64,000 nucleotides of DNA from Polaromonas sp. OV174 (GTDB lineage: Bacteria; Pseudomonadota; Gammaproteobacteria; Burkholderiales; Burkholderiaceae_C). Shown here in pieces: positions 1-64,000 of the stretch (position 1 is its first letter; each line of letters starts with the position of its first letter). The position numbers were made by a program, and so were the translations under genes. The notes under the pieces were generated by a model. It was not told where the DNA came from. It saw only the letters and a list, made by a program, of their open reading frames with translations, and searched no databases. The stretch spans positions 248,001-312,000 of the forward strand of contig NZ_FOKZ01000001.1 of the NCBI RefSeq assembly GCF_900112285.1, written 5' to 3'.

Positions 1-860
1 TAATGCTCGGCCGTTGCCATGGACTCGGCGCGGATTTCTTCGGTCAGGCGCGCCTTGAGCGCCATGAACTCGGGCGAGGTCTTGATTGTGTAGTGGCGAG
101 GGTGCGGGAAGTCGACCGCAATTTCGGTCTTGATGCGGCCGGGCCGGGCGCTGAACACCGCCACGCGGTTGGCCATGAAGATGGCCTCGTCGATGTCGTG
201 TGTGACGAACAGCACGGTCTTGCGCGCCGACTCCCAGATGCCCAGCAGCAGCTCCTGCATCAGCACGCGGGTCTGGTTGTCCAGCGCGCCAAAGGGCTCG
301 TCGAGCAGCAGCATCTTGGGGTCATTGGCCAGTGCGCGGGCAATCGCCGTGCGCTGCTGCATGCCGCCCGACAGTTGCTTGGGAAAATGGTTTTCAAAGC
401 CGCGCAGGCCGACCTTGGCGATGAAGAACTCGCTGCGTTCCTTTTGCTCGGCCTCGCTCATGCCGCGTTCACGCAGGCCGAAGCGGATGTTTTGCGCGAT
501 GGTCAGCCAGGGGAACAGCGTGTAGCTCTGGAATACCACGCCACGGTCGGCGCCGGGGCCGTCAATGGTTTGGCCGTCGAGCAAAACCTGGCCGCTGGTG
601 GGGAAGTCCAGGCCAGCCACGATGCGCAGCAAGGTGGACTTGCCGCAGCCCGAGGGGCCGAGGATGGTGACGAAGTCGTTTTCGCGCACTTCGAAATCCA
701 CCGGCAGCAAGGCCTGTGTTGTTTGACCGCGGGTGCCGGTGAAGGTGCGGGATACGCCGCGAATGGACAGCTGGTTCCTGAGCGCAGACAGGCCGCCCTT
801 AGGCGCGAACGCCCCCTCGGGGGGCAGCGAGGACATGGAGTGCCGAGCGTTGGGGGTCAT
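1..860 (-). CDS. ABC importer ATP-binding subunit, sulfonate/nitrate (SsuB/TauB) type, 3' end at or beyond the window edge
   Basis: This is the ATPase that powers uptake through the permease encoded just upstream (2 bases separate the permease stop from this ATG). The translation shows Walker A (GPSGCGKST), a Q-loop ([11 protein letters not shown]), the signature LSGGMQQR, Walker B ([12 protein letters not shown]) and the H-loop (VTHD). These are the hallmarks of the small-molecule importer ATPases of the nitrate/sulfonate/taurine group. About 286 residues are visible and the family is about 260-290 long, so little or nothing is missing. The first 25 or so residues are unlike the family and are encoded by a REP-like repeat, so the ancestral start probably lay downstream; ATG at 836 is another candidate. 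Substrate cannot be read from the sequence. Confidence 0.9.
786..850. repeat. REP-like GC-rich repeat inside the 5' end of the ABC ATPase gene
   Basis: On the minus strand this stretch reads TGTCCTCGCTGCCCCCCGAG followed by GGGC, a motif containing a C-run/G-run palindrome. Nearly the same string occurs inside fdhD at about 13603. Here it forms codons 5-25 or so of the ATPase gene, just before homology to the ATPase family begins. The two copies can be compared directly in the window; that the family is widespread in Comamonadaceae is recalled knowledge. Confidence 0.65.
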
Positions 861-862
861 AT

Positions 863-1717
863 TCACAGGGCGCTCCAGGCAAAAAGGCGGCGGTTGATCG
901 CCTTGAAAACGAAGTCGGAGATCAGTCCGATGATGCCGATGACGATGATGCCGAAGATGATCTGGCCGGTGTTGAGCAGCGCCTGGCTGTCGGTGATCAT
1001 GTGGCCTATGCCGGAGGAGGAGCCGATCAGCTCGGCGACGATGACGTAGGTCCAGGCCCAGCCCAGCACCAGGCGTAGCGTCTCGGCGATGCCAGGCGCA
1101 GCGCCCGGAATCAGCACGCGTTTGACGATGCCGCTGCTGTTGGCGCCCAGTGTGTAGGCGGCCTCCACCAGGTCGCGCCGCGCTCCGCCAACAATGACGG
1201 CGACCATCAGGATGATCTGGAAGACCGAGCCGATAAAGATCACCAGCAGTTTTTGCGTTTCACCCAGGCCGGCCCAGAGAATCAGCAGCGGAATAAAGGC
1301 CGAAGCCGGCAGGTAGCGGCAAAACGAGACGAAGGGCTCCAGAAAGGCCTCAATGGGCTTGTAAGCCCCCATGGCGATGCCCAGCGGCACGGCGACGATG
1401 GCAGCCATGATGAAGCCGCCCAGCACGCGCCACACGGTCATGCCGATGTCGTGGATGAAGTTGTACTCGGTAAACAGCAGCCAGCCTTCCTTGACCATGG
1501 TGACGGGGCTGGCCAGGAAGGTGGGCGAAACGAAGCCGCCCAGCGTGAAGGCTGCCCACACCAGCACGAACAGCACGAAGAAGGCGACGCCCAGCATCCA
1601 GCGCGCACGGGGGCTCACGGGTTCGAGCGGCGCGAAGGCCTGGCGTCGCCGCCGCGGCGGCACGCTGGCCGCAGCGCTCAGCGACGCAGGTGCGCGAACA
1701 ATGGAAGTCGACTCCAT
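863..1717 (-). CDS. ABC importer permease subunit, SsuC/TauC type
   Basis: Inner-membrane channel subunit partnering the ATPase downstream and the binding protein upstream. After a basic, Pro/Arg-rich N-terminus it has about six hydrophobic segments. The conserved cytoplasmic coupling loop (EAAYTLGANSSGIVKRVLIPGA) is typical of binding-protein-dependent transport permeases of the nitrate/sulfonate group. The start is ambiguous. ATG at 1750 would overlap the end of the binding-protein gene by 20 bases, and ATG at 1717 lies just after that stop; neither has a strong ribosome-binding site. I use 1717, giving 284 residues, normal for the family after its variable N-terminus. The gene is in the middle of a three-gene operon. 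Confidence 0.9.
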   Translation of the reverse strand: MESTSIVRAPASLSAAASVPPRRRRQAFAPLEPVSPRARWMLGVAFFVLFVLVWAAFTLGGFVSPTFLASPVTMVKEGWLLFTEYNFIHDIGMTVWRVLGGFIMAAIVAVPLGIAMGAYKPIEAFLEPFVSFCRYLPASAFIPLLILWAGLGETQKLLVIFIGSVFQIILMVAVIVGGARRDLVEAAYTLGANSSGIVKRVLIPGAAPGIAETLRLVLGWAWTYVIVAELIGSSSGIGHMITDSQALLNTGQIIFGIIVIGIIGLISDFVFKAINRRLFAWSAL

Positions 1718-1730
1718 GATGGCTGGCTTG

Positions 1731-2699
1731 TTACTTGATGAAGCTTGCATCGAAGGTTGCCGCGAGGTCTTGCGGTGCCTTGCGGATCACGCCGGCCTCA
1801 AGCAGTATGGGCACCGAGTCCTTCATGAACTGGGTCAATTCAGCGGCGAAAAATTTCTGGTTGGCGGCCTTGTCCTGCCAGCGCAGATAGGCCGAGGACT
1901 TGGCAAACTGCTCGCCACTTTGCTTGACGGCCGAGCCCATGATTTCGTTGGACTTGACCGGATCGTTTTTGATCATCTCGAGCGCCTCGAAGTAAGAGGT
2001 GGTCAGGGCTTGCGCCGCCTTGGCGTTGTTCTTGAGCCAGGTCGGTGCGCATCCTACGGTGTCCATCACCATGGGGTAGTCGAGTGTGGTTGCCAGGATT
2101 TTTCCGGCCGCTGGATTGCTGCGCACCGTCGAGAGATAGGGCTCGTAGGTCATCGCGGCGTCATTCTGGCCCGCGACGAAAGCCTGGGCGGCGGGTTGCG
2201 GTTCCAGCGAGATCGTCTTGACGTCTTTGAGGCTCATGCCGTTCTTGTTGAGCATCCAGGCCAGGCCAAAGTAGGGTGCGGTGCCGGGTGCGCTGACACC
2301 AATGGTCTTGCCTTTCAGGTCGGCAAAGTTTTTGACGTCGTTGCGAACGGCCAGGCCGTCGGCACCGTAAGACTTGTCCATCTGGAAAATTTGCACGATG
2401 GGCACGCCATTGGCATTCCAGGCGACATGGGTTTCAACCGTGGTGGCGGCGCACTGGATGGCGCCGGCGGCTAGCGCCAGGTGGCGGTCCTTCTGCGGAA
2501 TCATCTTGAGTTCCACGTCCAGGCCGTTCTTTTTGAAGATGCCGGCCTTGTCGGCGAGGGTCAGCGGCGCGAAGCCGGTCCAACCCGACATGCCCAGCGT
2601 CAGCTTGGTTTCCTGCGCAGCAGCAGGCGCGCTTGCGCCTGCCACGCAAGCCCCCATGGCCAGCAGCGTTGCGGCCTTCTTGAGAGTGTTCATGTCCAT
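1731..2699 (-). CDS. ABC importer periplasmic substrate-binding protein, NMT1/SsuA-like
   Basis: Periplasmic receptor and first gene of the importer operon. A Sec signal peptide (KKAATLLAMGACVAGASAPAAAQ) precedes a domain with the SsuA/NMT1 pattern. That pattern includes an early GWTGFAPLTLADKAGIFKKN stretch, DLKGKTIGVSAPGTAPY in the first lobe and VAGQNDAAMTYEPYLS in the second. Length of about 322 residues fits the family. Three in-frame ATGs cluster at 2702, 2699 and 2693. A GGAG lies 5 bases before 2699, which I prefer. The ligand may be a sulfonate, nitrate, pyrimidine or aromatic acid; the sequence alone does not decide. Confidence 0.88.
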   Translation of the reverse strand: MDMNTLKKAATLLAMGACVAGASAPAAAQETKLTLGMSGWTGFAPLTLADKAGIFKKNGLDVELKMIPQKDRHLALAAGAIQCAATTVETHVAWNANGVPIVQIFQMDKSYGADGLAVRNDVKNFADLKGKTIGVSAPGTAPYFGLAWMLNKNGMSLKDVKTISLEPQPAAQAFVAGQNDAAMTYEPYLSTVRSNPAAGKILATTLDYPMVMDTVGCAPTWLKNNAKAAQALTTSYFEALEMIKNDPVKSNEIMGSAVKQSGEQFAKSSAYLRWQDKAANQKFFAAELTQFMKDSVPILLEAGVIRKAPQDLAATFDASFIK

Positions 2700-2787
2700 C
2701 ATGTCTCCAGTCTGTTAACAAATTGATTGATCCCAGGATTTCAGCGTGGCGGTGCCTGAAAAACGGATTTTGTCTGCAAGACTCAAC

Positions 2788-2921
2788 TTGTATATACAGG
2801 CTAACCCTAGTGTAATCTCATCGTGGTGGAGGCGACAAAATTTTCGTGTCATCGGGAGGCAATTCACCATACTGGTGCAATATCACCCGGGTGAGTGGCT
2901 TCGAATTCACTGTCTATACAG
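2788..2921. promoter_or_regulatory. Two near-palindromic 12 bp sites in the divergent ABC/formate dehydrogenase intergenic region
   Basis: The 391 bases between the binding-protein gene and the DUF3305 gene hold TTGTATATACAG at 2788-2799 and CTGTCTATACAG at 2910-2921. Each differs by one base from the perfect palindrome CTGTATATACAG. The GTATATAC core resembles operators of GntR-type regulators, but no regulator gene lies next to it. One site sits about 90 bp before the importer start and the other about 170 bp before the DUF3305 start. I see no gene in this stretch. Confidence 0.35.
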
Positions 2922-3090
2922 GTGTGGGTTGCGACGATCAAATCGAATGCAATTTCAGTGCCAGTTTTTGTGGGAGCGCTGCACACAGCACTTCAAGCAA
3001 CTCTGTCGTGCGGCGCTTGGAGGCGAGCTTGGAAGACCGTGTTTGACGGTTGCTTTCGTTGTGGGCAGGGGAGCGCCGTACACTGCTGGA

Positions 3091-3678
3091 ATGTCTGATT
3101 TTCTGATTCAGTCTCCCGAGGCAGGCCCTGCTGTTCACCGTCCCGCCATTGCGGTGGCGGTGGTCATGCGTCGTGAGCGCATAGACAACCGTTGGCAGCC
3201 CTGGCGCTGGGTGCTGGCCGACGTCGTGCCGCACGAAGATGGCTTTGGCGACCAGCCGCGCTTGCTGCTGAAGAATGAGCATGAGGAACGCTGGCTGCAT
3301 CCCGGCTTCAAGGTGGAATTGTTTACCGACGATGCCGAGGGTTATTACCTCAATGTCACCACCCAGCAACCCTGCTTCTGGGTGGTCTGGCGCATGGAAG
3401 AAGAAGCGGCGCTGGCCGACGAGCCGGTGGCCGTGCCGCAAGTGGTCACCCTGAGTTACCACGACGCCGGGCGCTGGCTGGATGCGCAGGAAACCGTCGA
3501 ACAACTGCCCGTACCGCCTGCGGTGGCGCAGTGGCTGCAGGCTTTTGTGGATGCCCACTACGTGCTCGAAGCCAAACGCCGCCAGCGGCCCCAGAGTTTC
3601 AAGACGCTGCAGGACCGTTTTGGCAACCCGGCGCGGGTGAGTACCGACAAGACCTTTGGCGGGTCCGGCCATGGCTGA
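3091..3678 (+). CDS. DUF3305 protein, first gene of the formate dehydrogenase locus
   Basis: A 195-residue cytoplasmic protein without signal peptide or membrane segment, matching the DUF3305 family that travels with respiratory formate dehydrogenase genes in betaproteobacteria. Visible landmarks are an N-terminal valine-rich strand (AIAVAVVMRRE), a conserved NVTTQQPCFWVVWRME core and a YHDAGRWLDAQE segment. The reading frame stays open upstream to 2746, but family-like sequence begins at MSDFLIQSP, so ATG 3091 is chosen. It overlaps the DUF3306 gene by 8 bases, so the two are probably translationally coupled. Biochemical function is unknown; genomic company suggests a role in maturation or assembly of the dehydrogenase. 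Confidence 0.85.
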   Translation: MSDFLIQSPEAGPAVHRPAIAVAVVMRRERIDNRWQPWRWVLADVVPHEDGFGDQPRLLLKNEHEERWLHPGFKVELFTDDAEGYYLNVTTQQPCFWVVWRMEEEAALADEPVAVPQVVTLSYHDAGRWLDAQETVEQLPVPPAVAQWLQAFVDAHYVLEAKRRQRPQSFKTLQDRFGNPARVSTDKTFGGSGHG

Positions 3679-4360
3679 AGAAGAGTCCCGTGGTTTTTTA
3701 GGCCGCTGGTCGCGCCGCAAGGCCGACGCCTTGCAGGGAAAGTCGCTGGATGAGCCTGCCGTGGCTGCGCATCCCGCAGCTGTGGCGGTGGCCCCAGCGA
3801 TCCCGTCGGCAACTCAGGCGCCATCCGAAGCGGCACCAAACCCAGCCGCCGAACCGCTTGAAAAAAAGCTGTCACTCGATGACGTGAGGCTGTTGACCAA
3901 GGACTCCGACTTCAAACCTTTCATGGCCAGTGATGTCGGGCCCGAGGTGCGTAATGCCGCGATGAAAAAGCTGTTCGCCGATCCGCACTTCAACGTGATG
4001 GATGGTTTGGACATCTACATTGACGACTATTCCAAGCCCGATCCGCTGCCCGAATCCATGCTCCGGCAGATGGCCAGCGCAAAATTTCTCAAGCTGTTTG
4101 ACGAGGAGAAAGACGCCGACAAGCCGGAGGCCGCGGCGGCCTTACCGCGGGAAAATGCGAATGACCCCCCTGGTGAAATCGTGGCACAGTCTTATGAAAG
4201 CGCTGACATAGCTCCTCCGGGTTTTGTTGGCCCCGTCCCTACCAGCCAAGTCGAGCCCTCCCAGGGTTCCGGCGCCAGCCAAGAAGACCATGCCCACACT
4301 GATTTGCGACTGCAACCAGACCATGCCGCTAAAGCCCCAGACCCTGGGCACGGCACTTAA
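3671..4360 (+). CDS. DUF3306 protein
   Basis: A 229-residue protein starting MAEEESRGFLGRWSRRKADA, the typical opening of DUF3306. A long Ala/Pro-rich low-complexity linker (about residues 25-60) separates it from the conserved core (LSLDDVRLLTKDSDFKPFM, then DPHFNVMDGLDIYIDDY). The core resembles a short helical docking segment. It follows the DUF3305 gene with an 8-base overlap, and its 3' end overlaps the next gene by 71 bases, a tight coupling typical of this locus. An in-frame TTG at 3656 is unlikely as the start. Function is unknown; association with formate dehydrogenase biogenesis is inferred from context. Confidence 0.85.
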   Translation: MAEEESRGFLGRWSRRKADALQGKSLDEPAVAAHPAAVAVAPAIPSATQAPSEAAPNPAAEPLEKKLSLDDVRLLTKDSDFKPFMASDVGPEVRNAAMKKLFADPHFNVMDGLDIYIDDYSKPDPLPESMLRQMASAKFLKLFDEEKDADKPEAAAALPRENANDPPGEIVAQSYESADIAPPGFVGPVPTSQVEPSQGSGASQEDHAHTDLRLQPDHAAKAPDPGHGT

Positions 4361-6425
4361 TGAAAAACTGACGCTGCATTCGGCCCTGTGCCGGCGCGAG
4401 GTGGGGGCCTTCCAGACGGCGGTTCAATCCGGCGACGATGTGGTTGTGGCCTGTACCCAGGAAAAGCGCCTGTTTGCCGAGATCGGACAACAGACCGAGG
4501 CTGCGACTTCGGTGATCCGCTTTGTCAATATCCGCGAAACCGGTGGCTGGAGCAAGGACGCTGCCAACGCCAGCCCCAAAATCGCCGCCTTGCTGGCCGT
4601 GGCCCATTTGCCCGAGGCCGAACCGGTTGCGACCGTGAGCTATAAAAGCAGCGGTCGCCTGCTTATCGTGGGCGCGCTGGATCAGGCCGAGCAGGTGGCG
4701 GCGCTGCTGGCTGATGCGCTGGATGTGACGATTTTTTCGCAGGGCGTTTCCGCTCAGGCACAAGCCGGTTTTCCCGGTCAGGAGCGCAAATACCCGGTGA
4801 TCAGCGGCGCTGGCCTGAGCATCAAGGGCTGGCTGGGCGCATTTGAAGCAAAGTGGGAAAAGAACAACCCGATCGATCTGGATCTGTGTACCCGCTGCAA
4901 TGCCTGCGTAGCCGTTTGCCCTGAAGCTGCCATCGATTTAAGTTATCAAATCGATATCGATAAATGCAAGTCTCATCGGGACTGCGTGAGCGTTTGCAAG
5001 GTGGCGGGGGCGATTGATTTCAGCCGTGAGGCACAAACGGTGACCGAGGCGTTTGATCTGGTGCTGGATCTGGGCGCGCAGCCGCTGCTCACGCTACATG
5101 CGCCGCCGCAAGGCTACTTTGCTGCGGCGGCCGGCCTGGCTGCGCCGGGCTTGCTGGCCACGGTGGTCAAGCTGCGTGACATGGTGGGTGAGTTTGAAAA
5201 GCCCAAATTTTTTGCCTACAAGCAAAAACTCTGCGCTCACAGCCGCAACGAAACGGTTGGTTGCAATGCCTGCGTGGACATCTGCTCGGCGGGTGCCATC
5301 AGCAGCGAGAAAAAACGCAACCAGATCAGCGTTAATCCCAATCTGTGCATAGGCTGCGGCGCTTGCACCACGGTCTGCCCGACGGGGGCGCTGACCTATG
5401 CTTATCCCCGCGCCAGCGAGCAAGGCGTGCGCTTGAAGACCTTGCTGTCGACTTATGCCAAAGCCGGCGGCTCGCATCCGGTGTTGCTCTTGCATAGCCA
5501 GGGCAGCGGTCAGCAGGCGGTGGACGCACTGGGCCGCGCTGCCCAGTTGCAAAAAACGGTGCAGGGCGTTCCCGCCAATGTCATTGCACAAGCCCTATGG
5601 CATACCGCCAGCGTAGGCCTGGATATCTGGCTGAGCGCTATCGCCTTTGGCGCTACTCAGGTAGTGGTGCTGGTCACGGACGAGGAGGCGCCGGCTTATC
5701 TAGAGGGCCTGGCAGAGCAGATGCAGGTAGCCCAAACCATTCTTAATGGTTTGGGCTACGCGGGTGTTCATTTCCATCTGTTGCCCGCTCAAATCAATGG
5801 CGGTGCCCAGGCCGTCGCCAGCCTGGATGCGAGTCTGCAAAGCCTAGGCAGGGCCAGACCCATGGCCGCTGTCACGCCGGCCCGTTTTGCGGTGGCGCAG
5901 GAAAAGCGCAGCACGCTGGATATGGCGCTGGACCACTTGATCGTCCATGCGCCCGCTGCCTTGCCTGAAGCGATTGCCTTGCCCCGGCAAGGTTCGCCGT
6001 TTGGCAGCCTGCTTGTCAACACGGATACCTGTACGCTATGCCTGAGCTGTGTGAGCGCCTGTCCGGCCAGCGCCTTGCAAGACAACCCCGAGCGGCCCCA
6101 GCTCAGATTCATAGAGAAAAATTGTGTTCAGTGTGGCTTGTGCGTCAAGACCTGCCCCGAGCATGCGATTGAGCTGCAACCGCGTTTGCTGTTGACGTCC
6201 CAACGCAAGGAAACGCGGGTGTTGAATGAGGCTCAGCCTTACCAATGCATACGCTGCAGCAAGCCCTTCGGCACCCTCAAGGCGATTGAATCCATGCTGG
6301 GCAAGCTGGCCGGGCATGCAATGTTCCAGGGCGCGGCTGCAGATCGCCTGAAGATGTGCGGTGATTGCCGGGTTATTGACATCTATTCTGCTGACAACGA
6401 ACTCAAAATCACCGACATTCGCTAA
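4290..6425 (+). CDS. Multi-cluster 4Fe-4S ferredoxin-like protein of the formate dehydrogenase locus
   Basis: A 711-residue predicted electron-transfer protein with no signal peptide. Cysteine motifs of the CxxCxxCxxxCP kind occur at about residues 200-215 (LCTRCNACVAVCPE), 352-365 (LCIGCGACTTVCPTG), 580-592 (TCTLCLSCVSACPAS) and 612-625 (NCVQCGLCVKTCPE). Another cysteine-rich stretch lies near 324 (GCNACVDIC), and two CxxC pairs near 652 and 690 could form a zinc or further Fe-S site. The region between about 400 and 560 lacks cysteines and resembles the MvhD/HdrA-like segment of related proteins. The start at 4290 gives the conserved MPTLICDCN opening; upstream in-frame codons overlap DUF3306. 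It probably shuttles electrons to or from the dehydrogenase in the cytoplasm. Confidence 0.85.
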   Translation: MPTLICDCNQTMPLKPQTLGTALNEKLTLHSALCRREVGAFQTAVQSGDDVVVACTQEKRLFAEIGQQTEAATSVIRFVNIRETGGWSKDAANASPKIAALLAVAHLPEAEPVATVSYKSSGRLLIVGALDQAEQVAALLADALDVTIFSQGVSAQAQAGFPGQERKYPVISGAGLSIKGWLGAFEAKWEKNNPIDLDLCTRCNACVAVCPEAAIDLSYQIDIDKCKSHRDCVSVCKVAGAIDFSREAQTVTEAFDLVLDLGAQPLLTLHAPPQGYFAAAAGLAAPGLLATVVKLRDMVGEFEKPKFFAYKQKLCAHSRNETVGCNACVDICSAGAISSEKKRNQISVNPNLCIGCGACTTVCPTGALTYAYPRASEQGVRLKTLLSTYAKAGGSHPVLLLHSQGSGQQAVDALGRAAQLQKTVQGVPANVIAQALWHTASVGLDIWLSAIAFGATQVVVLVTDEEAPAYLEGLAEQMQVAQTILNGLGYAGVHFHLLPAQINGGAQAVASLDASLQSLGRARPMAAVTPARFAVAQEKRSTLDMALDHLIVHAPAALPEAIALPRQGSPFGSLLVNTDTCTLCLSCVSACPASALQDNPERPQLRFIEKNCVQCGLCVKTCPEHAIELQPRLLLTSQRKETRVLNEAQPYQCIRCSKPFGTLKAIESMLGKLAGHAMFQGAAADRLKMCGDCRVIDIYSADNELKITDIR

Positions 6426-6427
6426 AC

Positions 6428-7045
6428 ATGACACAAGCCCAACTCGTAGCTTCCAGCCTGGACGAAGAAACCGCGCGTGCCGAGGTCTATGGACTTCTTG
6501 CGGCACTTTTTTATGCCGCGCCATCGGCCGAACTGCATGAGAGCATTCGTGTGGCCGTGACTGAGGCTCCAGCCGCTGGCGCCTTGCTTGAAAGCTCGTG
6601 GGGGGAGCTGGTCGCTGCGGCACGTCAATACAGCCAGACAGAGATCGCCGAGGAGTACAACACCCTGTTTGGTGGTGTGGGCAAGCCGGAGGTCTATCTC
6701 TTTGGCTCCCACTATCTCAGTGGCTTTCTCAATGAAAAGCCATTGGTAGCCTTGCGCAGCGATATCTCAGCATTGGGCCTGACACGCGATGAGGCCATGC
6801 CGGAAACAGAAGATCATGTGGCTTACCTGTGCGAGGTCATGCGCTACCTGATCGCTGGCGACGACGTGGAGGTGGCTAATCTGACGCGTCAGCGAGACTT
6901 TTTTTCCTGCCATGTGCAGCCGTGGTTTCCCATGATGTGCGAGGCCGTCATGCAAAACCCCAAGGCCCGCTTTTACCGCACACTCGCGGCCTTCACGCAA
7001 ACCTTTATCAGTATCGAAGTGCAAGGATTTGACATGCTGGCCTGA
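6428..7045 (+). CDS. TorD/DmsD-family chaperone for the Mo-enzyme
   Basis: A 205-residue all-helical protein of the TorD family, which binds the Tat signal of molybdoenzymes and holds the apoenzyme until cofactor insertion. Family landmarks are YGLLAALFY near the N-terminus, the EEYNTLFGGVGKPEVYLFGS segment, and the central EDHVAYLCEVMRYL helix that carries the family's ExDH-like signature. It begins 3 bases after the ferredoxin stop and precedes the Tat-tagged peptide and fdhA, its likely client. Confidence 0.9.
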   Translation: MTQAQLVASSLDEETARAEVYGLLAALFYAAPSAELHESIRVAVTEAPAAGALLESSWGELVAAARQYSQTEIAEEYNTLFGGVGKPEVYLFGSHYLSGFLNEKPLVALRSDISALGLTRDEAMPETEDHVAYLCEVMRYLIAGDDVEVANLTRQRDFFSCHVQPWFPMMCEAVMQNPKARFYRTLAAFTQTFISIEVQGFDMLA

Positions 7046-7228
7046 GGACGTTTGTCTCTTGCCCTGGTCTTGAAGCTGGCTGTCGTCAGCCGAGCCGTGC
7101 TGCCATAGCGTAACTTGTGGTTTTCCCTTGGTATTCGGGTTTCCCCTCCTACTACCCATTGTGGTGCATGCTGCTCTGACGTACAGTATGCAAATCGTTA
7201 CATAGCTGTAGCTTTCTTGGAGAAAAAA

Positions 7229-7435
7229 ATGCAGGACAGCCAGTCAAAACCTTCGCGTCGAGGCTTTTTTTTCGGTGCCGCCGCTACGGGTGCGGCGGCC
7301 GCAGCCATAGTGGCCTTGCCGGGCGCGCCAGCGCCGCAGACCACGCTTCAGGCGCCTAAGCCGGCCCCTGAAAAAGGCGGTGGCTACAGCCTCTCAGAAC
7401 ACGTCAAGCGTTATTACACGACCACGCGTATCTAG
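7229..7435 (+). CDS. Small Tat-signal protein of the formate dehydrogenase locus (FdhX-like)
   Basis: A 68-residue protein whose N-terminus is a clear twin-arginine signal (SRRGFFFGAAATG, then an Ala-rich hydrophobic stretch ending ALPGAPA). A short Pro-rich spacer follows, then the conserved-looking tail YSLSEHVKRYYTTTRI. Small proteins of this design sit immediately before fdhA in many proteobacterial formate dehydrogenase clusters. An A-rich stretch GGAGAAAAAA precedes the ATG at 7229. Its role is not established; it could be a co-exported partner of FdhA. Confidence 0.8.
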   Translation: MQDSQSKPSRRGFFFGAAATGAAAAAIVALPGAPAPQTTLQAPKPAPEKGGGYSLSEHVKRYYTTTRI

Positions 7436-7467
7436 TTTCATCCCGTTTTCTTCCTACGGAGAGCCCC

Positions 7468-10443
7468 ATGCTGCTCACGAAAAAAAGCCCTGCCTTTCAC
7501 AGCGATCCGGCGCATCGCGCGGGATCTACACGCTTTGTGCAAAGCCTGTCGCGTGGGCTGTCCAATGCCTTGCCGACCATGGACAGGAGGTCATTTCTGC
7601 GCCGTTCTGGTCTAGGCGTAGGCGTTGGATTGGCAGCGACTCAGCTGACACTGGTTAAAAAAGCCGGTGCCGCAGCACCTGCCGAAGGTGCTGCAACTGG
7701 GAAGATCGAAGTTAGGCGCACGGTCTGCACCCACTGCTCGGTTGGCTGTGCGGTAGATGCCGTGGTTGAAAACGGTGTCTGGGTGCGCCAGGAGCCGGTG
7801 TTTGACTCGCCCATCAACCTGGGTGCACATTGCGCCAAAGGTGCGGCGCTGCGTGAACACGGCCACGGGGAATACCGCCTGCGTTACCCCATGAAACTGG
7901 TCAACGGCAAATATGAACGCATCAGCTGGGACACGGCGCTCAACGAAATCAGCGCCAAGATGCTGGAGTTGCGCAAGGCCAGCGGCCCGGACTCGGTGTA
8001 TTGGGTGGGCTCGTCCAAACACAACAACGAGCAGGCCTATCTGATGCGCAAGTTCGTGAGTTTCTGGGGCAGCAACAACTGTGACCACCAGGCGCGTATC
8101 TGCCATTCCACCACGGTGGCCGGTGTGGCCAATACCTGGGGTTATGGTGCGATGACCAACTCCTACAACGACATGCAAAACAGCAAGTGCGCGTTGTACA
8201 TCGGCTCGAATGCCGCCGAGGCGCACCCGGTCAGCATGTTGCACATGCTGCATGCCAAGGAAACCGGCTGCAAGATGATTGTGGTGGACCCGCGCTTCAC
8301 GCGCACCGCCGCCAAGGCCGATGAATACGTGCGTATTCGCTCCGGCTCCGACATTCCTTTCCTCTTCGGTTTGCTGTATCACATCTTCAACAATGGTTGG
8401 GAAGACACCAAGTACATCAACGACCGTGTTTACGGCATGGACAAGGTCAAGGCCGACGTGATGGCCAAGTGGACACCGGACAAGGTCGAAGAAGCCTGCG
8501 GCGTCAAGGAAGAACAGATGCTGCGTGTGGCCACCATGATGGCCAAGAATCGGCCCTCGACCTTGGTGTGGTGCATGGGGCAAACCCAGCACAGCATCGG
8601 CAATGCCATGGTGCGCGCCTCGTGCATTGTGCAACTGGCCCTGGGCAATGTAGGTGTGTCCGGTGGCGGCGCCAACATCTTCCGTGGCCACGACAACGTG
8701 CAGGGTGCCACGGACATCGGCCCCAACCCCGATTCATTGCCGGGTTACTACGGTTTGGCCGAAGGTTCCTGGAAACACTTTGCCAAGATCTGGGGCGTTG
8801 ACTTCGACTGGATCAAGGCCCGTTATGCTTCGCCCGCGATGATGGGCAAACCCGGCATCACGGTGTCGCGCTGGATTGATGGTGTGCTGGAGAAAAACGA
8901 GGTGATCGACCAAGACTCCAATTTACGCGCCTGCGTTTTTTGGGGCCATGCGCCCAACTCCCAGACCCGCGGCCTGGAAATGAAACGCGCGATGGACAAG
9001 CTGGATCTGCTGGTGGTGGTGGACCCTTATCCGTCGGCGACCGCGGCCATGGCCGCCATGCCAGGCAAGGCCGAAGACCTCAACCCGAACCGCGCGGTCT
9101 ACCTGCTGCCGGCGGCGACCCAGTTTGAAACCAGCGGCTCCGTGACGGCGTCGAACCGCTCGCTGCAGTGGCGTGAAAAAGTGATTGAGCCGCTGTGGGA
9201 AAGCCGCAGTGACCACATGATCATGCACCATCTGGCTGAAAAATTCGGCTTTGCCAAGGAGTTGTCGAAAAACTTCAAGATGCAAAAAGTCAAAGGCCTG
9301 GACGAACCCGTGCCCGAAGACATCCTGCGCGAAGTCAACAAGACCTGCTGGACCATTGGCTATACCGGGCAAAGCCCCGAGCGCCTGAAGGCCCACATGC
9401 GCAACATGCATTTGTTCGATGTGAAAACGTTGAGGGCTAAACCCGGCAAGGACAAGGAAACCGGTTACGACGTGACGGGCGATTATTTCGGCCTGCCGTG
9501 GCCGTGCTGGGGCAATCCCGAGCTCAAACACCCGGGCTCGCCCAACCTGTATGACACCTCCCGGCATGTGATGGATGGCGGCGGTAATTTCCGCGCCAAC
9601 TTCGGCGTGGAGAAAGACGGCGTCAACCTGCTGGCCGAGGATGGTTCCCACTCCAAAGGTGCGGACATCACCACCGGTTATCCGGAAGTCGATCACCTGT
9701 TCATGAAAAAACTGGGCTGGTGGGATGAATTGACCGATGCCGAGAAGGTCGCCGCCGAAGGCAAAAACTGGAAAACCGATTCCTCGGGCGGCATGATTCG
9801 CGTGACCATGAAAAACCATGGTTGTTATCCCTTCGGCAATGCCAAGGCACGTGCCGTGGTCTGGAACTTCCCCGACGCGATCCCGCAACACCGCGAGCCG
9901 ATTTATGGCATCCGCCCGGACCTGGTGGCCAAATACCCGACACACGACGACAAAAAAGCCTTCTGGCGCATGCCCACGCTGTACAAAACCCTGCAGCAGA
10001 AAAACGTGGCCGACAAGGTGGAACTCAAATATCCGCTGATCCTGACCTCAGGTCGGCTGGTCGAATACGAGGGCGGCGGCGAGGAAACCCGCTCCAACCC
10101 CTGGCTGGCCGAGTTGCAGCAAGAGGCTTTTGTCGAGGTCAATCCCAAAACTGCCGCCGAGCGCGGCATCAGCAACGGCGGGCGCGTGTGGTTGAGCACA
10201 CCGACCGGCGCGCGCCTGAATGTGCAGGCCCTGGTGACAGAGCGTGTGGGGGCCGACACCGTGTGGATGCCTTTCCACTTCTCCGGCCACTGGCAAGGCG
10301 CCGACATGCTGGCGTATTACCCCAACGGCGCTGCGCCGGTGGTGCGCGGTGAGGCTGTCAATACGGCGACGACTTACGGTTACGACAGCGTGACGATGAT
10401 GCAGGAAACCAAGACAACCATCTGCAACCTCGAGAAAGCATAA
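7468..10443 (+). CDS. fdhA: Formate dehydrogenase catalytic (molybdopterin) subunit, Cys-containing
   Basis: Oxidises formate to CO2 at a bis-MGD Mo/W centre and passes electrons to FdhB. The 991-residue protein has a twin-arginine motif (DRRSFLRRSG, about residues 39-48), so the folded complex is exported to face the periplasm. The [4Fe-4S] ligands are C87, C90, C94 and C122. The active-site segment reads ARICHST, with C212 where FdnG-type enzymes carry selenocysteine, followed by the conserved His. The ATG at 7468 has GGAGAG 8 bases upstream and gives the long pre-Tat leader usual for this group. The molybdopterin-binding C-terminal domain is intact. It is followed after 10 bases by fdhB. 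Confidence 0.95.
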   Translation: MLLTKKSPAFHSDPAHRAGSTRFVQSLSRGLSNALPTMDRRSFLRRSGLGVGVGLAATQLTLVKKAGAAAPAEGAATGKIEVRRTVCTHCSVGCAVDAVVENGVWVRQEPVFDSPINLGAHCAKGAALREHGHGEYRLRYPMKLVNGKYERISWDTALNEISAKMLELRKASGPDSVYWVGSSKHNNEQAYLMRKFVSFWGSNNCDHQARICHSTTVAGVANTWGYGAMTNSYNDMQNSKCALYIGSNAAEAHPVSMLHMLHAKETGCKMIVVDPRFTRTAAKADEYVRIRSGSDIPFLFGLLYHIFNNGWEDTKYINDRVYGMDKVKADVMAKWTPDKVEEACGVKEEQMLRVATMMAKNRPSTLVWCMGQTQHSIGNAMVRASCIVQLALGNVGVSGGGANIFRGHDNVQGATDIGPNPDSLPGYYGLAEGSWKHFAKIWGVDFDWIKARYASPAMMGKPGITVSRWIDGVLEKNEVIDQDSNLRACVFWGHAPNSQTRGLEMKRAMDKLDLLVVVDPYPSATAAMAAMPGKAEDLNPNRAVYLLPAATQFETSGSVTASNRSLQWREKVIEPLWESRSDHMIMHHLAEKFGFAKELSKNFKMQKVKGLDEPVPEDILREVNKTCWTIGYTGQSPERLKAHMRNMHLFDVKTLRAKPGKDKETGYDVTGDYFGLPWPCWGNPELKHPGSPNLYDTSRHVMDGGGNFRANFGVEKDGVNLLAEDGSHSKGADITTGYPEVDHLFMKKLGWWDELTDAEKVAAEGKNWKTDSSGGMIRVTMKNHGCYPFGNAKARAVVWNFPDAIPQHREPIYGIRPDLVAKYPTHDDKKAFWRMPTLYKTLQQKNVADKVELKYPLILTSGRLVEYEGGGEETRSNPWLAELQQEAFVEVNPKTAAERGISNGGRVWLSTPTGARLNVQALVTERVGADTVWMPFHFSGHWQGADMLAYYPNGAAPVVRGEAVNTATTYGYDSVTMMQETKTTICNLEKA

Positions 10444-10453
10444 GGAATACATC

Positions 10454-11074
10454 ATGGCAAGAATGAAATTTGTCTGTGACGCCGAGCGCTGCATCGAATG
10501 CAATGGTTGCGTCACCGCCTGTAAAAACGAAAACGAAGTCCCATGGGGCGTCAATCGCCGCCGCGTGGTCACGCTCAACGACGGTGTGCCTGGTGAAAAA
10601 TCCATCTCGGTGGCCTGTATGCATTGCAGCGACGCACCCTGCATGGCGGTCTGCCCGGTCAACTGTTTTTACCGTACCGATGAAGGTGTGGTGCTGCATG
10701 ACAAGGATGTCTGCATAGGCTGCGGTTACTGCTCCTACGCCTGCCCCTTTGGCGCACCACAGTTCCCCTCGCAAGGCACTTTCGGCGTGCGCGGCAAGAT
10801 GGACAAATGCACCTTCTGCGCCGGTGGTCCCGAAGCCAACGGCAGCCAGGCCGAGTTTGAAAAATATGGCCGCAACCGGCTGGCCGAAGGCAAGCTGCCG
10901 GCCTGTGCCGAGATGTGTTCGACCAAGGCGCTACTGGCCGGTGATGGCGACGTGGTGGCGGATATTTTCCGCAACCGTGTGGTGCAGCGCGGCAAGGGTG
11001 CCGAGGTCTGGGGTTGGGGAACGGCCTATGGCTCCCGGCAAGCCGGTCAGCCACCTGCAGGAGCCAAATCATGA
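10454..11074 (+). CDS. fdhB: Formate dehydrogenase iron-sulfur (beta) subunit
   Basis: Electron-transfer subunit of 206 residues carrying four [4Fe-4S] clusters. The cysteine groups are visible as CIECNGCVTAC, CMHCSDAPCMAVC, CIGCGYCSYAC and CTFC...CAEMC. There is no C-terminal membrane helix, unlike E. coli FdnH, so anchoring must come from FdhC, as in FDH3-type complexes. It has no signal of its own and is presumably exported with FdhA. Its last four bases (ATGA) overlap the start of the small lipoprotein gene, indicating translational coupling. Confidence 0.93.
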   Translation: MARMKFVCDAERCIECNGCVTACKNENEVPWGVNRRRVVTLNDGVPGEKSISVACMHCSDAPCMAVCPVNCFYRTDEGVVLHDKDVCIGCGYCSYACPFGAPQFPSQGTFGVRGKMDKCTFCAGGPEANGSQAEFEKYGRNRLAEGKLPACAEMCSTKALLAGDGDVVADIFRNRVVQRGKGAEVWGWGTAYGSRQAGQPPAGAKS

Positions 11075-11310
11075 AACATCTGACCCTCTTGATTCCCGCG
11101 CTGGTCGCCGTGGCCGGCCTGTCCGCCTGCGGCGAAAAGCCGCAAACCCTGAGCGGCACCAAAAGCGATGTTCCTGCTTATAAGGGCACGGACAACGGTT
11201 TTTCAGCGCCCGGCTGGAAAGCCGGCGACAAGACCAGCTGGGAGCAGGGCCTCAAGGTGCGCATGCAAAACAGCCAGAACGAATACACCAAGCTGAATAC
11301 GGATAAATAA
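11071..11310 (+). CDS. Small lipoprotein between fdhB and fdhC
   Basis: A 79-residue protein with a lipoprotein signal (KHLTLLIPALVAVAGLSAC) and lipobox Cys at about residue 20. A polar mature part follows, with a GWKAGDKTSWEQGLKVR motif. GGAG precedes the ATG, and the start overlaps fdhB by 4 bases. It recalls small proteins in related formate dehydrogenase operons, but I cannot name a family. Its position between two structural subunits suggests a periplasmic accessory or minor subunit of the membrane-bound complex. Confidence 0.8.
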   Translation: MKHLTLLIPALVAVAGLSACGEKPQTLSGTKSDVPAYKGTDNGFSAPGWKAGDKTSWEQGLKVRMQNSQNEYTKLNTDK

Positions 11311-11324
11311 TAGCCGGAGGCCAT

Positions 11325-12515
11325 ATGCAGCATGCGCGACTAGCTATATTTTTAATAGCACTTGGGTTGACTGGATGGGCCGCTGCACAAGCGCCCGCGA
11401 ATCCGCTAGCGGCGGCTGGTGTGGTGACGCAGCAGACTGCTGCTCCGGCCTCCCCGGCCGCAGGTGGCATCCAGAGCCAGAATATTTTCGAGGTCAAACC
11501 CGACGCCGACGCGGCCCCCAACTACGCCAAACAGACCAACGGCGAGCGGGCCAAGGTGCAGCCTGGCAACAATGCGCCCATGTGGCGCGACGTGGGTGCT
11601 GGCATTACCGGCTACAGCAGCTTGCCCAAAAGCGAAGCGCCTGAAGCCGGCAACCTGATCCAGCCTTTTGTGCAATACCCCGGTTCGCGCCTGACCAATG
11701 CCGGCGAGGCTTGGCGCCAGGTGCGCAACAACTGGATCATTCCCTACGGTGGCTCGCTGTTTCTGATCGTGCTGCTGGCGATTGCGATTTTTTACTTCAG
11801 CAAGGGCAGCATTAAGACCCATGGCGCGGACACCGGCCGAAAGATTGAACGCTTCACGCCGTTTGAGCGCGCGGCGCATTGGTCCAACGCGATCGCGTTT
11901 TCCATCCTGGCGATCTCCGGCCTGGTGATGGCCTTTGGCAAATTTTTCCTGCTGCCGGTCATGGGCAGCACGCTGTTTGGCTGGCTCGGCTGGGTGTTAA
12001 AAACCGCGCACAATTTTGCCGGACCGCTGTTTGCCGTGTCGCTGGTGATTGTGTTCTTCACCTTTTTGCGCGACAACTGGCCGCAAAAAGGCGATATGAA
12101 CTGGCTGCTCAAGGGTGGCGGTCTGCTCGGTGGCGCCGAGCCGGCTTCCAACCGTTTCAACGCTGGTGAAAAACTGATTTTTTGGGGCGGTGTGTTCTTC
12201 CTCGGTGTGGTGGTGGTGTCGTCTGGTTTTGTGCTCGATAAGCTGTTGCCGGGATTGGTTTACGAACGCGCCACCATGCAAATCGCCCACATGGTGCATG
12301 CCGTGGCCACGGTGCTCATGATGTGCATGTTCCTGGGTCATATCTACCTGGGCACCATAGGCATGCAGGGCGCCTACAAGGCCATGAAAACAGGCTATGT
12401 TGATGAAGCCTGGGCCAAAGAGCACCACGAATACTGGTATGACGATGTCAAGGCCGGCAGGACACCTGCCCAGCGCAGTGAGCCCACACCGCCGAGCCAG
12501 ACCATCCAGGTTTAA
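11325..12515 (+). CDS. fdhC: Formate dehydrogenase cytochrome b (gamma) subunit
   Basis: Membrane anchor and di-haem cytochrome b556 that hands electrons to quinone. The 396-residue protein is longer than E. coli FdnI (217). The extra N-terminal part has a signal-like segment (RLAIFLIALGLTGWAAAQ) and about 110 periplasmic residues before the first helix. Helices are visible at WIIPYGGSLFLIVLLAIAIF, FSILAISGLVMAFGKFF, FAGPLFAVSLVIVFFTFL, LIFWGGVFFLGVVVVSSGF and AHMVHAVATVLMMCMFLGHI. The histidines in FERAAHWSNA, LKTAHN, IAHMVHA and LGHIYLG are candidate haem ligands. Start ATG 11325 has an AGCCGGAGG just upstream. Confidence 0.92.
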   Translation: MQHARLAIFLIALGLTGWAAAQAPANPLAAAGVVTQQTAAPASPAAGGIQSQNIFEVKPDADAAPNYAKQTNGERAKVQPGNNAPMWRDVGAGITGYSSLPKSEAPEAGNLIQPFVQYPGSRLTNAGEAWRQVRNNWIIPYGGSLFLIVLLAIAIFYFSKGSIKTHGADTGRKIERFTPFERAAHWSNAIAFSILAISGLVMAFGKFFLLPVMGSTLFGWLGWVLKTAHNFAGPLFAVSLVIVFFTFLRDNWPQKGDMNWLLKGGGLLGGAEPASNRFNAGEKLIFWGGVFFLGVVVVSSGFVLDKLLPGLVYERATMQIAHMVHAVATVLMMCMFLGHIYLGTIGMQGAYKAMKTGYVDEAWAKEHHEYWYDDVKAGRTPAQRSEPTPPSQTIQV

Positions 12516-12529
12516 AAGTGAGAATTTCC

Positions 12530-12919
12530 ATGAAAAAAATCCTGATCACTGTTTGCCTTGCCAGCGTGTCCCTGCTCTCGCTGGCTAAATTGCCTGCGCC
12601 TAGCGACGATGCCAAGGCCAAGGCTGCGGAGGCCGCCGCCAAGGCGACCTGGGCGGGCAAGGTGGATGCTTACCAGCTGTGCCAATCGCAGGACAAGGTG
12701 GCCGCTAGCTATTACAAAGCCGCCAAGGCTGCGGGCAAGGACGTCAAACCACCGCTGGCCACGCCGGCCTGTGCTGATCCGGGTGCCTTTGCTTACACGC
12801 CGCCTGAGGCCGCCAAACCCATAGAAGCCGCGGGCGCACATTCGCCGGCCGCCACGGCTGTCAGCCCGCCAAGCGGCAAGCAGCCAGATGCCGTGGTCAA
12901 TCCGGCCAACAAATCCTGA
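12530..12919 (+). CDS. Small exported protein at the end of the formate dehydrogenase operon
   Basis: A 129-residue protein with a Sec-type signal peptide (KKILITVCLASVSLLSLA) and an Ala/Lys-rich mature region. Two cysteines (YQLCQSQDK and TPACADPGAF) could form a disulfide. The C-terminus is low-complexity Ala/Pro. It follows fdhC after 14 bases and precedes a strong terminator, so it is probably the last gene of the transcript. A GTG at 12518 is an alternative start. No function can be assigned from sequence. Confidence 0.75.
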   Translation: MKKILITVCLASVSLLSLAKLPAPSDDAKAKAAEAAAKATWAGKVDAYQLCQSQDKVAASYYKAAKAAGKDVKPPLATPACADPGAFAYTPPEAAKPIEAAGAHSPAATAVSPPSGKQPDAVVNPANKS

Positions 12920-12937
12920 AATTCCCCTTACTCATTC

Positions 12938-12968
12938 AGGGCCGGCTCCGCAAGGTGCCGGCCTTTTT
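12938..12968 (+). terminator. Rho-independent terminator after the formate dehydrogenase structural genes
   Basis: A GC-rich stem (AGGGCCGGC at 12938-12946 with GCCGGCCTT at 12957-12965, loop TCCGCAAGGT) runs straight into a T tract at 12964-12968. It lies 20 bases after the last gene of the operon and 17 bases before fdhD, so fdhD is probably expressed separately or by readthrough. Confidence 0.8.
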
Positions 12969-12984
12969 GCGCTAGGCTTGGGCC

Positions 12985-13983
12985 ATGTCCCTGCCATTTT
13001 TGACCCAAGCCCGTGCCCCGCTCACCTGTGAGATAGCCGCCGTCAATGAATACGGTGAGTCGCTCCAGATATCCATCCCGGCCGAACGCGCGCTCACGGT
13101 CTATGTCGACAAGCGTGAGCTGGTCACGCTGATGACCCTGGGCGCACACCCCGAGCTGCTGGTGCTGGGTTATCTGCGCAACCAGCGCCTGGTCAAAGAG
13201 GTGGGCGACATCGAATCCATCACGGTGGACTGGGAGGTAGGCGCTGCCGCCGTCAAGACCCGTCACGGCATTGAAGACATCGAGGAAAAAACCGCCAAAC
13301 GCGTGGTCACCACCGGCTGCGGGCAGGGCAGTGTGTTTGGCGGCCTGATGGACGAGGTGGACCAGATTGTTCTGCCGGCAGATGCCCACATCACGCAGGG
13401 CCAGCTCTATGGGCTGGTCAACACCATACGGCTCAAGGAAACCACCTACAAGTCTGCCGGCTCGGTACACGCCTGTGCGCTGTTTGTCATGACAGCTGAA
13501 GAGCCTGAGATGCTGTTGTTTGTGGAAGACGTGGGACGCCACAACGCCATTGACACCATCGCTGGCTGGATGTGGATGAATATGGCCCCCACGCTCGGCA
13601 CTGACGTGTCCTCGCTGCCCCCCGAGGGGGCGCTGCGCCTGCGGCCCGGCAAAGCCGGCTCCGCGGCCCCGGCTGGTGAAGGGGAGCCCTCGTTGGGCGC
13701 CTCCTCCACCGACCTCGGCCTGGACGGCCTGGTGTTTTATACGACCGGCCGGCTGACCAGCGAGATGGTCATCAAGTCCGCCCAGATGGGCGTGCCCATT
13801 GTGGTGTCGCGCAGCGGCATCACGCAGATGGGGCATCAGGTTGCGCAAGCGGTGGGGCTGTGCGCCATTGGCCGGGCGACCAACAAGCGCTTTGTTTGCT
13901 ATACCCGGGCCGATCGCCTGCGGTTGCAGCCTGGCCTGGTGGTCAAACCTGACGTCGAGCGCAAGGCCGATCAGAGCGCCTGA
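12985..13983 (+). CDS. fdhD: Formate dehydrogenase accessory sulfurtransferase FdhD with a repeat-derived insertion
   Basis: FdhD transfers sulfur from the cysteine desulfurase to the molybdopterin cofactor, without which formate dehydrogenase is inactive. The family motifs are present: the TTGCGQGSVFG loop with C112 (E. coli FdhD has a CxxC here), HACALF, EDVGRHNAID, FYTTGRLTSEMV and the GRATNKRF segment. At 332 residues it is about 50 longer than E. coli FdhD (277). The excess lies at about residues 205-245, between the AIDTIAGWMW helix and FYTTGR, and is encoded by a REP-like repeat read in frame. The flanking catalytic parts look intact, so the protein may still fold with a surface loop. 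Confidence 0.92.
   Translation: MSLPFLTQARAPLTCEIAAVNEYGESLQISIPAERALTVYVDKRELVTLMTLGAHPELLVLGYLRNQRLVKEVGDIESITVDWEVGAAAVKTRHGIEDIEEKTAKRVVTTGCGQGSVFGGLMDEVDQIVLPADAHITQGQLYGLVNTIRLKETTYKSAGSVHACALFVMTAEEPEMLLFVEDVGRHNAIDTIAGWMWMNMAPTLGTDVSSLPPEGALRLRPGKAGSAAPAGEGEPSLGASSTDLGLDGLVFYTTGRLTSEMVIKSAQMGVPIVVSRSGITQMGHQVAQAVGLCAIGRATNKRFVCYTRADRLRLQPGLVVKPDVERKADQSA
13603..13715. repeat. REP-like repeat inserted in frame in fdhD
   Basis: This GC-rich segment begins GTGTCCTCGCTGCCCCCCGA, matching the repeat at about 786-850. It continues through a CTGCGGCCCGGCAAAGCCGG palindrome that is nearly the same as the copy at 40615-40640. It contributes about 38 codons of Gly/Ala/Pro-rich sequence to FdhD without a stop or frameshift. 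Confidence 0.7.
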
Positions 13984-14052
13984 TCTTCTGGGCCAAAGGC
14001 CTGGTATTCCCGTGGCGATTCCCGCTTATTTTTTCTGCGTTATGGTCATGCC

Positions 14053-16617
14053 ATGAAACCCCTTTTTCTGAAGCTAGGCTGGAAAACCCTGTGGCGCGAC
14101 TTGCGTGCCGGCGAATTGCGTTTGCTGATCGTCGCAGTCACATTGGCGGTCGCATCGCTCACCGCCGTCGGTTTTTTTGCCGATCGACTCAAGGCCGGGC
14201 TGCAGCGCGATGCCTTGCAACTGCTGGGCGGTGATGCCGTGGTGCGCAGCGACGGCCTGACCCCGCCTATCTTTATTAGCAAGGCCAAGGAGCTGGGTTT
14301 GCAGACCGCCTCCACCGTGACCTTTCCCACTATGGGCCGGGCTCGCGACGAAGACGGTGGCCAGGCCAGGCTGGTCGCCTTCAAGGGCGTGCCAGAGGGC
14401 TACCCGCTGCGCGGCAGCATGAAAGTTGCCGACAACGCGCAGAGCGCCGGCCAGGATACCCGTGACATTCCTGCGCCTGGCACCGCCTGGGTTGATGCTT
14501 CGCTGCTCGATGCGCTAGGCCTTAGCCTGGGTCAGACCCTGTTGATGGGCGAGGCCAGCTTCAAACTGACCCGCATCATCGTGCAGGAGCCCGATCGGGG
14601 CGCTGGCTTCATCAGTTTTTCGCCACGCGTGATGGTCAACCAGGCCGACGTCGCCGCCACCGGCCTGATTCAGCCTGCCAGCCGTACCAACTACCGTTTG
14701 GCTGTGGCGGGTGAAGGCAAGGCGGTCAAAGCCTTTGTTCAGTGGGCGACAGATGAGTTGAAAAAGCCGGGCGCCGAGTCCGGGCTGCGCGGCGTGCGGC
14801 TGGAGTCGCTGGAAAGCGGTAGCCCCGAGATGCGCCAGACCTTGGATAGGGCCGAAAAATTCCTCAATCTGGTGGCGCTGCTGGCCGCTTTGCTTAGCGC
14901 CGTGGCGGTCGCCATTGTGGCGCGCAGTTTTGCCGCCAAGCATCTGGATGACTGCGCCATGCTGCGCGTGCTGGGACAACCCCAGCGCACGATTGCCTTG
15001 GCCTACACCTTCGAGTTTGTGCTGGCCGGGTTGATAGCCAGCGCCTTGGGCGTGGCCCTGGGCTTTGCGGTGCATTACGGCTTTGTGCTGCTGCTGGCCG
15101 GACTGGTGGAAACCGTGCTGCCCGCCGCCACCTTCTGGCCGGTCGCTTTCGGCATGGGCATGGGCCTGACCCTATTGCTGGCCTTTGGCCTGCCGCCGGT
15201 GCTGCAACTGGCCCAGGTGCCGCCGCTGCGCGTGATTCGTCGCGATGTCGGCAACCTCAGGCCGGCTTCGCTGCTGGTGCTGGGCTTGGGCGTGCTGGGC
15301 TTTGCGGCCTTGCTGCTGGCCGCCAGCAGTGACTGGAAGCTGGGACTGATTGCCGTTGGTGGATTCCTGGGCGCCGTGCTGGTGTTTGCCGCCGCCAGCT
15401 ATATCGCTGTCAAGGTGCTACGCGCCAGCGTCAACGAGGGTAGCGCGCCGCGCTGGCTGATGCTGGCCACGCGCCAGTTGTCGGCGCGCCCGGTTTATGC
15501 CGTGGTGCAGACCAGCGCGCTGGCCGTCGGGCTGTTAGCGCTGATGCTGCTGGTGCTGTTACGCACCGATCTCATCAGCAGCTGGCGCCAGGCCACGCCG
15601 CCAGACGCGCCCAACCGTTTTGTCATCAATGTGCAGCCCGATCAGGGCGATGCCTTTCAGCAGGCGCTGCGCGACGCTGGCGTGAAAAAGTTCGACTGGT
15701 ATCCTATGATTCGCGGCCGTCTGGTGGCGATTAACGGCAAACCCGTCACGCCCGATGACTTCGAGGAAGACCGTGCCAAGCGCCTGGTCGATAGAGAGTT
15801 CAACCTCTCCAACAGCGCGCAGCAACCCAGCCATAACCAGGTGGTGGCTGGGCGTTGGACAGCCGGTGAAAAGGATGCCGTGAGCGTGGAAGAGGGGCTG
15901 GCCAAGACCTTGGGTCTCAAGCTTGGTGATCAACTGCGTTTTGACATGGCCGGTCAGCTTAGCGAGGCCAAAATCACCAGCTTGCGCAAGGTTGACTGGG
16001 GTTCCATGCACGTCAACTTTTTTGTCATGTATCCGGTGGCGCAATTGGCCGCCGAGGTGCCGGTGTCCTTCATCAGCGCCTTTCGCGCACCCGAAGCTGC
16101 GCCTGTGATCGCAGGCCAGGCCAAATCGCCAAGCTTTGACAACGCCCTCGTCAAGACCTTTCCCAACATCACCAATGTGGATATGAGCAGCACGCTGGCG
16201 CAGGTACAGCGCGTGCTTGATCAGGTGATTCGCGCGGTCGAATTCTTGTTCGGCTTCACGCTGGCGGCCGGACTGGTCGTGCTGTTTGCGGCCATCACCG
16301 CCACGCGTGAAGAGCGCGCTCGTGAATTTGCGATCATGCGAGCCGTGGGTGCCAGAGCCTCACTGCTGCGCCAGGTGCAGCGCGCCGAACTGGCCGGTGT
16401 TGGGCTGTTGGCCGGTTTTCTGGCTTCCATAGTGGCGCTGGCTGTGGGCTGGGCTTTGGCGCGTTATGTGTTTGATTTCAGCTGGACTGGTTCCTGGAGC
16501 GTGCCCATTTTTGGCAGCCTGGCCGGTGCGCTGCTGGCACTGGCTGCAGGCTGGTGGGGCTTGCGATCGGTATTGAATACACCTGTGGTGGAAACACTGC
16601 GCCGCGCCGCTCAATGA
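14053..16617 (+). CDS. FtsX-like ABC transporter permease (YbbP-type)
   Basis: An 854-residue inner-membrane protein with the YbbP/MacB-like plan. One N-terminal helix (LRLLIVAVTLAVASLTAVGFF) is followed by a large periplasmic domain of about 230 residues, then a cluster of helices (about residues 275-500), a second periplasmic domain and three C-terminal FtsX helices. The FtsX landmark TREERAREFAIMRAVGA is clear near residue 760. Partner ATPases of the YbbA/LolD kind normally lie adjacent, but none is encoded next to it here. Likely cargo is a lipid or lipoprotein at the inner membrane; this is family knowledge, not visible evidence. Confidence 0.88.
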   Translation: MKPLFLKLGWKTLWRDLRAGELRLLIVAVTLAVASLTAVGFFADRLKAGLQRDALQLLGGDAVVRSDGLTPPIFISKAKELGLQTASTVTFPTMGRARDEDGGQARLVAFKGVPEGYPLRGSMKVADNAQSAGQDTRDIPAPGTAWVDASLLDALGLSLGQTLLMGEASFKLTRIIVQEPDRGAGFISFSPRVMVNQADVAATGLIQPASRTNYRLAVAGEGKAVKAFVQWATDELKKPGAESGLRGVRLESLESGSPEMRQTLDRAEKFLNLVALLAALLSAVAVAIVARSFAAKHLDDCAMLRVLGQPQRTIALAYTFEFVLAGLIASALGVALGFAVHYGFVLLLAGLVETVLPAATFWPVAFGMGMGLTLLLAFGLPPVLQLAQVPPLRVIRRDVGNLRPASLLVLGLGVLGFAALLLAASSDWKLGLIAVGGFLGAVLVFAAASYIAVKVLRASVNEGSAPRWLMLATRQLSARPVYAVVQTSALAVGLLALMLLVLLRTDLISSWRQATPPDAPNRFVINVQPDQGDAFQQALRDAGVKKFDWYPMIRGRLVAINGKPVTPDDFEEDRAKRLVDREFNLSNSAQQPSHNQVVAGRWTAGEKDAVSVEEGLAKTLGLKLGDQLRFDMAGQLSEAKITSLRKVDWGSMHVNFFVMYPVAQLAAEVPVSFISAFRAPEAAPVIAGQAKSPSFDNALVKTFPNITNVDMSSTLAQVQRVLDQVIRAVEFLFGFTLAAGLVVLFAAITATREERAREFAIMRAVGARASLLRQVQRAELAGVGLLAGFLASIVALAVGWALARYVFDFSWTGSWSVPIFGSLAGALLALAAGWWGLRSVLNTPVVETLRRAAQ

Positions 16618-16656
16618 GCAGCCGTCCCGGCCAAGTGTGAGCGTGCAAGCAGGCGT

Positions 16657-16953
16657 TTAACGATGGCCGCCGCCATGGCCACCACCACCGTGGCCGCCAC
16701 CGCCATGACCATGACCGCCGCCCCGGCCACCGCGACCGCCACCCCAAAAGCCGAAGTTGAAAAAGACCGGCGGCCCAATGTAGGCGGGGGCTGCATAAAC
16801 GGGGGGCGCCGCGTAAACGACTTGGCCATTGGCGTCCGTCCCATAGGCGTAAGGCACGGGGGCTGGTCCATAAACCGCGCATCCGCTCAAGGCAGATAGC
16901 ACCACCAGCGAAAAGGTAAGGCGTTTCGCTGCGCCTTTCAGATATTGAGTCAT
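16657..16953 (-). CDS. Small lipoprotein with Gly/His-rich tail
   Basis: A 98-residue protein with a lipoprotein signal (RLTFSLVVLSALSGC). A Tyr/Pro/Ala segment follows (YGPAPVPYAYG, VYAAPPVYAAPAY), and the C-terminus is made almost only of Gly and His (GGGHGHGGGGHGGGGHG). The His-rich tail could bind metal ions. ATG at 16953 is used. A GTG at 16980 in the same frame is possible, and an AGGAG at about 16973-16977 sits awkwardly for either. The extreme composition means family assignment by homology is unreliable. Confidence 0.7.
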   Translation of the reverse strand: MTQYLKGAAKRLTFSLVVLSALSGCAVYGPAPVPYAYGTDANGQVVYAAPPVYAAPAYIGPPVFFNFGFWGGGRGGRGGGHGHGGGGHGGGGHGGGHR

Positions 16954-17171
16954 GAGGGTTGGAGCGGTAGTTCTCCTCACAGTTCAGCGTCATTGAACTT
17001 GTTACACCTGCAACGCAAATGGTGGTGCGGCTAAACAATAGGCACAACATCACAGCCCACGGGTGGGCAAAAGGCCTGGAAAATTGATCTATTGACCGTA
17101 ATAGGCTTTTATGTGTCTGGTCCTGATCCGGATAATTGAAATTCTGCAAGCTCTTTTGAATAGCGACTCTT

Positions 17172-17603
17172 ATGCAAATCGAAGAAAAACCACCCGGTAA
17201 TCCGCCGTTTGAAACCCCATTCGCCTGGATTGGCGGCGAGGAACGCGTCAAGGCATTGGTCGAGCACTTCTACGACCTGATGGACCTGGAGCCGGGCTAC
17301 CAGGCCCTGCGCGCCGCGCACGGCAGCACGCTGGATAACGCCCGTCAGCGGCTGTTCTGGTTTTTGTGCGGTTGGTTAGGTGGGCCGCAACACTACACCG
17401 ATCGCTTCGGCCACCCGCGCCTGCGTATGCGCCACATGCCGCAATCCACCGGAGGCGGCTCCATCGGCATTGCCGAGCGTGACCAGTGGCTTGCCTGCAT
17501 GGACCAGGCCATGCGGGAGACCGGGGTCGACGAAGGCCTGCGTACGCGGCTTAATGCGTCCTTCTTTCAGACGGCCGACTGGATGCGCAACCGCGGTGAA
17601 TAG
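17172..17603 (+). CDS. Group II truncated haemoglobin
   Basis: A 143-residue haem protein of the trHbO group, a 2-over-2 globin binding O2 or NO. The segment GHPRLRMRH matches mycobacterial trHbO almost exactly, placing the proximal haem ligand at H88. The conserved helix-G tryptophan follows in AERDQWLACM (W106). The FWFLCGWLGGPQHY stretch is the E-helix/distal pocket. No partner gene adjoins it. A broken second copy of this gene, or of a close paralogue, is present at 30284-30488. Confidence 0.92.
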   Translation: MQIEEKPPGNPPFETPFAWIGGEERVKALVEHFYDLMDLEPGYQALRAAHGSTLDNARQRLFWFLCGWLGGPQHYTDRFGHPRLRMRHMPQSTGGGSIGIAERDQWLACMDQAMRETGVDEGLRTRLNASFFQTADWMRNRGE

Positions 17604-17854
17604 CCGTTCAGATTCCCGCGGGTAGCGTCGTTGACGCTATTCCCTTGAAGGTCGGCCTCCAGCTGCGGATTCAAGCGGTCTATGCAACACACTAAAACCT
17701 GCATGAGCGGACGGGGAGTTGCAGATGAAGTCCGGACACGGACCTACTACACGGACAGCCAGAAGGCGCTCATGTGGGAGCGCTGAAAGCGAGGTGCTGC
17801 GCGTCCTGGGCCTGGGGGCCAAGAAGCGCGGTCACTCAGAAAAATCCGGCTTAC

Positions 17855-19366
17855 TTAAATCTCGAAGCGAATGCCCTGGGCCAGCGGCAGGCTGTTGCCG
17901 TAGTTGACGGTGTTGGTGGCGCGGCGCATATAGGCCTTCCACGCGTCCGAGCCCGACTCCCGGCCGCCGCCGGTTTCCTTCTCGCCGCCGAAAGCGCCGC
18001 CGATTTCCGCGCCGCTGGTGCCTATGTTGACGTTGGCAATGCCGCAGTCCGAGCCGCGCGCCGAGGTGAACTGCTCGGCTTCGCGCAAGTCCTGGGTAAA
18101 GACCGCCGACGACAGGCCGTGCGCCGCGGCATTGTTCAGGGCAATGGCCTCATCGAACTCGTCATAGGGCACGACGTAGAGAATGGGCGCGAAGGTTTCC
18201 TGCAGCATGGGGCCGGCCTGCTCGCTCAGCTCGACGATGGCGGGGCGCACATAGTGGCCAGTGCCGTCGCTTGCCTCGCGTTGGCCGAAATGCACCTTGG
18301 CCTGGAGCGCTTGCGCGCTCGCCAGCGCGGCTTGCATGGCCTCGAAAGCGCGGCCGTCTATGAGTGGGCCGACCAGCGTGCCCTCGGCCAGCGGGTTGCC
18401 CACCGGCAGGCGGGCAAAGACGGCGACCAGGCGCTCCACCAGCGCCGGATAGATGGAGCGGTGCACGATCAGCCGGCGCAAGCTGGTGCAGCGCTGACCA
18501 GCGGTGCCGGCGGCGGCAAAGGCCGCGCCGCGCACCACCATTTCCAGATTGGCCGAGGGGCAGACGATGGCCGCGTTATTGCCGCCCAACTCCAGCAGCG
18601 AGCGCTTGAACAGACCCGCGCAGGCCAAACCGACGTTCTTGCCCATGGCGGTGGAGCCGGTGGCGCTGACCAGCTTGACCTGCGGGTGATTGACCAGCGC
18701 CTCGCCGACAGCACGCTCACCGATCAGCAGCTCGCTCAGGCCCTCGGTCTCCAGCCCCAGCTCCCTGGCCGTGCGCAGCAGCAGGCCATTGAGCGCGATG
18801 GCCGACAGCGGCGTTTTCTCCGAGGGTTTCCAGGCCAGGGTGTTGCCGCAGACCAGGGCCAGCGCCGCATTCCAGGCGAACACCGCCATCGGGAAATTGA
18901 AGGCCGAAATAATGCCGACCACGCCTAGCGGATGCCAGGTTTCCAGCAGCTTGTGGTCGGGCCGCTCGCTGGCAATCGTCAGGCCGTAGAGCTGGCGCGA
19001 CAGGCCCACCGCGAATTCGCAGATGTCTATGACTTCCTGCACCTCGCCCAGGCCTTCTTGCAGGATCTTGCCGGTCTCCAGCGAGATCAGCCGCGCCAGT
19101 TCGGGCTTGTGGCGCCGCACCGTGTCGCCAAAGGCGCGCACCAGCTCGCCGCGCTTGGGCGCGGGCACATTGCGCCAGTGCAAAAAGCGCTGCTGCGCGC
19201 GCCCTAGCGCCGCATCGACGTCGGCCGGGCTGCTGACCGCGATGCGCGCCAACTGGCTGCCGTCAATCGGCGTGTGCACCGCTATGGCCTGCGCGGCCTG
19301 GCTGTCGAGGTCGGCGCTGAGGCCCAGGGCATGCAGTAGGGATGAGACATCGTTGGCGTGCGTCAT
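17855..19366 (-). CDS. amaB: ALDH7-type aldehyde dehydrogenase (piperidine-6-carboxylate / aminoadipate semialdehyde dehydrogenase-like)
   Basis: A 503-residue NAD(P)-dependent aldehyde dehydrogenase. The features point to the ALDH7/AmaB branch of lysine catabolism: ISAFNFPMAVFAWN, GSTAMGKNV, the catalytic glutamate in LLELGGNN, and the catalytic cysteine in GQRCTSLRRL. The C-terminal part reads ANVNIGTSGAEIGGAFGGEK and ends with the typical TNTVNYGNSLPLAQGI. It would oxidise 2-aminoadipate 6-semialdehyde to 2-aminoadipate. A divergent LysR gene starts 350 bases away and is the likely regulator. No other lysine-catabolic gene is in the window, so the exact substrate stays inferred. Confidence 0.88.
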   Translation of the reverse strand: MTHANDVSSLLHALGLSADLDSQAAQAIAVHTPIDGSQLARIAVSSPADVDAALGRAQQRFLHWRNVPAPKRGELVRAFGDTVRRHKPELARLISLETGKILQEGLGEVQEVIDICEFAVGLSRQLYGLTIASERPDHKLLETWHPLGVVGIISAFNFPMAVFAWNAALALVCGNTLAWKPSEKTPLSAIALNGLLLRTARELGLETEGLSELLIGERAVGEALVNHPQVKLVSATGSTAMGKNVGLACAGLFKRSLLELGGNNAAIVCPSANLEMVVRGAAFAAAGTAGQRCTSLRRLIVHRSIYPALVERLVAVFARLPVGNPLAEGTLVGPLIDGRAFEAMQAALASAQALQAKVHFGQREASDGTGHYVRPAIVELSEQAGPMLQETFAPILYVVPYDEFDEAIALNNAAAHGLSSAVFTQDLREAEQFTSARGSDCGIANVNIGTSGAEIGGAFGGEKETGGGRESGSDAWKAYMRRATNTVNYGNSLPLAQGIRFEI

Positions 19367-19440
19367 GGGGGAGTCCTTTGGGGTGATTGTGAAGGGGGCG
19401 GCCAGGCCAGGCCGATGGCTCGGCCTGAGCAGCAGGGTTC

Positions 19441-19530
19441 AGGCGGCGGCGGTCATGCGGAAAATACCGGTGGCATTGCCGGCATCAAAGGCCAGCTCCA
19501 GGCGGCCGCCTGGGTCAGTTTGGGGTGAAC
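19441..19530 (-). pseudogene. Possible 3' fragment of a lost gene upstream of the aldehyde dehydrogenase
   Basis: Read on the minus strand this stretch gives a coding-like C-terminus (PGGRLELAFDAGNATGIFRM, then TAAA and stop) with no start codon or longer frame. It lies 75 bases before the aldehyde dehydrogenase start in the same direction. It may be the truncated end of a former operon partner. I cannot name the family, and chance is possible. Confidence 0.3.
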
Positions 19531-19717
19531 GTACTTTTTTTCATGCAGGGTGCGTACGGCGGCTGGCGTCAGGCAAGTCGCAGGAAGAATCTGGAACTGG
19601 GTCATTTTTTACGGGGGAATCAAGGCCTGGAATGGCGCGGGAAAACTGGATTCTGCGGACATTCGGCAGCGTGCGCAAAGGATGTATTTCAATGCGCGCA
19701 TGAGTTATATTCATGCG

Positions 19718-20629
19718 ATGCGCCGAAAAATCCCCTCCACCCAGGCCTTGTTGGCCTTCGAGGCGGCGGCGCACCGGGGCAGTTTCACGCTGGCCGCGCA
19801 GGATTTGTCGGTCAGCCAGAGTGCGGTCAGCCACCAGGTGCTGGGGCTGGAGCAGGACCTGGATGTGAGTCTGTTTTTGCGCCTGCCGCGCCAGCTTGAG
19901 TTGACAGACGCCGGCCGTTCGCTGCTGTCGCGCGTCAGCCCGGCACTGGATGCGCTGGAGGCGGCGATGCTGGACCTGGCCTCGTCCAAGGGCGAGGGCG
20001 GCACGCTGGAGCTGGGCGTGGTCCCGACCTTTGCCACCAAGTGGCTGATTCCCCGCCTGCCCGACTTTCTTAAGGCGCATCCGTACGTCACGCTGAACCT
20101 GTCCACGCGCCTGCTGCCCTTTGATTTTTCGCTGACCGGCCTGGATGCGGCCATTCACTATGGCCGGCCTGACTGGCCGGGCACAGCGTCCGAATACCTG
20201 ATGGGCGAGGAGAGCGTGGTGGTGTGTAGCCCCGCGTTGCTCAGTCAGCGTCTGTTGCAGCATCCGGCCGACGTGCTGAAGTTCACGTTGATTCACCAAA
20301 GCACACGGGCACAGGCCTGGGTGGCCTGGTTGCGCCTGGCCGGCGTTGACGACACGCCAGCTGCCAGCGTCGGGCCCAAGTACGAGTTGTTTTCCATGAT
20401 TGCCCAGGCTGTCAAGGCCGGGTTGGGCCTGGCCGTGCTGCCGCGTTTTCTGGTGGCGGACGACATTGCCGACGGGACGCTGGCGGTGCCGTTTGAGCTG
20501 CCCCTGAGCTCGGATTTCGCCTACTACCTGGTCTGGCCGACACAAAAAGCCCACTGGCGGCCGCTGCTGCAACTGCGCGCCTGGCTGCGCGAGCAGGCCT
20601 TGGCCGATCGGCCAGCCGACATATTCTGA
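19718..20629 (+). CDS. LysR-family regulator, GcvA-like, divergent from the aldehyde dehydrogenase
   Basis: A 303-residue transcription factor. The N-terminal winged helix reads STQALLAFEAAAHRGSFTLA, AAQDLSVSQSAVSHQVLGLE, the common GcvA-type pattern. The C-terminal effector domain has LELGVVPTFATKWLIPRLPD and LDAAIHYGRPDWPG. The frame is open further upstream, but homology begins near MRRKIPSTQ, so ATG 19718 is used; ATG 19700 is an alternative. A partial inverted repeat (GCGCATGAG...TATTCATGCG) around 19695-19717 may be an autoregulatory site. Its likely target is the divergent aldehyde dehydrogenase gene. Confidence 0.88.
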   Translation: MRRKIPSTQALLAFEAAAHRGSFTLAAQDLSVSQSAVSHQVLGLEQDLDVSLFLRLPRQLELTDAGRSLLSRVSPALDALEAAMLDLASSKGEGGTLELGVVPTFATKWLIPRLPDFLKAHPYVTLNLSTRLLPFDFSLTGLDAAIHYGRPDWPGTASEYLMGEESVVVCSPALLSQRLLQHPADVLKFTLIHQSTRAQAWVAWLRLAGVDDTPAASVGPKYELFSMIAQAVKAGLGLAVLPRFLVADDIADGTLAVPFELPLSSDFAYYLVWPTQKAHWRPLLQLRAWLREQALADRPADIF

Positions 20630-20649
20630 GTTGGACAGGTGGGCACAAT

Positions 20650-20880
20650 GCCTGCTGCTAATTTGATAGCTGTTTTCGCCCGACCTTATTGGGCTATAGC
20701 CACTATTTGTTAAGAAAACCGGAAAAAATCCCAAAAACGGCCCCTGGCAAGGCCGGTGAAGCCGAAAACCCGGGTTGGGCCTCTTGAATAGCTGTTTTAG
20801 GCATCTAATAGGCCTCTAGCCCAATAGGTATAGGTGCAAACAGCTCCTTATTTGATAGCAACTATCGATCCAGCCAACGG
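20650..20880. repeat. Intergenic repeat cluster of the 'ATAGCTGTTTT' family
   Basis: Two related units occur here. One starts TTTGATAGCTGTTTTCGCCC at about 20660. The other starts TTGAATAGCTGTTTTAGGC at about 20784 and ends in AACAGCTCCTTATTTGATAGC. The beginning and end of the second unit are inverted relative to each other (AATAGCTGTTT / AAACAGCT). Related pieces lie at about 39895-39955 and 59453-59500. I see no gene in the 263 bases between the LysR and IclR genes. Confidence 0.5.
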
Positions 20881-20892
20881 CCGGGCGACGCA

Positions 20893-21714
20893 TCATGCGC
20901 TGTCGCTGGGCGCCAGGCTTTGCGCCGGGCGGCGCAGCGTGCTGTCAAAGGGGTTGATCTGCGCACCCAGGGCCTCCGCTTCGCGCTTGAGCAGTTGCAC
21001 CACGGTCGGCAGGCGGTCGGGGCTCAGGCGCGATGACAGCGTTCCCACGCTGAGCGCGGCCACGGCACGGCCCTCGCGGTCCAGCACCGGGACGCCGACG
21101 CCGGCCATGCCGTCTAGCAGGTTGGTGTTGCGCCCGGCGTAGCCCAGCTCGCGCACGCGCGCTATCTCGGTGCGCAAATAGACCTCGTCGTAGACGCCGT
21201 ATTCACGCACCCGCGGCAGGTTGTAGCGAATCACCTCCTCGCGCTCGGACTCGGGCAGGAAAGCCAGTATGGCCAGGCTGCCCTGGCCCATGCCCAGCGC
21301 CACCCGGCCGCCTATGTCGCCGGTGAAGGAGCGGATCGGGAAAGGGCCTTCGCTGCGGTCCAGGCAGACGGCGTCGAAGCCGCTGCGCACCAGCAGAAAA
21401 ATGGTGTCGCCCAGGCTGGCGCACAGGCGCAGCAGCGCAGGCCGGCACAGCCCGCGCAAGTCCATGGCGTTGCCGGCTTGCGCCGCCAGCGTAAAAAAAT
21501 CAAGGCTCAGGCGGTAGAGCTTGGTCGCGGCGTCCTGCTCCACGACGCGCTCGGCCACCAGGCTTTGCAGCAGCCTGTGGGTGGTGGCCTGGGTCAGCCC
21601 GGTGGCCTTCGCGATGTGGGTGATGCGCCCGCCCTTGGCCTGTGTGATGGCCAGCGCCCGCAGTATGGAAAAGGCGCGCTGCACGCTGCTGGAACTGCTG
21701 TCGTCTTCTTTCAT
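20893..21714 (-). CDS. IclR-family regulator of the adjacent ABC/oxidase operon
   Basis: A 273-residue regulator with an N-terminal helix-turn-helix (VQRAFSILRALAITQAKGGR, ITHIAKATGLTQATTHRLLQSL). The IclR effector domain follows (GDTIFLLVRSGFDAVCLDRSEG, FPIRSFTGDIGGRVALGMG, AGVGVPVLDREGRAVAALSVG). It is divergent from the ABC/oxidase operon that begins at 21914, and two palindromes lie between them. By family precedent it binds a small carboxylate or amine and controls that operon, probably also itself. Confidence 0.9.
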   Translation of the reverse strand: MKEDDSSSSSVQRAFSILRALAITQAKGGRITHIAKATGLTQATTHRLLQSLVAERVVEQDAATKLYRLSLDFFTLAAQAGNAMDLRGLCRPALLRLCASLGDTIFLLVRSGFDAVCLDRSEGPFPIRSFTGDIGGRVALGMGQGSLAILAFLPESEREEVIRYNLPRVREYGVYDEVYLRTEIARVRELGYAGRNTNLLDGMAGVGVPVLDREGRAVAALSVGTLSSRLSPDRLPTVVQLLKREAEALGAQINPFDSTLRRPAQSLAPSDSA

Positions 21715-21730
21715 GAATCCGCCTAGGTTG

Positions 21731-21776
21731 GAATTAAGTGGTGCTTAATTCTATAAAAATTCCGTTGTTCGGAATT
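21731..21776. promoter_or_regulatory. Paired palindromes between the IclR gene and the ABC/oxidase operon
   Basis: A perfect inverted repeat GAATTAAG-TGGTG-CTTAATTC spans 21731-21751. A second perfect one, AATTCCG-TTGTT-CGGAATT, spans 21758-21776. Both have 5-base spacers, their centres are 26 bp apart, and both lie within 65 bases of the IclR start. TTCCG/CGGAA half sites resemble known IclR operators. The surrounding sequence is AT-rich. Confidence 0.6.
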
Positions 21777-21913
21777 ATTTAAATTTTTATACCAATATAC
21801 GGAATAACCCGTTGACGTTTTTTCCAGGCTAGTTCTAGCATGAGCCACTTCAAGGCGTCTTTACGGCAGGTTTTCCGTGCTGACTGCCTGCTCTTTGTGG
21901 GGAGGTATTGCCG

Positions 21914-22996
21914 ATGTCTTTTCTGACGCTGGAAAACGTGAGCAAGTGCTACGGCACAGCGCAAGTGGTGTGCGACATGAACTTGTCCGTGGAAAAAGGC
22001 GAGTTCGTCTCGCTGCTGGGGCCCTCGGGCTGCGGCAAGACCACCACGCTGCAAATGATGGCGGGCTTTGCCGACGTGAGCGCCGGCCGCATCACGCTGG
22101 CCGGCCGCGACATCACGCACGCCAAACCCAATACCCGCGGCCTGGGCATCGTGTTTCAGAGCTATGCGCTGTTCCCCCACATGAGCGTGCATGACAACGT
22201 GAGTTTTGGCCTGGAAATGCGCCGGGTGCCCAAGGCCGAGCGCGCCGAGCGCGTCAAGGCCGCGCTGGCCCTGGTACATCTGGAGGCGCATGCCACGCGC
22301 TACCCGCGCGAACTCTCAGGCGGCCAGCGCCAGCGGGTCGCGCTGGCCCGCGCCCTGGTGATAGAGCCGCAGGTGCTGCTGCTTGATGAGCCGCTGTCGA
22401 ATCTGGACGCCAAGCTGCGCGAGGAAATGCAGTTCGAGTTGCGGCAGATCCAGCGCAAGGTTGGCACCACCACCGTGATGGTCACGCACGACCAGACCGA
22501 GGCCATGTCCATCAGCGACCGCGTGGTGGTGATGGAGGGCGGCCGCGTGACGCAGATCGATGCGCCGCACCGCCTCTACGAGCATCCGCAAACGCGCTTC
22601 ATTTCCAGCTTTGTCGGCAAGGCCAACCTGCTCGAAGGCCGGGTTAGCGCCACGGCCACGAGCGGCTGGGCCACGGTGCAACTCGGCGCGGTGTCGCTGG
22701 ACGTTCAGGCGCCCGGCGTGGGTGTGGGCGACGCGGTGGTGCTGAGTTTGCGGCCCGAAAAAATCCGCCTGCTGCCCGAGCGCCGTGACCGCCTTTCGGG
22801 CACCGTACGCGAGCGTTTTTTCCTCGGCAGCCAGTGGCTTTACCGGGTGGAGACGGCGGCGGGCGAACTGGTGGTGGTTTGCCCCAACGATGAGGCGGCG
22901 CCGGTGGAAGAGGGCATGCGCACCGGGCTGGAGTGGTCGGCGCAGCAGGTGCGCTTGCTGGCCGGTGCGACGCATGCGGGCGAGGTGACCGCATGA
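21914..22996 (+). CDS. Polyamine-type (PotA-like) ABC importer ATPase
   Basis: A 360-residue ATPase with Walker A GPSGCGKTTT, signature LSGGQRQR, Walker B LLLDEPLSNLDAKLR and the H-loop VTHDQTEAMS. A C-terminal TOBE regulatory domain follows (about residues 270-350), as in PotA/FbpC-type importers. ATG 21914 is preceded by GGAGG with good spacing. The stop overlaps the permease start (ATGA). It is the first gene of an operon that also encodes two permeases, three oxidoreductase subunits and the binding protein. Confidence 0.92.
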   Translation: MSFLTLENVSKCYGTAQVVCDMNLSVEKGEFVSLLGPSGCGKTTTLQMMAGFADVSAGRITLAGRDITHAKPNTRGLGIVFQSYALFPHMSVHDNVSFGLEMRRVPKAERAERVKAALALVHLEAHATRYPRELSGGQRQRVALARALVIEPQVLLLDEPLSNLDAKLREEMQFELRQIQRKVGTTTVMVTHDQTEAMSISDRVVVMEGGRVTQIDAPHRLYEHPQTRFISSFVGKANLLEGRVSATATSGWATVQLGAVSLDVQAPGVGVGDAVVLSLRPEKIRLLPERRDRLSGTVRERFFLGSQWLYRVETAAGELVVVCPNDEAAPVEEGMRTGLEWSAQQVRLLAGATHAGEVTA

Positions 22997-23904
22997 GTGC
23001 GGCATCGCTGGCTGCGCCGCTCGTGGAGGCTGGCCGCGCCGCCAAGTCTCCTGGGTCACACAAGGCTCGCGTGCCGTGGCTGATGTCGGCACCGGCTTTT
23101 CTGCTCTTTGCCTGCCTGCTGCTGGTGCCGCTGGCGCTTACGGCCGTGCTGTCCTTCCAGGTGTTCGACCATGCCACGGGCGTCAAGAACAGCTTCACCC
23201 TGGCGCATTACGCGGCGGTGCTCACCGACGATTATTACCACGCCATTTTCTGGCGCACTTTCTGGATATCGGCGCTGGTCACCCTGATTTGCATCGTGGT
23301 GGGAACGCCCGAGGCTTATGTGCTGAGCCGCATGCGTGCGCCCTGGCGCTCCATCTTGCTGCTGGTGGTGCTGGCGCCCTTGCTGGTGTCGGTGGTGGTG
23401 CGCGCCTTCGGCTGGAGCATGTTGCTGGGCCCAGAGGGCCTGGTGAACCAGTTGATACGCGCCCTGGGCCTGCCGACCATGCGCATTCTTTACACCGAGG
23501 CGGCGGTCGTCATCGCCCTGGTCCATGTGATGCTGCCCTTCATGGTGATTCCGGTCTGGACCTCGCTGCAAAAGCTTGATCCCGGTGTGGAAGACGCCGC
23601 GCTGTCGCTGCAGGCCTCGCATTTCACCACCTTGCGCCGCATCATCTTTCCGCAGGTGCTGCCCGGCGTGCTGTCGGGCAGCCTGATCGTCTTTGGCCTC
23701 TCCGCCAGCGCCTTTGCCATTCCCGGCCTGCTGGGCGGGCGGCGGCTGAAGATGGTAGCCACCGTGGTCTATGACGAGTACCTGCACGAGCTCAACTGGC
23801 CGCTGGGCGCGGCCATTGCGCTCACGCTGCTGCTGGCCAACCTGGTGCTGATGCTCAGCTACAACCGGGTGCTGGAACGCTCCTACAAAAAATCACTCGG
23901 TTAA
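22993..23904 (+). CDS. Polyamine-type ABC importer permease (PotB-like)
   Basis: A 303-residue inner-membrane permease with about six helices. The first begins APAFLLFACLLLVPLALTAV, and the EAA coupling loop reads VEDAALSLQASHFTTLRRII. This matches the PotB/PotH group of spermidine/putrescine/amine importers. It overlaps the ATPase gene by 4 bases, and the second permease begins 13 bases after its stop. Confidence 0.9.
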   Translation: MSAASLAAPLVEAGRAAKSPGSHKARVPWLMSAPAFLLFACLLLVPLALTAVLSFQVFDHATGVKNSFTLAHYAAVLTDDYYHAIFWRTFWISALVTLICIVVGTPEAYVLSRMRAPWRSILLLVVLAPLLVSVVVRAFGWSMLLGPEGLVNQLIRALGLPTMRILYTEAAVVIALVHVMLPFMVIPVWTSLQKLDPGVEDAALSLQASHFTTLRRIIFPQVLPGVLSGSLIVFGLSASAFAIPGLLGGRRLKMVATVVYDEYLHELNWPLGAAIALTLLLANLVLMLSYNRVLERSYKKSLG

Positions 23905-23917
23905 GCAGGGCTGCATC

Positions 23918-24712
23918 ATGTCAAAAAACGGTCCTGTCGCGCTTTTCTTCAATGCCCTGGTCATTGTCTTCATGTTGGCGCCGCTGGTTGTCGTCTGCCT
24001 GGTGGCCTTCACGCCAGGCAACACGCTCAGCATTCCGACCACGCAGTTTTCGCTGCGCTGGTTCAGGGCGGTGTTTGCCCATCCCGACTTTGTGCAGTCC
24101 TTTAAAAACAGCCTGTGGCTGGCTTTCATCGCGGCCACGCTGGCCACGCTCATGGCCGTTCCGGCCGGGCTGGCGATTGCGCGCCACCGTTTTCCCGGGC
24201 GCGATTTCCTCAATGGGCTGTTTCTTTCGCCGCTGATCATTCCGCACCTGGTGCTGGGCGTGGCCTTGCTGCGCACGTTCTCGCTGATAGGCGCGACCGG
24301 CAGCTTCTTCTGGCTGGCACTGGCGCACGTGGTCGTCATCACGCCCTATGCGCTGCGGCTGGTGCTAGCATCGGTCGAGGGCAGTGACCGCAGCGCGGAG
24401 CAGGCGGCGCTGTCGCTGGGCGCGAGCCAGGCCACGGTGTTTCGGCGCATCACCTTGCCCATGATCCTGCCCGGCGTGACCGGCGGCTGGCTGCTGGCCT
24501 TCATCAACAGCTTTGACGAGGTGACCATGTCCATCTTCGTCACCGCGCCGTCCACCGTGACCTTGCCGGTGCGCATGTATATGTACGCCACCGAATCGAT
24601 TGATCCGCTGATGGCGGCGGTCTCCGCGCTCATGGTGGCGCTGACGGCTGTGGCCATGCTGGTGCTGGACCGCGTCTACGGTCTGGACAAGATTTTGGTG
24701 GGGCACAAATGA
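23918..24712 (+). CDS. Polyamine-type ABC importer permease (PotC-like)
   Basis: A 264-residue permease of the PotC/PotI group with six hydrophobic segments and the EAA loop EQAALSLGASQATVFRRITL. It forms the heterodimeric channel with the preceding permease. Its end overlaps the ferredoxin-like gene by 4 bases (ATGA), tying transport directly to the oxidase subunits in one translational chain. Confidence 0.9.
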   Translation: MSKNGPVALFFNALVIVFMLAPLVVVCLVAFTPGNTLSIPTTQFSLRWFRAVFAHPDFVQSFKNSLWLAFIAATLATLMAVPAGLAIARHRFPGRDFLNGLFLSPLIIPHLVLGVALLRTFSLIGATGSFFWLALAHVVVITPYALRLVLASVEGSDRSAEQAALSLGASQATVFRRITLPMILPGVTGGWLLAFINSFDEVTMSIFVTAPSTVTLPVRMYMYATESIDPLMAAVSALMVALTAVAMLVLDRVYGLDKILVGHK

Positions 24713-25026
24713 GCCCGTCCATTAAAGAAAACCCCGTGGCACTTTTTCACCGCCTGGCCGAAACCGGCCGCGCCCCTGTGGACTTTGTGCTTGACGGCCA
24801 AGCATTGAGCGCGCTGGCCGGCGACACCGTGCTGACCGCGGTGCTGACGCACGGCGCGCAACTGCGGCGCAGCGAGTTCAGCGGCGAGCCGCGCGCCGGC
24901 TTTTGTCTGATGGGCGCCTGCCAGGACTGCTGGATCGCCACCGAGTCCGGCCAGCGCCTGCGCGCTTGCGGCACCTTCATTGAAGAAGGCATGCGTTTGC
25001 TGACGGGCACAGGGGAGTCTTCATGA
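24709..25026 (+). CDS. [2Fe-2S] ferredoxin-like small subunit of an HcnA/LhpF-type oxidase
   Basis: A 105-residue protein with a ferredoxin-like [2Fe-2S] motif: GFCLMGACQDCW supplies three cysteines and LRACGTF the fourth. The HPLxFxLDGxxL-like start (VDFVLDGQALSALAGDTVL) is typical of the small subunit of hydrogen cyanide synthase-like, opine oxidase and D-hydroxyproline dehydrogenase complexes. It overlaps both neighbours by 4 bases, consistent with a fixed subunit ratio. Confidence 0.88.
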   Translation: MSPSIKENPVALFHRLAETGRAPVDFVLDGQALSALAGDTVLTAVLTHGAQLRRSEFSGEPRAGFCLMGACQDCWIATESGQRLRACGTFIEEGMRLLTGTGESS

Positions 25027-26405
25027 CAGCTGCCTTGCAAGCGGTCATTGTTGGCGCCGGGCCGGCCGGCGTGCGTGCGGCGCAAACGCTGGTGGCGCAC
25101 GGTGTGCGGCCTGTGGTGGTGGATGAGGCACCGCGCTGGGGCGGGCAGATTTACCGTCAGCCGCCTGCCGGTTTCACGCGGCCCAAGCGCACGCTCTATG
25201 GTTTTGAAGCCGGGCGTGCCGAGGCGCTGCACAGCGCCATGGCCGGTATCCTGGACCGTGTCGACTACCGGCCCGACACCCTGGTCTGGAGCGCCGAGGG
25301 CGGCCGGCTTGATCTGCTTTGCCAGGGGCAGATGAGCACGCTGCCTTATCGCCAGCTCATAGTCGCCACGGGTGCGACCGATCGCGTGCTACCGTTTCCG
25401 GGCTGGACCCTGCCCGGCGTCTACACCCTGGGTGCGGCGCAGGTGGCGCTGAAGTACCAGGGCTGCGCCATTGGCGCGCGCGTGGTTTTTGCCGGCACCG
25501 GGCCCTTGCTTTACCTGGTGGCCTACCAGTATGCAAAGGCCGGTGCCCAGGTGGTGGCGGTGCTGGACACCGCCAGCTTCAAGGACAAGGCGGCGGCAGT
25601 GCCCGCCATGCTGCGCCAGCCGGCCTTGTTTGCCAAAGGCCTGTACTACCTGGGCTGGTTGCGCGCCCATGGCGTGGCTGTGCATCAGGGCGTGCGGCTG
25701 CTGCGGGCCACGGGCGGGGCGCAGGTCGCAGCCATGCACTGGCGCGACGAGCATGCCGAGCACGCGCTGGCCTGCGACGCCGTGGGCTTTGGCTATGCGC
25801 TGCGCCCGGAAACCCAGTTGGCTGATTTGCTGGGCTGCCGCTTTGCCTACGACGGCTTGCAGCGCGCGGCCTTGCCCGAGCGCGATGGGGCAGGGCGATC
25901 CAGCGTGCCTGGCGTCTACCTGGCAGGTGACGGCGCCGGCATCATGGGCGCGGACGCCGCCGAGTGGGCAGGCGAGCGCGCGGCACTGGCGCTGCTGGCC
26001 GATGCCGGCAAGCCCGTGGCTGCTGCGCGGGCCGCTGAACTGGAAGCCCGGCTGGCGCGGACCGCGGCGTTTCGCGTCGGGCTGGAGCGTGCCTTTCCCT
26101 TTCCACAAGACTGGGCCGTCAGCGCCCCCGACGAGCTGCTAGTTTGCCGCTGCGAGAACATCACGGCGGGCGAGTTGCGGCAATGCGTCAGCGACACCGG
26201 CGCGCGCGAAATGAACCGGCTCAAGGCGCAGACACGCGTGGGAATGGGCCGCTGCCAGGGCCGGACCTGCGGCGTCGCCGCGGCGGAAATTCTGGCGCAA
26301 GCCTGTGCCACGTCGCCGGATGCGGTGGGCCGCTTGCGCGGCCAGGCACCGATCAAGCCCTTGCCCTTTGCGGCGAAAGTCCAGACGCAGGAGGAGGCCG
26401 CATGA
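25023..26405 (+). CDS. FAD/NAD(P)-type subunit of an HcnB/LhpE-like amine oxidase
   Basis: A 460-residue flavoprotein. The N-terminal dinucleotide fold reads VIVGAGPAGVRAAQTL, a second Rossmann motif VVFAGTGPLLYLVAYQ lies mid-protein, and GVYLAGDGAGIMGAD closes the FAD site. The C-terminus carries four cysteines (VCRCENITAGEL, MGRCQGRTCG), the BFD-like [2Fe-2S] domain found in HcnB, OoxA and LhpE. It forms the electron-transfer subunit between the small ferredoxin-like protein and the DAO-type catalytic subunit. Confidence 0.9.
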   Translation: MTAALQAVIVGAGPAGVRAAQTLVAHGVRPVVVDEAPRWGGQIYRQPPAGFTRPKRTLYGFEAGRAEALHSAMAGILDRVDYRPDTLVWSAEGGRLDLLCQGQMSTLPYRQLIVATGATDRVLPFPGWTLPGVYTLGAAQVALKYQGCAIGARVVFAGTGPLLYLVAYQYAKAGAQVVAVLDTASFKDKAAAVPAMLRQPALFAKGLYYLGWLRAHGVAVHQGVRLLRATGGAQVAAMHWRDEHAEHALACDAVGFGYALRPETQLADLLGCRFAYDGLQRAALPERDGAGRSSVPGVYLAGDGAGIMGADAAEWAGERAALALLADAGKPVAAARAAELEARLARTAAFRVGLERAFPFPQDWAVSAPDELLVCRCENITAGELRQCVSDTGAREMNRLKAQTRVGMGRCQGRTCGVAAAEILAQACATSPDAVGRLRGQAPIKPLPFAAKVQTQEEAA

Positions 26406-27559
26406 GGGAACGTCTTTCCGCCGACGTGGCCATCATTGGCGGCGGCATCATGGGCGCTTCGGCCGCCTTGTTTCTGCGCCGCATGGGTTTGTCTGTTGTC
26501 CTGCTGGAGCGCGACCTGTGCGGCTCGCGCTCCAGTGGCGTGAACTACGGCGGCGTGCGGCGCCAGGGACGGCCGCTCAGCCAGTTGCCGCTGTCTCAGC
26601 GCGCGCAAGGCCTCTGGGCCCAGCTGCCGGAACTCATAGGCCTGGACGGCGAATACCAGCGCTCCGGCCATCTGAAGATCGCGCGCAGCGAGGCTGATCT
26701 GGCCGCACTGGAAAGTTACCGGGAGCGCACACAAGACTTTGGCATGGCGCTCGAAATGCTGTCTGCCCGCGCTCTGCGAGAGCGCTGCCCCTGGCTGGGA
26801 CAGGCAGCCGTGGGTGCGTCCCTGTGCCCGGAGGACGGGCAAGCCAATCCGCGCCTGGTATCGCCGGCTTTTGCGCGGGCCGCGCAACGCCAGGGCGCCG
26901 ACATACGCGAGCAGACGCGTGTCGATGAGGTGACGCATGACGGCGCGGCCTTTGTCCTGCGCTCGGGCGAGGTGCTGGAAGTCCGCGCCAAGCATTTACT
27001 CAACTGCGCCGGCGCCTGGGCCGGCAGCATCGCCGCGCAGTTTGGCGAAGCCGTTCCCATGGAATCCGGCCATCCCGAGATGGCGGTGACCGAGCCGCTG
27101 CCGCTGTTCCTAAATTTCAGCCTGGGCGTGGAAGGCGGCGGCGTTTACGCGCGCCAGGTGGCGCGCGGCAACTGCGTCATTGGCGGCGGCCGCGGCTATG
27201 CGCTGGACGAGCAGCGTGCCCGGGTGCAACGCAGCGGCCTGGCTGCGCTGATGCAGCAGACGGTTGAGCTGCTGCCGGCGCTGCGCAATGCCCACATCAT
27301 TCGCACCTGGAGCGGCACCGAAGGCTATTTGCCGGACCGCCAACCGGTGCTTGGCCCCAGCGCCACCACACCAGGCCTGATTCATGCATTCGGTTTTGCC
27401 GGCGGTGGGTTTCAGCTCGGTCCCGCAGTCGGTGCGGTGCTGGCCGATCTGGTGCGTGATGGCCAAACGTCCACACCGATTGAGGCATTTTCCGTTTCGC
27501 GCTTTTCCGAAAGTCCGCGTGTGGCAACCACCGGGCTTTTTCCTTCCGCAGTTGTCTAA
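26402..27559 (+). CDS. DAO-family FAD oxidoreductase, catalytic subunit of the HcnC/LhpB-like complex
   Basis: A 385-residue flavoprotein with an N-terminal FAD fold (DVAIIGGGIMGASAALFLRR) and the SRSSGVNYGGVRRQGR segment of D-amino-acid-oxidase/sarcosine-oxidase relatives. The C-terminal signature is IHAFGFAGGGFQLGPAVG. It probably dehydrogenates an amino- or imino-acid taken up by the co-encoded importer. The ATGA overlap with the previous gene supports one complex. Substrate candidates by family are opines, D-hydroxyproline, glycine or N-methylated amino acids; none can be chosen from sequence alone. Confidence 0.88.
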   Translation: MRERLSADVAIIGGGIMGASAALFLRRMGLSVVLLERDLCGSRSSGVNYGGVRRQGRPLSQLPLSQRAQGLWAQLPELIGLDGEYQRSGHLKIARSEADLAALESYRERTQDFGMALEMLSARALRERCPWLGQAAVGASLCPEDGQANPRLVSPAFARAAQRQGADIREQTRVDEVTHDGAAFVLRSGEVLEVRAKHLLNCAGAWAGSIAAQFGEAVPMESGHPEMAVTEPLPLFLNFSLGVEGGGVYARQVARGNCVIGGGRGYALDEQRARVQRSGLAALMQQTVELLPALRNAHIIRTWSGTEGYLPDRQPVLGPSATTPGLIHAFGFAGGGFQLGPAVGAVLADLVRDGQTSTPIEAFSVSRFSESPRVATTGLFPSAVV

Positions 27560-27589
27560 AACCATTCCCCTACTTTCAGGAGATTTCAA

Positions 27590-28660
27590 ATGCATCTGTC
27601 CTCACGTTTCTGGTCCGCCCGCATGACCGCGGTGTCTTTCGCCCTTGCCGTGGCCGGCATGTCCGCCAGCGTCGCCATGGCCCAAACCAAAACCCTGTAT
27701 ATCGGCATGAATGGCGGGGTGATGGAAAAAACTTGGACCGAACATGTTTTCCCGGCATTCGAGAAAGCCAACAACGCGAAAGTGGTGGTGGTGCCCGGCA
27801 CCTCGTCCGACATTTTGGCCAAGGCCCAGGCCAACAAGGACAAGCCGCAAATGCATGTCATGTTTCTGGACGACGGCATCATGGTGCGCGCCATTGGCAT
27901 GGGTTTGTGCGAAAAGATGAAACCCAGCGCTGCACTCAATGAAGTATTTCCCGCCGCCCGCTTCAAGGGCGACATGGCGACCGGCGTGACCATGGGCATG
28001 ACGGGCCTGGTCTACAACAAGAAAATGTTTGCCGAAAAAGGCTGGGCCGCGCCCACCTCCTGGATGGATCTGGCCGACCCGAAATTCAAGGGCAAGGTCG
28101 TGTTCCAGTCGCTATCGTCCTCGACCTTTGGCCTGCATGGCTTCCTGATGTTCAACCGCATCAAGGGCGGTACCGATAAAAATGTCGAGCCCGGCTTCAA
28201 TGCCTGGAAGACCAGCATAGGCAGCAATGTGCTCGAATACATCCCCAGTTCGGCCAAGTTGTCAGAAATGATGCAGACCGGTGAAGCCGCGATTGCGCCG
28301 CTGACCCCCACCGCCGTCGCCGGCCTTCAGGAAAAAGGCATCGCGGTCGAATACGCCCAGCCCAAGGAGGGCTCGGTGGTGCTGATGTCGGCCGAGTGTG
28401 TTCTGGCCAACAACAGCGAACCGGTGCTGGCGCAAAAGCTGGCCGAATACCTGCTCACTGCCGAGGCGCAGGCTGCCGGCTTGCAGCATGGCAACCAGAT
28501 TCCATCCAACCCCAAATCGCAAGCCGTGGGCGATGATGCCAAGTTAAAACTGAAACAATTTGGCGACTACATGAAGACCGCCGTCACCGTCGATTGGGAC
28601 GTGATCAACGAAAACCGCCCCGCCTGGAATGCGCGCTGGAATAAGACGATAGAGCGCTAA
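27590..28660 (+). CDS. Polyamine-type (PotD-like) periplasmic binding protein
   Basis: A 356-residue binding protein with a Sec signal (MTAVSFALAVAGMSASVAMAQ). The mature domain shows the PotD/AfuA pattern: TLYIGMNGGVMEKTW, VVVVPGTSSDILAKAQ, TGLVYNKKMFAEKGW and LLTAEAQAAGLQ. ATG 27590 has an AGGAGA 8 bases upstream. It closes the operon 30 bases after the flavoprotein gene. It gives the importer its specificity and is the best target for finding the oxidase substrate. Confidence 0.9.
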   Translation: MHLSSRFWSARMTAVSFALAVAGMSASVAMAQTKTLYIGMNGGVMEKTWTEHVFPAFEKANNAKVVVVPGTSSDILAKAQANKDKPQMHVMFLDDGIMVRAIGMGLCEKMKPSAALNEVFPAARFKGDMATGVTMGMTGLVYNKKMFAEKGWAAPTSWMDLADPKFKGKVVFQSLSSSTFGLHGFLMFNRIKGGTDKNVEPGFNAWKTSIGSNVLEYIPSSAKLSEMMQTGEAAIAPLTPTAVAGLQEKGIAVEYAQPKEGSVVLMSAECVLANNSEPVLAQKLAEYLLTAEAQAAGLQHGNQIPSNPKSQAVGDDAKLKLKQFGDYMKTAVTVDWDVINENRPAWNARWNKTIER

Positions 28661-28672
28661 ACGGCGCTTTAA

Positions 28673-28773
28673 GGACTCGCTGAATAAGTCCCTTATTTCT
28701 CGTCGGTGATCCGTGCAGGGTATTGATTTAAGACGGCTCAAATTTCGAGAAATTGACTTGTTCAGCTGAGTCC
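28673..28773. mobile_element. Short non-coding element with imperfect terminal inverted repeats (MITE-like)
   Basis: A 101-base element bounded by GGACTCGCTGAATAAGTC...TTTCTCG at 28673-28702 and its imperfect reverse complement CGAGAAATTGACTTGTTCAG...GAGTCC at 28746-28773. The ends resemble terminal repeats of insertion sequences whose tips read GACT...AATAAGTC. No coding capacity and no clear target duplication are visible. It sits between the binding-protein gene and the M20 peptidase gene. Confidence 0.6.
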
Positions 28774-28842
28774 TCAGTCTGTGGAATGCAGTGCTGGCAA
28801 CGATGCGAAAGCACACTTTATTTATGAGTGGAGTTAAAAAAT

Positions 28843-30123
28843 ATGAGACGAGTGCTTTCAATTTCTTTAGTCTGTTGCCTCGCTGCTAGCGCCTGCGCCG
28901 TCGCGGCCGCTGAGCTCACCAAGGTCGAGCAACAGATCGTCAGCCATGTCGACCAAAGATCAGAGGCCGCCATTGATCTTCTCGCTCGTACCGTCAACAT
29001 CCCGAGTGCCACCAAAAACCACGAGGGAGTCAAGCGCCTCGCCGACCTGTATGCCACCGAACTACAGGCGCTTGGATTCGAGACGCGCTGGGTCGATCAG
29101 ACCGAGGTCGGGCGAGCGGGGCACTTCATGGCAGAACGTCGCGGCACGGTGGGCAAACGCCTGCTGCTGATCGGCCACCTCGATACCGTGTTCCAGGACG
29201 AAGCTTTCCGCAGAGAAGGGCAAAAGGCTTACGGTAGCGGCACCTCCGACATGAAAGGCGGCAACGTGATCGCCATCGAGGCGCTTCGTGCCCTGCATGC
29301 GGCCGGCGCCCTGGAGGATCGCCAGATCATCGTCCTTTTCACAGGCGATGAGGAGAACATGGGAAAACCTTACGAGAAGAGCCGTGCGGCGCTTGTCGAT
29401 GCAGCGAAGCGCAGTGATATCGCGCTCGCCTTCGAGGGTTACTCCCCGGGCACGGCAGTGACTGGGCGAAGGGGTTTCAGCATGTGGCGCCTGGATGTGA
29501 CCGGGTCGCCTGGGCATTCGTCCACCATCTTTGGCGAGGGGCGGGGCAGTGGGGCCGTTTTCGAGGCCGCCCGCATACTCTCGGCGTTTCACGATGAGCT
29601 GCGTGAACCCTATCTCACATTCAATCCCGGAGTCATCGCTGGCGGTACAGACGTGAAATTTGACGCGCTGACCTTTACCGGCGTGGCCATGGGAAGAGCC
29701 ACTGTCGTGCCTCAGTCGGTGGTCGTCATGGGCGACATGCGTTTTCTCTCAGGTGATCAGCTTGATCGTGCCCGAGAGAAGATGCGAGCTATCGTCGCGA
29801 AGTCGTTGCCGAAAACCTCAGCTGCGATCACTTTTATCGATGGCTTGCCGGGAATGGCGCCGACCGATGGCAATCGCGCCTTGCTCGCGACGCTTGATGG
29901 CGTATCCCGGGATCTTGGCACTGGGACGATCACCGCACATGATCCGTCCAAGCGAGGCGCTGGCGATGTGTCGTTTGTCGCAGCGATCGTGCCAGGGCTC
30001 GATGGCCTTGGGTCGCTTGGCGGGAATGAGCACGCGCCCGGCGAGTGGGTGAATCTCGACGAACAGCCGCCTCTCACCAAGCGTTCCGCTTTGCTGATGC
30101 ACCGCCTGATGAGTGGGAAGTAA
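28843..30123 (+). CDS. M20-family metallopeptidase (glutamate carboxypeptidase-like), exported
   Basis: A 426-residue zinc peptidase of the CPG2/ArgE group with a signal peptide (RVLSISLVCCLAASACAVAAA). Metal-ligand motifs are LLIGHLDTVF (His and Asp), GSGTSDMKGG (bridging Asp), TGDEEN (catalytic and metal Glu) and GNEHAPGEW (distal His). A dimerisation domain lies between. GGAG nine bases upstream supports ATG 28843. Codon choice is slightly less GC-rich than in its neighbours, and it sits between a MITE-like element and decayed genes, so horizontal arrival is possible. It likely cleaves a C-terminal glutamate or acidic residue in the periplasm. Confidence 0.88.
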   Translation: MRRVLSISLVCCLAASACAVAAAELTKVEQQIVSHVDQRSEAAIDLLARTVNIPSATKNHEGVKRLADLYATELQALGFETRWVDQTEVGRAGHFMAERRGTVGKRLLLIGHLDTVFQDEAFRREGQKAYGSGTSDMKGGNVIAIEALRALHAAGALEDRQIIVLFTGDEENMGKPYEKSRAALVDAAKRSDIALAFEGYSPGTAVTGRRGFSMWRLDVTGSPGHSSTIFGEGRGSGAVFEAARILSAFHDELREPYLTFNPGVIAGGTDVKFDALTFTGVAMGRATVVPQSVVVMGDMRFLSGDQLDRAREKMRAIVAKSLPKTSAAITFIDGLPGMAPTDGNRALLATLDGVSRDLGTGTITAHDPSKRGAGDVSFVAAIVPGLDGLGSLGGNEHAPGEWVNLDEQPPLTKRSALLMHRLMSGK

Positions 30124-30283
30124 GGGTCCCACGCATCAACAAGTTAACGCAAAGCAAGGCCTGGTAATCATCGAGAAGTGGTCAAAAAAATGCTTCACAA
30201 GAATTGAAAGCTCCCTGAGCTTGTATGAATTCGTGGGACGGGGTACAGGTCCTTCAACTCACCATCTGACTGCACAAAGACTT

Positions 30284-30488
30284 GATGGATCTGGAGCCGG
30301 CCTACGGCGCATGACGTGCGGCGCATGGCCGCACGCTGGAAAATGCTCGCCAGCGGCAGTTCTGGTTTTTGTGCGGTTGGCATGCATGACCAAGCCATGG
30401 TCGAAACCGGCGTTGATGAGGCTTTGCGCCGCCAGCTTAAAGCCTCGTTTTTCAGACGGCAGATTGGATGCGAAATCGTGATGAATGA
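30284..30488 (+). pseudogene. Decayed fragment of a group II truncated haemoglobin gene
   Basis: This stretch aligns with the intact globin gene at 17277-17603. It opens GATGGATCTGGAGCCGGCCT (intact: GATGGACCTGGAGCCGGGCT), continues with TTCTGGTTTTTGTGCGGTTGG, and ends TGGATGCGAAATCGTGATGA, which encodes WMRNRDE where the intact protein has WMRNRGE. Between the two, about 125 bases carrying the haem-ligand segment GHPRLRMRH are missing. A one-base loss in the T run near 30450 and changes near 30300-30325 also break the frame. The region from 30124 to 30688 otherwise holds nothing recognisable. Confidence 0.8.
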
Positions 30489-30688
30489 AGTCAGGTGTAG
30501 GGTTTGGCACGCTTGCCAAACCGTCGCCTCAGCGACCAGCCCAAATAATGAACGCACTCCTCTTGCTTCTGGAGTTTATGCATAAAATTGGCCTGTAGCC
30601 CTTGTAGGGTGGGCGCAAAATGCTACTAAATAGATAGCAAAAAGGAAGCGGTCAGCGCTGCACCAGCAGCACCGCCGCTGGCCCTGCG

Positions 30689-30904
30689 TTACGCAGCTTT
30701 GGCTTGTGCCGTCAGTGGCGGCGTGCCCGGCTTGAACATGGATGCCAGCTGCTTGCGCAGCTCCGGCGAGTCGCTGTGACCATGCACGGCAACCGCATGC
30801 TGCACGGCGGCTTCGAGCAACTCCTTGTCATTGTCGGCCGACAGCGCAACGCTGCAGTTCATGGTGCTGGGGTATTCGCGGCAATCAATGTATTGGCGTG
30901 ACAT
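30689..30904 (-). CDS. DUF1059 small protein
   Basis: A 71-residue protein matching DUF1059: MSRQYIDCREYPSTMNCSVA, then an acidic middle (SADNDKELLEAAVQHAVAVH) and a short C-terminal helix. The two cysteines (DCRE, MNCSV) and the H-H stretch (VQHAVAVHGH) are typical of the family and could bind metal. AGAGGA precedes ATG 30904. It lies 15 bases after the end of the broken methyltransferase gene in the same direction, so it was probably its operon partner and may have outlived it. Function is unknown. Confidence 0.85.
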   Translation of the reverse strand: MSRQYIDCREYPSTMNCSVALSADNDKELLEAAVQHAVAVHGHSDSPELRKQLASMFKPGTPPLTAQAKAA

Positions 30905-30918
30905 GATGTTTCCTCTCT

Positions 30919-31261
30919 TTAAGGACGGGCTTCATAAACCAGGTTGAATGGCGTTTCGGTGGCGCGCCGGAAATGCGTGAAACCGCCTTGCGTGACGACT
31001 TGGCGCATGCGCGCCTCGCCGGCCTGCGCGCATCTGGAAGACACCGGGGATCAAGGCCGGGCAGCCTTTTTCGGCAAGCGCAAAGGCCTGCTCTTCGGTC
31101 ATCGAGAAGCGTTCGCTGCCAGGGTCGTAACAGACGTAAGCACTGGCAGACTGGGCCGACAGCCATTCGCGCAAATAGCGTGCATCGCCGTGCATGACGG
31201 CGCCGAAATCCTGCACGAACCGGCCCATGAATTCGTTGAGCTTCGCTTCATTGATGGCCAT
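30919..31261 (-). pseudogene. Class I SAM-dependent methyltransferase gene with two internal deletions
   Basis: The 5' end encodes NEAKLNEFMGRFVQDFGAVM and then jumps to DARYLREWLSAQSASAYV; intact relatives have about 30 residues (GLYKAL and following) between these parts. After MTEEQAFALAEKG...PGVFQM the frame changes. The proper C-terminus, EARMRQVVTQGGFTHFRR and then FNLVYEARP-stop, appears in another frame, so the whole SAM-binding core (some 200 residues) is gone. The ribosome-binding site and ATG at 31261 remain. The call is strong because both ends match the same family. Confidence 0.8.
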
Positions 31262-31419
31262 GCTGTCCTCCTTTTCTCTCCTCGTGAGCGCACTTGCACG
31301 GACTAGTGGGGCTACCTATACTGAAATCGAAAGGAAGGCCCACCACGGCATCCTGAAGCTGCCTGGGCCAATTGCCAATACGCAGCAATGCGTATGCCTT
31401 GCCGAACTGACGCCACGCC

Positions 31420-32217
31420 ATGAACCACCTGACCCGAAATGATTACGCCGGTGCCTTGCGGCTGCTTGCGCGGGTTGAACGGCAGACGGGCGACGAAAGT
31501 CGCTTTGCCCACGCGGTGGTGCAGGCGCTACATGACTACGTGGCCGCCGAACTGACGACGCTGTCGGTTTGCGATTTGCAAACCGGCCATCGCCAAGTGG
31601 TTGGTCTGCCTGGCATGCGTCTGGGAAGCGACGAGATAGCCTGCTTCGATCAGCATTTTTTCGAGCACCCCCTGGTGCGCCACCATGGTTTTGACGGCGG
31701 CCTGCTGACGCGCCGCATCTCTGACTTGGTGAGTCGGCACGATTTTCAGCATAGCGCCCTGTATGCCGACTATTACCGCCGCATCGGGCTGGAATACGCG
31801 ATTGCCATGCCGCTGTTCAAGGACAAACGCACGCTGGCCAGCGTGGTGCTGAACCGGCGCGGACTTGATTTTGACGAACACGACCGCGAGCGGCTAGATC
31901 TGTTGCGTCCGCATCTGGCCTTTTTGTACCGCCAGGCACATCAGGCCGTCGCTCCGCCTGCCGCTGACGCGCCGTCTTCGTACTGGCCGGTGGTGCTCGA
32001 CATCAGCGCCTGCCGCCTGACGCAGCGCGAAACCGAGGTGATGCACTGGCTGGCTTGCGGCAAGACCGATGCCGATATTGCTGCGCTGCTGGCCATCAGC
32101 CCCCGCACCGTGCAAAAGCACCTGGAGCATGTCTATGTGAAGTTGGGCGTGGAAACCCGCACCGCGGCGGTGATGCGCGCGCTGGCCATTCACGATCACC
32201 CGATGGTGCAGGTCTAG
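31420..32217 (+). CDS. LuxR-family regulator
   Basis: A 265-residue transcription factor. The C-terminal LuxR/FixJ helix-turn-helix (about residues 206-260) reads LTQRETEVMHWLACGKTDAD, IAALLAISPRTVQKHLEHVY. The N-terminal 180 residues look like a GAF-type sensor (IGLEYAIAMPLFKDKRTLAS, VVLNRRGLDF) without an autoinducer-domain signature. It is divergent from the broken methyltransferase and DUF1059 genes, which it may have controlled; the signal is unknown. Confidence 0.87.
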   Translation: MNHLTRNDYAGALRLLARVERQTGDESRFAHAVVQALHDYVAAELTTLSVCDLQTGHRQVVGLPGMRLGSDEIACFDQHFFEHPLVRHHGFDGGLLTRRISDLVSRHDFQHSALYADYYRRIGLEYAIAMPLFKDKRTLASVVLNRRGLDFDEHDRERLDLLRPHLAFLYRQAHQAVAPPAADAPSSYWPVVLDISACRLTQRETEVMHWLACGKTDADIAALLAISPRTVQKHLEHVYVKLGVETRTAAVMRALAIHDHPMVQV

Positions 32218-32357
32218 CTGAGCGCTGAATACCCCCACGAGGTTCTGCTCAAGTTGGGTAACGACGCAGCGCGCATCCACGCTGGCGTGACGATGGCGTT
32301 TGCAGGAGGGCTATTGCTGTCATGGGCCGGCGCTCTGAATGCTATTCTGAGTCTTGT

Positions 32358-32918
32358 ATGAACAAAGCCTTCACCAAAGAAACCGACTCCGAGGACGATG
32401 AGCCGGCGCTAGCCCCCTTGCCTCCAGGCGGGAAGAACTACATCACGCCTCAGGGTTATGCACGCTTGCGCGCGGAATTGCTGGATCTGATCGACAACGA
32501 ACGCCCCAAGATGGTGGAAGTGGTTCATTGGGCGGCCAGCAATGGTGACCGCTCCGAAAATGGCGACTACCACTACGGTAAGAAGCGCTTGCGCGAGATT
32601 GACAGGCGCATACGGTTTTTGACCAAAAGACTGGAAATTGCCGAAATCAGCAGTCCATCCGTTCATCACGGCAGCGACCAGGTCTTTTTTGGCGCCACCG
32701 TCACTTATGCCGATGACAGTGGCGAGGAGCGTACCGTCACCATTCTGGGGGTCGATGAGGCCAACAGTGCTTTGGGGCAAATCAGTTGGGTATCTCCTGT
32801 CGCCAGAGCCCTGCTCAAATCACGGGTGGGTGATGAGGTCAACCTGGTCACACCGCAGGGCGTGCAATTGCTGGAGGTTTTGGCCGTGGACTATCCTGCA
32901 CCGGAGGCGGCGGACTAG
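32358..32918 (+). CDS. greB: Transcription elongation factor GreB
   Basis: A 186-residue cleavage factor that rescues backtracked RNA polymerase. The N-terminal coiled coil carries the catalytic acidic tip in SNGDRSENGDYHYGKKRLRE, and GreB-type residues follow (IRFLTKRLEIAEI). The C-terminal domain is FKBP-like. It has a 28-residue acidic N-terminal extension (KETDSEDDEPALAPLPPGG) before KNYITPQGYARL. ATG 32358 is used; an upstream in-frame ATG at 32322 is unlikely. The gene is convergent with the (p)ppGpp synthetase gene, with no bases between the stop codons. Confidence 0.9.
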   Translation: MNKAFTKETDSEDDEPALAPLPPGGKNYITPQGYARLRAELLDLIDNERPKMVEVVHWAASNGDRSENGDYHYGKKRLREIDRRIRFLTKRLEIAEISSPSVHHGSDQVFFGATVTYADDSGEERTVTILGVDEANSALGQISWVSPVARALLKSRVGDEVNLVTPQGVQLLEVLAVDYPAPEAAD

Positions 32919-35165
32919 TTAGCTGGCCGACTTGATGCGCTGCACCCGCAGCACGGAAGGCGTTCTCTTGACGTTGCGCAGCGCTGCTGCCAGATGAATC
33001 CGATCACGTACGGCGACGCTAAATCGCAAATCAGCGGCATCGCGTGCCGGCTCGTTCCCCATGTCCACATGGGTGATGTCGGCTTCGGCGCTGGCCAGGG
33101 CCGCCGCGACACGTGCCAATACCCCTTTCCCGTTGGACACGGTCACCAGAAGATTGGTTTCAAAGGTACGTACGGGCTCTTCAGACCAGTCGACGGCAAT
33201 GAAGCGCTCGCTGTCGCGTTGCTGTAAACGCTTGGCAACGGCGCAGTCATCGATATGCACCACCAGACCTTCTCCACGGCCCAGGTAGCCAATGATGCCG
33301 TCGCCTGGAATGGGGTGGCAACAGGGCGCAAACTGCACCGATGAGCCTTCGCTGCCATCGAGTAGCAGCGCGCCTTGCGAGACCGACTCATGCGGGGTGT
33401 AGCGCTCGCGACTCATGAGCAAGACATCGGGTTTTTCACCGCTCTCGGCAAGCAGGGTGACGATGCGTTTGGCAATCATGCTGGCAATACGCTTGCCCAG
33501 CCCGATGTCTGTCAGCAGTTCGGCGCGCGATCGGTTGCCGGTGAAGCGCAGGATCTTCTCCCAGGTGGCATGGTGCGCCTCGTCATCCTCCGAAAGGCGT
33601 TGCCGGTCTATGCCTTCGGCACGTAACGCCTGAGCCAGCATTTTTTCACCCAGTTCCTGCGATTCCGTGATCGCCATGGTCTTGAGGTAGTGGCGTATTT
33701 TTGAGCGCGCCTTGCCGGTTCGCACGAAACCCAGCCAGCCGGGATTTGGGTTGGAGCCGGCGGCCGTCATGATCTCGATCACATCGCCGTTATGCAGCTC
33801 GGAGCGCAAGGGAACCTGCTCGCCATTGACTTTGGCCGCTACCGCACGGTGGCCCACATCGCTATGGATGGCGTAGGCAAAGTCGACAATGGTGGCGCCG
33901 CGAGGCATGGCCATGATCTGGCTTTTGGGCGTGAAGACGTAAACGGCTTCCGGAAACAGATCGATCTTGACGTGATCCCAGAATTCGGCGGCATCACGCG
34001 TTTCCTGCTGGATATCCAGCAGCGACTGCAGCCATTTGGTTCCCAGTCGCTGCGAGGCGTCGCTGTTGGGATCCGTGGCCTTGTAAAGCCAGTGAGCGGC
34101 CACACCGGCTTCGGCGACCACATGCATGGCGTCGGTGCGCATCTGGAACTCGATATTGGTGCCGAACGGACCGACCAGGGTGGTGTGCAAGGACTGGTAG
34201 CCATTGACCTTGGGAATCGCAATATAGTCCTTGAACTTTCCCGGCAAGGGCTTGTAGAGCTGGTGCAAGACGCCAAGAGCACTGTAGCAAGCCGTCAGAT
34301 CCTGCACGATGATCCGAAAGCCGTAGAGGTCGGTGACCTGTGCGAAAGACAGGTGCTTCTCGTCCATCTTGGAGTAAATGGAGTACAGCGTCTTCTCGCG
34401 TCCGTAAATGTGAACCGGAATGTGCGCGTTGGCAAAGGCGGACTCGACTTCGGATTGCACGCGTTTGATGACATCGCGGCGCCGGCCTCGCGCACGTACC
34501 AGGGCTTTGGTCAAGGTCGCGTAACGCCATGGGTGCAAGTGCTGGAAGGACAGGTCTTGCAGTTCCCGGTAGGTGGAGTTCAGGCCCAGGCGGTGTGCAA
34601 TAGGGGCATAAATATCCAGGGTTTCCCGGGAAATTCGGTGCCACTTGCTGCGTGGCGCATTGCCCAGGGTGCGCATATTGTGGGTGCGATCCGCCAGCTT
34701 GATCAGAATCACGCGCACATCGCGCGCCATCGCCAGCAGCATTTTGCGGAAGGACTCGGCCTGATTTTCCTCCCGGGTATTGAACTCCAGCTTTTCCAGC
34801 TTGGTCAGGCCGTCGACCAATTCGGCCACCGGAGCACCAAATCGCTCAATCAGATCGGGCTTGGTGACGCCGCAGTCTTCCATCGCGTCGTGCAGCAGGG
34901 CGGCCATGAGCGCCTGGGCGTCAAGCTTCCATTCAGCGCACTGTTGCGCGACCGCAATGGGATGGGTGATATAGGGCTCGCCGCTGTTTCGCAACTGGCC
35001 CAAATGGGCCTGATCGGCGTAGCGGTAAGCCTGGCGGACATTCTCGATGTCAGCGGCGTTCAGGTAGTCCAGTTTGGCCGTGAGCGCAGCAAAACTGGCT
35101 GCTGCGGCATTGGCGGCGGCCGGGGTTGACTTGCTGGAAGTGGCAGGCGAAAGCAGTGCGCTCAT
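32919..35165 (-). CDS. spoT: Bifunctional (p)ppGpp synthetase/hydrolase (SpoT-type)
   Basis: A 748-residue stringent-response enzyme that makes and hydrolyses (p)ppGpp. The HD hydrolase is intact (H68 in YITHPIAV, HD at 92-93 in LLHDAMEDCG). The synthetase domain follows (GREKTLYSIYSKM, DLYGFRIIVQ, KVNGYQSLHT), then the TGS domain (VYVFTPKSQIMAMPRGATIV) and a C-terminal ACT domain. Both activities are therefore likely. An N-terminal Ala/Ser-rich leader of about 30 residues is present. Its own promoter is probable because a terminator separates it from rpoZ upstream. Confidence 0.93.
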   Translation of the reverse strand: MSALLSPATSSKSTPAAANAAAASFAALTAKLDYLNAADIENVRQAYRYADQAHLGQLRNSGEPYITHPIAVAQQCAEWKLDAQALMAALLHDAMEDCGVTKPDLIERFGAPVAELVDGLTKLEKLEFNTREENQAESFRKMLLAMARDVRVILIKLADRTHNMRTLGNAPRSKWHRISRETLDIYAPIAHRLGLNSTYRELQDLSFQHLHPWRYATLTKALVRARGRRRDVIKRVQSEVESAFANAHIPVHIYGREKTLYSIYSKMDEKHLSFAQVTDLYGFRIIVQDLTACYSALGVLHQLYKPLPGKFKDYIAIPKVNGYQSLHTTLVGPFGTNIEFQMRTDAMHVVAEAGVAAHWLYKATDPNSDASQRLGTKWLQSLLDIQQETRDAAEFWDHVKIDLFPEAVYVFTPKSQIMAMPRGATIVDFAYAIHSDVGHRAVAAKVNGEQVPLRSELHNGDVIEIMTAAGSNPNPGWLGFVRTGKARSKIRHYLKTMAITESQELGEKMLAQALRAEGIDRQRLSEDDEAHHATWEKILRFTGNRSRAELLTDIGLGKRIASMIAKRIVTLLAESGEKPDVLLMSRERYTPHESVSQGALLLDGSEGSSVQFAPCCHPIPGDGIIGYLGRGEGLVVHIDDCAVAKRLQQRDSERFIAVDWSEEPVRTFETNLLVTVSNGKGVLARVAAALASAEADITHVDMGNEPARDAADLRFSVAVRDRIHLAAALRNVKRTPSVLRVQRIKSAS

Positions 35166-35230
35166 ACCTCAAATGTATCGCGGCATGAATAAGACGTGAA
35201 AAAAATGGATTTTACGGACCTGGAAATGAA

Positions 35231-35255
35231 AAAAGCACCGGATCAGGGTGCTTTT
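35231..35255 (-). terminator. Rho-independent terminator after rpoZ
   Basis: AAAAGCACC (35231-35239) and GGTGCTTTT (35247-35255) form a nine-pair stem with a seven-base loop. On the minus strand the stem runs into a T tract. It lies 18 bases after the rpoZ stop and separates gmk-rpoZ transcription from spoT. Confidence 0.75.
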
Positions 35256-35272
35256 CAACGGAGCGGAGAGGG

Positions 35273-35476
35273 TCAGCCGGGTACTTTTTTCAGCATTTCC
35301 AGGCCGACTTTGCCTTCGGCAATTTCTCGCAGGGCGGTGACGCCGGGCTTGTTCTTGCTTTCAATCTTGGCGGCATGACCTTGGCTGAGCATGCGGGCAC
35401 GGTAGGTGGCGGCCAAAACCAGCTGGAAGCGGTTAGGGATTTTTTCGAGGCAATCTTCGACGGTGATGCGGGCCAT
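35273..35476 (-). CDS. rpoZ: RNA polymerase omega subunit
   Basis: A 67-residue protein matching omega: [20 protein letters not shown], then [20 protein letters not shown] and [16 protein letters not shown]. Omega helps assemble the polymerase and forms part of a (p)ppGpp site, consistent with its place between gmk and spoT. It follows gmk after 27 bases in the same direction and ends just before a terminator. Confidence 0.95.
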
Positions 35477-35503
35477 GGTGATTCTTTCGCTGTGGTCGGT
35501 AAC

Positions 35504-36124
35504 TTAAGGAATATGAAGAGCCTCGAAAGTCTCGGCTCGGGCGCGTCGCTGGGCCGAAAACTTGAGCCGCTGGGCATGAACAATAGTTTTCAAGTCGAAA
35601 ACTGCCCGCTCAAACAACTCGTTAATTATAACGAAATCGAAATTTTGGGCCTGCGCCATCTCGATAGCCGCATTTTTGAGCCGTACTTCTATGACTTCGG
35701 CCGTGTCTTCGCCGCGTCGCTGCAGGCGCGAGCGCAACTCTTCCCAGCTAGGGGGAAGTATGAAAATCAGCACGGCATTGGTAAAAATGCGCTTGACGTT
35801 GATGGCACCCTGGAAATCGATCTCCAGCACCACGTCGGCGCCGTGCGCCACCCGCTCTTCAATGGTATGGCGCGAGGTGCCGTAGCGGTGTCCGTGGACA
35901 TGAGCCCACTCCAGAAAAGCATCCCGCTGCACCATGCCGTCGAACTCTTCGGGGGACAGGAAGAAATACTCCCGGCCATGCTTTTCTTGTCCACGTGGCG
36001 GCCGGGTGGTGTGTGAGACGGCGGGTTGAATCGCCGAGTCCAGCTCCATCAGAGCCTTCACCAGGCTGGACTTGCCGGCCCCGCTGGGGGCTGCGACGAC
36101 AAATAGATTTCCGGGGTAGTCCAT
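35504..36124 (-). CDS. gmk: Guanylate kinase
   Basis: A 206-residue enzyme converting GMP and ATP to GDP and ADP. It has the P-loop [14 protein letters not shown] near the N-terminus. The GMP-binding region reads [20 protein letters not shown], and [12 protein letters not shown] and [11 protein letters not shown] follow. It sits in the conserved yicC-gmk-rpoZ-spoT order; yicC ends 46 bases upstream. Confidence 0.95.
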
Positions 36125-36169
36125 GTTTAAAAGGCGTTGTTTGCTATGAATTTTGAGGTGAGCAGGGCT

Positions 36170-37087
36170 TTACTCGATGTTTTGGACCTGTTCGCGAATT
36201 TGCTCGATCAGGACTTTCATGTCCACAGAGATGCGCGTCAGCTCCAGCGAGGTTGATTTTGAGCCCAAGGTGTTGGCTTCGCGGTGCAGTTCCTGGATCA
36301 GGAAGTCCAGGCGTTTGCCCAATTCGCCGCCGCTGGCGAGCAGTCGATCAATTTCGTCAAGATGCGAGGACAGGCGGGTGATCTCTTCCGCCACATCAAT
36401 CCTGATGGCAAAGGCGGTGGCCTCCGTGAGTGCCCTATCCTGGGCAATTTCAGGCAGCGCCGTGCTGCTTCCCAGGGCCAGGGCCTCTTTCCAGCGCTCC
36501 AGGAAACGGGTTTTTTGTTGTTCAACCAGCTTGGGGACCATGGGCACCGCCAGGGCTGCCAATGCCCGCAGCTGCGCGGTGCGGTCCAGCAACATGTCGG
36601 CCAGGCGGGCGCCTTCTCGCTCGCGGGCTGCCATCAGGTCTTTCAGGGCCTTTTTAGCCAGCTTGAGCAGCTCTTCGCTGTGATCGTGCGGCTTTTTGTC
36701 TTCATTGGTGGCGATCCGCAGGACATCGGCCACGCTGAGCGCGCTGGCCTGCGGTAGCCAGGACTTGATGCTGTCCTCCAGGGAGCCCAGGCGCTGTAGC
36801 GTTGCCGCGGAGGGCGCGCGCAGGCTGCTGGCCGATGCGCTTTCAAGCGAAACCCGCACCTCCACCTTGCCGCGCTTGAGTTTGCCGGTCAGCAGTTCGC
36901 GCAGGGCCGGTTCGGCCTGCCGTAATTCGTCCGGCAGGCGAAAGGCCAGGTCCAGAAAGCGGCTGTTCACGGAACGTATTTCGACGCCCAGCCGGGAGTT
37001 GGCCTCCTGGCGCGGTTCAGTTTCTGGGGCCGACTGCGTCGTGCTGGATTGCACGGTCGCATAACCCGTCATGCTATAAACTGACAT
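36170..37087 (-). CDS. YicC-family endoribonuclease/stress protein
   Basis: A 305-residue protein of the YicC/YloC family (E. coli YicC is an RNase acting on sRNA). It starts MSVYSMTGYATVQ and has the conserved EIRSVNSRFLDLAFRLPDEL segment. The typical C-terminus reads GKRLDFLIQELHREANTLGS, then a SVDMKVLIEQIREQVQNIE tail. It has a small inserted segment after residue 13 (STTQSAPETEPRQEANSR). It is the first gene of the gmk operon and divergent from the kinase gene. Confidence 0.92.
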   Translation of the reverse strand: MSVYSMTGYATVQSSTTQSAPETEPRQEANSRLGVEIRSVNSRFLDLAFRLPDELRQAEPALRELLTGKLKRGKVEVRVSLESASASSLRAPSAATLQRLGSLEDSIKSWLPQASALSVADVLRIATNEDKKPHDHSEELLKLAKKALKDLMAAREREGARLADMLLDRTAQLRALAALAVPMVPKLVEQQKTRFLERWKEALALGSSTALPEIAQDRALTEATAFAIRIDVAEEITRLSSHLDEIDRLLASGGELGKRLDFLIQELHREANTLGSKSTSLELTRISVDMKVLIEQIREQVQNIE

Positions 37088-37157
37088 TAGCTAATACGCC
37101 TTCATACTAGAGAGAGAAAAACGATTTGGTGACGCGGTCACCAGTTCATTCCAAATT

Positions 37158-38165
37158 ATGTCAAAGGTCAAGCCTGCACCATTGCCGCCCGACACCGTGA
37201 TTGGTGGCTATCGTGTTGTGCGCAAGCTTTCGGCTGGCGGATTCGGTGTAGTTTACTTGGCTGTTGACAATGAAGGTCAGCAGGTTGCGATCAAGGAGTA
37301 TTTGCCGTCTTCCCTGGCCAGCCGGCCGCCGGGAGAGTTGCTGCCGCAGGTGCAGCCGGAAAAGCTGTCGCTGTATCGCCTGGGCCTCAAGAGTTTTTTT
37401 GAAGAAGGCCGGTCACTTGCCCAGATCTCGCATGGCTCGGTGGTGAGCGTGCTGAATTTTTTCCGCGAGAACGAAACCGTCTACATGGTGATGAACTATC
37501 TGGAGGGTGGGACCCTGCAGGACTTCATCATCACGGCGCGTGAGCTGAAAAAACAAAAAGTTTTTCGTGAATCGACCATTCGCTCGCTGTTTGACGAGAT
37601 TTTGCGCGGGCTGCGCATAGTGCATCAGCACAAAATGCTGCATCTGGACATCAAGCCCGCCAACATTTTCGTCACCGACGACAACCGGGCTGTGATGATC
37701 GACTTTGGCGCGGCGCGGGAGGTCTTGAGCAAAGAGGGTAACTTCATACGGCCCATGTACACGCCCGGTTTTGCCGCACCCGAGATGTACCGGCGTGACT
37801 CTTCCATGGGCCCGTGGACCGATATTTACGCGATTGGCGCCTGTATTTACGCCACCATGCAGGGCTATCCGCCCAACGATGCGCCGCAGCGGCTGGAGAA
37901 GGATCGGCTGTCGCTGGCGCTGTCCCGGCTGCGCGGCGTTTACTCCGACAACCTGATTGAAGTCGTCGAGTGGTGCATGTCGCTGGATCCGCTGTCGCGG
38001 CCGCAATCGGTGTTTGCCTTGCAAAAGGAGTTGAGCCGGGAGAGTGAGCGGCGCTACACCAAACTTACCGTGAGTGAAAAGGTCCGCCTGCAGTTTGACA
38101 GCATCGTGTCTGACACCAAGAAAACTGCGCGCAAGGCGACGGCTTACGCAACCCGGTTCAAATGA
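37158..38165 (+). CDS. Serine/threonine protein kinase
   Basis: A 335-residue Hanks-type kinase. The glycine loop is LSAGGFGVVYLA, the ATP-binding lysine lies in QQVAIKEYLP and the catalytic loop is HLDIKPANIF. The metal-binding DFG is in MIDFGAARE and the activation-loop end is TPGFAAPEMY. There is no transmembrane helix or PASTA domain, so it is cytoplasmic. Its stop overlaps the PP2C phosphatase start by 4 bases, making a kinase-phosphatase pair. In related bacteria such pairs act on envelope or secretion targets, but nothing nearby shows the target here. Confidence 0.92.
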   Translation: MSKVKPAPLPPDTVIGGYRVVRKLSAGGFGVVYLAVDNEGQQVAIKEYLPSSLASRPPGELLPQVQPEKLSLYRLGLKSFFEEGRSLAQISHGSVVSVLNFFRENETVYMVMNYLEGGTLQDFIITARELKKQKVFRESTIRSLFDEILRGLRIVHQHKMLHLDIKPANIFVTDDNRAVMIDFGAAREVLSKEGNFIRPMYTPGFAAPEMYRRDSSMGPWTDIYAIGACIYATMQGYPPNDAPQRLEKDRLSLALSRLRGVYSDNLIEVVEWCMSLDPLSRPQSVFALQKELSRESERRYTKLTVSEKVRLQFDSIVSDTKKTARKATAYATRFK

Positions 38166-39067
38166 AATTTTCAGTTTTTCAGGTGAGTAGAAAAGGCGGT
38201 CGGGAGAAGAACGAAGACCGTATGGGTTACTGCTACACGCGCGAGTCTGGCCTGTTTGTGCTGGCCGACGGCATGGGCGGGCACCCGGAAGGCGAAGTGG
38301 CGGCGCAACTGGCGCTGCAGACGGTTTCCGCGCTCTACCAGAAAGAGGCCAGGCCTCTAGTTCATAATCCGGCCGAATTTCTGCCTGCTGCGCTGCTGGC
38401 GGCGCATCACCGCATCCTTCGCTATGCCACCGAAAAAGGCATGCTGGACACGCCGCGCACCACCTTGGTGGCGGCTATTTTGCAAGACACAGGAGCGGCC
38501 TGGGTGCATTGCGGCGACTCTCGCCTGTATGTTGTCAGAGATGGCGAGCTGCTGACGCGCACCCGGGACCACTCCTATCTTGAGCAGCAGGGCAGGGGCG
38601 GCATCAAGCCCCCCGTACACATCAACCGCAACATCCTGTTTACCTGCCTGGGTTCGCCCACCAAGCCCATTTTTGATTTGACCGGTTGCCTGACGCTGCA
38701 GCAGGGCGATAAGCTGCTGCTGTGCTCGGACGGTCTGTGGGGAAGCCTCAGCGATGCTGAAATCGTCCGGCATCTGGCCAGCAAAAGTGTTTCCGAGGCG
38801 ATTCCCGACATGGTCGAGCATGCGCTGCGCGTTGGTGGCGAGCGCAGTGACAATGTGACGGTGCTGGCCATGGAGTGGGAAACTCCGGATGCCTTTGAAT
38901 CGACCCGAGGCGTGTCTACCGACAGCATCATGGACGGGGTATTTGCCTCCACCATTCAGTCTGGCGTGCTAGACGGGCTGGTCGATGATCTTGATGAGGC
39001 GACGATAGAGCGATCCATCGCCGAAATCAACGAAGCCATACGCCGTTCGGCCGCCAGAAAAACCTGA
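38162..39067 (+). CDS. PP2C-family protein phosphatase
   Basis: A 301-residue Mn/Mg-dependent Ser/Thr phosphatase. The metal-binding motifs are [40 protein letters not shown] and [14 protein letters not shown], with the final Asp in [12 protein letters not shown]. The C-terminal 50 residues, after the catalytic domain, are acidic and specific to this protein. It overlaps the kinase gene (ATGA) and would reverse its phosphorylation. Confidence 0.92.
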
Positions 39068-39176
39068 CATCTCGCAGCCTCCCGCTTGGGTGGTTTGCGC
39101 CTGCCGGAACGTTTGTTCATTCTTCCATCTTTCCTTTTTTACTGGACCGGCAGCCTTTGCCAGAAAGCCATTCATC

Positions 39177-39905
39177 ATGAGTCAGTTTTCCCGAGAGGGC
39201 GCGCGTGCTGCCGATGCCTTGCGCCCGGTGCGCATCACCCGTCACTACACCGTTCATGCAGAGGGTTCGGTGCTGGTGGAGTTCGGCGCTACCAAGGTGC
39301 TGTGCACCGCCTCGGTCGAAGAGAAAGTGCCGGGCCATAAAAAAGGCAGCGGGGAAGGCTGGGTCACGGCCGAATACGGCATGCTGCCGCGTGCCACGCA
39401 TACGCGTAACGACCGCGAAGCCGCTCGCGGCAAGCAAAGTGGCCGTACCCAGGAAATCCAGCGTCTGATAGGCCGCTCGCTGCGCTCGGTGTTCGACTTG
39501 AAGAAGCTGGGTGAGCGCACTATTTACCTGGATTGCGATGTGATTCAGGCCGACGGCGGCACACGGACCGCCAGCATCACCGGCGCTTTTGTCGCTGCGC
39601 AGGATGCCGTCAATCAACTGCTGGCCGCGGGCAAACTCCAGGAAACGCCGATAATTGACCATGTTGCCGCCGTCTCGGTGGGCATTGTGCAGGGCACGCC
39701 TTTGCTGGACTTAGAGTACACCGAAGACTCTGCCTGTGACACCGACATGAATGTGGTCATGACAGGCGCCGGCCATTATGTTGAGGTGCAGGGGACGGCC
39801 GAAGGCGCTGCTTTTTCGCGCCAGGAAATGGATGCGCTGCTGACCTTGGCCGAAAAAGGGATTGCCGAGCTGGTGAGCCTGCAAAAACAATCACTATCAA
39901 ATTAA
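39177..39905 (+). CDS. rph: Ribonuclease PH
   Basis: A 242-residue phosphorolytic 3'-5' exoribonuclease that trims tRNA precursors. Family landmarks are [27 protein letters not shown], the [20 protein letters not shown] substrate loop, [20 protein letters not shown] and [14 protein letters not shown] 39177 gives the conserved [11 protein letters not shown] start; in-frame sequence upstream is not family-like. It begins 109 bases after the phosphatase gene and is followed closely by rdgB. Confidence 0.95.
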
Positions 39906-39955
39906 TAGCTTCGCTCGCTCATCTGGTATGGGCTGGAGCCATATTCCATTGCTAA
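39895..39955. repeat. Short 'AATAGCTTCGCTC' repeat piece between rph and rdgB
   Basis: The 54 bases between rph and rdgB begin ATCAAATTAATAGCTTCGCT and contain GGGCTGGAGCC. The pattern matches the AATAGCTG... intergenic family seen at about 20650-20880 and 59453-59500. The rph stop codon lies inside its first bases. Confidence 0.4.
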
Positions 39956-39959
39956 CTTT

Positions 39960-40562
39960 ATGAAAATCGTTCTGGCCTCGAATAATCAGGGCAAACTCGC
40001 CGAATTGAAGGCCATGCTGGCCCCTCTGGGTGTGCAATTGCTGCGCCAGGCGGAGCTGGGCATTCCCGAGGCGGCAGAGCCTTTTCGCACCTTTGTGGAA
40101 AATGCGCTTGCCAAGGCCCGCCATGCCTCAGCGCTCAGCGGCCTGCCGGCATTGGCCGACGATGCCGGCTTGTGTGTCGAGGCTTTTGGCGGCTTGCCGG
40201 GCGTGGATACCGCGTTTTATGCCGTGCAGTTTGGCTATGCCAAGGGCGATGCCAACAACGTCAAGGCCTTGCTCGCCCAGATGGCGGGCATCACCGACAG
40301 GCGGGCGGCGTTGGTCAGTACCTTGGTCGCCGTGCGTTCGGCCGAAGATCCCGAACCCCTGATTGCCTGCGGCCGGGTTGCCGGTGAAGTCGCGCTGGAG
40401 CCCATGGGCAGCAACGGCTTTGGCTTCGATCCGGTGATGTTTATTCCCGAGTTCGGCCAGACCTTTGCGCAGTTGCCAGTAGAAGTAAAAAACGCCAACA
40501 GCCACCGCGGCAAAGCCACGCGCCAGATGATGGCATTGATGCGCGAGCGCTGGATAACATGA
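39960..40562 (+). CDS. rdgB: XTP/dITP diphosphatase (HAM1/RdgB)
   Basis: A 200-residue house-cleaning pyrophosphatase that removes XTP, dITP and ITP. Motifs are LASNNQGKLAELKAML (substrate loop), FVENALAKARHAS, LADDAGLCVEALGG-like LADDAGLCVEAFGGLPGV, and GFGFDPVMFIPEFGQTFAQL with the closing SHRGKA. It follows rph in the usual order, with a repeat piece in the 54-base gap. Confidence 0.94.
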   Translation: MKIVLASNNQGKLAELKAMLAPLGVQLLRQAELGIPEAAEPFRTFVENALAKARHASALSGLPALADDAGLCVEAFGGLPGVDTAFYAVQFGYAKGDANNVKALLAQMAGITDRRAALVSTLVAVRSAEDPEPLIACGRVAGEVALEPMGSNGFGFDPVMFIPEFGQTFAQLPVEVKNANSHRGKATRQMMALMRERWIT

Positions 40563-40564
40563 TT

Positions 40565-40690
40565 CACCCCGTGGCTTTGCACACTTCGTGTCGTAGCCTC
40601 CCCTTCAAGGGGCGACACCTGCGGCCCGGCGAAGCCGGTTCCGCGGTGTCCGCTGGCCGGGTGTTGCGACTGAGGCAAAGCCTTGTCCCT
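40565..40690. repeat. REP-like repeat between rdgB and hemW
   Basis: The segment contains CTCCCCTTCAAGGGGCGACA and CTGCGGCCCGGCGAAGCCGG followed by TTCCGCGG. These closely match the second half of the insertion in fdhD (about 13641-13670). It fills most of the 158 bases between rdgB and hemW. Confidence 0.6.
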
Positions 40691-40720
40691 GTTCCATGCA
40701 TTCATTGACATGAGCCTATC

Positions 40721-41905
40721 GTGAAAGACATACAACATTACATGCGCAGCGGCACGCTGCAGTTGGCGGCGCTACCGCCGCTGTCGCTCTATGTGCACCT
40801 GCCCTGGTGTTTGAAGAAATGCCCTTATTGTGATTTCAATTCGCATGAGGTGTCGGGCGAGATGCCCGAGCAGCGCTACATAGACTCCGTGATCGCCGAT
40901 CTGGAGGCCTCCTTGCCGCTGATCTGGGGCCGGCCGGTGCACAGTATCTTTATTGGAGGTGGCACGCCCAGCCTGTTTTCGCCGCAAGCTATTGACCGTC
41001 TGCTCGGCGATATACGCGCACGGCTGAAGTTGGATGCCGACTGCGAAATCACGCTGGAAGCCAACCCCGGTACTTTTGAAAAAGACCGCTTCAAGGCCTT
41101 TCGTAGCGCCGGCGTGACACGACTTTCCGTGGGCGTGCAGAGCTTTGACGATGCCCATCTCAAGGTGCTGGGCCGCGTCCATGATAGGGCCCAGGCGATT
41201 GCCGCCGTTGAAGAGGCGGCGCAGGCCTTTGATACCTTCAACCTCGACATCATGTATGCACTGCCCGGCCAGACCCTGGAGAATCAGGCGCAGGACATGC
41301 GGCAGGCGCTGGCTTTGCAGCCGCCGCACATTTCGATTTACCACCTGACGATAGAGGCCAACACCTATTTCGCCAAATTCCCGCCGGTGATTCCCGAGGA
41401 AGACATGGCCTATGCCATGCTCGACCAGATCACCGAAATGACCGAGGCCGCCGGACTGGGGCGTTATGAGGTGTCGGCTTATGCCAAACCCGGCCATCGC
41501 TGCTTTCACAACCTCAATTACTGGCAGTTTGGAGACTATCTGGGCATAGGCGCAGGCGCACACAGCAAGCTGAGCTTTGCGCACCGGGTGGTTCGCCAAG
41601 TAAGGTTTCGCGAACCCAAGCTCTATATGGGAAAGGCCCTGGCCGGCGCTGCCGTGACGCAGGAAACTGAGGTGAGCCGCGCCGATCTGCCCTTTGAATT
41701 CATGCTCAATGCATTGCGCTTGCGTGAAGGTTTCAAGCTGCAGGACTTTGCCGAGAAGACCGGATTGCCCTTTACCGCGATTCAAAAGGGCCTGGACGAG
41801 GCCGAGCGCAAGGGGCTGATTGAGCGCGACTTCGTACGTGTCAAGCCGACTGAGCGTGGTTTTGATTTTTTGAACGACTTGCAGTCACTGTTTTTGGCCG
41901 AGTAG
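40721..41905 (+). CDS. hemW: Radical SAM haem chaperone HemW
   Basis: A 394-residue radical-SAM family protein that binds haem and delivers it to target proteins; it is often mis-labelled as coproporphyrinogen oxidase HemN. The cluster motif is CLKKCPYCDFNSHE, and GGGTPSLFS, EANPGTFEKDRF and RLSVGVQSFDD follow. The C-terminal HemN_C domain includes HNLNYWQFGDYLGIGAGAHS. GTG 40721 is taken as start, with ATG 40742 as alternative; sequence before SLYVHLPWC is variable in the family. Confidence 0.9.
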   Translation: MKDIQHYMRSGTLQLAALPPLSLYVHLPWCLKKCPYCDFNSHEVSGEMPEQRYIDSVIADLEASLPLIWGRPVHSIFIGGGTPSLFSPQAIDRLLGDIRARLKLDADCEITLEANPGTFEKDRFKAFRSAGVTRLSVGVQSFDDAHLKVLGRVHDRAQAIAAVEEAAQAFDTFNLDIMYALPGQTLENQAQDMRQALALQPPHISIYHLTIEANTYFAKFPPVIPEEDMAYAMLDQITEMTEAAGLGRYEVSAYAKPGHRCFHNLNYWQFGDYLGIGAGAHSKLSFAHRVVRQVRFREPKLYMGKALAGAAVTQETEVSRADLPFEFMLNALRLREGFKLQDFAEKTGLPFTAIQKGLDEAERKGLIERDFVRVKPTERGFDFLNDLQSLFLAE

Positions 41906-41918
41906 GCCGCAACCCGAC

Positions 41919-42152
41919 ATGATGGAAACTTCGAGCATTATTCTTCTGGTGGTCAGCAGCGCGATCAGCTTCGGGCTGGGACGAATTTTTGTCCATTTTC
42001 GGGATAAAAAGCGCGCCCGAAAGGCGCAAGAGCGTGCCGCTCAAGCCTTGCGCGAGCGGCCGGTCGAGGCGGAGTCCAGAAACAAGAGCAAGCGCAAACG
42101 TCAGCTGCAGCAGCTAGAGAAAGATGGTGTGGGCCAAAAGCAGAAGCGTTAA
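41919..42152 (+). CDS. Small single-helix membrane protein
   Basis: A 77-residue protein with one N-terminal membrane segment (SSIILLVVSSAISFGLGRIF). A strongly basic, lysine/arginine-rich cytoplasmic tail follows (DKKRARKAQERAAQALRE, NKSKRKRQLQQ) and probably forms a coiled coil or binds nucleic acid. It starts 13 bases after hemW and may be co-transcribed. No family recognised. Confidence 0.6.
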   Translation: MMETSSIILLVVSSAISFGLGRIFVHFRDKKRARKAQERAAQALRERPVEAESRNKSKRKRQLQQLEKDGVGQKQKR

Positions 42153-42175
42153 GCCGTTTTCGGCGAATCGCAGGC

Positions 42176-42301
42176 TCAGCCGCAGTTAACGCGTGTCACC
42201 CGACCCGTTTGATCGACGGCGAGATTCAAGCGTTCTGTGTTGAACTCCAGGGTCATCACCTGGTTAGGGCGCAGTACCCGTACCGTCTTTGCGCCAGCCA
42301 T
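42176..42301 (-). pseudogene. C-terminal remnant of a peptidase inhibitor I78-like gene
   Basis: Read on the minus strand this gives MAGAKTVRVLRPNQVMTLEF, then NTERLNLAVDQTGRVTRVNC and a final G-stop. This matches the second half of I78/elastase-inhibitor-like proteins (RVLRPG...DYRPDRLN...VDxxGRITRVxCG). The first half is missing. It overlaps the 3' end of the HAD-like gene in a different frame, and the matching region starts inside that gene's last codons. A deletion therefore seems to have joined the two genes. Confidence 0.65.
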
Positions 42302-42663
42302 TTCCGAGGCCGCCTCCGCAGGACGTCCTCATACACCTGCTGTCCCCTGGCCAAGCCCGTAAACTCATCGTCATTCATGTGACGCGAGTGGAAGGTGGCC
42401 CCAATAACACGAGCCTGCAACGATGGCGGGAGTCGCTTTGCTGTGTTGGCCATTCCATACCGACGCACCCAGGACGTGCTTAATACGATTTTTACGTGCG
42501 GGTACGGCTCCAGCAGCCGCTCAAGCAACTCGCTGTGCTGAAAAAGCGAGTATCTCCCGGGAGCACACAAATACGCACCCCGTTTCGGGTGCCACAAACA
42601 GTTTTCGTGATGGAGAACACCATCGAAATCGAGGTACAGCACAAGTTCGTTCGTGCCTTTCAC
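42256..42663 (-). CDS. HAD-domain protein (SAK-type), probably truncated at its C-terminus
   Basis: A 135-residue protein with the HAD nucleophile motif LVLYLDFDGVLHHEN near the start. Motif II lies in VKIVLSTSWVRRYG, and GATFHSRH follows. Relatives, found near DNA-repair and plasmid genes, continue past an RPxxWLALDDD segment with the motif III/IV aspartates. Here the sequence goes RRRPRKWLA and then leaves the family, because I78 remnant DNA follows. Loss of the acidic motif would inactivate the phosphatase. GTG at 42663 is the likely start. Confidence 0.55.
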   Translation of the reverse strand: MKGTNELVLYLDFDGVLHHENCLWHPKRGAYLCAPGRYSLFQHSELLERLLEPYPHVKIVLSTSWVRRYGMANTAKRLPPSLQARVIGATFHSRHMNDDEFTGLARGQQVYEDVLRRRPRKWLAQRRYGYCALTR

Positions 42664-42905
42664 TTCTGCCTATCCATTTCTTGATGTCAGCACCAGCATC
42701 GACGATATCCACGCTGCGGCTGGCGCGCACCAGGGCGTCCCGGGCGCATCCCAAATCTGTTCATGGAATCATTTTCCATGAGCCACTGTACTCGCCACCT
42801 TTGAATAAAACCAGAGCTTCTGGCTGTCGTTCTGCGTGGCAGTAGCTGCTGACGATGCCGTGAAAATTCGAAGGCATTCACATCCGGAATTTAGTTCACT
42901 GACCT
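42664..42905. other. Gene-free stretch left of the first long repeat
   Basis: Frames here are short and lack family-like sequence or a convincing ribosome-binding site. A 64-codon minus-strand frame at 42687-42881 has an erratic, Arg-rich composition and is not called. With the repeat that follows and the open region to 43215, this makes about 550 bases without a supported gene. Confidence 0.5.
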
Positions 42906-43070
42906 GTTTGTTACCTCGAAATGACGATTATGGGAACTGGTCGGCCCCAGAAAAAAAAGCTAGTCTGCATGCAGGGCATTCGTCCCGTTTGATTTGAGTT
43001 GTCGACCTGTGCTCTTGCCGGTAGCTTGGCAAGGCAGGCCTATTTATGAGAGAACATAAATAGGTGACGC
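42906..43070. repeat. Long direct repeat, copy A (165 bp)
   Basis: It begins GTTTGTTACCTCGAAATGAC and ends with the perfect 10-bp inverted repeat CCTATTTATG-AGAGAA-CATAAATAGG (43039-43064) followed by TGACGC. A second copy at 46809-46972 is about 90% identical over its full length, in the same orientation. Both contain a 23-24 codon frame starting at the ATGA (GTGRPQKKK in copy A, GTCRPQRKR in copy B) that ends at the same TGA. Function is unknown; the palindrome could be an operator, a recombination site or a transcript hairpin. Confidence 0.85.
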
Positions 43071-43215
43071 TACCCGATTGAAGCTGGGGAGGTTTTCAGG
43101 GAAAGCGCTTACTCTGAGGCGACGTAAAACCTGCGAATTTGGCAAAATGGTCAGCCTACTTGGCTTGGACCTGCAATTTGAGCCGGGGCCGGCGGGTAGC
43201 GGAGACCAACACAAC

Positions 43216-43575
43216 ATGTTCAACAGCCCCCCGCCCCTCAATCCAAACAACTCGGACAATCCTGATTTTTCTTCCGTCGAAGAGAGCTTGCAACTTCTTA
43301 GCGCGGCCACTGATGAGTTTCAGGGAAAGGCCGAACAGGTAAACAACCAGGACCTTGACCGCCAGGATGATGACAACCCCGAGCCCACGCCCCTGGGCGA
43401 AGAAGCTGTCCGGGCTGCAGAGCTTCAGGACAAGGTCGAGGCTTTGCAGAAAAAACTGCTCAACGCTCCCCCCACCAGCGAAGAAGCGTTGTCCGACTTG
43501 GCGGAGGATGTAAAAGAGCTATTCCGAACCGCTGGGGACATTGGAATTAACGTACTCCCAGGTGCCGAGCTTTAG
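43216..43575 (+). CDS. Acidic protein of unknown family next to repeat copy A
   Basis: A 119-residue hydrophilic protein, strongly acidic. An Asn/Pro-rich N-terminus (MFNSPPPLNPNNSDNPDFSS) precedes a likely coiled coil (AVRAAELQDKVEALQKKL) and a short helical C-terminus (LSDLAEDVKELFRTAG). ATG 43216 has GGAG 11 bases upstream. The frame is open to 43078, and ATG 43147 is another candidate that would add MVSLLGLDLQFEPG. Two hairpin terminators follow within 150 bases, supporting a real transcript. I do not recognise the family. Confidence 0.6.
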   Translation: MFNSPPPLNPNNSDNPDFSSVEESLQLLSAATDEFQGKAEQVNNQDLDRQDDDNPEPTPLGEEAVRAAELQDKVEALQKKLLNAPPTSEEALSDLAEDVKELFRTAGDIGINVLPGAEL

Positions 43576-43648
43576 CCCGAGTTGACAGAACGACTGCCCG
43601 GCCTTAAATCCGCAGGGCTAAGCGACCGCAACGACCACTTGAGATGGA

Positions 43649-43676
43649 AAAGGCCATCCTTTAAAGAATGGCCTTT
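43649..43676 (+). terminator. Terminator after the acidic unknown gene
   Basis: AAAGGCCAT (43649-43657) pairs with ATGGCCTTT (43668-43676) around a ten-base loop. It is A-rich on the left and T-rich on the right, so it can act in either direction. It lies 74 bases after the unknown gene's stop. Confidence 0.6.
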
Positions 43677-43690
43677 ATGGCCTAGGGGAA

Positions 43691-43719
43691 ACCCCCGCCA
43701 GAACGCAACTGGCGGGGGT
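43691..43719. terminator. Strong hairpin between convergent unknown genes
   Basis: ACCCCCGCCAG (43691-43701) and CTGGCGGGGGT (43709-43719) form an 11-pair GC-rich stem with loop AACGCAA. It lies 14 bases past the stop of the minus-strand gene at 43733 and is followed in that direction by TTTCC. It most likely terminates that gene. Confidence 0.65.
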
Positions 43720-43732
43720 CTCCCCTCCTTGA

Positions 43733-44146
43733 CTAGCAGTTCACGTAATACAGTGGGTTTTGCATACCGCGGTCCTTCAGAACGCTTCCCAAGTCCACCC
43801 CGACCATATCTACGTACTCAGGGGCGGGTTCCGCCGTAAAGCGCCAAGTTGGTTTGCCAGTAGTTGGGACCACCTTTTCATCCTGCTGCCACTGCGGGTT
43901 CTTGTAAATCCGAATGACGGCGCCGCCGACGCGGCAAGCCACCAGCTTAGGCATGCGGCGGTCGGGGCGACCCGTCCAGGCGCGGCCAAAACGGCGGTCG
44001 AGCTCCGCCGCGCTGATGTCCCCGGCAACGGTCGCCTCCCGGAAAGACTTGGTGCAGTCGAGTACCAACATGGAATCGTCGCTTTTAAGACCAAGCAGGC
44101 GTGCGACGGTTGAGCGCCTGATGGTGGGTGCTGCATGCATTGACAT
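43733..44146 (-). CDS. Unknown 137-residue protein
   Basis: A cytoplasmic-looking protein without signal or membrane segment. Visible features are a basic N-terminus (PTIRRSTVARLLGLK), LVLDCTKSFREATVAG, AAELDRRFGRAWTGRPDRRM and the C-terminus GVDLGSVLKDRGMQNPLYYV. AAGGAG seven bases before ATG 44146 is an excellent ribosome-binding site, and a strong terminator follows, so the gene is very likely expressed. I cannot place it in a family. It lies two genes downstream of hipA on the same strand. Confidence 0.7.
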   Translation of the reverse strand: MSMHAAPTIRRSTVARLLGLKSDDSMLVLDCTKSFREATVAGDISAAELDRRFGRAWTGRPDRRMPKLVACRVGGAVIRIYKNPQWQQDEKVVPTTGKPTWRFTAEPAPEYVDMVGVDLGSVLKDRGMQNPLYYVNC

Positions 44147-44346
44147 GTGTGCTCCTTAAAATTGCGGGAGGGCCGATTGGTTACGGTCTTCAACGCTGCC
44201 ACTGAACGGCAGTGGCAGTGGCGCCAGTTCGGCAGAAAAACCCGCCGAACCTTTAATTTTACGTTGCAATCGTGAGTTTGTGTACTCGGTACGGCATCTG
44301 CAGATATCGGCCAAAAGGCGACAAAACTTGAGGGCGCTGACCACGC

Positions 44347-44631
44347 TCACCGTGACTGGCGCACCGCCGCAGGCGTTTCCAGCGCAACTGCGTCAATGGC
44401 AGGAAGAATTTGAAAACTGCCATTGAAGCGCTGACGCCGTGAATGACCTCGGGTGCCGCTGGCTACCTGCTGATGCAGAAAGCCAGCCAGGTCGCCGCGC
44501 AACTGCTCGTCGGTGAGCTGGTCACCATACGTAGCCTGGGCTTCGGCCACATGGGTGCCCGATGCCACCCGCTTGTCCAGCTCGGCAATCATTTCCAGCC
44601 GTGCCCGGAACAGCCGGGTGCTCAGTGGCAC
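44347..44631 (-). CDS. Unknown 94-residue reading frame downstream of hipA
   Basis: The translation has protein-like composition in its first two thirds (RLFRARLEMIAELDKRVASG, THVAEAQATYGDQLTDEQLR), with alternating helices. It may be a small gene or the remnant of a larger one. No ribosome-binding site stands out at 44631. No family recognised. Between it and the unknown gene at 43733 about 200 bases hold only a CACTGCCACTGAACGGCAGT-type partial hairpin. Confidence 0.4.
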   Translation of the reverse strand: MPLSTRLFRARLEMIAELDKRVASGTHVAEAQATYGDQLTDEQLRGDLAGFLHQQVASGTRGHSRRQRFNGSFQILPAIDAVALETPAAVRQSR

Positions 44632-44716
44632 AGGCGCCTTGGGCCCAAGCCGAAGTTCGCCTCACCTCTAAGGGAACGTTCGCGAGGCTTCGACAAAGAG
44701 CCAGTAGGTATGGCGT

Positions 44717-46087
44717 CTACAGGAATTCGGCCTTGATGCGCACAGCTTCTTGGGCGACGAGCTCCAACGCGGTTGACCGCTGCGTCACGTACGCCTGGAG
44801 TTTCTGGGCAAAGAGCCGCTCCTCAAGCTGATAGGGGCCAGTGTCCGCCAGGCGCGCGGCATGTTTTCGAACACCGTCGGCCAGGCGCTTGGCTTCTCTG
44901 TGAAGCAGCTTGCGGTCGATTTCGCATCGGGTCGCGAAATCAGCCAAAGCAAAGCCTTTGACCTGGTGGATGTCGAACACATCGCCGAAGGCCATGGCCA
45001 ACTCGTGGGAGACCTGCGGGTATTGCACCACGCTCACGAGGTCGTACCACGGTGCGCTTGAGAGGCCTTCCTCGCTGACGAAGAACGAGTAGTTTTTGCC
45101 GTGCGCGTCGCAGTTGCCAATCACCAGCTGAAACAGCGCCCAGCGCAGCATGACCAGCTTTTCGGCCGCCTTGAGGTGGACATTGGCCACCTGCGAAAAC
45201 AGCGATGCGAAGCTAGTGCCGTCCCGGTACTGGGCCGCCGCGCCAGTGCTGCCCACGTTTCGCTCGTACTTGTAGCTCACGGGAACGTCACATGCCTGGC
45301 ACAGGTCGATGACATGCAGCCGCTCCACCGCAGCATGGCCGCTCGCCAGGGTCCCGAGCACTTGCCGGTCAAAGCGCTTGACGGCCAGCACGGGGCGGGG
45401 CGTGCGCAGGATGGCCACCTCGGCCACGGGAAGCCCCATGGCCATGGCCAGTGACATGCAGTAATGCTCGTTGACCACCATGTGGGGGAAGCCAGTGCCC
45501 TCGGGCTGAGGCTTGAGGATGTGAGTCGAGGCCAGCGGGTAGTCAGGCAGGAACATCGGCGCGCCCCGGGCGACGTCAGCCGCATCGCCATCTATGTACA
45601 CGAGCAGCTTGTCCTGGTAGCCGGCCACCGACATGCGCACTTTGCCATCCCAGATGACAAAAGGCTCCTTGTCCCGGTCCGCAATGCGAATGTCCAGCTC
45701 AGCCAGGCTCACTTGGCGAAGTTCATTGGGCGGCTGCTCGATGGTGCCGTCAACCCCGTCAGGCAAGAACCTGAAAGCGCCAGTCGTTTCCGCCCCGAGC
45801 TCATGGATGAGCCCATAGATGTTGGTCTTAGCGACCCCCTTGGCAGACGCCGCGATGTCTAGGGCCCGCCCTTCAGGCAACAAGTTCTCGATGAAGCGAC
45901 GCACCGACTTAGAGTTGTAGCCACCCTCCGGGCGCTGCACGGGCAGCACCGGCGACAGTCCGAAGGCTTGCGGACTGTCACACCAGGCGGGTGAGTAGGC
46001 TAGGCTCCAGTCATCGGCCAGCGCGTCATAACTGAGGTCGGCAACATGCTGGTCTTGGCGCCACAACGCCAGGCGATGCGCCGTCAC
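44717..46087 (-). CDS. hipA: HipA-family toxin kinase
   Basis: A 456-residue Ser/Thr kinase of the HipA family; E. coli HipA phosphorylates glutamyl-tRNA synthetase and halts growth. The N-terminal HipA subdomain includes LSYDALADDWSLAYSPAW. The kinase core has IWDGKVRMSVAGYQDKLLVY and STHILKPQPEG. The catalytic loop is NCDAHGKNYSFFV near residue 323, and the metal-binding aspartate lies in PWYDLVSVVQY. All key residues seem intact. It overlaps the antitoxin gene by 4 bases (ATGA), as usual for hipBA. Confidence 0.92.
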   Translation of the reverse strand: MTAHRLALWRQDQHVADLSYDALADDWSLAYSPAWCDSPQAFGLSPVLPVQRPEGGYNSKSVRRFIENLLPEGRALDIAASAKGVAKTNIYGLIHELGAETTGAFRFLPDGVDGTIEQPPNELRQVSLAELDIRIADRDKEPFVIWDGKVRMSVAGYQDKLLVYIDGDAADVARGAPMFLPDYPLASTHILKPQPEGTGFPHMVVNEHYCMSLAMAMGLPVAEVAILRTPRPVLAVKRFDRQVLGTLASGHAAVERLHVIDLCQACDVPVSYKYERNVGSTGAAAQYRDGTSFASLFSQVANVHLKAAEKLVMLRWALFQLVIGNCDAHGKNYSFFVSEEGLSSAPWYDLVSVVQYPQVSHELAMAFGDVFDIHQVKGFALADFATRCEIDRKLLHREAKRLADGVRKHAARLADTGPYQLEERLFAQKLQAYVTQRSTALELVAQEAVRIKAEFL

Positions 46088-46497
46088 AGCACATCTCCAG
46101 GCGTCATTACCGCTTTGCCGGCCACAGGCTCTTGGGAGGGAGCCGGCGTCAGCACCCGGTCGAGAGGCAGCTTGCGCAAGTAGGCGTGTCCCTTTGGGGC
46201 CACGAGCAAGGTCAACCCCAGTCCATCAAGGACAGACATTAGCTTGTCCAGCCGGACACTGCCCGAGCCGTTTTCGAGTCGGGACATCAAGTCCACGGAC
46301 ACCCCGCTGAGTGCAGCAGCGTCATCAATGCGCAAACTCTGTTTATTGCGGTGCGCGCGGACTTGGTTGCCAATGACAGTGGCCGAACTCACTACCTGGA
46401 CCGCTGGCACCTCGAGCAACACAGCCTGGCGCGCGGCCGCCCGATGGCGAGAAGACTTCCGGTCAGTGGCAGTTTGCTTGCGGGGAGATTGCTCCAT
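46084..46497 (-). CDS. hipB: HipB-like Xre antitoxin
   Basis: A 137-residue DNA-binding antitoxin that should neutralise HipA and repress the pair. The helix-turn-helix lies at about residues 42-98 (VIGNQVRAHRNKQSLRIDDA, AALSGVSVDLMSRLENGSGS, VRLDKLMSVLDGLGLTLLV). A basic 40-residue N-terminal extension (SPRKQTATDRKSSRHRAAAR) is longer than in E. coli HipB, and the C-terminal tail is Pro-rich. Repeated CCGAAATTA motifs upstream are candidate operators. Confidence 0.9.
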   Translation of the reverse strand: MEQSPRKQTATDRKSSRHRAAARQAVLLEVPAVQVVSSATVIGNQVRAHRNKQSLRIDDAAALSGVSVDLMSRLENGSGSVRLDKLMSVLDGLGLTLLVAPKGHAYLRKLPLDRVLTPAPSQEPVAGKAVMTPGDVL

Positions 46498-46499
46498 GT

Positions 46500-46620
46500 T
46501 TCGGACTTTCAGAAATTACATGTAAAACCTCTGCTGAGATATTAGCATTTATTGTTTTCCGAAATTATGTTATTTTCTCGGACTAATGCCAACGCCATTT
46601 CTTAAAATCCGAAATTACTC
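46500..46620 (-). promoter_or_regulatory. AT-rich control region of hipBA with repeated motifs
   Basis: The motif (C/A)(C/G)GAAATTA(C/T) occurs at about 46510-46519 (CAGAAATTAC), 46558-46567 (CCGAAATTAT) and 46608-46617 (CCGAAATTAC). TCGGACT occurs at about 46501 and 46578. Spacings of roughly 50 bases put each on the same DNA face within a few bases. The stretch is much more AT-rich than the surrounding DNA and lies directly upstream of hipB, so these are likely autoregulatory sites. Confidence 0.55.
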
Positions 46621-46808
46621 AATCAGCCCCGTTTTGCATCGTGCAGACGCAGCGCGCCAATGCGGCTGCCGGCCTACACATTCTTCCATTGCTGACATCC
46701 AATTGCACTGCTGGCCAACTGAAAACCGCGTTTGACCGCCATTTTCCAGCGCTTTCAAACCGCCGCTAACACCAAGGGGCGATTGCTGCTGGCATCACAG
46801 GCTCGCCA

Positions 46809-46972
46809 GTTTGTTACCTCGAAATGATGATTCTGGGAACTTGTCGGCCCCAGAGAAAAAGGCTAGTCTGCATGCAGTGCATCTGGCCCGTTTGATTTGA
46901 GTTTTCGACTTGTGCTCTTGCCGGTAGCTGGCTGGGCAGGCCTATTTATGAGAGGACATAAATAGGTGACGC
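46809..46972. repeat. Long direct repeat, copy B (164 bp)
   Basis: About 90% identical to copy A at 42906-43070, same orientation. It keeps the inverted repeat CCTATTTATG-AGAGGA-CATAAATAGG followed by TGACGC, and the start GTTTGTTACCTCGAAATGAT. No supported gene follows it closely, unlike copy A. The hipBA pair and three unknown frames lie between the copies. The roughly 190 bases between the hipB control region and this copy hold nothing I recognise. Confidence 0.85.
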
Positions 46973-47090
46973 GATGCAATCAAAGGCTTTGAATCGGCAA
47001 CCATCCAGTCTGGCACCGCCCTGCGTCACGGGCAACCACAGGCATTCAGTCAACACCCGTCTTCACCAACTGTCGCGCAATACTGGACGA

Positions 47091-47267
47091 CTACTCCAAT
47101 GCCTTGAGGCATGCCAAGTGGAAGGCTGCTGAGAACTTCTTGCGGTTCACCTTGCGATTGAGCCGGTCCGGCGTTTCGTGGATGGCGTGCCGGTCATAAG
47201 CCGCCAAGGCTGCGACGACCGAGTTGCTGCCCTTGTGCGGGTCGGCGCGCTTGCGCCACCCTGTTAG
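47091..47267 (-). other. Unassigned coding-like fragment
   Basis: On the minus strand the frame ends with GWRKRADPHKGSNSVVAALA, AYDRHAIHETPDRLNRKVNR and a KKFSAAFHLACLKALE-stop, which reads like a protein C-terminus. The frame continues upstream to 47468, but there it is antisense to the better-supported peptidase remnant. It could be the tail of a lost gene. No family recognised. Confidence 0.3.
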
Positions 47268-47717
47268 GGTCCCGTCGTCGGAATGACACTTCGATACGAC
47301 CGTATCGACAACTTCTGGTTTGTACTGCGTCACGAGCTTGAGCATGTCCTTAGGAGCGACGGCAAGGAAGGATTGATTCTTGACGTTGGTGTTGGGGAAG
47401 ATGACGGCTCTCTTCCCAGCAGCGAAGTTGTCGCGAATAAAGCAGCAGCGGAGTTCTGCACTCCACAAGCGGAACTCGCTCAGTTCATCTCTAAGTTTTC
47501 TCCGTACTTCTCAGAGGAGCGTGTCTTGGCGTTCTCCCGGAGCGTGCAAGTCCATCCAGGTTTGGTAGTCGGCCAACTCCAACGCAAACTGAACCGGCAC
47601 GACTTCTTGCGCAAGTACCAAGTCAAGATTCGTCACTGTATGTTGAGTACTACTGTTACCGATGGCTGGGGCATTCAGGCTGTAGTGCAAGGAGTACGAA
47701 GTCGAGATTTCACATGA
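47268..47717 (+). pseudogene. 5'-truncated HigA/ImmA-IrrE-type gene
   Basis: The translation GPVVGMTLRYDRIDNFWFVL, then RHELEHVLR is the zinc-peptidase part of Xre antitoxins that carry an ImmA/IrrE domain (HExxH-like HELEH). Downstream NKAAAEFCTPQAELAQF and RSVQVHPGLVVGQLQRKL match the end of the same family. A stop codon at 47265 cuts the frame right before the conserved sequence. The N-terminal DNA-binding domain is missing, and unrelated DNA lies upstream. An ATG at 47283 exists by chance within the conserved core. Confidence 0.65.
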
Positions 47718-47879
47718 TACCGGTTGAGTCCAGCGGAGGACCGCTTTAAAACCAAAGCGCAAACGACTCTCGCCGGCCCCGAGAAACCAGCGGCATTCAG
47801 AAATATCTGATGATGAACGCTACCGGGCTGAACCCCGGCGCCGAACGGCTGCACCTGGCCGTTTGGGGGCCTAGCCTAC
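47718..47879. other. Gene-free stretch in the remnant region
   Basis: No frame with protein-like composition or a ribosome-binding site is visible between the peptidase remnant and the short frame at 47880. Confidence 0.4.
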
Positions 47880-48056
47880 ATGGTCGACAGACGCGAGGAT
47901 TTGGAGGAGACCCTCAGTGCGGCGGAGGTTGTACGACTCCCGACCTTAAAAAAGCTAGGGCCTGTAGGTGGTGACGTGTTGCACTCTGCTGTTTGGCGGT
48001 CACTGGAATCCATGGATTCTGGGGCAGACATTGGTGCGGGAACGACGCATATATAG
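47880..48056 (+). CDS. Possible short gene of unknown function (58 residues)
   Basis: An uninterrupted frame MVDRREDLEETLSAAEVVRL, then PTLKKLGPVGGDVLHSAVWR and an acidic tail. Its composition is plausible for a small protein, with an amphipathic N-terminal helix. No clear ribosome-binding site precedes the ATG. It ends 4 bases before the hsdR remnant on the other strand. It may be a fragment or chance. Confidence 0.25.
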   Translation: MVDRREDLEETLSAAEVVRLPTLKKLGPVGGDVLHSAVWRSLESMDSGADIGAGTTHI

Positions 48057-48059
48057 CCC

Positions 48060-48460
48060 TCAAGCCACTGCCCGCGCCCTAATCTCGTCCAGCACCCGCA
48101 CCATCTCCGTCACCCTTGCGGGCAAAAACAATGCCTCCGGCCCCTGCTGGCTGATGTCGGTAAACGGCGACTCATACAGCCGTGCCGCGTCCATCACGCC
48201 GTTTTCAGTCAGGTACTGAACAATGAGGTCTATGAACTCCAGCTGGCTGGCCGTGGCAGTCGTGACCACCACGAACTGACTGAACGCCTGCTTGGCTGTC
48301 TCCGGGTGGAGCGTATGAAGATGCCCAAGCCGTGGCTTTGCTCAGTGGCTTGCTGGATGAAATCGACCGTCCCCCCGGCCTGCACCAGCATTCGCCCCAG
48401 CTCTTCCAGGTCGGATGGTGTCAGTGGCTGGTTGCGGCGCAAGCGTTGCAGGGACAGATG
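48060..48460 (-). pseudogene. Frameshifted 3' remnant of a type I restriction hsdR gene
   Basis: The last 64 residues (LEFIDLIVQYLTENGVMDAA, RLYESPFTDISQQGPEALFL, then TEMVRVLDEIRARAVA-stop) match the extreme C-terminus of type I restriction R subunits. Upstream, in another frame, LSLQRLRRNQPLTPSDLEEL, GRMLVQAGGTVDFIQQATEQ and LGIFIRS match the preceding part of the same proteins. A small deletion near 48320 shifts the frame between them. The helicase and nuclease parts (some 800 residues) and the hsdM/hsdS genes are absent. Confidence 0.75.
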
Positions 48461-48511
48461 AGCATGCGTGCTGTTCCTGTCAGTAGTTGCGCGCAATGGT
48501 AACAAGCCCAA

Positions 48512-48781
48512 GCCCCGATGTCGCTAGGACAAAGCCCACAGTGCGTTGGGCCACATACGTGATAGGGTCGGACAAAAAAGAAGCCCAGTCGATTTTGAAT
48601 CGGTGAGCTTAGATGGTTTGTTCTGAAATCAGCCTGCCGACGGCTGAGCGTCGCATTGAATTCCTAGCACAAAGTTGCAATAAAGCAAAATGTGGCCTAT
48701 CGGCAGATAAAGCATAAGCTGGCCAAATGGCCACTTTATGCTTAACGGCACAGCAATATTCCCGTATAGATCAGGTTAAAT
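48512..48781. other. Intergenic stretch between the hsdR remnant and tRNA-Ser
   Basis: AT-richer than the flanks, no gene. It contains the hairpin at 48708-48744 and a nearby related string TAAAGCAAAATGTGGCC at about 48681. It faces the 3' end of the tRNA gene, where an integration junction would be expected, but no duplicate of the tRNA 3' end was found by eye. Confidence 0.5.
48708..48744. repeat. Inverted repeat next to the tRNA-Ser 3' end
   Basis: TAAAGCATAAGCTGGCCA and TGGCCACTTTATGCTTA form a near-perfect hairpin around an AA loop, with one mismatch and a G-T pair in the stem. It could be a structured RNA, a terminator without T tract, or a recombination site. Confidence 0.6.
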
Positions 48782-48871
48782 TGGCGGAAGCGGTGAGATT
48801 CGAACTCACGGAGGACTCGCATCCTCGGCAGTTTTCAAGACTGCTGCATTCAACCGCTCTGCCACGCTTCC
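48782..48871 (-). tRNA. tRNA-Ser (anticodon UGA)
   Basis: A 90-base type II tRNA with encoded CCA. On the minus strand it begins GGAAGCGTGGCAGAGCGG (acceptor GGAAGCG pairing with CGCTTCC at the 3' end). The anticodon loop in CAGTCTTGAAAACTG reads TGA. A long variable arm and the TTCGAATC T-loop follow, ending CGCTTCCGCCA. It reads UCA serine codons and its relatives by wobble. Its 3' end points toward the remnant-rich region, as expected for a tRNA used as an integration target. Confidence 0.95.
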
Positions 48872-49420
48872 AAGCCCGCTAGTTTAACCGCAGGGTTGGC
48901 CGGCTTTTGGTTGGAGTGGCAAAAAATAGACGCTTATGGCGTCTGTAGCAAGTATTCGATTTGTTTGAAAGCCCATCTGCCATGCCTTTTGGCTTGGTGC
49001 GTCAGGCAGTGCGCAGAAGCCAGGGAGACGTGCCGTCGCAGAGGCATGGGCAGCGACCATCTTTGGGCTAAACGTTGGCGAAGAAAGTGGTATTTGGCTT
49101 GCGCGGTTATAATAGTGGGTTCGGTAACGCATCAGCGTTTTTCATTGAAGCTATCTATCTTTTGCTTCTTTCTCAAATGCGGCGCTTCTCAGAGCCCGAA
49201 TTCACAGCGCTTTGGCAGTGCTTTCAGTGCCCACCCAGCCCTGAACCCTCTCAGCACTGTTCCATTTCCTGGCGAGCACTTCCCCCAACGGTGCCCACTT
49301 ATGGCTCAATCCGCCCAGCGTTCAAACGCTTGACGGGTAGAAACCGAACACCCGTTGGCTTGCTCGCAAGCTGTTTACCCCTATATATAAAGCCGGGAAG
49401 AATATCCGGCACAGAATTTT
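48872..49420. other. Long gene-free leader region upstream of the small gene and infA
   Basis: About 550 bases with no supported gene. An AGACGC-TTATG-GCGTCT hairpin lies at about 48928-48944 and a perfect TATAAT box at 49108-49113. Transcription from that box would leave a leader of about 300 bases before the gene at 49421. A 119-codon plus-strand frame at 49075 has a random composition and is not called. Confidence 0.4.
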
Positions 49421-49660
49421 ATGAACATCAATGACACCAAATTAACGGTAGGCAAATACCTTGTCTCGCCGTTAGCCAAGCAGCAGGGCGAAGGTCGCTA
49501 TGCTGCTTCGGTCTCGATTCGCTCTGGTCAGGGCAGTGGCACGCACGATCGTGTGTTGCGTTTTAGCGAAATTTTTGACAGCGCGGCCGCTGCCGTACAT
49601 TACGCTACCGAACATGCACGGGGCTGGATTCGCGAACGCTCAATTTTGGCTTGCGTCTGA
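49421..49660 (+). CDS. Small protein of unknown function upstream of infA
   Basis: A 79-residue cytoplasmic protein (NINDTKLTVGKYLVSPLAKQ, RYAASVSIRSGQGSGTHDRV, then AAVHYATEHARGWIRE). Its plan resembles the small CspA-neighbour proteins of this group, which have a single beta-rich domain and a C-terminal helix. It lies 68 bases before infA on the same strand. No characterised family recognised. Confidence 0.65.
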   Translation: MNINDTKLTVGKYLVSPLAKQQGEGRYAASVSIRSGQGSGTHDRVLRFSEIFDSAAAAVHYATEHARGWIRERSILACV

Positions 49661-49728
49661 ATCGTCGCTGAGCTGGCCCCTTGGGCTGGCATATACCGAA
49701 TAATTTTTAATTCTCTAGGAGTTACATC

Positions 49729-49986
49729 ATGGCCAAAGAAGAACTTATTGAAATGCACGGGCTGGTAGACGAAGTTTTGCCTGACTCGCGTTTTCGCGTC
49801 ACGCTCGACAACGGCCACAAGCTCGTGGCATATACCTCGGGCAAGATGCGTAAAAACCATATCCGCATTTTGGCGGGTGATCAGGTATCGCTCGAGCTGT
49901 CGCCTTATGACCTGAGCAAGGGACGCATTACTTTCCGCCACATTGCTGGCCGTGGACCAGGCCCTGCTCCGCGACAGCCGCGCTAA
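49729..49986 (+). CDS. infA: Translation initiation factor IF-1
   Basis: An 85-residue OB-fold protein that blocks the A site of the 30S subunit during initiation. Conserved sequence: [60 protein letters not shown] and [11 protein letters not shown]. It has a Gly/Pro/Arg tail about 13 residues longer than E. coli IF-1 (72). AGGAG precedes ATG 49729. It lies outside any ribosomal-protein operon; betaproteobacteria often carry such a second IF-1 gene, and which copy is the main one cannot be told here. Confidence 0.93.
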
Positions 49987-50110
49987 GCCACGCCCTGTAA
50001 GGGGCGCATAGGCGGGCCGCTTGTCTGATGACGACCGGCGTTCCAAAACATTTGCCCATCAGGCCTGTGGCCTGCACTGCCGGAATTGCCGGCTATTCGG
50101 CGTTAAACGC

Positions 50111-50467
50111 CTATTGACTTGATGGTTGTTTGACGCCATTCATGGCGTTCTCAAACTCCTCGCGCGACAGCAAATCGTCCTTGTTGCTGTCGGCCCGGTC
50201 AAAGTATTTGGCCACGCCGCGAAATCCCGCAGCTTCGTTTCGGCTTATGGCACCGTCATGATTGGCGTCCATAAAGTTGAATGCCTGTTCCAGCTCCTTG
50301 GCGCTGTATTTAGGCGCTGCAGCGACTGGCGCAGAGGCCGGTGGCACCGGTTGGGCCTGTGCACTCATGGCGAGTAGGGTCGCCACCATTGCGAATACAA
50401 GCACCAGTGCGCGGCTTGATTGGGCATGAAGGCGGTAAGTGGTCGGTATTGCCGTCGTAAAAGTCAT
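50111..50467 (-). CDS. Exported EF-hand calcium-binding protein
   Basis: A 118-residue periplasmic protein. A signal peptide (VLVFAMVATLLAMSAQAQ) is followed by an Ala/Pro linker and two EF-hands. The loops are at residues 67-78 (DANHDGAISRNE) and 93-104 (DSNKDDLLSREE), each with the usual acidic ligands at positions 1, 3, 5 and 12. It resembles calmodulin-like sensors of proteobacteria. No partner gene is adjacent. About 320 bases upstream, to 50786, show no gene. Confidence 0.87.
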   Translation of the reverse strand: MTFTTAIPTTYRLHAQSSRALVLVFAMVATLLAMSAQAQPVPPASAPVAAAPKYSAKELEQAFNFMDANHDGAISRNEAAGFRGVAKYFDRADSNKDDLLSREEFENAMNGVKQPSSQ

Positions 50468-50786
50468 CGTTGTTTTTGAAGAAAAAATGGAGCGGGATCG
50501 GCGTTAAGTGCTTGCTCGCACTTTAACGCCAGCGTTTGCAGCTCGTTCTCGGGGCTGTTGTGACGCATTTTTGAAATCCCGTCCGCTGCGCTTATTGCCG
50601 CGGTCGGTGCTGAGAGGCATGAACTCTACGAGCATGGCCCATCTCAAACACCTGAAGACGCGCATTCGGGTAGCCGATGGCCCGGCTATGGGGCGATTTG
50701 CAGGCCTTTTTGCCGGCCACAATCATTGTTCATGAACTTTTTGAGGCTTCGCTTCGGCCGCCAGAATTGGCAAAACGGTAGCGTCC

Positions 50787-51212
50787 TTATTGGGATGTTG
50801 GCGATATCACGGTTTCGGCTTCGCGCAGAACTCCCCCGCCGGCGATGCTGCCTTCTATTTTTCCTTGTCCCTCAATGCGAGCCCGGCAGGCGACTTTGTC
50901 GTCGTCGGTCTTGAACACATCACAGCGCTTCAAGGCGTTGGCTGCGAACTGACCGTCACCATTTTCAAGCTTGCCGGCACGTTTGGCGGCGTTGGCGTTT
51001 TTGACCTCGGTGATGCAGGTGGCTTTGGCTTCTTGGCTGCTGCCGTTTATGCAAGCGGCCATTTCGTTTTTTGGATTCCCACTGGCGTCAATGCCGGTGC
51101 TGCTTGGCGCGACTTGTGCCGTGGCTGCCGTCATGGCCAGTAAGGCCGTTAGTCCGACGCTGCTCAGGATTTTCCCCGTCTTGCTGAGGTGAAAATGAAG
51201 GGATGGGCGCAT
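50787..51212 (-). CDS. Small periplasmic protein of unknown function
   Basis: A 141-residue protein with a signal peptide (GKILSSVGLTALLAMTAATA). The mature domain has four cysteines in a recurring layout (MAACINGSSQEAKATCITEV, LKRCDVFKTDDDKVACRARI), suggesting two disulfides. A Gly-rich tail follows (GKIEGSIAGGGVLREAET). AAGGAG before ATG 51212 supports that start over the longer frame. I cannot name the family. Confidence 0.75.
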   Translation of the reverse strand: MRPSLHFHLSKTGKILSSVGLTALLAMTAATAQVAPSSTGIDASGNPKNEMAACINGSSQEAKATCITEVKNANAAKRAGKLENGDGQFAANALKRCDVFKTDDDKVACRARIEGQGKIEGSIAGGGVLREAETVISPTSQ

Positions 51213-51389
51213 GGTTGAACTCCTTCTTCGGTTGCAATGAAGGGAGTTTGAACCGCTGCGCTGTGCGGGTCTGCAAGACAAGGCAGCAGGCTGGCCGCAC
51301 TTGACGCTGATTTAGCTGTAGGACAAGGCGCTTGGAGGTGCACGATCGGGCTGGGCCGCCCACTGACGGGCAAGCCCAGGCCGGCCAGC

Positions 51390-53984
51390 TTAGGAGTGCG
51401 CTTTTTCCTGGGCTTCTTTGACCCGGGCCGCGAGATGATCCAGCGCTTCCTGCACCTGGTCCACCAGGATCAGGCAAAGGTCGCCGGGTTGCAGGCGTGC
51501 CAGCGCCGTGTCGATGGCGACAAACTCGCCGCGTATCTCATCAATATGCACGGTGCGGCTGGAACCCGTCAGGCCTTCGCGCAACAGCCCCATCACCTCG
51601 CCGTCAGCACGGCCGCGCTGGGCTGCGTCTTGGTACAGCAGCACGTCGTCGAAGGCGGCACCCAGAATGATGGTCTGGTCGCGGATGTCGCTGTCGCGTC
51701 GGTCGCCGGCGCCGCTGATCACCACGCTGCGGCGCTGGCCAGGTGTGGCCGGCATGGCGTCGACGGCCGCCACCAGGGCTCGCATGGCGTCGGGGTTGTG
51801 GCCGTAGTCGGCAATCACGGTGGCACCGCGGTAGTCCATCACATTGAAGCGGCCGGGTGCGTTGTGGGCGTCGTTGACAAAGCTGGCCAGCCCGCTTTTG
51901 ATGGTGTCCCAGTTCAGGCCAACGGCCCAGGTCGCAGCCACGGCGGCCATGACGTTTTCAACCTGAAAGCCTATGCTGCCGCCGCGCGTGACGGGTATGC
52001 CTTGCAATGGAATGCGTTCCATCCAGGCGCCTTCGGCGGCCACCAGCATGGGGCCTTCGACATAAACCGTGCGTTTGCCCTGTGCGCGGTGCGTGGCCAT
52101 CAGTGGGTGATGCCGGTCGGCGGCAAAAAAGATCACCTTGCCGGGACAGGTATGAGCCATTTCCGCAACGATGGGGTCGGCGGCGTTGAGCACCGCGCAT
52201 CCGGCGGGGGAGACGTTTTTCACAATTACTTGCTTGAGTACGGCCAGGTCCTCCACCGTGGTGATGTAGTTCAACCCGAGGTGGTCGCCGCTACCTATGT
52301 TGGTGACGACGGCGACTTCGCAGCGGTCAAAGCCCAGGCCTTCGCGCAGCACGCCGCCACGCGCGACTTCAAATACGGCGGCATCGACGTCGGGGTGCAT
52401 CAGCACGTTGCGCGCGCTTTTGGGGCCGCTGCAGTCGCCGCTGTCGGTCTGCCGACCATTGATATAGACGCCGTCAGTATTGGTCATGCCGGTGCGCAGG
52501 CCGTTGGCGGCCAGCAGGTGGGCAATCAGGCGTGTGGTGGTGGTCTTGCCGTTGGTGCCGGTCACGGCAACCACTGGCACGCGGCCGTCGTCGCCGATGG
52601 GGAACAACTCATCGAGCATGGCCACTCCAACGGCGCGGCCCTTGCCGTAAGAGGGGGACAGGTGCATGCGCAGGCCGGGTGCGGCATTGACCTCGACCAC
52701 GCCGCCGTTTTGCGCTTCCAGCGGGCGCAGCATGCTTTCGCAGACCATGTCGACGCCGCAGATGTGCAAACCAACCATTTGTGCGGCGGCAACGGCACGG
52801 GCGGCCACGGCCGGGTGGACGTTGTCGGTCACATCGGTGGCGGTGCCACCGGTGCTCAGGTTGGCGTTGTTGCGAAGCAGCACGCGCCGCCCCTTGGCGG
52901 GAATTGAGGCTGGTGTCAGCCCCTGTGCCTCGAGTTGGAGCACGGCAATCTCGTCAAAGCGGATCTTGGTCAGGGAGGTGGCGTGGCCTTCACCGCGCCT
53001 GGGGTCCTGGTTGACGATGTCTACCAGGTCACGCACGCTGTGCAGGCCGTCGCCCACCACCTGGGGGGGGTCGCGCCGGGCTGCGGCCACCAGCTTGTTG
53101 CCCACTACCAGCAGGCGGAAGTCGCTGCCGGGCAAAAACTTCTCTACCATGACCTCGCCGTATTCAGCGGCCGCGCGGTAAGCGATTTCAAGATGTTCGC
53201 GGGTCGTGATGTTGACGGTGACGCCCTTGCCCTGGTTGCCATCTTGCGGCTTGACCACGACAGGGAAACCTACCTGCTGGGCCGCGGCCCAAGCGTCGTC
53301 GGAGTCGTTGACCGGCCGGCCCAGTGGTACCGGCACGCCAGCGGCGCGCAGCAGTTTTTTGGTGAGATCCTTGTCCTGCGCGATGGATTCGGCCACGGCG
53401 CTGGTGACGTCAAATTCAGCCGCCTGGATGCGGCGCTGGCGCGAACCCCAGCCGAACTGCACCATGCTGCCCTTGGTCAGGCGTCGATAGGGTATCCCGC
53501 GTGCCACCGCCGCGTCGACGATAGAGCCGGTGCTGGGGCCCAGGCGCTCGTCTTCGTCGAGATCGCGCAACTGTGAGATCGCCGCTTCCAGGTCGAAGTC
53601 GGTATTGCGCAGGGCGGCGTGTATTAGTGTCTGCGCCAGTTCCAGCGCCAGTCGGCCGACGGCTTCTTCGCTGTACTCGACCACGACCTGGTAAGTGCCT
53701 GGCTCCACCGTGGCCGCTGTGTGGCTGAAGGTGACGGGGCAGCCGGCGGCGGCTTGCAGTTCAAGCGCTGCTGCTTCCAACACATGCGCCAGCGAGACCG
53801 GGCCGGCGTGGCCGGTGTCGCGCAGCGTGCCCATGTCGGGAAACAGGGCGCGCACACGCGGCTCGAAACCAGGCAGGCTGTCGATGGAGCACTCGGCTGC
53901 GCTGCAGGCCACGATGGCTTCTAGTGCCGTATCACGGCTCCATAGGTTGGGCCCACGCAGGGCCCGGATACGAGACACTTCCAT
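51390..53984 (-). CDS. cphA: Cyanophycin synthetase CphA
   Basis: An 864-residue enzyme that polymerises aspartate and arginine into cyanophycin, a nitrogen store. The N-terminal domain is followed by an ATP-grasp domain (VVKPQDGNQGKGV, MVEKFLPGSDFRLLVVG, EVNAAPGLRMHL) that adds Asp. A Mur-ligase-like domain that adds Arg starts near residue 473, with an intact P-loop (VTGTNGKTTTTRLIAH) and a C-terminal Mur ligase part (NAPGRFNVMDYRGATVIADY). Length agrees with known CphA enzymes. It is the second gene of a cphA pair; its ATG shares one base with the stop of the upstream paralogue. Confidence 0.94.
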   Translation of the reverse strand: MEVSRIRALRGPNLWSRDTALEAIVACSAAECSIDSLPGFEPRVRALFPDMGTLRDTGHAGPVSLAHVLEAAALELQAAAGCPVTFSHTAATVEPGTYQVVVEYSEEAVGRLALELAQTLIHAALRNTDFDLEAAISQLRDLDEDERLGPSTGSIVDAAVARGIPYRRLTKGSMVQFGWGSRQRRIQAAEFDVTSAVAESIAQDKDLTKKLLRAAGVPVPLGRPVNDSDDAWAAAQQVGFPVVVKPQDGNQGKGVTVNITTREHLEIAYRAAAEYGEVMVEKFLPGSDFRLLVVGNKLVAAARRDPPQVVGDGLHSVRDLVDIVNQDPRRGEGHATSLTKIRFDEIAVLQLEAQGLTPASIPAKGRRVLLRNNANLSTGGTATDVTDNVHPAVAARAVAAAQMVGLHICGVDMVCESMLRPLEAQNGGVVEVNAAPGLRMHLSPSYGKGRAVGVAMLDELFPIGDDGRVPVVAVTGTNGKTTTTRLIAHLLAANGLRTGMTNTDGVYINGRQTDSGDCSGPKSARNVLMHPDVDAAVFEVARGGVLREGLGFDRCEVAVVTNIGSGDHLGLNYITTVEDLAVLKQVIVKNVSPAGCAVLNAADPIVAEMAHTCPGKVIFFAADRHHPLMATHRAQGKRTVYVEGPMLVAAEGAWMERIPLQGIPVTRGGSIGFQVENVMAAVAATWAVGLNWDTIKSGLASFVNDAHNAPGRFNVMDYRGATVIADYGHNPDAMRALVAAVDAMPATPGQRRSVVISGAGDRRDSDIRDQTIILGAAFDDVLLYQDAAQRGRADGEVMGLLREGLTGSSRTVHIDEIRGEFVAIDTALARLQPGDLCLILVDQVQEALDHLAARVKEAQEKAHS

Positions 53985-56200
53985 CAGTCTGCCCTCCCGG
54001 CAGGTTTGTCATTTGCTTCAAAGGCCTCCATGCCCGCACCAATCAGGTTAAGCGGGATGTCGAGTGCCCAGGCCGTGGCTATGGCGGCCAGCACGGTGCT
54101 GTCGGACATATTGCGATGTGCGTGGCGTTCCTTCCAGGCCGTCAGCTTGCCCAGGCCGGGCAAAACGGTCTCGGTGGTGCCGGAGGCCAGCACCACCTGG
54201 TCCTGGCGCGTATAGACGGCGCAACCATTGGCGCTGCGATGGGCTGCGATAGTGGCCGCGTTGGGATCCGTGCCATAAAAAATCACGGCGCCATCGCACA
54301 GCGGCTTCATGTCCGCAACGCGCGCATCGTCGGCGTTCAGCACGGCGGTGCCGCTGGGCAACACCACATCGACTTGCGAGCGCATGACCTTGAACATCTG
54401 TTCGTCTTCGGTGATGTCGAATTCGGCCAGGCCGGCGGCCCCGCCCAGGTCGGTGACCACGCCGACCTGGCAGCGGTCATAGGCCAGGCCGCTGCGCAAA
54501 ATGGTGTCGGCGCCGTTCTCAAACACGGCGGCCTGCACCGCCCGATTGATCAGCAGGCGCTGGCCGGCCTCCCAGTTGGTGCAGTCGGCCGGGTCTACGC
54601 AGCGTTGATCCAGAAACAGCCCGTCCCTGCAGGCCAGGCCGGTGTGGCGGCCCGACAGGTGCAGCAACCAGGCGGTCAGCATCGCGATGTGCTGGGTGCC
54701 CTCGGAGCCGGCAATGCCGACCAGGGGGATGCGACCGTTGTGTTTGTTCTCGGTGGTGTCGGGAAACAGGTGCTCGCAGATATCGCGGCCGACCGGGCGT
54801 GGCGCGCCCTGGGCCGGCTTGAGGTGCATCAGCAGGCCGGGACCGGCGTTGACTTCCACAATCGCGCCGCCCTGGGCGTGCAGCGGACGCGAGATGTCTT
54901 GCGCCACCAGGTCCACGCCGGCAATGTCCAGACCGACCACGCGGGCGGCCAGCGACACGATGTAGTCAACCTCGGGGTGGACGGCGTCGGTGCAGTCAAT
55001 GGACACATTGCCGTTGCGCTGGACCAGCACCTCGCGGCCCGCCGCTGGGATCGCCTCGGGGCTCAGGCCCTGGCGCTGCAGATCCAGCACGATGGCTGCA
55101 TCAACCTTGGTGTCTATGGGGCTGAGCGGGAATTCTTCGCCTGCGCCGCGCCTGGGATCGGTATTGAGCTGGGCGTCAATCAACTGGTTCACCGTTTGCC
55201 GTCCGTCGCCGGTGATCGAGGCGATCTCGCCCCGTGCCGCGGCCACGACGCGGCCGCCCACCACCAGCAGCCGGTGCTCATGACCGCGTATATAGCGCTC
55301 GACCAGAACCTCGCTGCCTTCGGGTTCTGCCACCCGGAAGGCGGCTTCAATTTCTTCTCGCGTATTCAGGTCCAGCGACACGCCTCGGCCATGGTTGCCG
55401 TCGGAAGGCTTGACGACCACCGGCAGGCCTATGTCCTGGGCCGCTTCCCAAGCCGCTTCGGCGCTATTGACGACTGCGCCTTCAGGCACCGGCACGCCGC
55501 AGGTGGCGAGCAGGCTTTTGGTCAGGTCCTTGTCGTGGGCAATGCCCTCGGCAATCGCGCTGGTCAGGTCGGTTTCGGCGGTCCAGATGCGGCGTTGGCT
55601 GGCGCCATGGCCCAGCTGCACCAGATTGCCCTCGTTCAGGCGAATGTGGGGAATGCCTCTGTCGGTGGCCGCTGCCACGATGGCCGCGGTGCTGGGGCCG
55701 AGGTAGCAGTCATCGACCTTGGCGTTGATTTTTTGGGCGGCGGCTTGCACGTCCGAGGCGCTATAGGGCAGGTCGTTGATGGCGGCCATCAGCAGCCGGT
55801 GGCCCTCTGCCAGTGCAATGCGGGCGACCTGCTCGTCTCTTGCCCGAAACACCATGCGGTAGACGCCGCGCCGCGAGGTGCTGCGGGTCTGGCCAAAGCC
55901 GGTCGGCATCCCGGCCAGGTTCAGCAGCTCTATCACCACATGCTCCAGCACATGGCCGGTCCAGGTGCCCTCTTGCAGGCGTTGCAGGAAACCACCGGGC
56001 TCGCCCACGCCGCAATGGTGTTCACGCAGGGCCGGCAGCAGCGCCACCAGTCGGTCATTGAAGCCGGGCAGCAGGTTGGAGGGGAAGTCCTCCAAGGCGC
56101 CCAGGTCCAGCCATACTTCCAGTACGGGCCGGTAGGTCCAGATGTTGGGGCCGCGCAAATAATTGATGCGCAGCAGTTTGATGTCGTCCTGTTTGCTCAT
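53984..56200 (-). CDS. CphA paralogue with degenerate Mur-ligase P-loop (CphA')
   Basis: A 738-residue relative of cyanophycin synthetase, first gene of the pair. The N-terminal and ATP-grasp domains are well kept (VVKPSDGNHGRGVSLDL, VERYIRGHEHRLLVVGG, EVNAGPGLLMHL). In the Mur-like domain the P-loop GTNGKTTT is replaced by GSEGTQHI at about residue 495, and the C-terminal Mur ligase domain is missing, about 125 residues shorter than CphA. ATP-driven Arg addition by this domain is therefore unlikely. Paired cphA/cphA' genes are known from betaproteobacteria such as Ralstonia eutropha. ATG 56200 is chosen over a TTG at 56209. Confidence 0.88.
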   Translation of the reverse strand: MSKQDDIKLLRINYLRGPNIWTYRPVLEVWLDLGALEDFPSNLLPGFNDRLVALLPALREHHCGVGEPGGFLQRLQEGTWTGHVLEHVVIELLNLAGMPTGFGQTRSTSRRGVYRMVFRARDEQVARIALAEGHRLLMAAINDLPYSASDVQAAAQKINAKVDDCYLGPSTAAIVAAATDRGIPHIRLNEGNLVQLGHGASQRRIWTAETDLTSAIAEGIAHDKDLTKSLLATCGVPVPEGAVVNSAEAAWEAAQDIGLPVVVKPSDGNHGRGVSLDLNTREEIEAAFRVAEPEGSEVLVERYIRGHEHRLLVVGGRVVAAARGEIASITGDGRQTVNQLIDAQLNTDPRRGAGEEFPLSPIDTKVDAAIVLDLQRQGLSPEAIPAAGREVLVQRNGNVSIDCTDAVHPEVDYIVSLAARVVGLDIAGVDLVAQDISRPLHAQGGAIVEVNAGPGLLMHLKPAQGAPRPVGRDICEHLFPDTTENKHNGRIPLVGIAGSEGTQHIAMLTAWLLHLSGRHTGLACRDGLFLDQRCVDPADCTNWEAGQRLLINRAVQAAVFENGADTILRSGLAYDRCQVGVVTDLGGAAGLAEFDITEDEQMFKVMRSQVDVVLPSGTAVLNADDARVADMKPLCDGAVIFYGTDPNAATIAAHRSANGCAVYTRQDQVVLASGTTETVLPGLGKLTAWKERHAHRNMSDSTVLAAIATAWALDIPLNLIGAGMEAFEANDKPAGRAD

Positions 56201-56531
56201 GGTTCGCAAATTTTTATGGTCAACCGGTCGGGCCGGTGCAACGTTTTGATTCCGGGCCCGGAGATAGCCGGCAGCGGTTTGGGTGGAGGACGCCTGTTGA
56301 GGGGTGTTGATGTTGACAAGAGAGGGTTGCTTGTCAAAGCTATTTTTTTGTATGCAACTTTAATCGTATTTTCCGACAGAAATAGATAAACAAAAACGGG
56401 AATCGGCTGGCTTGGGCGAAAATCGTCGATCCGGCTCAAACTGCGCGCCATGCCTCACTCTTTCCCAAGCCGGACTTGCCGTTCGCAGCCAGGCCGCGCC
56501 ACATACCGGACTCCAGGAATTCAGACACACA
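56201..56531. other. Divergent intergenic region between the cphA pair and the ABC exporter gene
   Basis: The 331 bases hold no gene. An AT-rich stretch at about 56335-56400 is the likely site of the divergent promoters; I could not pick out convincing -35/-10 pairs. Its position between two gene sets of cyanophycin metabolism makes it the natural control region for both. Confidence 0.4.
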
Positions 56532-58886
56532 ATGCAACATAAGCACCCGGTGGACACCTCTCACCCTACCCATCCTGCGTTGGCAGGACTCTCTTCGCAA
56601 CTCGCCAGCGAAGAGAACGTTTTGTGTACCCTGGCGGTTGACCTGGATCGGCAACTTCGTTTTTCCCAGGGGTTGTTGGCCCTGACGGACCGCCGTCTGC
56701 TGGCCTATAGCCCGGACGCCGGCTGGACCGACTGGTCTACCGCAGACCTGGCCGGCGAGTCCTCGCCAGGCCTGCTGTTGCGGCATTTTGACCACGCCGG
56801 CGTGGGAACGCTGGAGCTTCACGAGGCGCGCGGCGCCAGCCCCAGGCGGCTGGCCAGCTGGCGTTTTACCCTGGGTGCCAATGTGCAGGCGCTGCGCTTG
56901 ATGCGATTGTTCGCACAGCAACAGGCGCCGGCAGACGGCTTGGCCGACGAGATCGCCCTGTGCCCGGAATGCGACCTGCCGCTGCCGCCCGACAGCGAAG
57001 AATGCCCGGCCTGCGCGCGCGAGCTGCACACGCCGCCGTCGACCTGGGTGCTGCTGCGCCTGTGGCGCTTTGCCCGGCCCTACCGCTGGCAGCTGCTGTC
57101 GGGCTTTTTGCTGACGCTGGCCTCCACGGCGGCCACGCTGGTGCCGCCTTACCTGACGATTCCGCTGATGGACGACATCCTGATTCCGTTCCAGAACGGC
57201 CAGCAGATCGAGCCCGGCAAGGTCGGGCTGATTCTGGGCGCGCTGCTGGGTGCGGCGGTACTGGGCTGGGCGCTGAACTGGGCCCGTACCTATTTGCTGG
57301 CGCTGGTGTCCGAGCGCATAGGTGCCGATCTGCGCACCGCCACCTTTGACCATTTGCTGGAGCTGTCGCTGGACTATTTCGGCGCCAAGCGCACCGGCGA
57401 CCTGATGTCGCGCATAGGCTCGGAAACCGACCGCATCTGCGTGTTCCTGTCGCTGCACGCGCTGGACTTTGCCACCGACGTGCTGATGATAGGCATGACC
57501 GCCGTCATCCTGTTCTCCATCAACCCCTGGCTGGCGCTGGTGACGCTGCTGCCCTTGCCCTTCATTGGCTGGATGATCCACGTCGTGCGCGACAAGCTGC
57601 GCACCGGCTTCGAGAAGATAGACCGGGTCTGGTCGGACGTGACCAATGTGCTGGCCGACACCATTCCCGGCATACGCGTGGTCAAGGCCTTTGCCCAGGA
57701 AAAGCGCGAGGCCCAGCGCTTTCGCGTCGTCAACCAGCACAACCTGGCGGTCAATGACAAGCTCAACAAGGTCTGGTCGCTGTTCACGCCCACGGTGTCC
57801 TTGCTGACCGAAATCGGCCTGCTGGTGGTCTGGGCCTTTGGCATCTGGCTGATGTCCAGGCAGCAGATCACGGTTGGCGTGCTGACGGCCTTCATCGCCT
57901 ACATAGGCCGGTTTTACGGCCGGCTCGATTCCATGAGCCGCATCGTCTCGGTGACGCAAAAGGCGGCGGCCGGCGCCAAGCGCATTTTCGATATCCTGGA
58001 CCATGTGTCCAACGTGCCGGAGCCGACGCAGCCGGTGAAAATTGGCACGCTTGCCGGCCGCATCGACATGAAAGGCCTGGGCTTTCGCTATGGCAACCGT
58101 TCTGTGATTCGCGGCCTGGATCTGCAAATCCAGCCGGGCGAGATGATAGGCCTGGTCGGCCACAGCGGCTCGGGCAAAAGCACGCTGGTCAACCTGCTGT
58201 GCCGTTTTTACGATGTCACCGACGGTTCTATTCAGGTCGACGGCACCGATATTCGGCGCTTTGCGGTGGCCGACTATCGGCGCCACATTGGTCTGGTGCT
58301 GCAGGAGCCATTTTTGTTTTTTGGCACGATTGCCGAGAACATCGCCTACGGCAAGCCAGATGCCAGCCGGGCCGAGGTCGTGGCGGCGGCACGCGCCGCC
58401 CATGCGCACGAATTCATCCTGCGCCTGCCGCAGGGCTATGACTCGCTGGTGGGCGAGCGCGGCCAGGGCCTGTCGGGCGGGGAGCGCCAGCGCATCTCGA
58501 TTGCCCGGGCCTTGCTGATTGACCCGCGCATCCTGATCCTGGACGAGGCCACCTCGTCGGTCGACACCGAAACCGAAAAGGAAATCCAGCGCGCGCTCGA
58601 CAACCTGGTGCAGGGCCGTACCACCATCGCCATTGCCCACCGCCTCTCAACCTTGCGCAAGGCCGACCGCCTGGTGGTGATGGACAGAGGCCAGGTGGTG
58701 GAAGTGGGGCCGCATGACGAGCTGATGGCCAAGCAGGGCGCCTACTGGCGGCTGTATGAGGCGCAGTTGCGGCAGGTCGACAGCGAAGGCGATGACGGTG
58801 AGGCCGAAGGCGGTCGCATCGCGGTGGCGACGGCGCAGCTGGCGCACACCGCCCAACACGCGGCCCAGCAAGCCGGCAATCCCTGA
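56532..58886 (+). CDS. Cyanophycin-associated ABC exporter with PH-like and zinc-ribbon N-terminus
   Basis: A 784-residue half-transporter. Residues about 20-135 resemble a bacterial PH-like domain (GLLALTDRRLLAYSPDAGWT). Residues about 143-162 form a zinc ribbon (CPECDLPLPPDSEECPAC). Six membrane helices follow (about 185-470), then an ATPase with Walker A GHSGSGKST near 543, LSGGERQR near 646 and LILDEATSSVD near 667. The last 40 residues are Ala/Glu-rich. A homodimer would work as an exporter or flippase. This gene type and the DUF1854 gene after it regularly accompany cphA genes, so a link to cyanophycin is inferred; what it moves is unknown. Confidence 0.9.
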   Translation: MQHKHPVDTSHPTHPALAGLSSQLASEENVLCTLAVDLDRQLRFSQGLLALTDRRLLAYSPDAGWTDWSTADLAGESSPGLLLRHFDHAGVGTLELHEARGASPRRLASWRFTLGANVQALRLMRLFAQQQAPADGLADEIALCPECDLPLPPDSEECPACARELHTPPSTWVLLRLWRFARPYRWQLLSGFLLTLASTAATLVPPYLTIPLMDDILIPFQNGQQIEPGKVGLILGALLGAAVLGWALNWARTYLLALVSERIGADLRTATFDHLLELSLDYFGAKRTGDLMSRIGSETDRICVFLSLHALDFATDVLMIGMTAVILFSINPWLALVTLLPLPFIGWMIHVVRDKLRTGFEKIDRVWSDVTNVLADTIPGIRVVKAFAQEKREAQRFRVVNQHNLAVNDKLNKVWSLFTPTVSLLTEIGLLVVWAFGIWLMSRQQITVGVLTAFIAYIGRFYGRLDSMSRIVSVTQKAAAGAKRIFDILDHVSNVPEPTQPVKIGTLAGRIDMKGLGFRYGNRSVIRGLDLQIQPGEMIGLVGHSGSGKSTLVNLLCRFYDVTDGSIQVDGTDIRRFAVADYRRHIGLVLQEPFLFFGTIAENIAYGKPDASRAEVVAAARAAHAHEFILRLPQGYDSLVGERGQGLSGGERQRISIARALLIDPRILILDEATSSVDTETEKEIQRALDNLVQGRTTIAIAHRLSTLRKADRLVVMDRGQVVEVGPHDELMAKQGAYWRLYEAQLRQVDSEGDDGEAEGGRIAVATAQLAHTAQHAAQQAGNP

Positions 58887-58898
58887 AATGAACGGCGC

Positions 58899-59381
58899 AT
58901 GACAAATCTCACTGACACCCCTGACTTCCAGCTCAAGCGCACGGCCTCGGGCCGCCTGCAACTGGTGGATGCCAACGGCCAGACGCATGACGGCGTCATG
59001 CCGGTGCGCGCCTTTCCCATCGCCGCGCCCGATGAAGGCATTTCACTGGTCAGCACCGAAGGCCATGAGCTGGCCTGGATTGCGCAGTTGCAGGCCTTGC
59101 CGGGCGACATGCGCACCTTGCTGGAAGATGAGCTGGCACTGCGTGACTTCGTTCCCGAGATCAGGCAGCTCAAAAGCGTTTCCAGCTTTGGCACGCCCAG
59201 CATCTGGACGGTGGCCACAGACCGGGGTGACACCTCGTTTGTGCTCAAGGGCGAGGAAGACATACGCCGCCTCGCAGGCCGCGCGCTCCTGATTGCGGGC
59301 AGCGAAGGCGTGCAATACAGCGTGCCCGACATTGGCGCGCTGGACCGGGCGTCGCGCAAGTTGCTGGAGCGCTTTCTGTAG
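58899..59381 (+). CDS. DUF1854 protein associated with cyanophycin genes
   Basis: A 160-residue soluble protein matching DUF1854: FQLKRTASGRLQLVDANGQT, GVMPVRAFPIAAPDEGISLV, GHELAWIAQL, FVPEIRQLKSVSSFGTPSIW and YSVPDIGALDRASRKLLERF. It begins 12 bases after the ABC exporter stop and is surely co-transcribed with it. The exporter's own N-terminal PH-like region has a similar size and strand pattern, so the two may pair. Function is unknown. Confidence 0.88.
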   Translation: MTNLTDTPDFQLKRTASGRLQLVDANGQTHDGVMPVRAFPIAAPDEGISLVSTEGHELAWIAQLQALPGDMRTLLEDELALRDFVPEIRQLKSVSSFGTPSIWTVATDRGDTSFVLKGEEDIRRLAGRALLIAGSEGVQYSVPDIGALDRASRKLLERFL

Positions 59382-59461
59382 GCGCAGTTTTTCAAAACCC
59401 TCTGGTGCAGGGTGCTGGACTTGCGCGGCAGCGTCAAGTCTGAGAAATATTGATGAAATAG

Positions 59462-59494
59462 GCTGCTAGCGCTTATGGGATAAGCGCTAGCAGC
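59462..59494. terminator. Perfect 15-bp hairpin between convergent genes; member of the AATAGCTG repeat family
   Basis: GCTGCTAGCGCTTAT (59462-59476) and ATAAGCGCTAGCAGC (59480-59494) are exact reverse complements around GGG. The following TATTGTTTTTG gives a T tract for the plus strand, and an A-rich flank serves the minus strand. It lies between the convergent DUF1854 and hydrolase genes and probably terminates both. Confidence 0.7.
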
Positions 59495-59542
59495 TATTGT
59501 TTTTGAAGCAGCTGGTGCGATCAACAGCTGCGCCCCAGCAGC

Positions 59543-60493
59543 TTAGATCGGCACGGTCAGGTACACGCCTTCGCGTCCGACAACCGGTTCACGGGTAGGC
59601 ATGAAGATCGTGCAGTTATCGCAAGGCGAGCGGATTTCGCGCTCCATATCGACCGCGATCAGTTCGCCCTTGCTAAAGGTCTCGAAGCCGATCACGGGCC
59701 GCGTGAAGGCGAAGCCCTCGGACTTCACCATGTGGACCTCCAACAACCGGAAGCGGCGCGCGGCCTCGGGTGCTGCAGCGTCTGGCGCCGGGTCCATCAG
59801 CCCCAGGTGCGCCAGAAAACGTAGCGACACGTCGGTGGCCAGGTCGGCGGCCGACTGGCTGAAATGCTGGCCGCACTCCACCACCACCGCGCCACCCTGG
59901 TCACCCGCCTCGCCGTGGCGGCCATAGCCGTTCAGGCCGGTGCCGGGCGCGCAGCCCACCGGCATGACGAGATGCACCAGGGGGTTGCCGACCGCCAGTG
60001 CCAAGCGGCCATTGCGCTCGAACTCGGGATAGACCCAGAAGGGCTGCACGGGGGCGCGCGTGGAATGAATATCCAGCAGGTAGTCGGCCGCGTCCAGCAC
60101 GGGCCGCAGCTCGCGCGCACGGCGCAGCTCGGGGCTTTGCTCCGTGCCTTCGAGCATCTCCTTGGACCAGATGCGGTTGAGGTTGTGCACGAGCTGGCGG
60201 TTGTCGTAAGGCCGGTTGATGTCGAAGGCGTTGTAGGCCTCCACATGCGCGAAGCTCACGGTGAGCGTGCCTATCTTCGGTCGCACACCCATATCCAGCA
60301 GGTGTGTGGCTGCCACCATGCCGCAAATCTCATTGCCATGTGTCAGTGCGTTGATCAGCACATGCGGCCCGGGGCGGCCCGACTCGAAGCGATGCACATA
60401 GTCGATGCCGGTGTTGCCCTGCCGGTAGGCCGAGATGTCGCGGGGAAGCACCTCGAGCGGCGCGGTGTCGGGGGCGAAAGTTGCTTGTGTCAT
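59543..60493 (-). CDS. Aspartoacylase/succinylglutamate desuccinylase-like zinc hydrolase
   Basis: A 316-residue M14-fold hydrolase. The zinc ligands are H52 and E55 in ALTHGNEICG and the later His in YLLDIHSTRAP. The substrate arginine region appears as DINRPYDNRQ-VHNLNRIW and the general base lies in AVVVECGQHFS. Such enzymes remove acyl groups from amino acids (N-acetyl-Asp, N-succinyl-Glu). The gene follows a Bug-type binding protein in one operon, hinting at use of an imported acylated amino acid. GTG 60505 is an alternative start. Confidence 0.87.
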   Translation of the reverse strand: MTQATFAPDTAPLEVLPRDISAYRQGNTGIDYVHRFESGRPGPHVLINALTHGNEICGMVAATHLLDMGVRPKIGTLTVSFAHVEAYNAFDINRPYDNRQLVHNLNRIWSKEMLEGTEQSPELRRARELRPVLDAADYLLDIHSTRAPVQPFWVYPEFERNGRLALAVGNPLVHLVMPVGCAPGTGLNGYGRHGEAGDQGGAVVVECGQHFSQSAADLATDVSLRFLAHLGLMDPAPDAAAPEAARRFRLLEVHMVKSEGFAFTRPVIGFETFSKGELIAVDMEREIRSPCDNCTIFMPTREPVVGREGVYLTVPI

Positions 60494-60509
60494 GCGCTCA
60501 CTCACTTGC

Positions 60510-61505
60510 TTATTCGCCGCGTATGCCGGCGCGCTTGACCATCTCGCCGTAGACCGCCAGGCGCTCCGACATCATCGCAGTGAACTGCGCGGGTGACTGC
60601 GCCTCGGGCGCGAGCGAGCCGCGCGACAGCAAGGCCTCGACCATGGACGGCTGGTCCGCCACCGAACGCACGGCTTTGTGCAGCGTGGCAATCACCTCGG
60701 GTGGTGTTTTCGCGGGCGCGGCCAGGCCGATCCACGAGGTGGTGTTGAGTGCCGGATAACCCAGTTCCGCGAAGGTCGGCACATCGGGCAGCGCCGCGAC
60801 ACGGGCCGGCGCGGCCACCGCCAGCGCGCGCAGCTTGCCGGACTGGACATGTGGCAGGAAAGGCGCGAGATTGTCCAGGCCGAACTGCACCTCGTTTGCG
60901 ATCAGGGCGGTCACCAGCGGACCACCTCCGCGGTAGGGCACATGGATGGCATTGAGTTGAAGCTGCGTCTTCATCAACTCCACGTTGAGCTGTCCCATAC
61001 TGCCCGGTCCCGCGCTGCAGAAATTGAGCACGCCGGGACGCGCCTTCACCAGCGCGACGAATTCCTTGAAGGTTTTCGCGGGCACGGCTGGGTTCACCAG
61101 CAACACATTGATGGAACGGGAGAGCTGGCTGATCGAGAGGAAATCTTTGATCGGGTCGTAGCCTGGGTTGTCTTGCGTCAGCGGGTTGGCGAGATGCGAA
61201 CTCTGTGACGACACGACAAGCGTGTAGCCGTCGGGCTTGGCGCGCGCGACCTGCGCGCTGGCGATGGAGCCACCGGCCCCGCTGCGGTTGTCTATGACCA
61301 CCGCCGTGCCCAGCGCCTTGGCCAGCGGTTCGGCATAGAGCCGCGCGATCAGGTCGACCGAGCCACCGGCCGGGAAGGGCACCACCAGCGTGACCGGACG
61401 GGAAGGATAAGCCTGGGCGTGCGCGGCCAGGGGCAACAGCGCCGTCAATCCGGCACCCAGGATGGCGCGTCGACTGGGAGTTGAAACGGAGGTGATGGGG
61501 CTCAT
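60510..61505 (-). CDS. Bug-family (tripartite tricarboxylate transporter) binding protein
   Basis: A 331-residue periplasmic receptor with signal sequence (PSRRAILGAGLTALLPLAAH, possibly Tat because of SRRAIL). The Bug pattern follows: YPSRPVTLVVPFPAGGSVDL, IARLYAEPLAKALG, VIDNRSGAGGSIASAQVARA, KPDGYTLVV and GPLVTALIANEVQFG. AAGGA upstream supports ATG 61505 rather than 61523. The TctA/TctB membrane parts are not encoded nearby, which is common for these orphan receptors in betaproteobacteria. The gene is divergent from an RpiR regulator. Confidence 0.9.
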   Translation of the reverse strand: MSPITSVSTPSRRAILGAGLTALLPLAAHAQAYPSRPVTLVVPFPAGGSVDLIARLYAEPLAKALGTAVVIDNRSGAGGSIASAQVARAKPDGYTLVVSSQSSHLANPLTQDNPGYDPIKDFLSISQLSRSINVLLVNPAVPAKTFKEFVALVKARPGVLNFCSAGPGSMGQLNVELMKTQLQLNAIHVPYRGGGPLVTALIANEVQFGLDNLAPFLPHVQSGKLRALAVAAPARVAALPDVPTFAELGYPALNTTSWIGLAAPAKTPPEVIATLHKAVRSVADQPSMVEALLSRGSLAPEAQSPAQFTAMMSERLAVYGEMVKRAGIRGE

Positions 61506-61645
61506 GAAAATGTCCTTGTGCATGAAGAGAGCTAGCGAAGCCGGATCGGCATAATGCAGAGATTATTGCAATAAACCATTTTCCGTGAAATTTTCCTGGC
61601 AAAAATGAGTTAGACCAGACGCCAACTGAAAAACGCCCTGTGACC

Positions 61646-62533
61646 ATGACTCTGAACCAACGCATCTCAAGTTACGGTAAGAAACTCACCAAGAGTGAGC
61701 AGCGCCTGATCGATGAGCTGCAGGCACACTATCCGCGGGGCCTGCTCGCCTCGGCCACAAGTCTTGCCCAAAAGGTGGGTACCAGCGCGTCCACCGTGGT
61801 GCGGCTGCTCGCCAAGCTGGGCTACGAAAGTTATGCCCAGGCGCAGATGGAAGCCCGCCTGGAGGTGACCGCTCTGCTGGCCTCACCCGCCACGCGTGCG
61901 GACGCCGTGATCAACGACGACACCTCTATCCGCTCATGCCTGGCCAACGCGCTGCTGCATGATCAGCACAACCTCACCGCGACCTTCGCGTCGCTCGATG
62001 TGGCTGCCTTCGAAGCCGCAGTGCGGCTTCTCACGCTGCGCAAGGTGCGCGTGCATGTGCTAGGGCATCGGACCGGCGCCTCGATGGCCAGCCACTTGGC
62101 GCTTCACCTGAACATGTGCCTGCCCGATGTGCGGCTCATGACGTCGTCAAGCGCGCTGCCGCTCGAAGACCAGTTGCTCTGGATCGACGAACACGATGTC
62201 CTGCTCACACCCACCTTCAGGCGTCACTCGCTGGCCATCGCGCGCGCGGCAAAGTATTTCCGTGAAAAGGGTGCGAAGGTCATAGTGATCACCGACGGAC
62301 CGACGGCGCCCGCAGCAGCATCGGCCAATCACCTGCTACTGGTTCGCACCTCCAGCGCATCGCCTTTCGACTCGTACACGGCCGCGCTGTCGGTCTGCAA
62401 TGCACTGATCACGGCCGTCGCCCAGCGCTGCAAGAAAGAAATGGGCGCGGCGCTCGAGCGCGGCGACGCTCTCTGGGAACGGCACTGGAACGACGCGGCC
62501 AATCCGGCGCGCAAGTCCCCCTCGGTCCGCTGA
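61646..62533 (+). CDS. MurR/RpiR-family regulator
   Basis: A 295-residue regulator with an N-terminal helix-turn-helix (LTKSEQRLIDELQAHYPRGL, TSLAQKVGTSASTVVRLLAK, LGYESYAQAQMEARLEV). The SIS domain follows (VRVHVLGHRTGASMASHLAL and, further on, FREKGAKVIVITDGP). RpiR proteins respond to sugar phosphates or related metabolites. It is divergent from the Bug/hydrolase operon with about 140 bases between, so that operon is the probable target. GTG 61640 is an alternative start. Confidence 0.88.
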   Translation: MTLNQRISSYGKKLTKSEQRLIDELQAHYPRGLLASATSLAQKVGTSASTVVRLLAKLGYESYAQAQMEARLEVTALLASPATRADAVINDDTSIRSCLANALLHDQHNLTATFASLDVAAFEAAVRLLTLRKVRVHVLGHRTGASMASHLALHLNMCLPDVRLMTSSSALPLEDQLLWIDEHDVLLTPTFRRHSLAIARAAKYFREKGAKVIVITDGPTAPAAASANHLLLVRTSSASPFDSYTAALSVCNALITAVAQRCKKEMGAALERGDALWERHWNDAANPARKSPSVR

Positions 62534-62683
62534 CTTGCGGCACCTTGACAGGCGAGGAGGGACGGCAAGGGCTAGGTAGCCTTAGTTGGCCGTCGTTATT
62601 TCACCAGTGATGCCCATGCTTCAGGGGCGCAGCAAGCGCTCAATGCAAGCGCCAAGCTGCGGCCTTGAAGGCGTGACGCTATC

Positions 62684-64000
62684 TCAGCGCGCAGCGCTGG
62701 CGTTGGCAACCGCCAGCGCGGTCATGTTCATGACCCGGCGCACAGTGGCGGAAGGGGTCAGGATGTGAACCGTGGCGGCCGCGCCCAGCAGGATGGGGCC
62801 GACCGTGATGCCTTCGCCACCGGTGATCTTGAGCACGTTGAACAGAATGTTCGCGGCGTCCAGATTCGGGCAGATTAGGATGTTGGCCGCGCCTGTGAGC
62901 GTGGTGTCCATCAGCGAGAGCCGGCGAATGTCCTCGGACAGCGCGGCGTCGCCGTGCATCTCGCCATCGCATTCAACATCGGGCGCCATTTTTGAAAACA
63001 GCTCCCTGGCCTGTCGCATCTTGCGTGCCGATGGCCGCTTGGACGAGCCGTAGTTGGAGTGCGACAAAAAGGCCACCTTGGGCGGCAGGCCGAAGCGACG
63101 CACTTCCTCGGCAGCCATCAGCGCGATGCTGGCCAGCTGCTCGGCGCTTGGCTCGTCGTTGACAAAGGTGTCGGCGATGAAGAGGGTGTGCTTTTCCAGC
63201 ATCAGCGCATTGAGCGTGGCAAAAACTGGTGTGTCCTTCTTGCGCCCAATGACGTCGTCGACATGGGCCAGGTGCACGTCAAAGCGGCCATGCAGACCGC
63301 ACAGCATGGCGTCGGCATCGCCGAGCTTGACCATCAGCGCGGCAATCGTGGTGGTGGAACGGCGCACGGCGGCCTTGGCTGCTTCGGGGCTGACGCCGTC
63401 GCGGCCCAGCAGGTGGTGGTAGGTTTCCCAGTACTGGCGAAAACGCGGATCGTCCTCGGGGTTGACGCATTCCACATCCTTGCCCAGTTGCATGCGCAGG
63501 CCGGCCTTGGTAATGCGGGCGGCGATCACGGCGGGCCGGCCTATCAGTATCGGCGTGGCGATGCCGTCATCAATCACCATCTGTGCGGCCCGCAGCACGC
63601 GCTCGTCCTCACCTTCGGCGTAGGCCACGCGCTTGGCGCTGGCGGCGCGTGCAGCGCCGAAGACCGGGCGCATCAGCATGCCGGTGGAGTAGACAAAGCG
63701 GGACAGGCTCTGGCGATAGGCTTCCATGTCCTGGATCGGGCGGGTTGCCACGCCCGAGGCTTCGGCGGCCTTGGCCACGGCGGGTGCAATGCGCAGAATC
63801 AGGCGTGAATCGAAGGGCGTGGGAATCAGGTAGTCGGGGCCAAAGGACAGTTCCTGTCCGGCATAGGCCTTGGCCACTTCTTCGCTGATGTCGGCCTTGG
63901 CCAGGTCGGCGATTTCGCGCACGCAGGCCAGCTTCATTTCCTCGGTGATCTTGCTTGCGCCGCAATCCAGCGCACCGCGGAAAATGTAGGGGAAACACAG
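62684..64000 (-). CDS. maeB: NADP-dependent malic enzyme MaeB, C-terminal part (5' end outside the window)
   Basis: About 438 residues are visible. They begin inside the malic-enzyme domain (LCFPYIFRGALDCGASKITE, then AGQELSFGPDYLIPTPFDSR) and run through the whole phosphotransacetylase-like domain (VAYAEGEDERVLRAAQMVID, ADAMLCGLHG, TLFIADTFVNDEPSAEQLA, VAFLSHSNYGSSKRPSARKM, ILICPNLDAANILFNVLKIT). MaeB converts malate to pyruvate and CO2 with NADP+; the C-terminal domain binds acetyl-CoA as regulator and is not an active transacetylase. The first in-frame ATG inside the window (63937) is internal. The 150 bases between this gene and the RpiR gene hold nothing I recognise. Confidence 0.92.
   Translation of the reverse strand: MCFPYIFRGALDCGASKITEEMKLACVREIADLAKADISEEVAKAYAGQELSFGPDYLIPTPFDSRLILRIAPAVAKAAEASGVATRPIQDMEAYRQSLSRFVYSTGMLMRPVFGAARAASAKRVAYAEGEDERVLRAAQMVIDDGIATPILIGRPAVIAARITKAGLRMQLGKDVECVNPEDDPRFRQYWETYHHLLGRDGVSPEAAKAAVRRSTTTIAALMVKLGDADAMLCGLHGRFDVHLAHVDDVIGRKKDTPVFATLNALMLEKHTLFIADTFVNDEPSAEQLASIALMAAEEVRRFGLPPKVAFLSHSNYGSSKRPSARKMRQARELFSKMAPDVECDGEMHGDAALSEDIRRLSLMDTTLTGAANILICPNLDAANILFNVLKITGGEGITVGPILLGAAATVHILTPSATVRRVMNMTALAVANASAAR

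Follow-up and report, generated by a model that had tools for sequence, protein, structure and literature searches.

A dispersed GC-rich palindromic element is read in frame as a protein loop in FdhD and other proteins of Polaromonas sp. OV174

The fdhD gene of Polaromonas sp. OV174 contains, in frame, one copy of a GC-rich palindromic element that is dispersed through the genome. Many relatives have an FdhD without it, the element recurs at common sites in the genes of other species, and its copies within genes are biased towards particular reading frames. We consider it likely that the insert in fdhD is one copy of a selfish or passive hairpin-forming element, tolerated in the protein as a disordered linker. 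Coordinates refer to the window, the whole stretch of 64,000 nucleotides that was analysed, unless a locus is named.

The enlarged loop of FdhD

The fdhD gene (12985-13983, + strand), recognised from Pfam, from NCBIfam (below NCBIfam cut-offs) and from its fold, encodes 332 aa; E. coli FdhD has 277 aa. The Pfam family FdhD-NarQ matches the protein in two stretches, the best of which covers residues 33-200. Given that the alignment to the PDB homologue 2pw9 breaks at query residue 200 (chain residue 190) and picks up at query residue 250 (chain residue 196), the excess corresponds to residues 200-250, about 50 residues where 2pw9 has about five. The sequence-only reading had placed such an excess between AIDTIAGWMW and FYTTGR and had described the frame as preserved; both statements hold, and the 332-aa frame is open across the insert. 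The enlarged loop as a whole comprises residues 196-250 (55 aa; 13570-13734, + strand), against 12-15 aa in many element-free relatives, and the bulk of the extra stretch is a 91-bp copy of the element. A repeat of about 38 codons had been proposed here at 13603-13715. The repeat is real and in frame, but its bounds shift: the element starts 17 bases further upstream, spans 13586-13676 (+ strand) and encodes residues 201-231, and the sequence past about 13677 is the tail of the loop, except for a short TGAAGRG-like end motif common to other copies.

Structure prediction, proposed earlier as a check, describes the insert as disordered. In an AlphaFold2 model based on 56 aligned relatives (mean pLDDT 81), residues 201-240 have block-mean pLDDT values of 44-53 and almost no secondary structure, and this stretch sits between a helix (185-199) and a strand (249-253). 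Foldseek searches with the model ranked 4pde and 2pw9 first, but the rmsd is large (15 A) and leaves it uncertain how the parts of the model are placed relative to one another. The element probably lengthens the loop that connects the helix (to about residue 199) with the strand (from about residue 249); the insert most likely serves no purpose in its own right, forming an apparently floppy or disordered loop. It is improbable that the loop has been recruited for a function such as docking of a partner. Many species do keep the insert, and one relative (G019) has four in-frame HMM matches in its FdhD; however, carrier loops range from 38 to 158 aa, two frames are used after hairpin 2, and close relatives lack the insert.

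A GC-rich element with conserved hairpins

The element was described by an HMM built from 30 copies of the OV174 genome. The palindromic fdhD copy is near-full (HMM positions 2-93, 59.8 bits) and is read as APTL..LPPEGALRLRPGKAGSAAPAG. It includes an exact match to hairpin 2 (GCTGCCCCCCGAGGGGGC; 13614-13631, + strand), read as xLPPEG, and an exact pattern match to the core of hairpin 3 (13639-13666, + strand). Near-full copies measure 90-95 bp and have a GC content of 78.5%. Many copies are preceded by ATG or ATGG and followed by a TGAAGAG-like sequence, and neighbouring in-gene copies are spaced by 99, 102 or 138 nt; given these flanking motifs and spacings, read off the copy listings, a complete unit may measure about 102 nt.

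Two further occurrences in the window had been reported at 786-850 and 40565-40690. Copies do exist at both places, although they are partial and their limits differ. One (796-854, - strand; HMM positions 3-62) lies between two ABC transporter genes, and the other (40578-40655, + strand; HMM positions 12-92) was read as intergenic. Within 735-860, the LPPEG frame of the former is open into the frame of the ABC transporter ATPase, and this copy may therefore form an N-terminal extension.

The hairpin cores are conserved among copies, and two variants of hairpin 3 (JS666-type and G004-type) carry apparently matching changes on both arms, as seen by inspection without statistics. These features would be expected if the DNA or RNA hairpins were the useful part, for instance through mRNA stability or supercoiling, with the peptide as a by-product. 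We think this unlikely: the insert folds no better than its shuffles (RNA z -1.28; DNA z -0.42), and a role in DNA does not predict the frame bias described below. An Rfam search over 13400-13900 gave three matches up to an E value of 1, none at its gathering score.

Copy number and distribution

The nucleotide match between the fdhD repeat and other copies is far above chance, as had been supposed. At least 44 blastn matches were found in the OV174 genome among the 40 of 143 first-look candidates that were scored. A 28-base core pattern gave 50 matches and the hairpin 2 pattern 70, against none for the reversed-pattern controls, which were zero throughout, including in the genus and family scans. 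The HMM matched 93 times in the window and 60 fetched stretches (489,205 bases; 59 of these 60 stretches had been picked for holding copies) and six times in five further stretches, giving 99 copies, and the true number may exceed 99 because just 40 of the 143 candidates were scored.

Counting OV174 itself, the core pattern (up to two mismatches) occurs in 20 of 23 genomes of the genus; it was absent from one sample of 14 genomes from other families. Within the family it was found in 72 of 150 genomes, again with OV174 included. By blastn, at least 14 of 200 genomes of the order (OV174 counted, up to four candidates scored per genome) have a match, some of them in other families. Polaromonas sp. 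JS666 has at least 43 element matches, with 40 of 159 candidates scored, and the named FdhD matches among the best 80 of 523 are mostly from Polaromonas.

Copies within genes

Open reading frames that span copies were checked against Pfam and NCBIfam, and 21 of the 99 copies were accepted as lying within genes and in frame, in 18 genes and at 19 sites. Single copies are found in FdhD, XdhA, a YheT-like protein, GlnE, an M55 peptidase, and FemAB-like, ComEC and GlcD-like proteins, as well as in a MoCF/CinA-like protein, a fatty acid hydroxylase, an NdvB/GH94-like protein, an M16 peptidase, a methylmalonyl-CoA mutase with a MeaB domain, an AMP-binding enzyme and an alpha/beta hydrolase. PriA has copies at two sites, an HmuV-like protein has two copies at one site, and an MlaE protein has two half copies at one site. 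Strong profile support, across the copy or on both sides of it, exists for 11 of the 19 sites (FdhD, XdhA, PriA sites 1 and 2, HmuV, FemAB, ComEC, GlcD, MoCF, MeaB and the AMP-binding enzyme). The remaining eight have weaker support, from a one-sided profile match in an open frame or from coding scores, and the MlaE and YheT-like sites are the weakest. A coding model scored 17 of the accepted copies and placed only eight of them above threshold on both sides.

Alignments to PDB structures skip the inserted stretches in PriA, XdhA and HmuV; the HmuV insert separates the LSGGE segment from the LLLDEP segment, two parts that a short link joins in 4g1u. We suspect that copies within genes persist where the frame is kept and the loop was already variable. 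The copies in the YheT-like (L067) and GlnE (L073) genes show no difference, either within the element or in the 12 bases beyond it, a degree of identity that suggests recent copying of the element between the two genes. GlnE also has a second, shorter LPPEG fragment that is absent from the HMM list.

Other copies lie at the margins of genes. Eight copies with coding sequence on both flanks but no common open frame were considered as candidates for disrupted genes, and from the positions of their ORF ends they were judged to lie between genes or at gene ends. Only one flank is coding for 50 of 93 copies. At another locus (L111, 2973-3033), where one ORF meets the next, the C terminus of the first is encoded by a half copy, once more in the LPPEG frame (..WSMAPTLVASRTALPPEGAAPPKGGLSAGRQHD). 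In 30 loci of JS666, judged by eye and ignoring antisense-looking ORFs, no copy was recognised within a conserved gene.

A bias in reading frame

With hairpin 2 as the anchor, each of the 21 accepted copies reads either xLPPEG (forward) or APSGGS (reverse), which are two of the six frames. For 19 sites and six equally likely frames, the chance of this outcome is (1/3)^19 = 9e-10, for a rule that was noticed and tested on the same copies. Over the four mostly open frames it is about 2e-6, or about 5e-4 with the 11 strong sites, again calculated on the copies of the discovery. Among relatives-only genes, the two further cases that could be judged, of three, fit the rule.

The six frames were compared in 60 copies that retain the 5' half and hairpin 2 and were not scored as in-gene. 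The two used frames encode peptides with mean charges of 0.1 and 0.2 and have stops in one and three copies; the two unused but mostly open frames have charges of +3.4 and +2.2 and stops in two and four copies, and stops interrupt the remaining two frames in 28 and 23 copies. Given that the unused open frames are cationic and the used ones near-neutral, these values suggest that selection went beyond stops to the peptide itself. Surviving copies would be those read in one of the two frames whose product is a low-complexity linker of nearly neutral charge, LPPEG from one strand and APSGGS from the other, and selection against cationic peptides, or those rich in Cys or aromatic residues, may have produced the bias. 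All six frames are open in 12 of 29 copies, against 22.7% of dinucleotide shuffles, a small excess. Peptide properties in fixed frames over whole copies have no clear pattern because internal indels shift the frames, whereas the analysis anchored on hairpin 2 is clear.

The constraint appears to be local. In one well-supported group of FdhD proteins, the sequence 3' of hairpin 2 is read as LRLRPGEAG or as AAPAARQSQIRG, and this use of two frames by sister proteins implies that the peptide there is hardly constrained. More speculatively, and with less than even confidence, we propose that the element is coding-compatible, with one nearly stop-free, near-neutral linker frame on each strand, and that these frames let it enter, multiply within and depart from the same tolerant loops of core enzymes again and again, in Polaromonas and in neighbouring genera. 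In that case the element could continually supply free-living bacteria with new protein loops.

Empty sites and recurrence in relatives

FdhD loci were taken from 30 of 43 matching genomes, with the addition of the best 80 of 523 matches. The 110 loci reduce to 89 distinct sequences, and to 88 after removal of one (G020) that has no downstream part. The element is present in 43 of the 88, all at one position (40 by an HMM match in the loop, three by motif), and is not recognisable in 45, of which 42 have none and three have a short, stub-like loop. The FdhD of JS666 has no insert. The segment is thus not universal among relatives, and the proposal that a mostly intergenic repeat has become a protein loop of FdhD is borne out. 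Excision and frame variants had been suggested as a check. Two loci (L164 and L160) have 17-aa loops in which a stub, APTL or ATL, is all that is left, as though part of the element had been deleted, and sister proteins differ in frame as described above.

That the fdhD insert is an artefact of assembly is very improbable indeed. Repeats can mislead assemblers, and the fdhD of G020 (L135; G020:C26:7500-12000) is broken at the element and runs into other sequence, with its C-terminal part on another contig, through either rearrangement or misassembly. However, inserts at the same place occur in named assemblies, including the non-MAG assembly of Polaromonas glacialis R3-9 (L151) and that of P. 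eurypsychrophila (L139).

Other proteins have comparable occupied and empty sites. The main XdhA match was examined in 18 genomes of the genus, one of which gave no motif-based reading; the element is present in three of the 17 readable genomes; in 12 the site is short and empty (for example WTVEDL..DGTLHPAQ), and in two it is longer but without a recognisable element. The XdhA of one relative (G014) has four consecutive HMM matches. Among 22 PriA loci, the element occupies site 1 in seven of 20 readable cases (one at 7.7 bits only) and site 2 in six of 18, and both orientations are present at site 2. In three other genomes the FHWTN site of FemAB-like proteins is likewise occupied, by a single copy or by two.

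How the element came to be distributed among FdhD proteins may be considered in two ways, one being recurrent insertion into this loop. A single ancient insertion, inherited, repeatedly lost and replaced, through gene conversion, by copies from elsewhere in the genome, is a real possibility, although we would not put it at even odds. Every insert has the same starting point (..MN(x)APTL), the stubs look partly deleted, a well-supported group of five FdhDs has the left part of the insert in common and differs in the right part, and counts of changes do not distinguish gain from loss. Conversely, a single clade of carriers is rejected (AU p 1e-36), and the pattern needs at least 15-16 changes on a quick tree in which 48 of 85 inner branches are open. 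Given that both orientations occur at PriA site 2, separate events took place at that site at least. No linked transposase was found and no insertion event was seen; the element is presumably mobile, or once was, and the loop presumably passive.

Relation to known repeat families

By description rather than by sequence, the element can probably be equated with the Betaproteobacterial repeat element (BRE) of the literature. According to the account in PMC3110155 (BMC Genomics 2011, 12:207), BREs are GC-rich, about 90 bp long with partial copies of 40-60 bp, and form tandem arrays; one sentence states that some copies lie entirely within coding sequences. The size agrees with our near-full copies and many partial HMM matches, and tandem copies and copies within coding sequences are common to both. 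JS666 has dozens by either account, 29 reported there and at least 43 here, by different criteria. The GC content given for Bordetella is 69%, lower than the value found here. The BRE section of that paper gives no gene list, frames, empty sites or proteins for the in-gene copies. The open-licence literature searched contained no gene list, empty sites, repeated use of loops or rule of one frame per orientation for this element. Thus the BRE-type family and its copies in coding sequences have been known since 2011, and the detailed analysis of in-gene copies is probably new within that literature.

In behaviour, the element resembles the Rickettsia palindromic elements (RPE), described in PMC10969869 as short dispersed palindromes of about 150 bp that are in frame in many unrelated genes. 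RPEs belong to obligate intracellular alphaproteobacteria, whereas the element of about 91 bp studied here occurs in free-living betaproteobacteria. In this betaproteobacterial genus, 18 genes of one genome contain the element and sister species supply natural empty sites, so the conversion of selfish DNA into protein can be traced at individual sites, and enzymes that are easy to handle, FdhD among them, allow it to be tested.

The label 'REP-like', given in the sequence-only reading, is apt for a palindromic, high-copy repeat but loose otherwise. REPs of the RAYT system are 20-40 bp long in the account of PMC3733652, and the unit here is about 91-102 bp. The 32 loci that were read around Y1_Tnp genes of the genus yielded one HMM match to the element (two of the loci, L061 and L121, are the same gene), and the one Y1_Tnp gene of OV174 has no adjoining element, which argues against mobilisation of the REP/RAYT kind. 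What that reading missed is the spread over 18 genes, the use of the same sites in other species, the rule of one frame per orientation, and the probable membership in a published family.

The window also contains a repeat that is unrelated by sequence to the GC-rich element. At 42903-43083 and 46806-46985, 3.9 kb apart, a 124-nt direct repeat (90% identical) is followed by a second repeated stretch with an inverted repeat (CCTATTTATG..CATAAATAGG).
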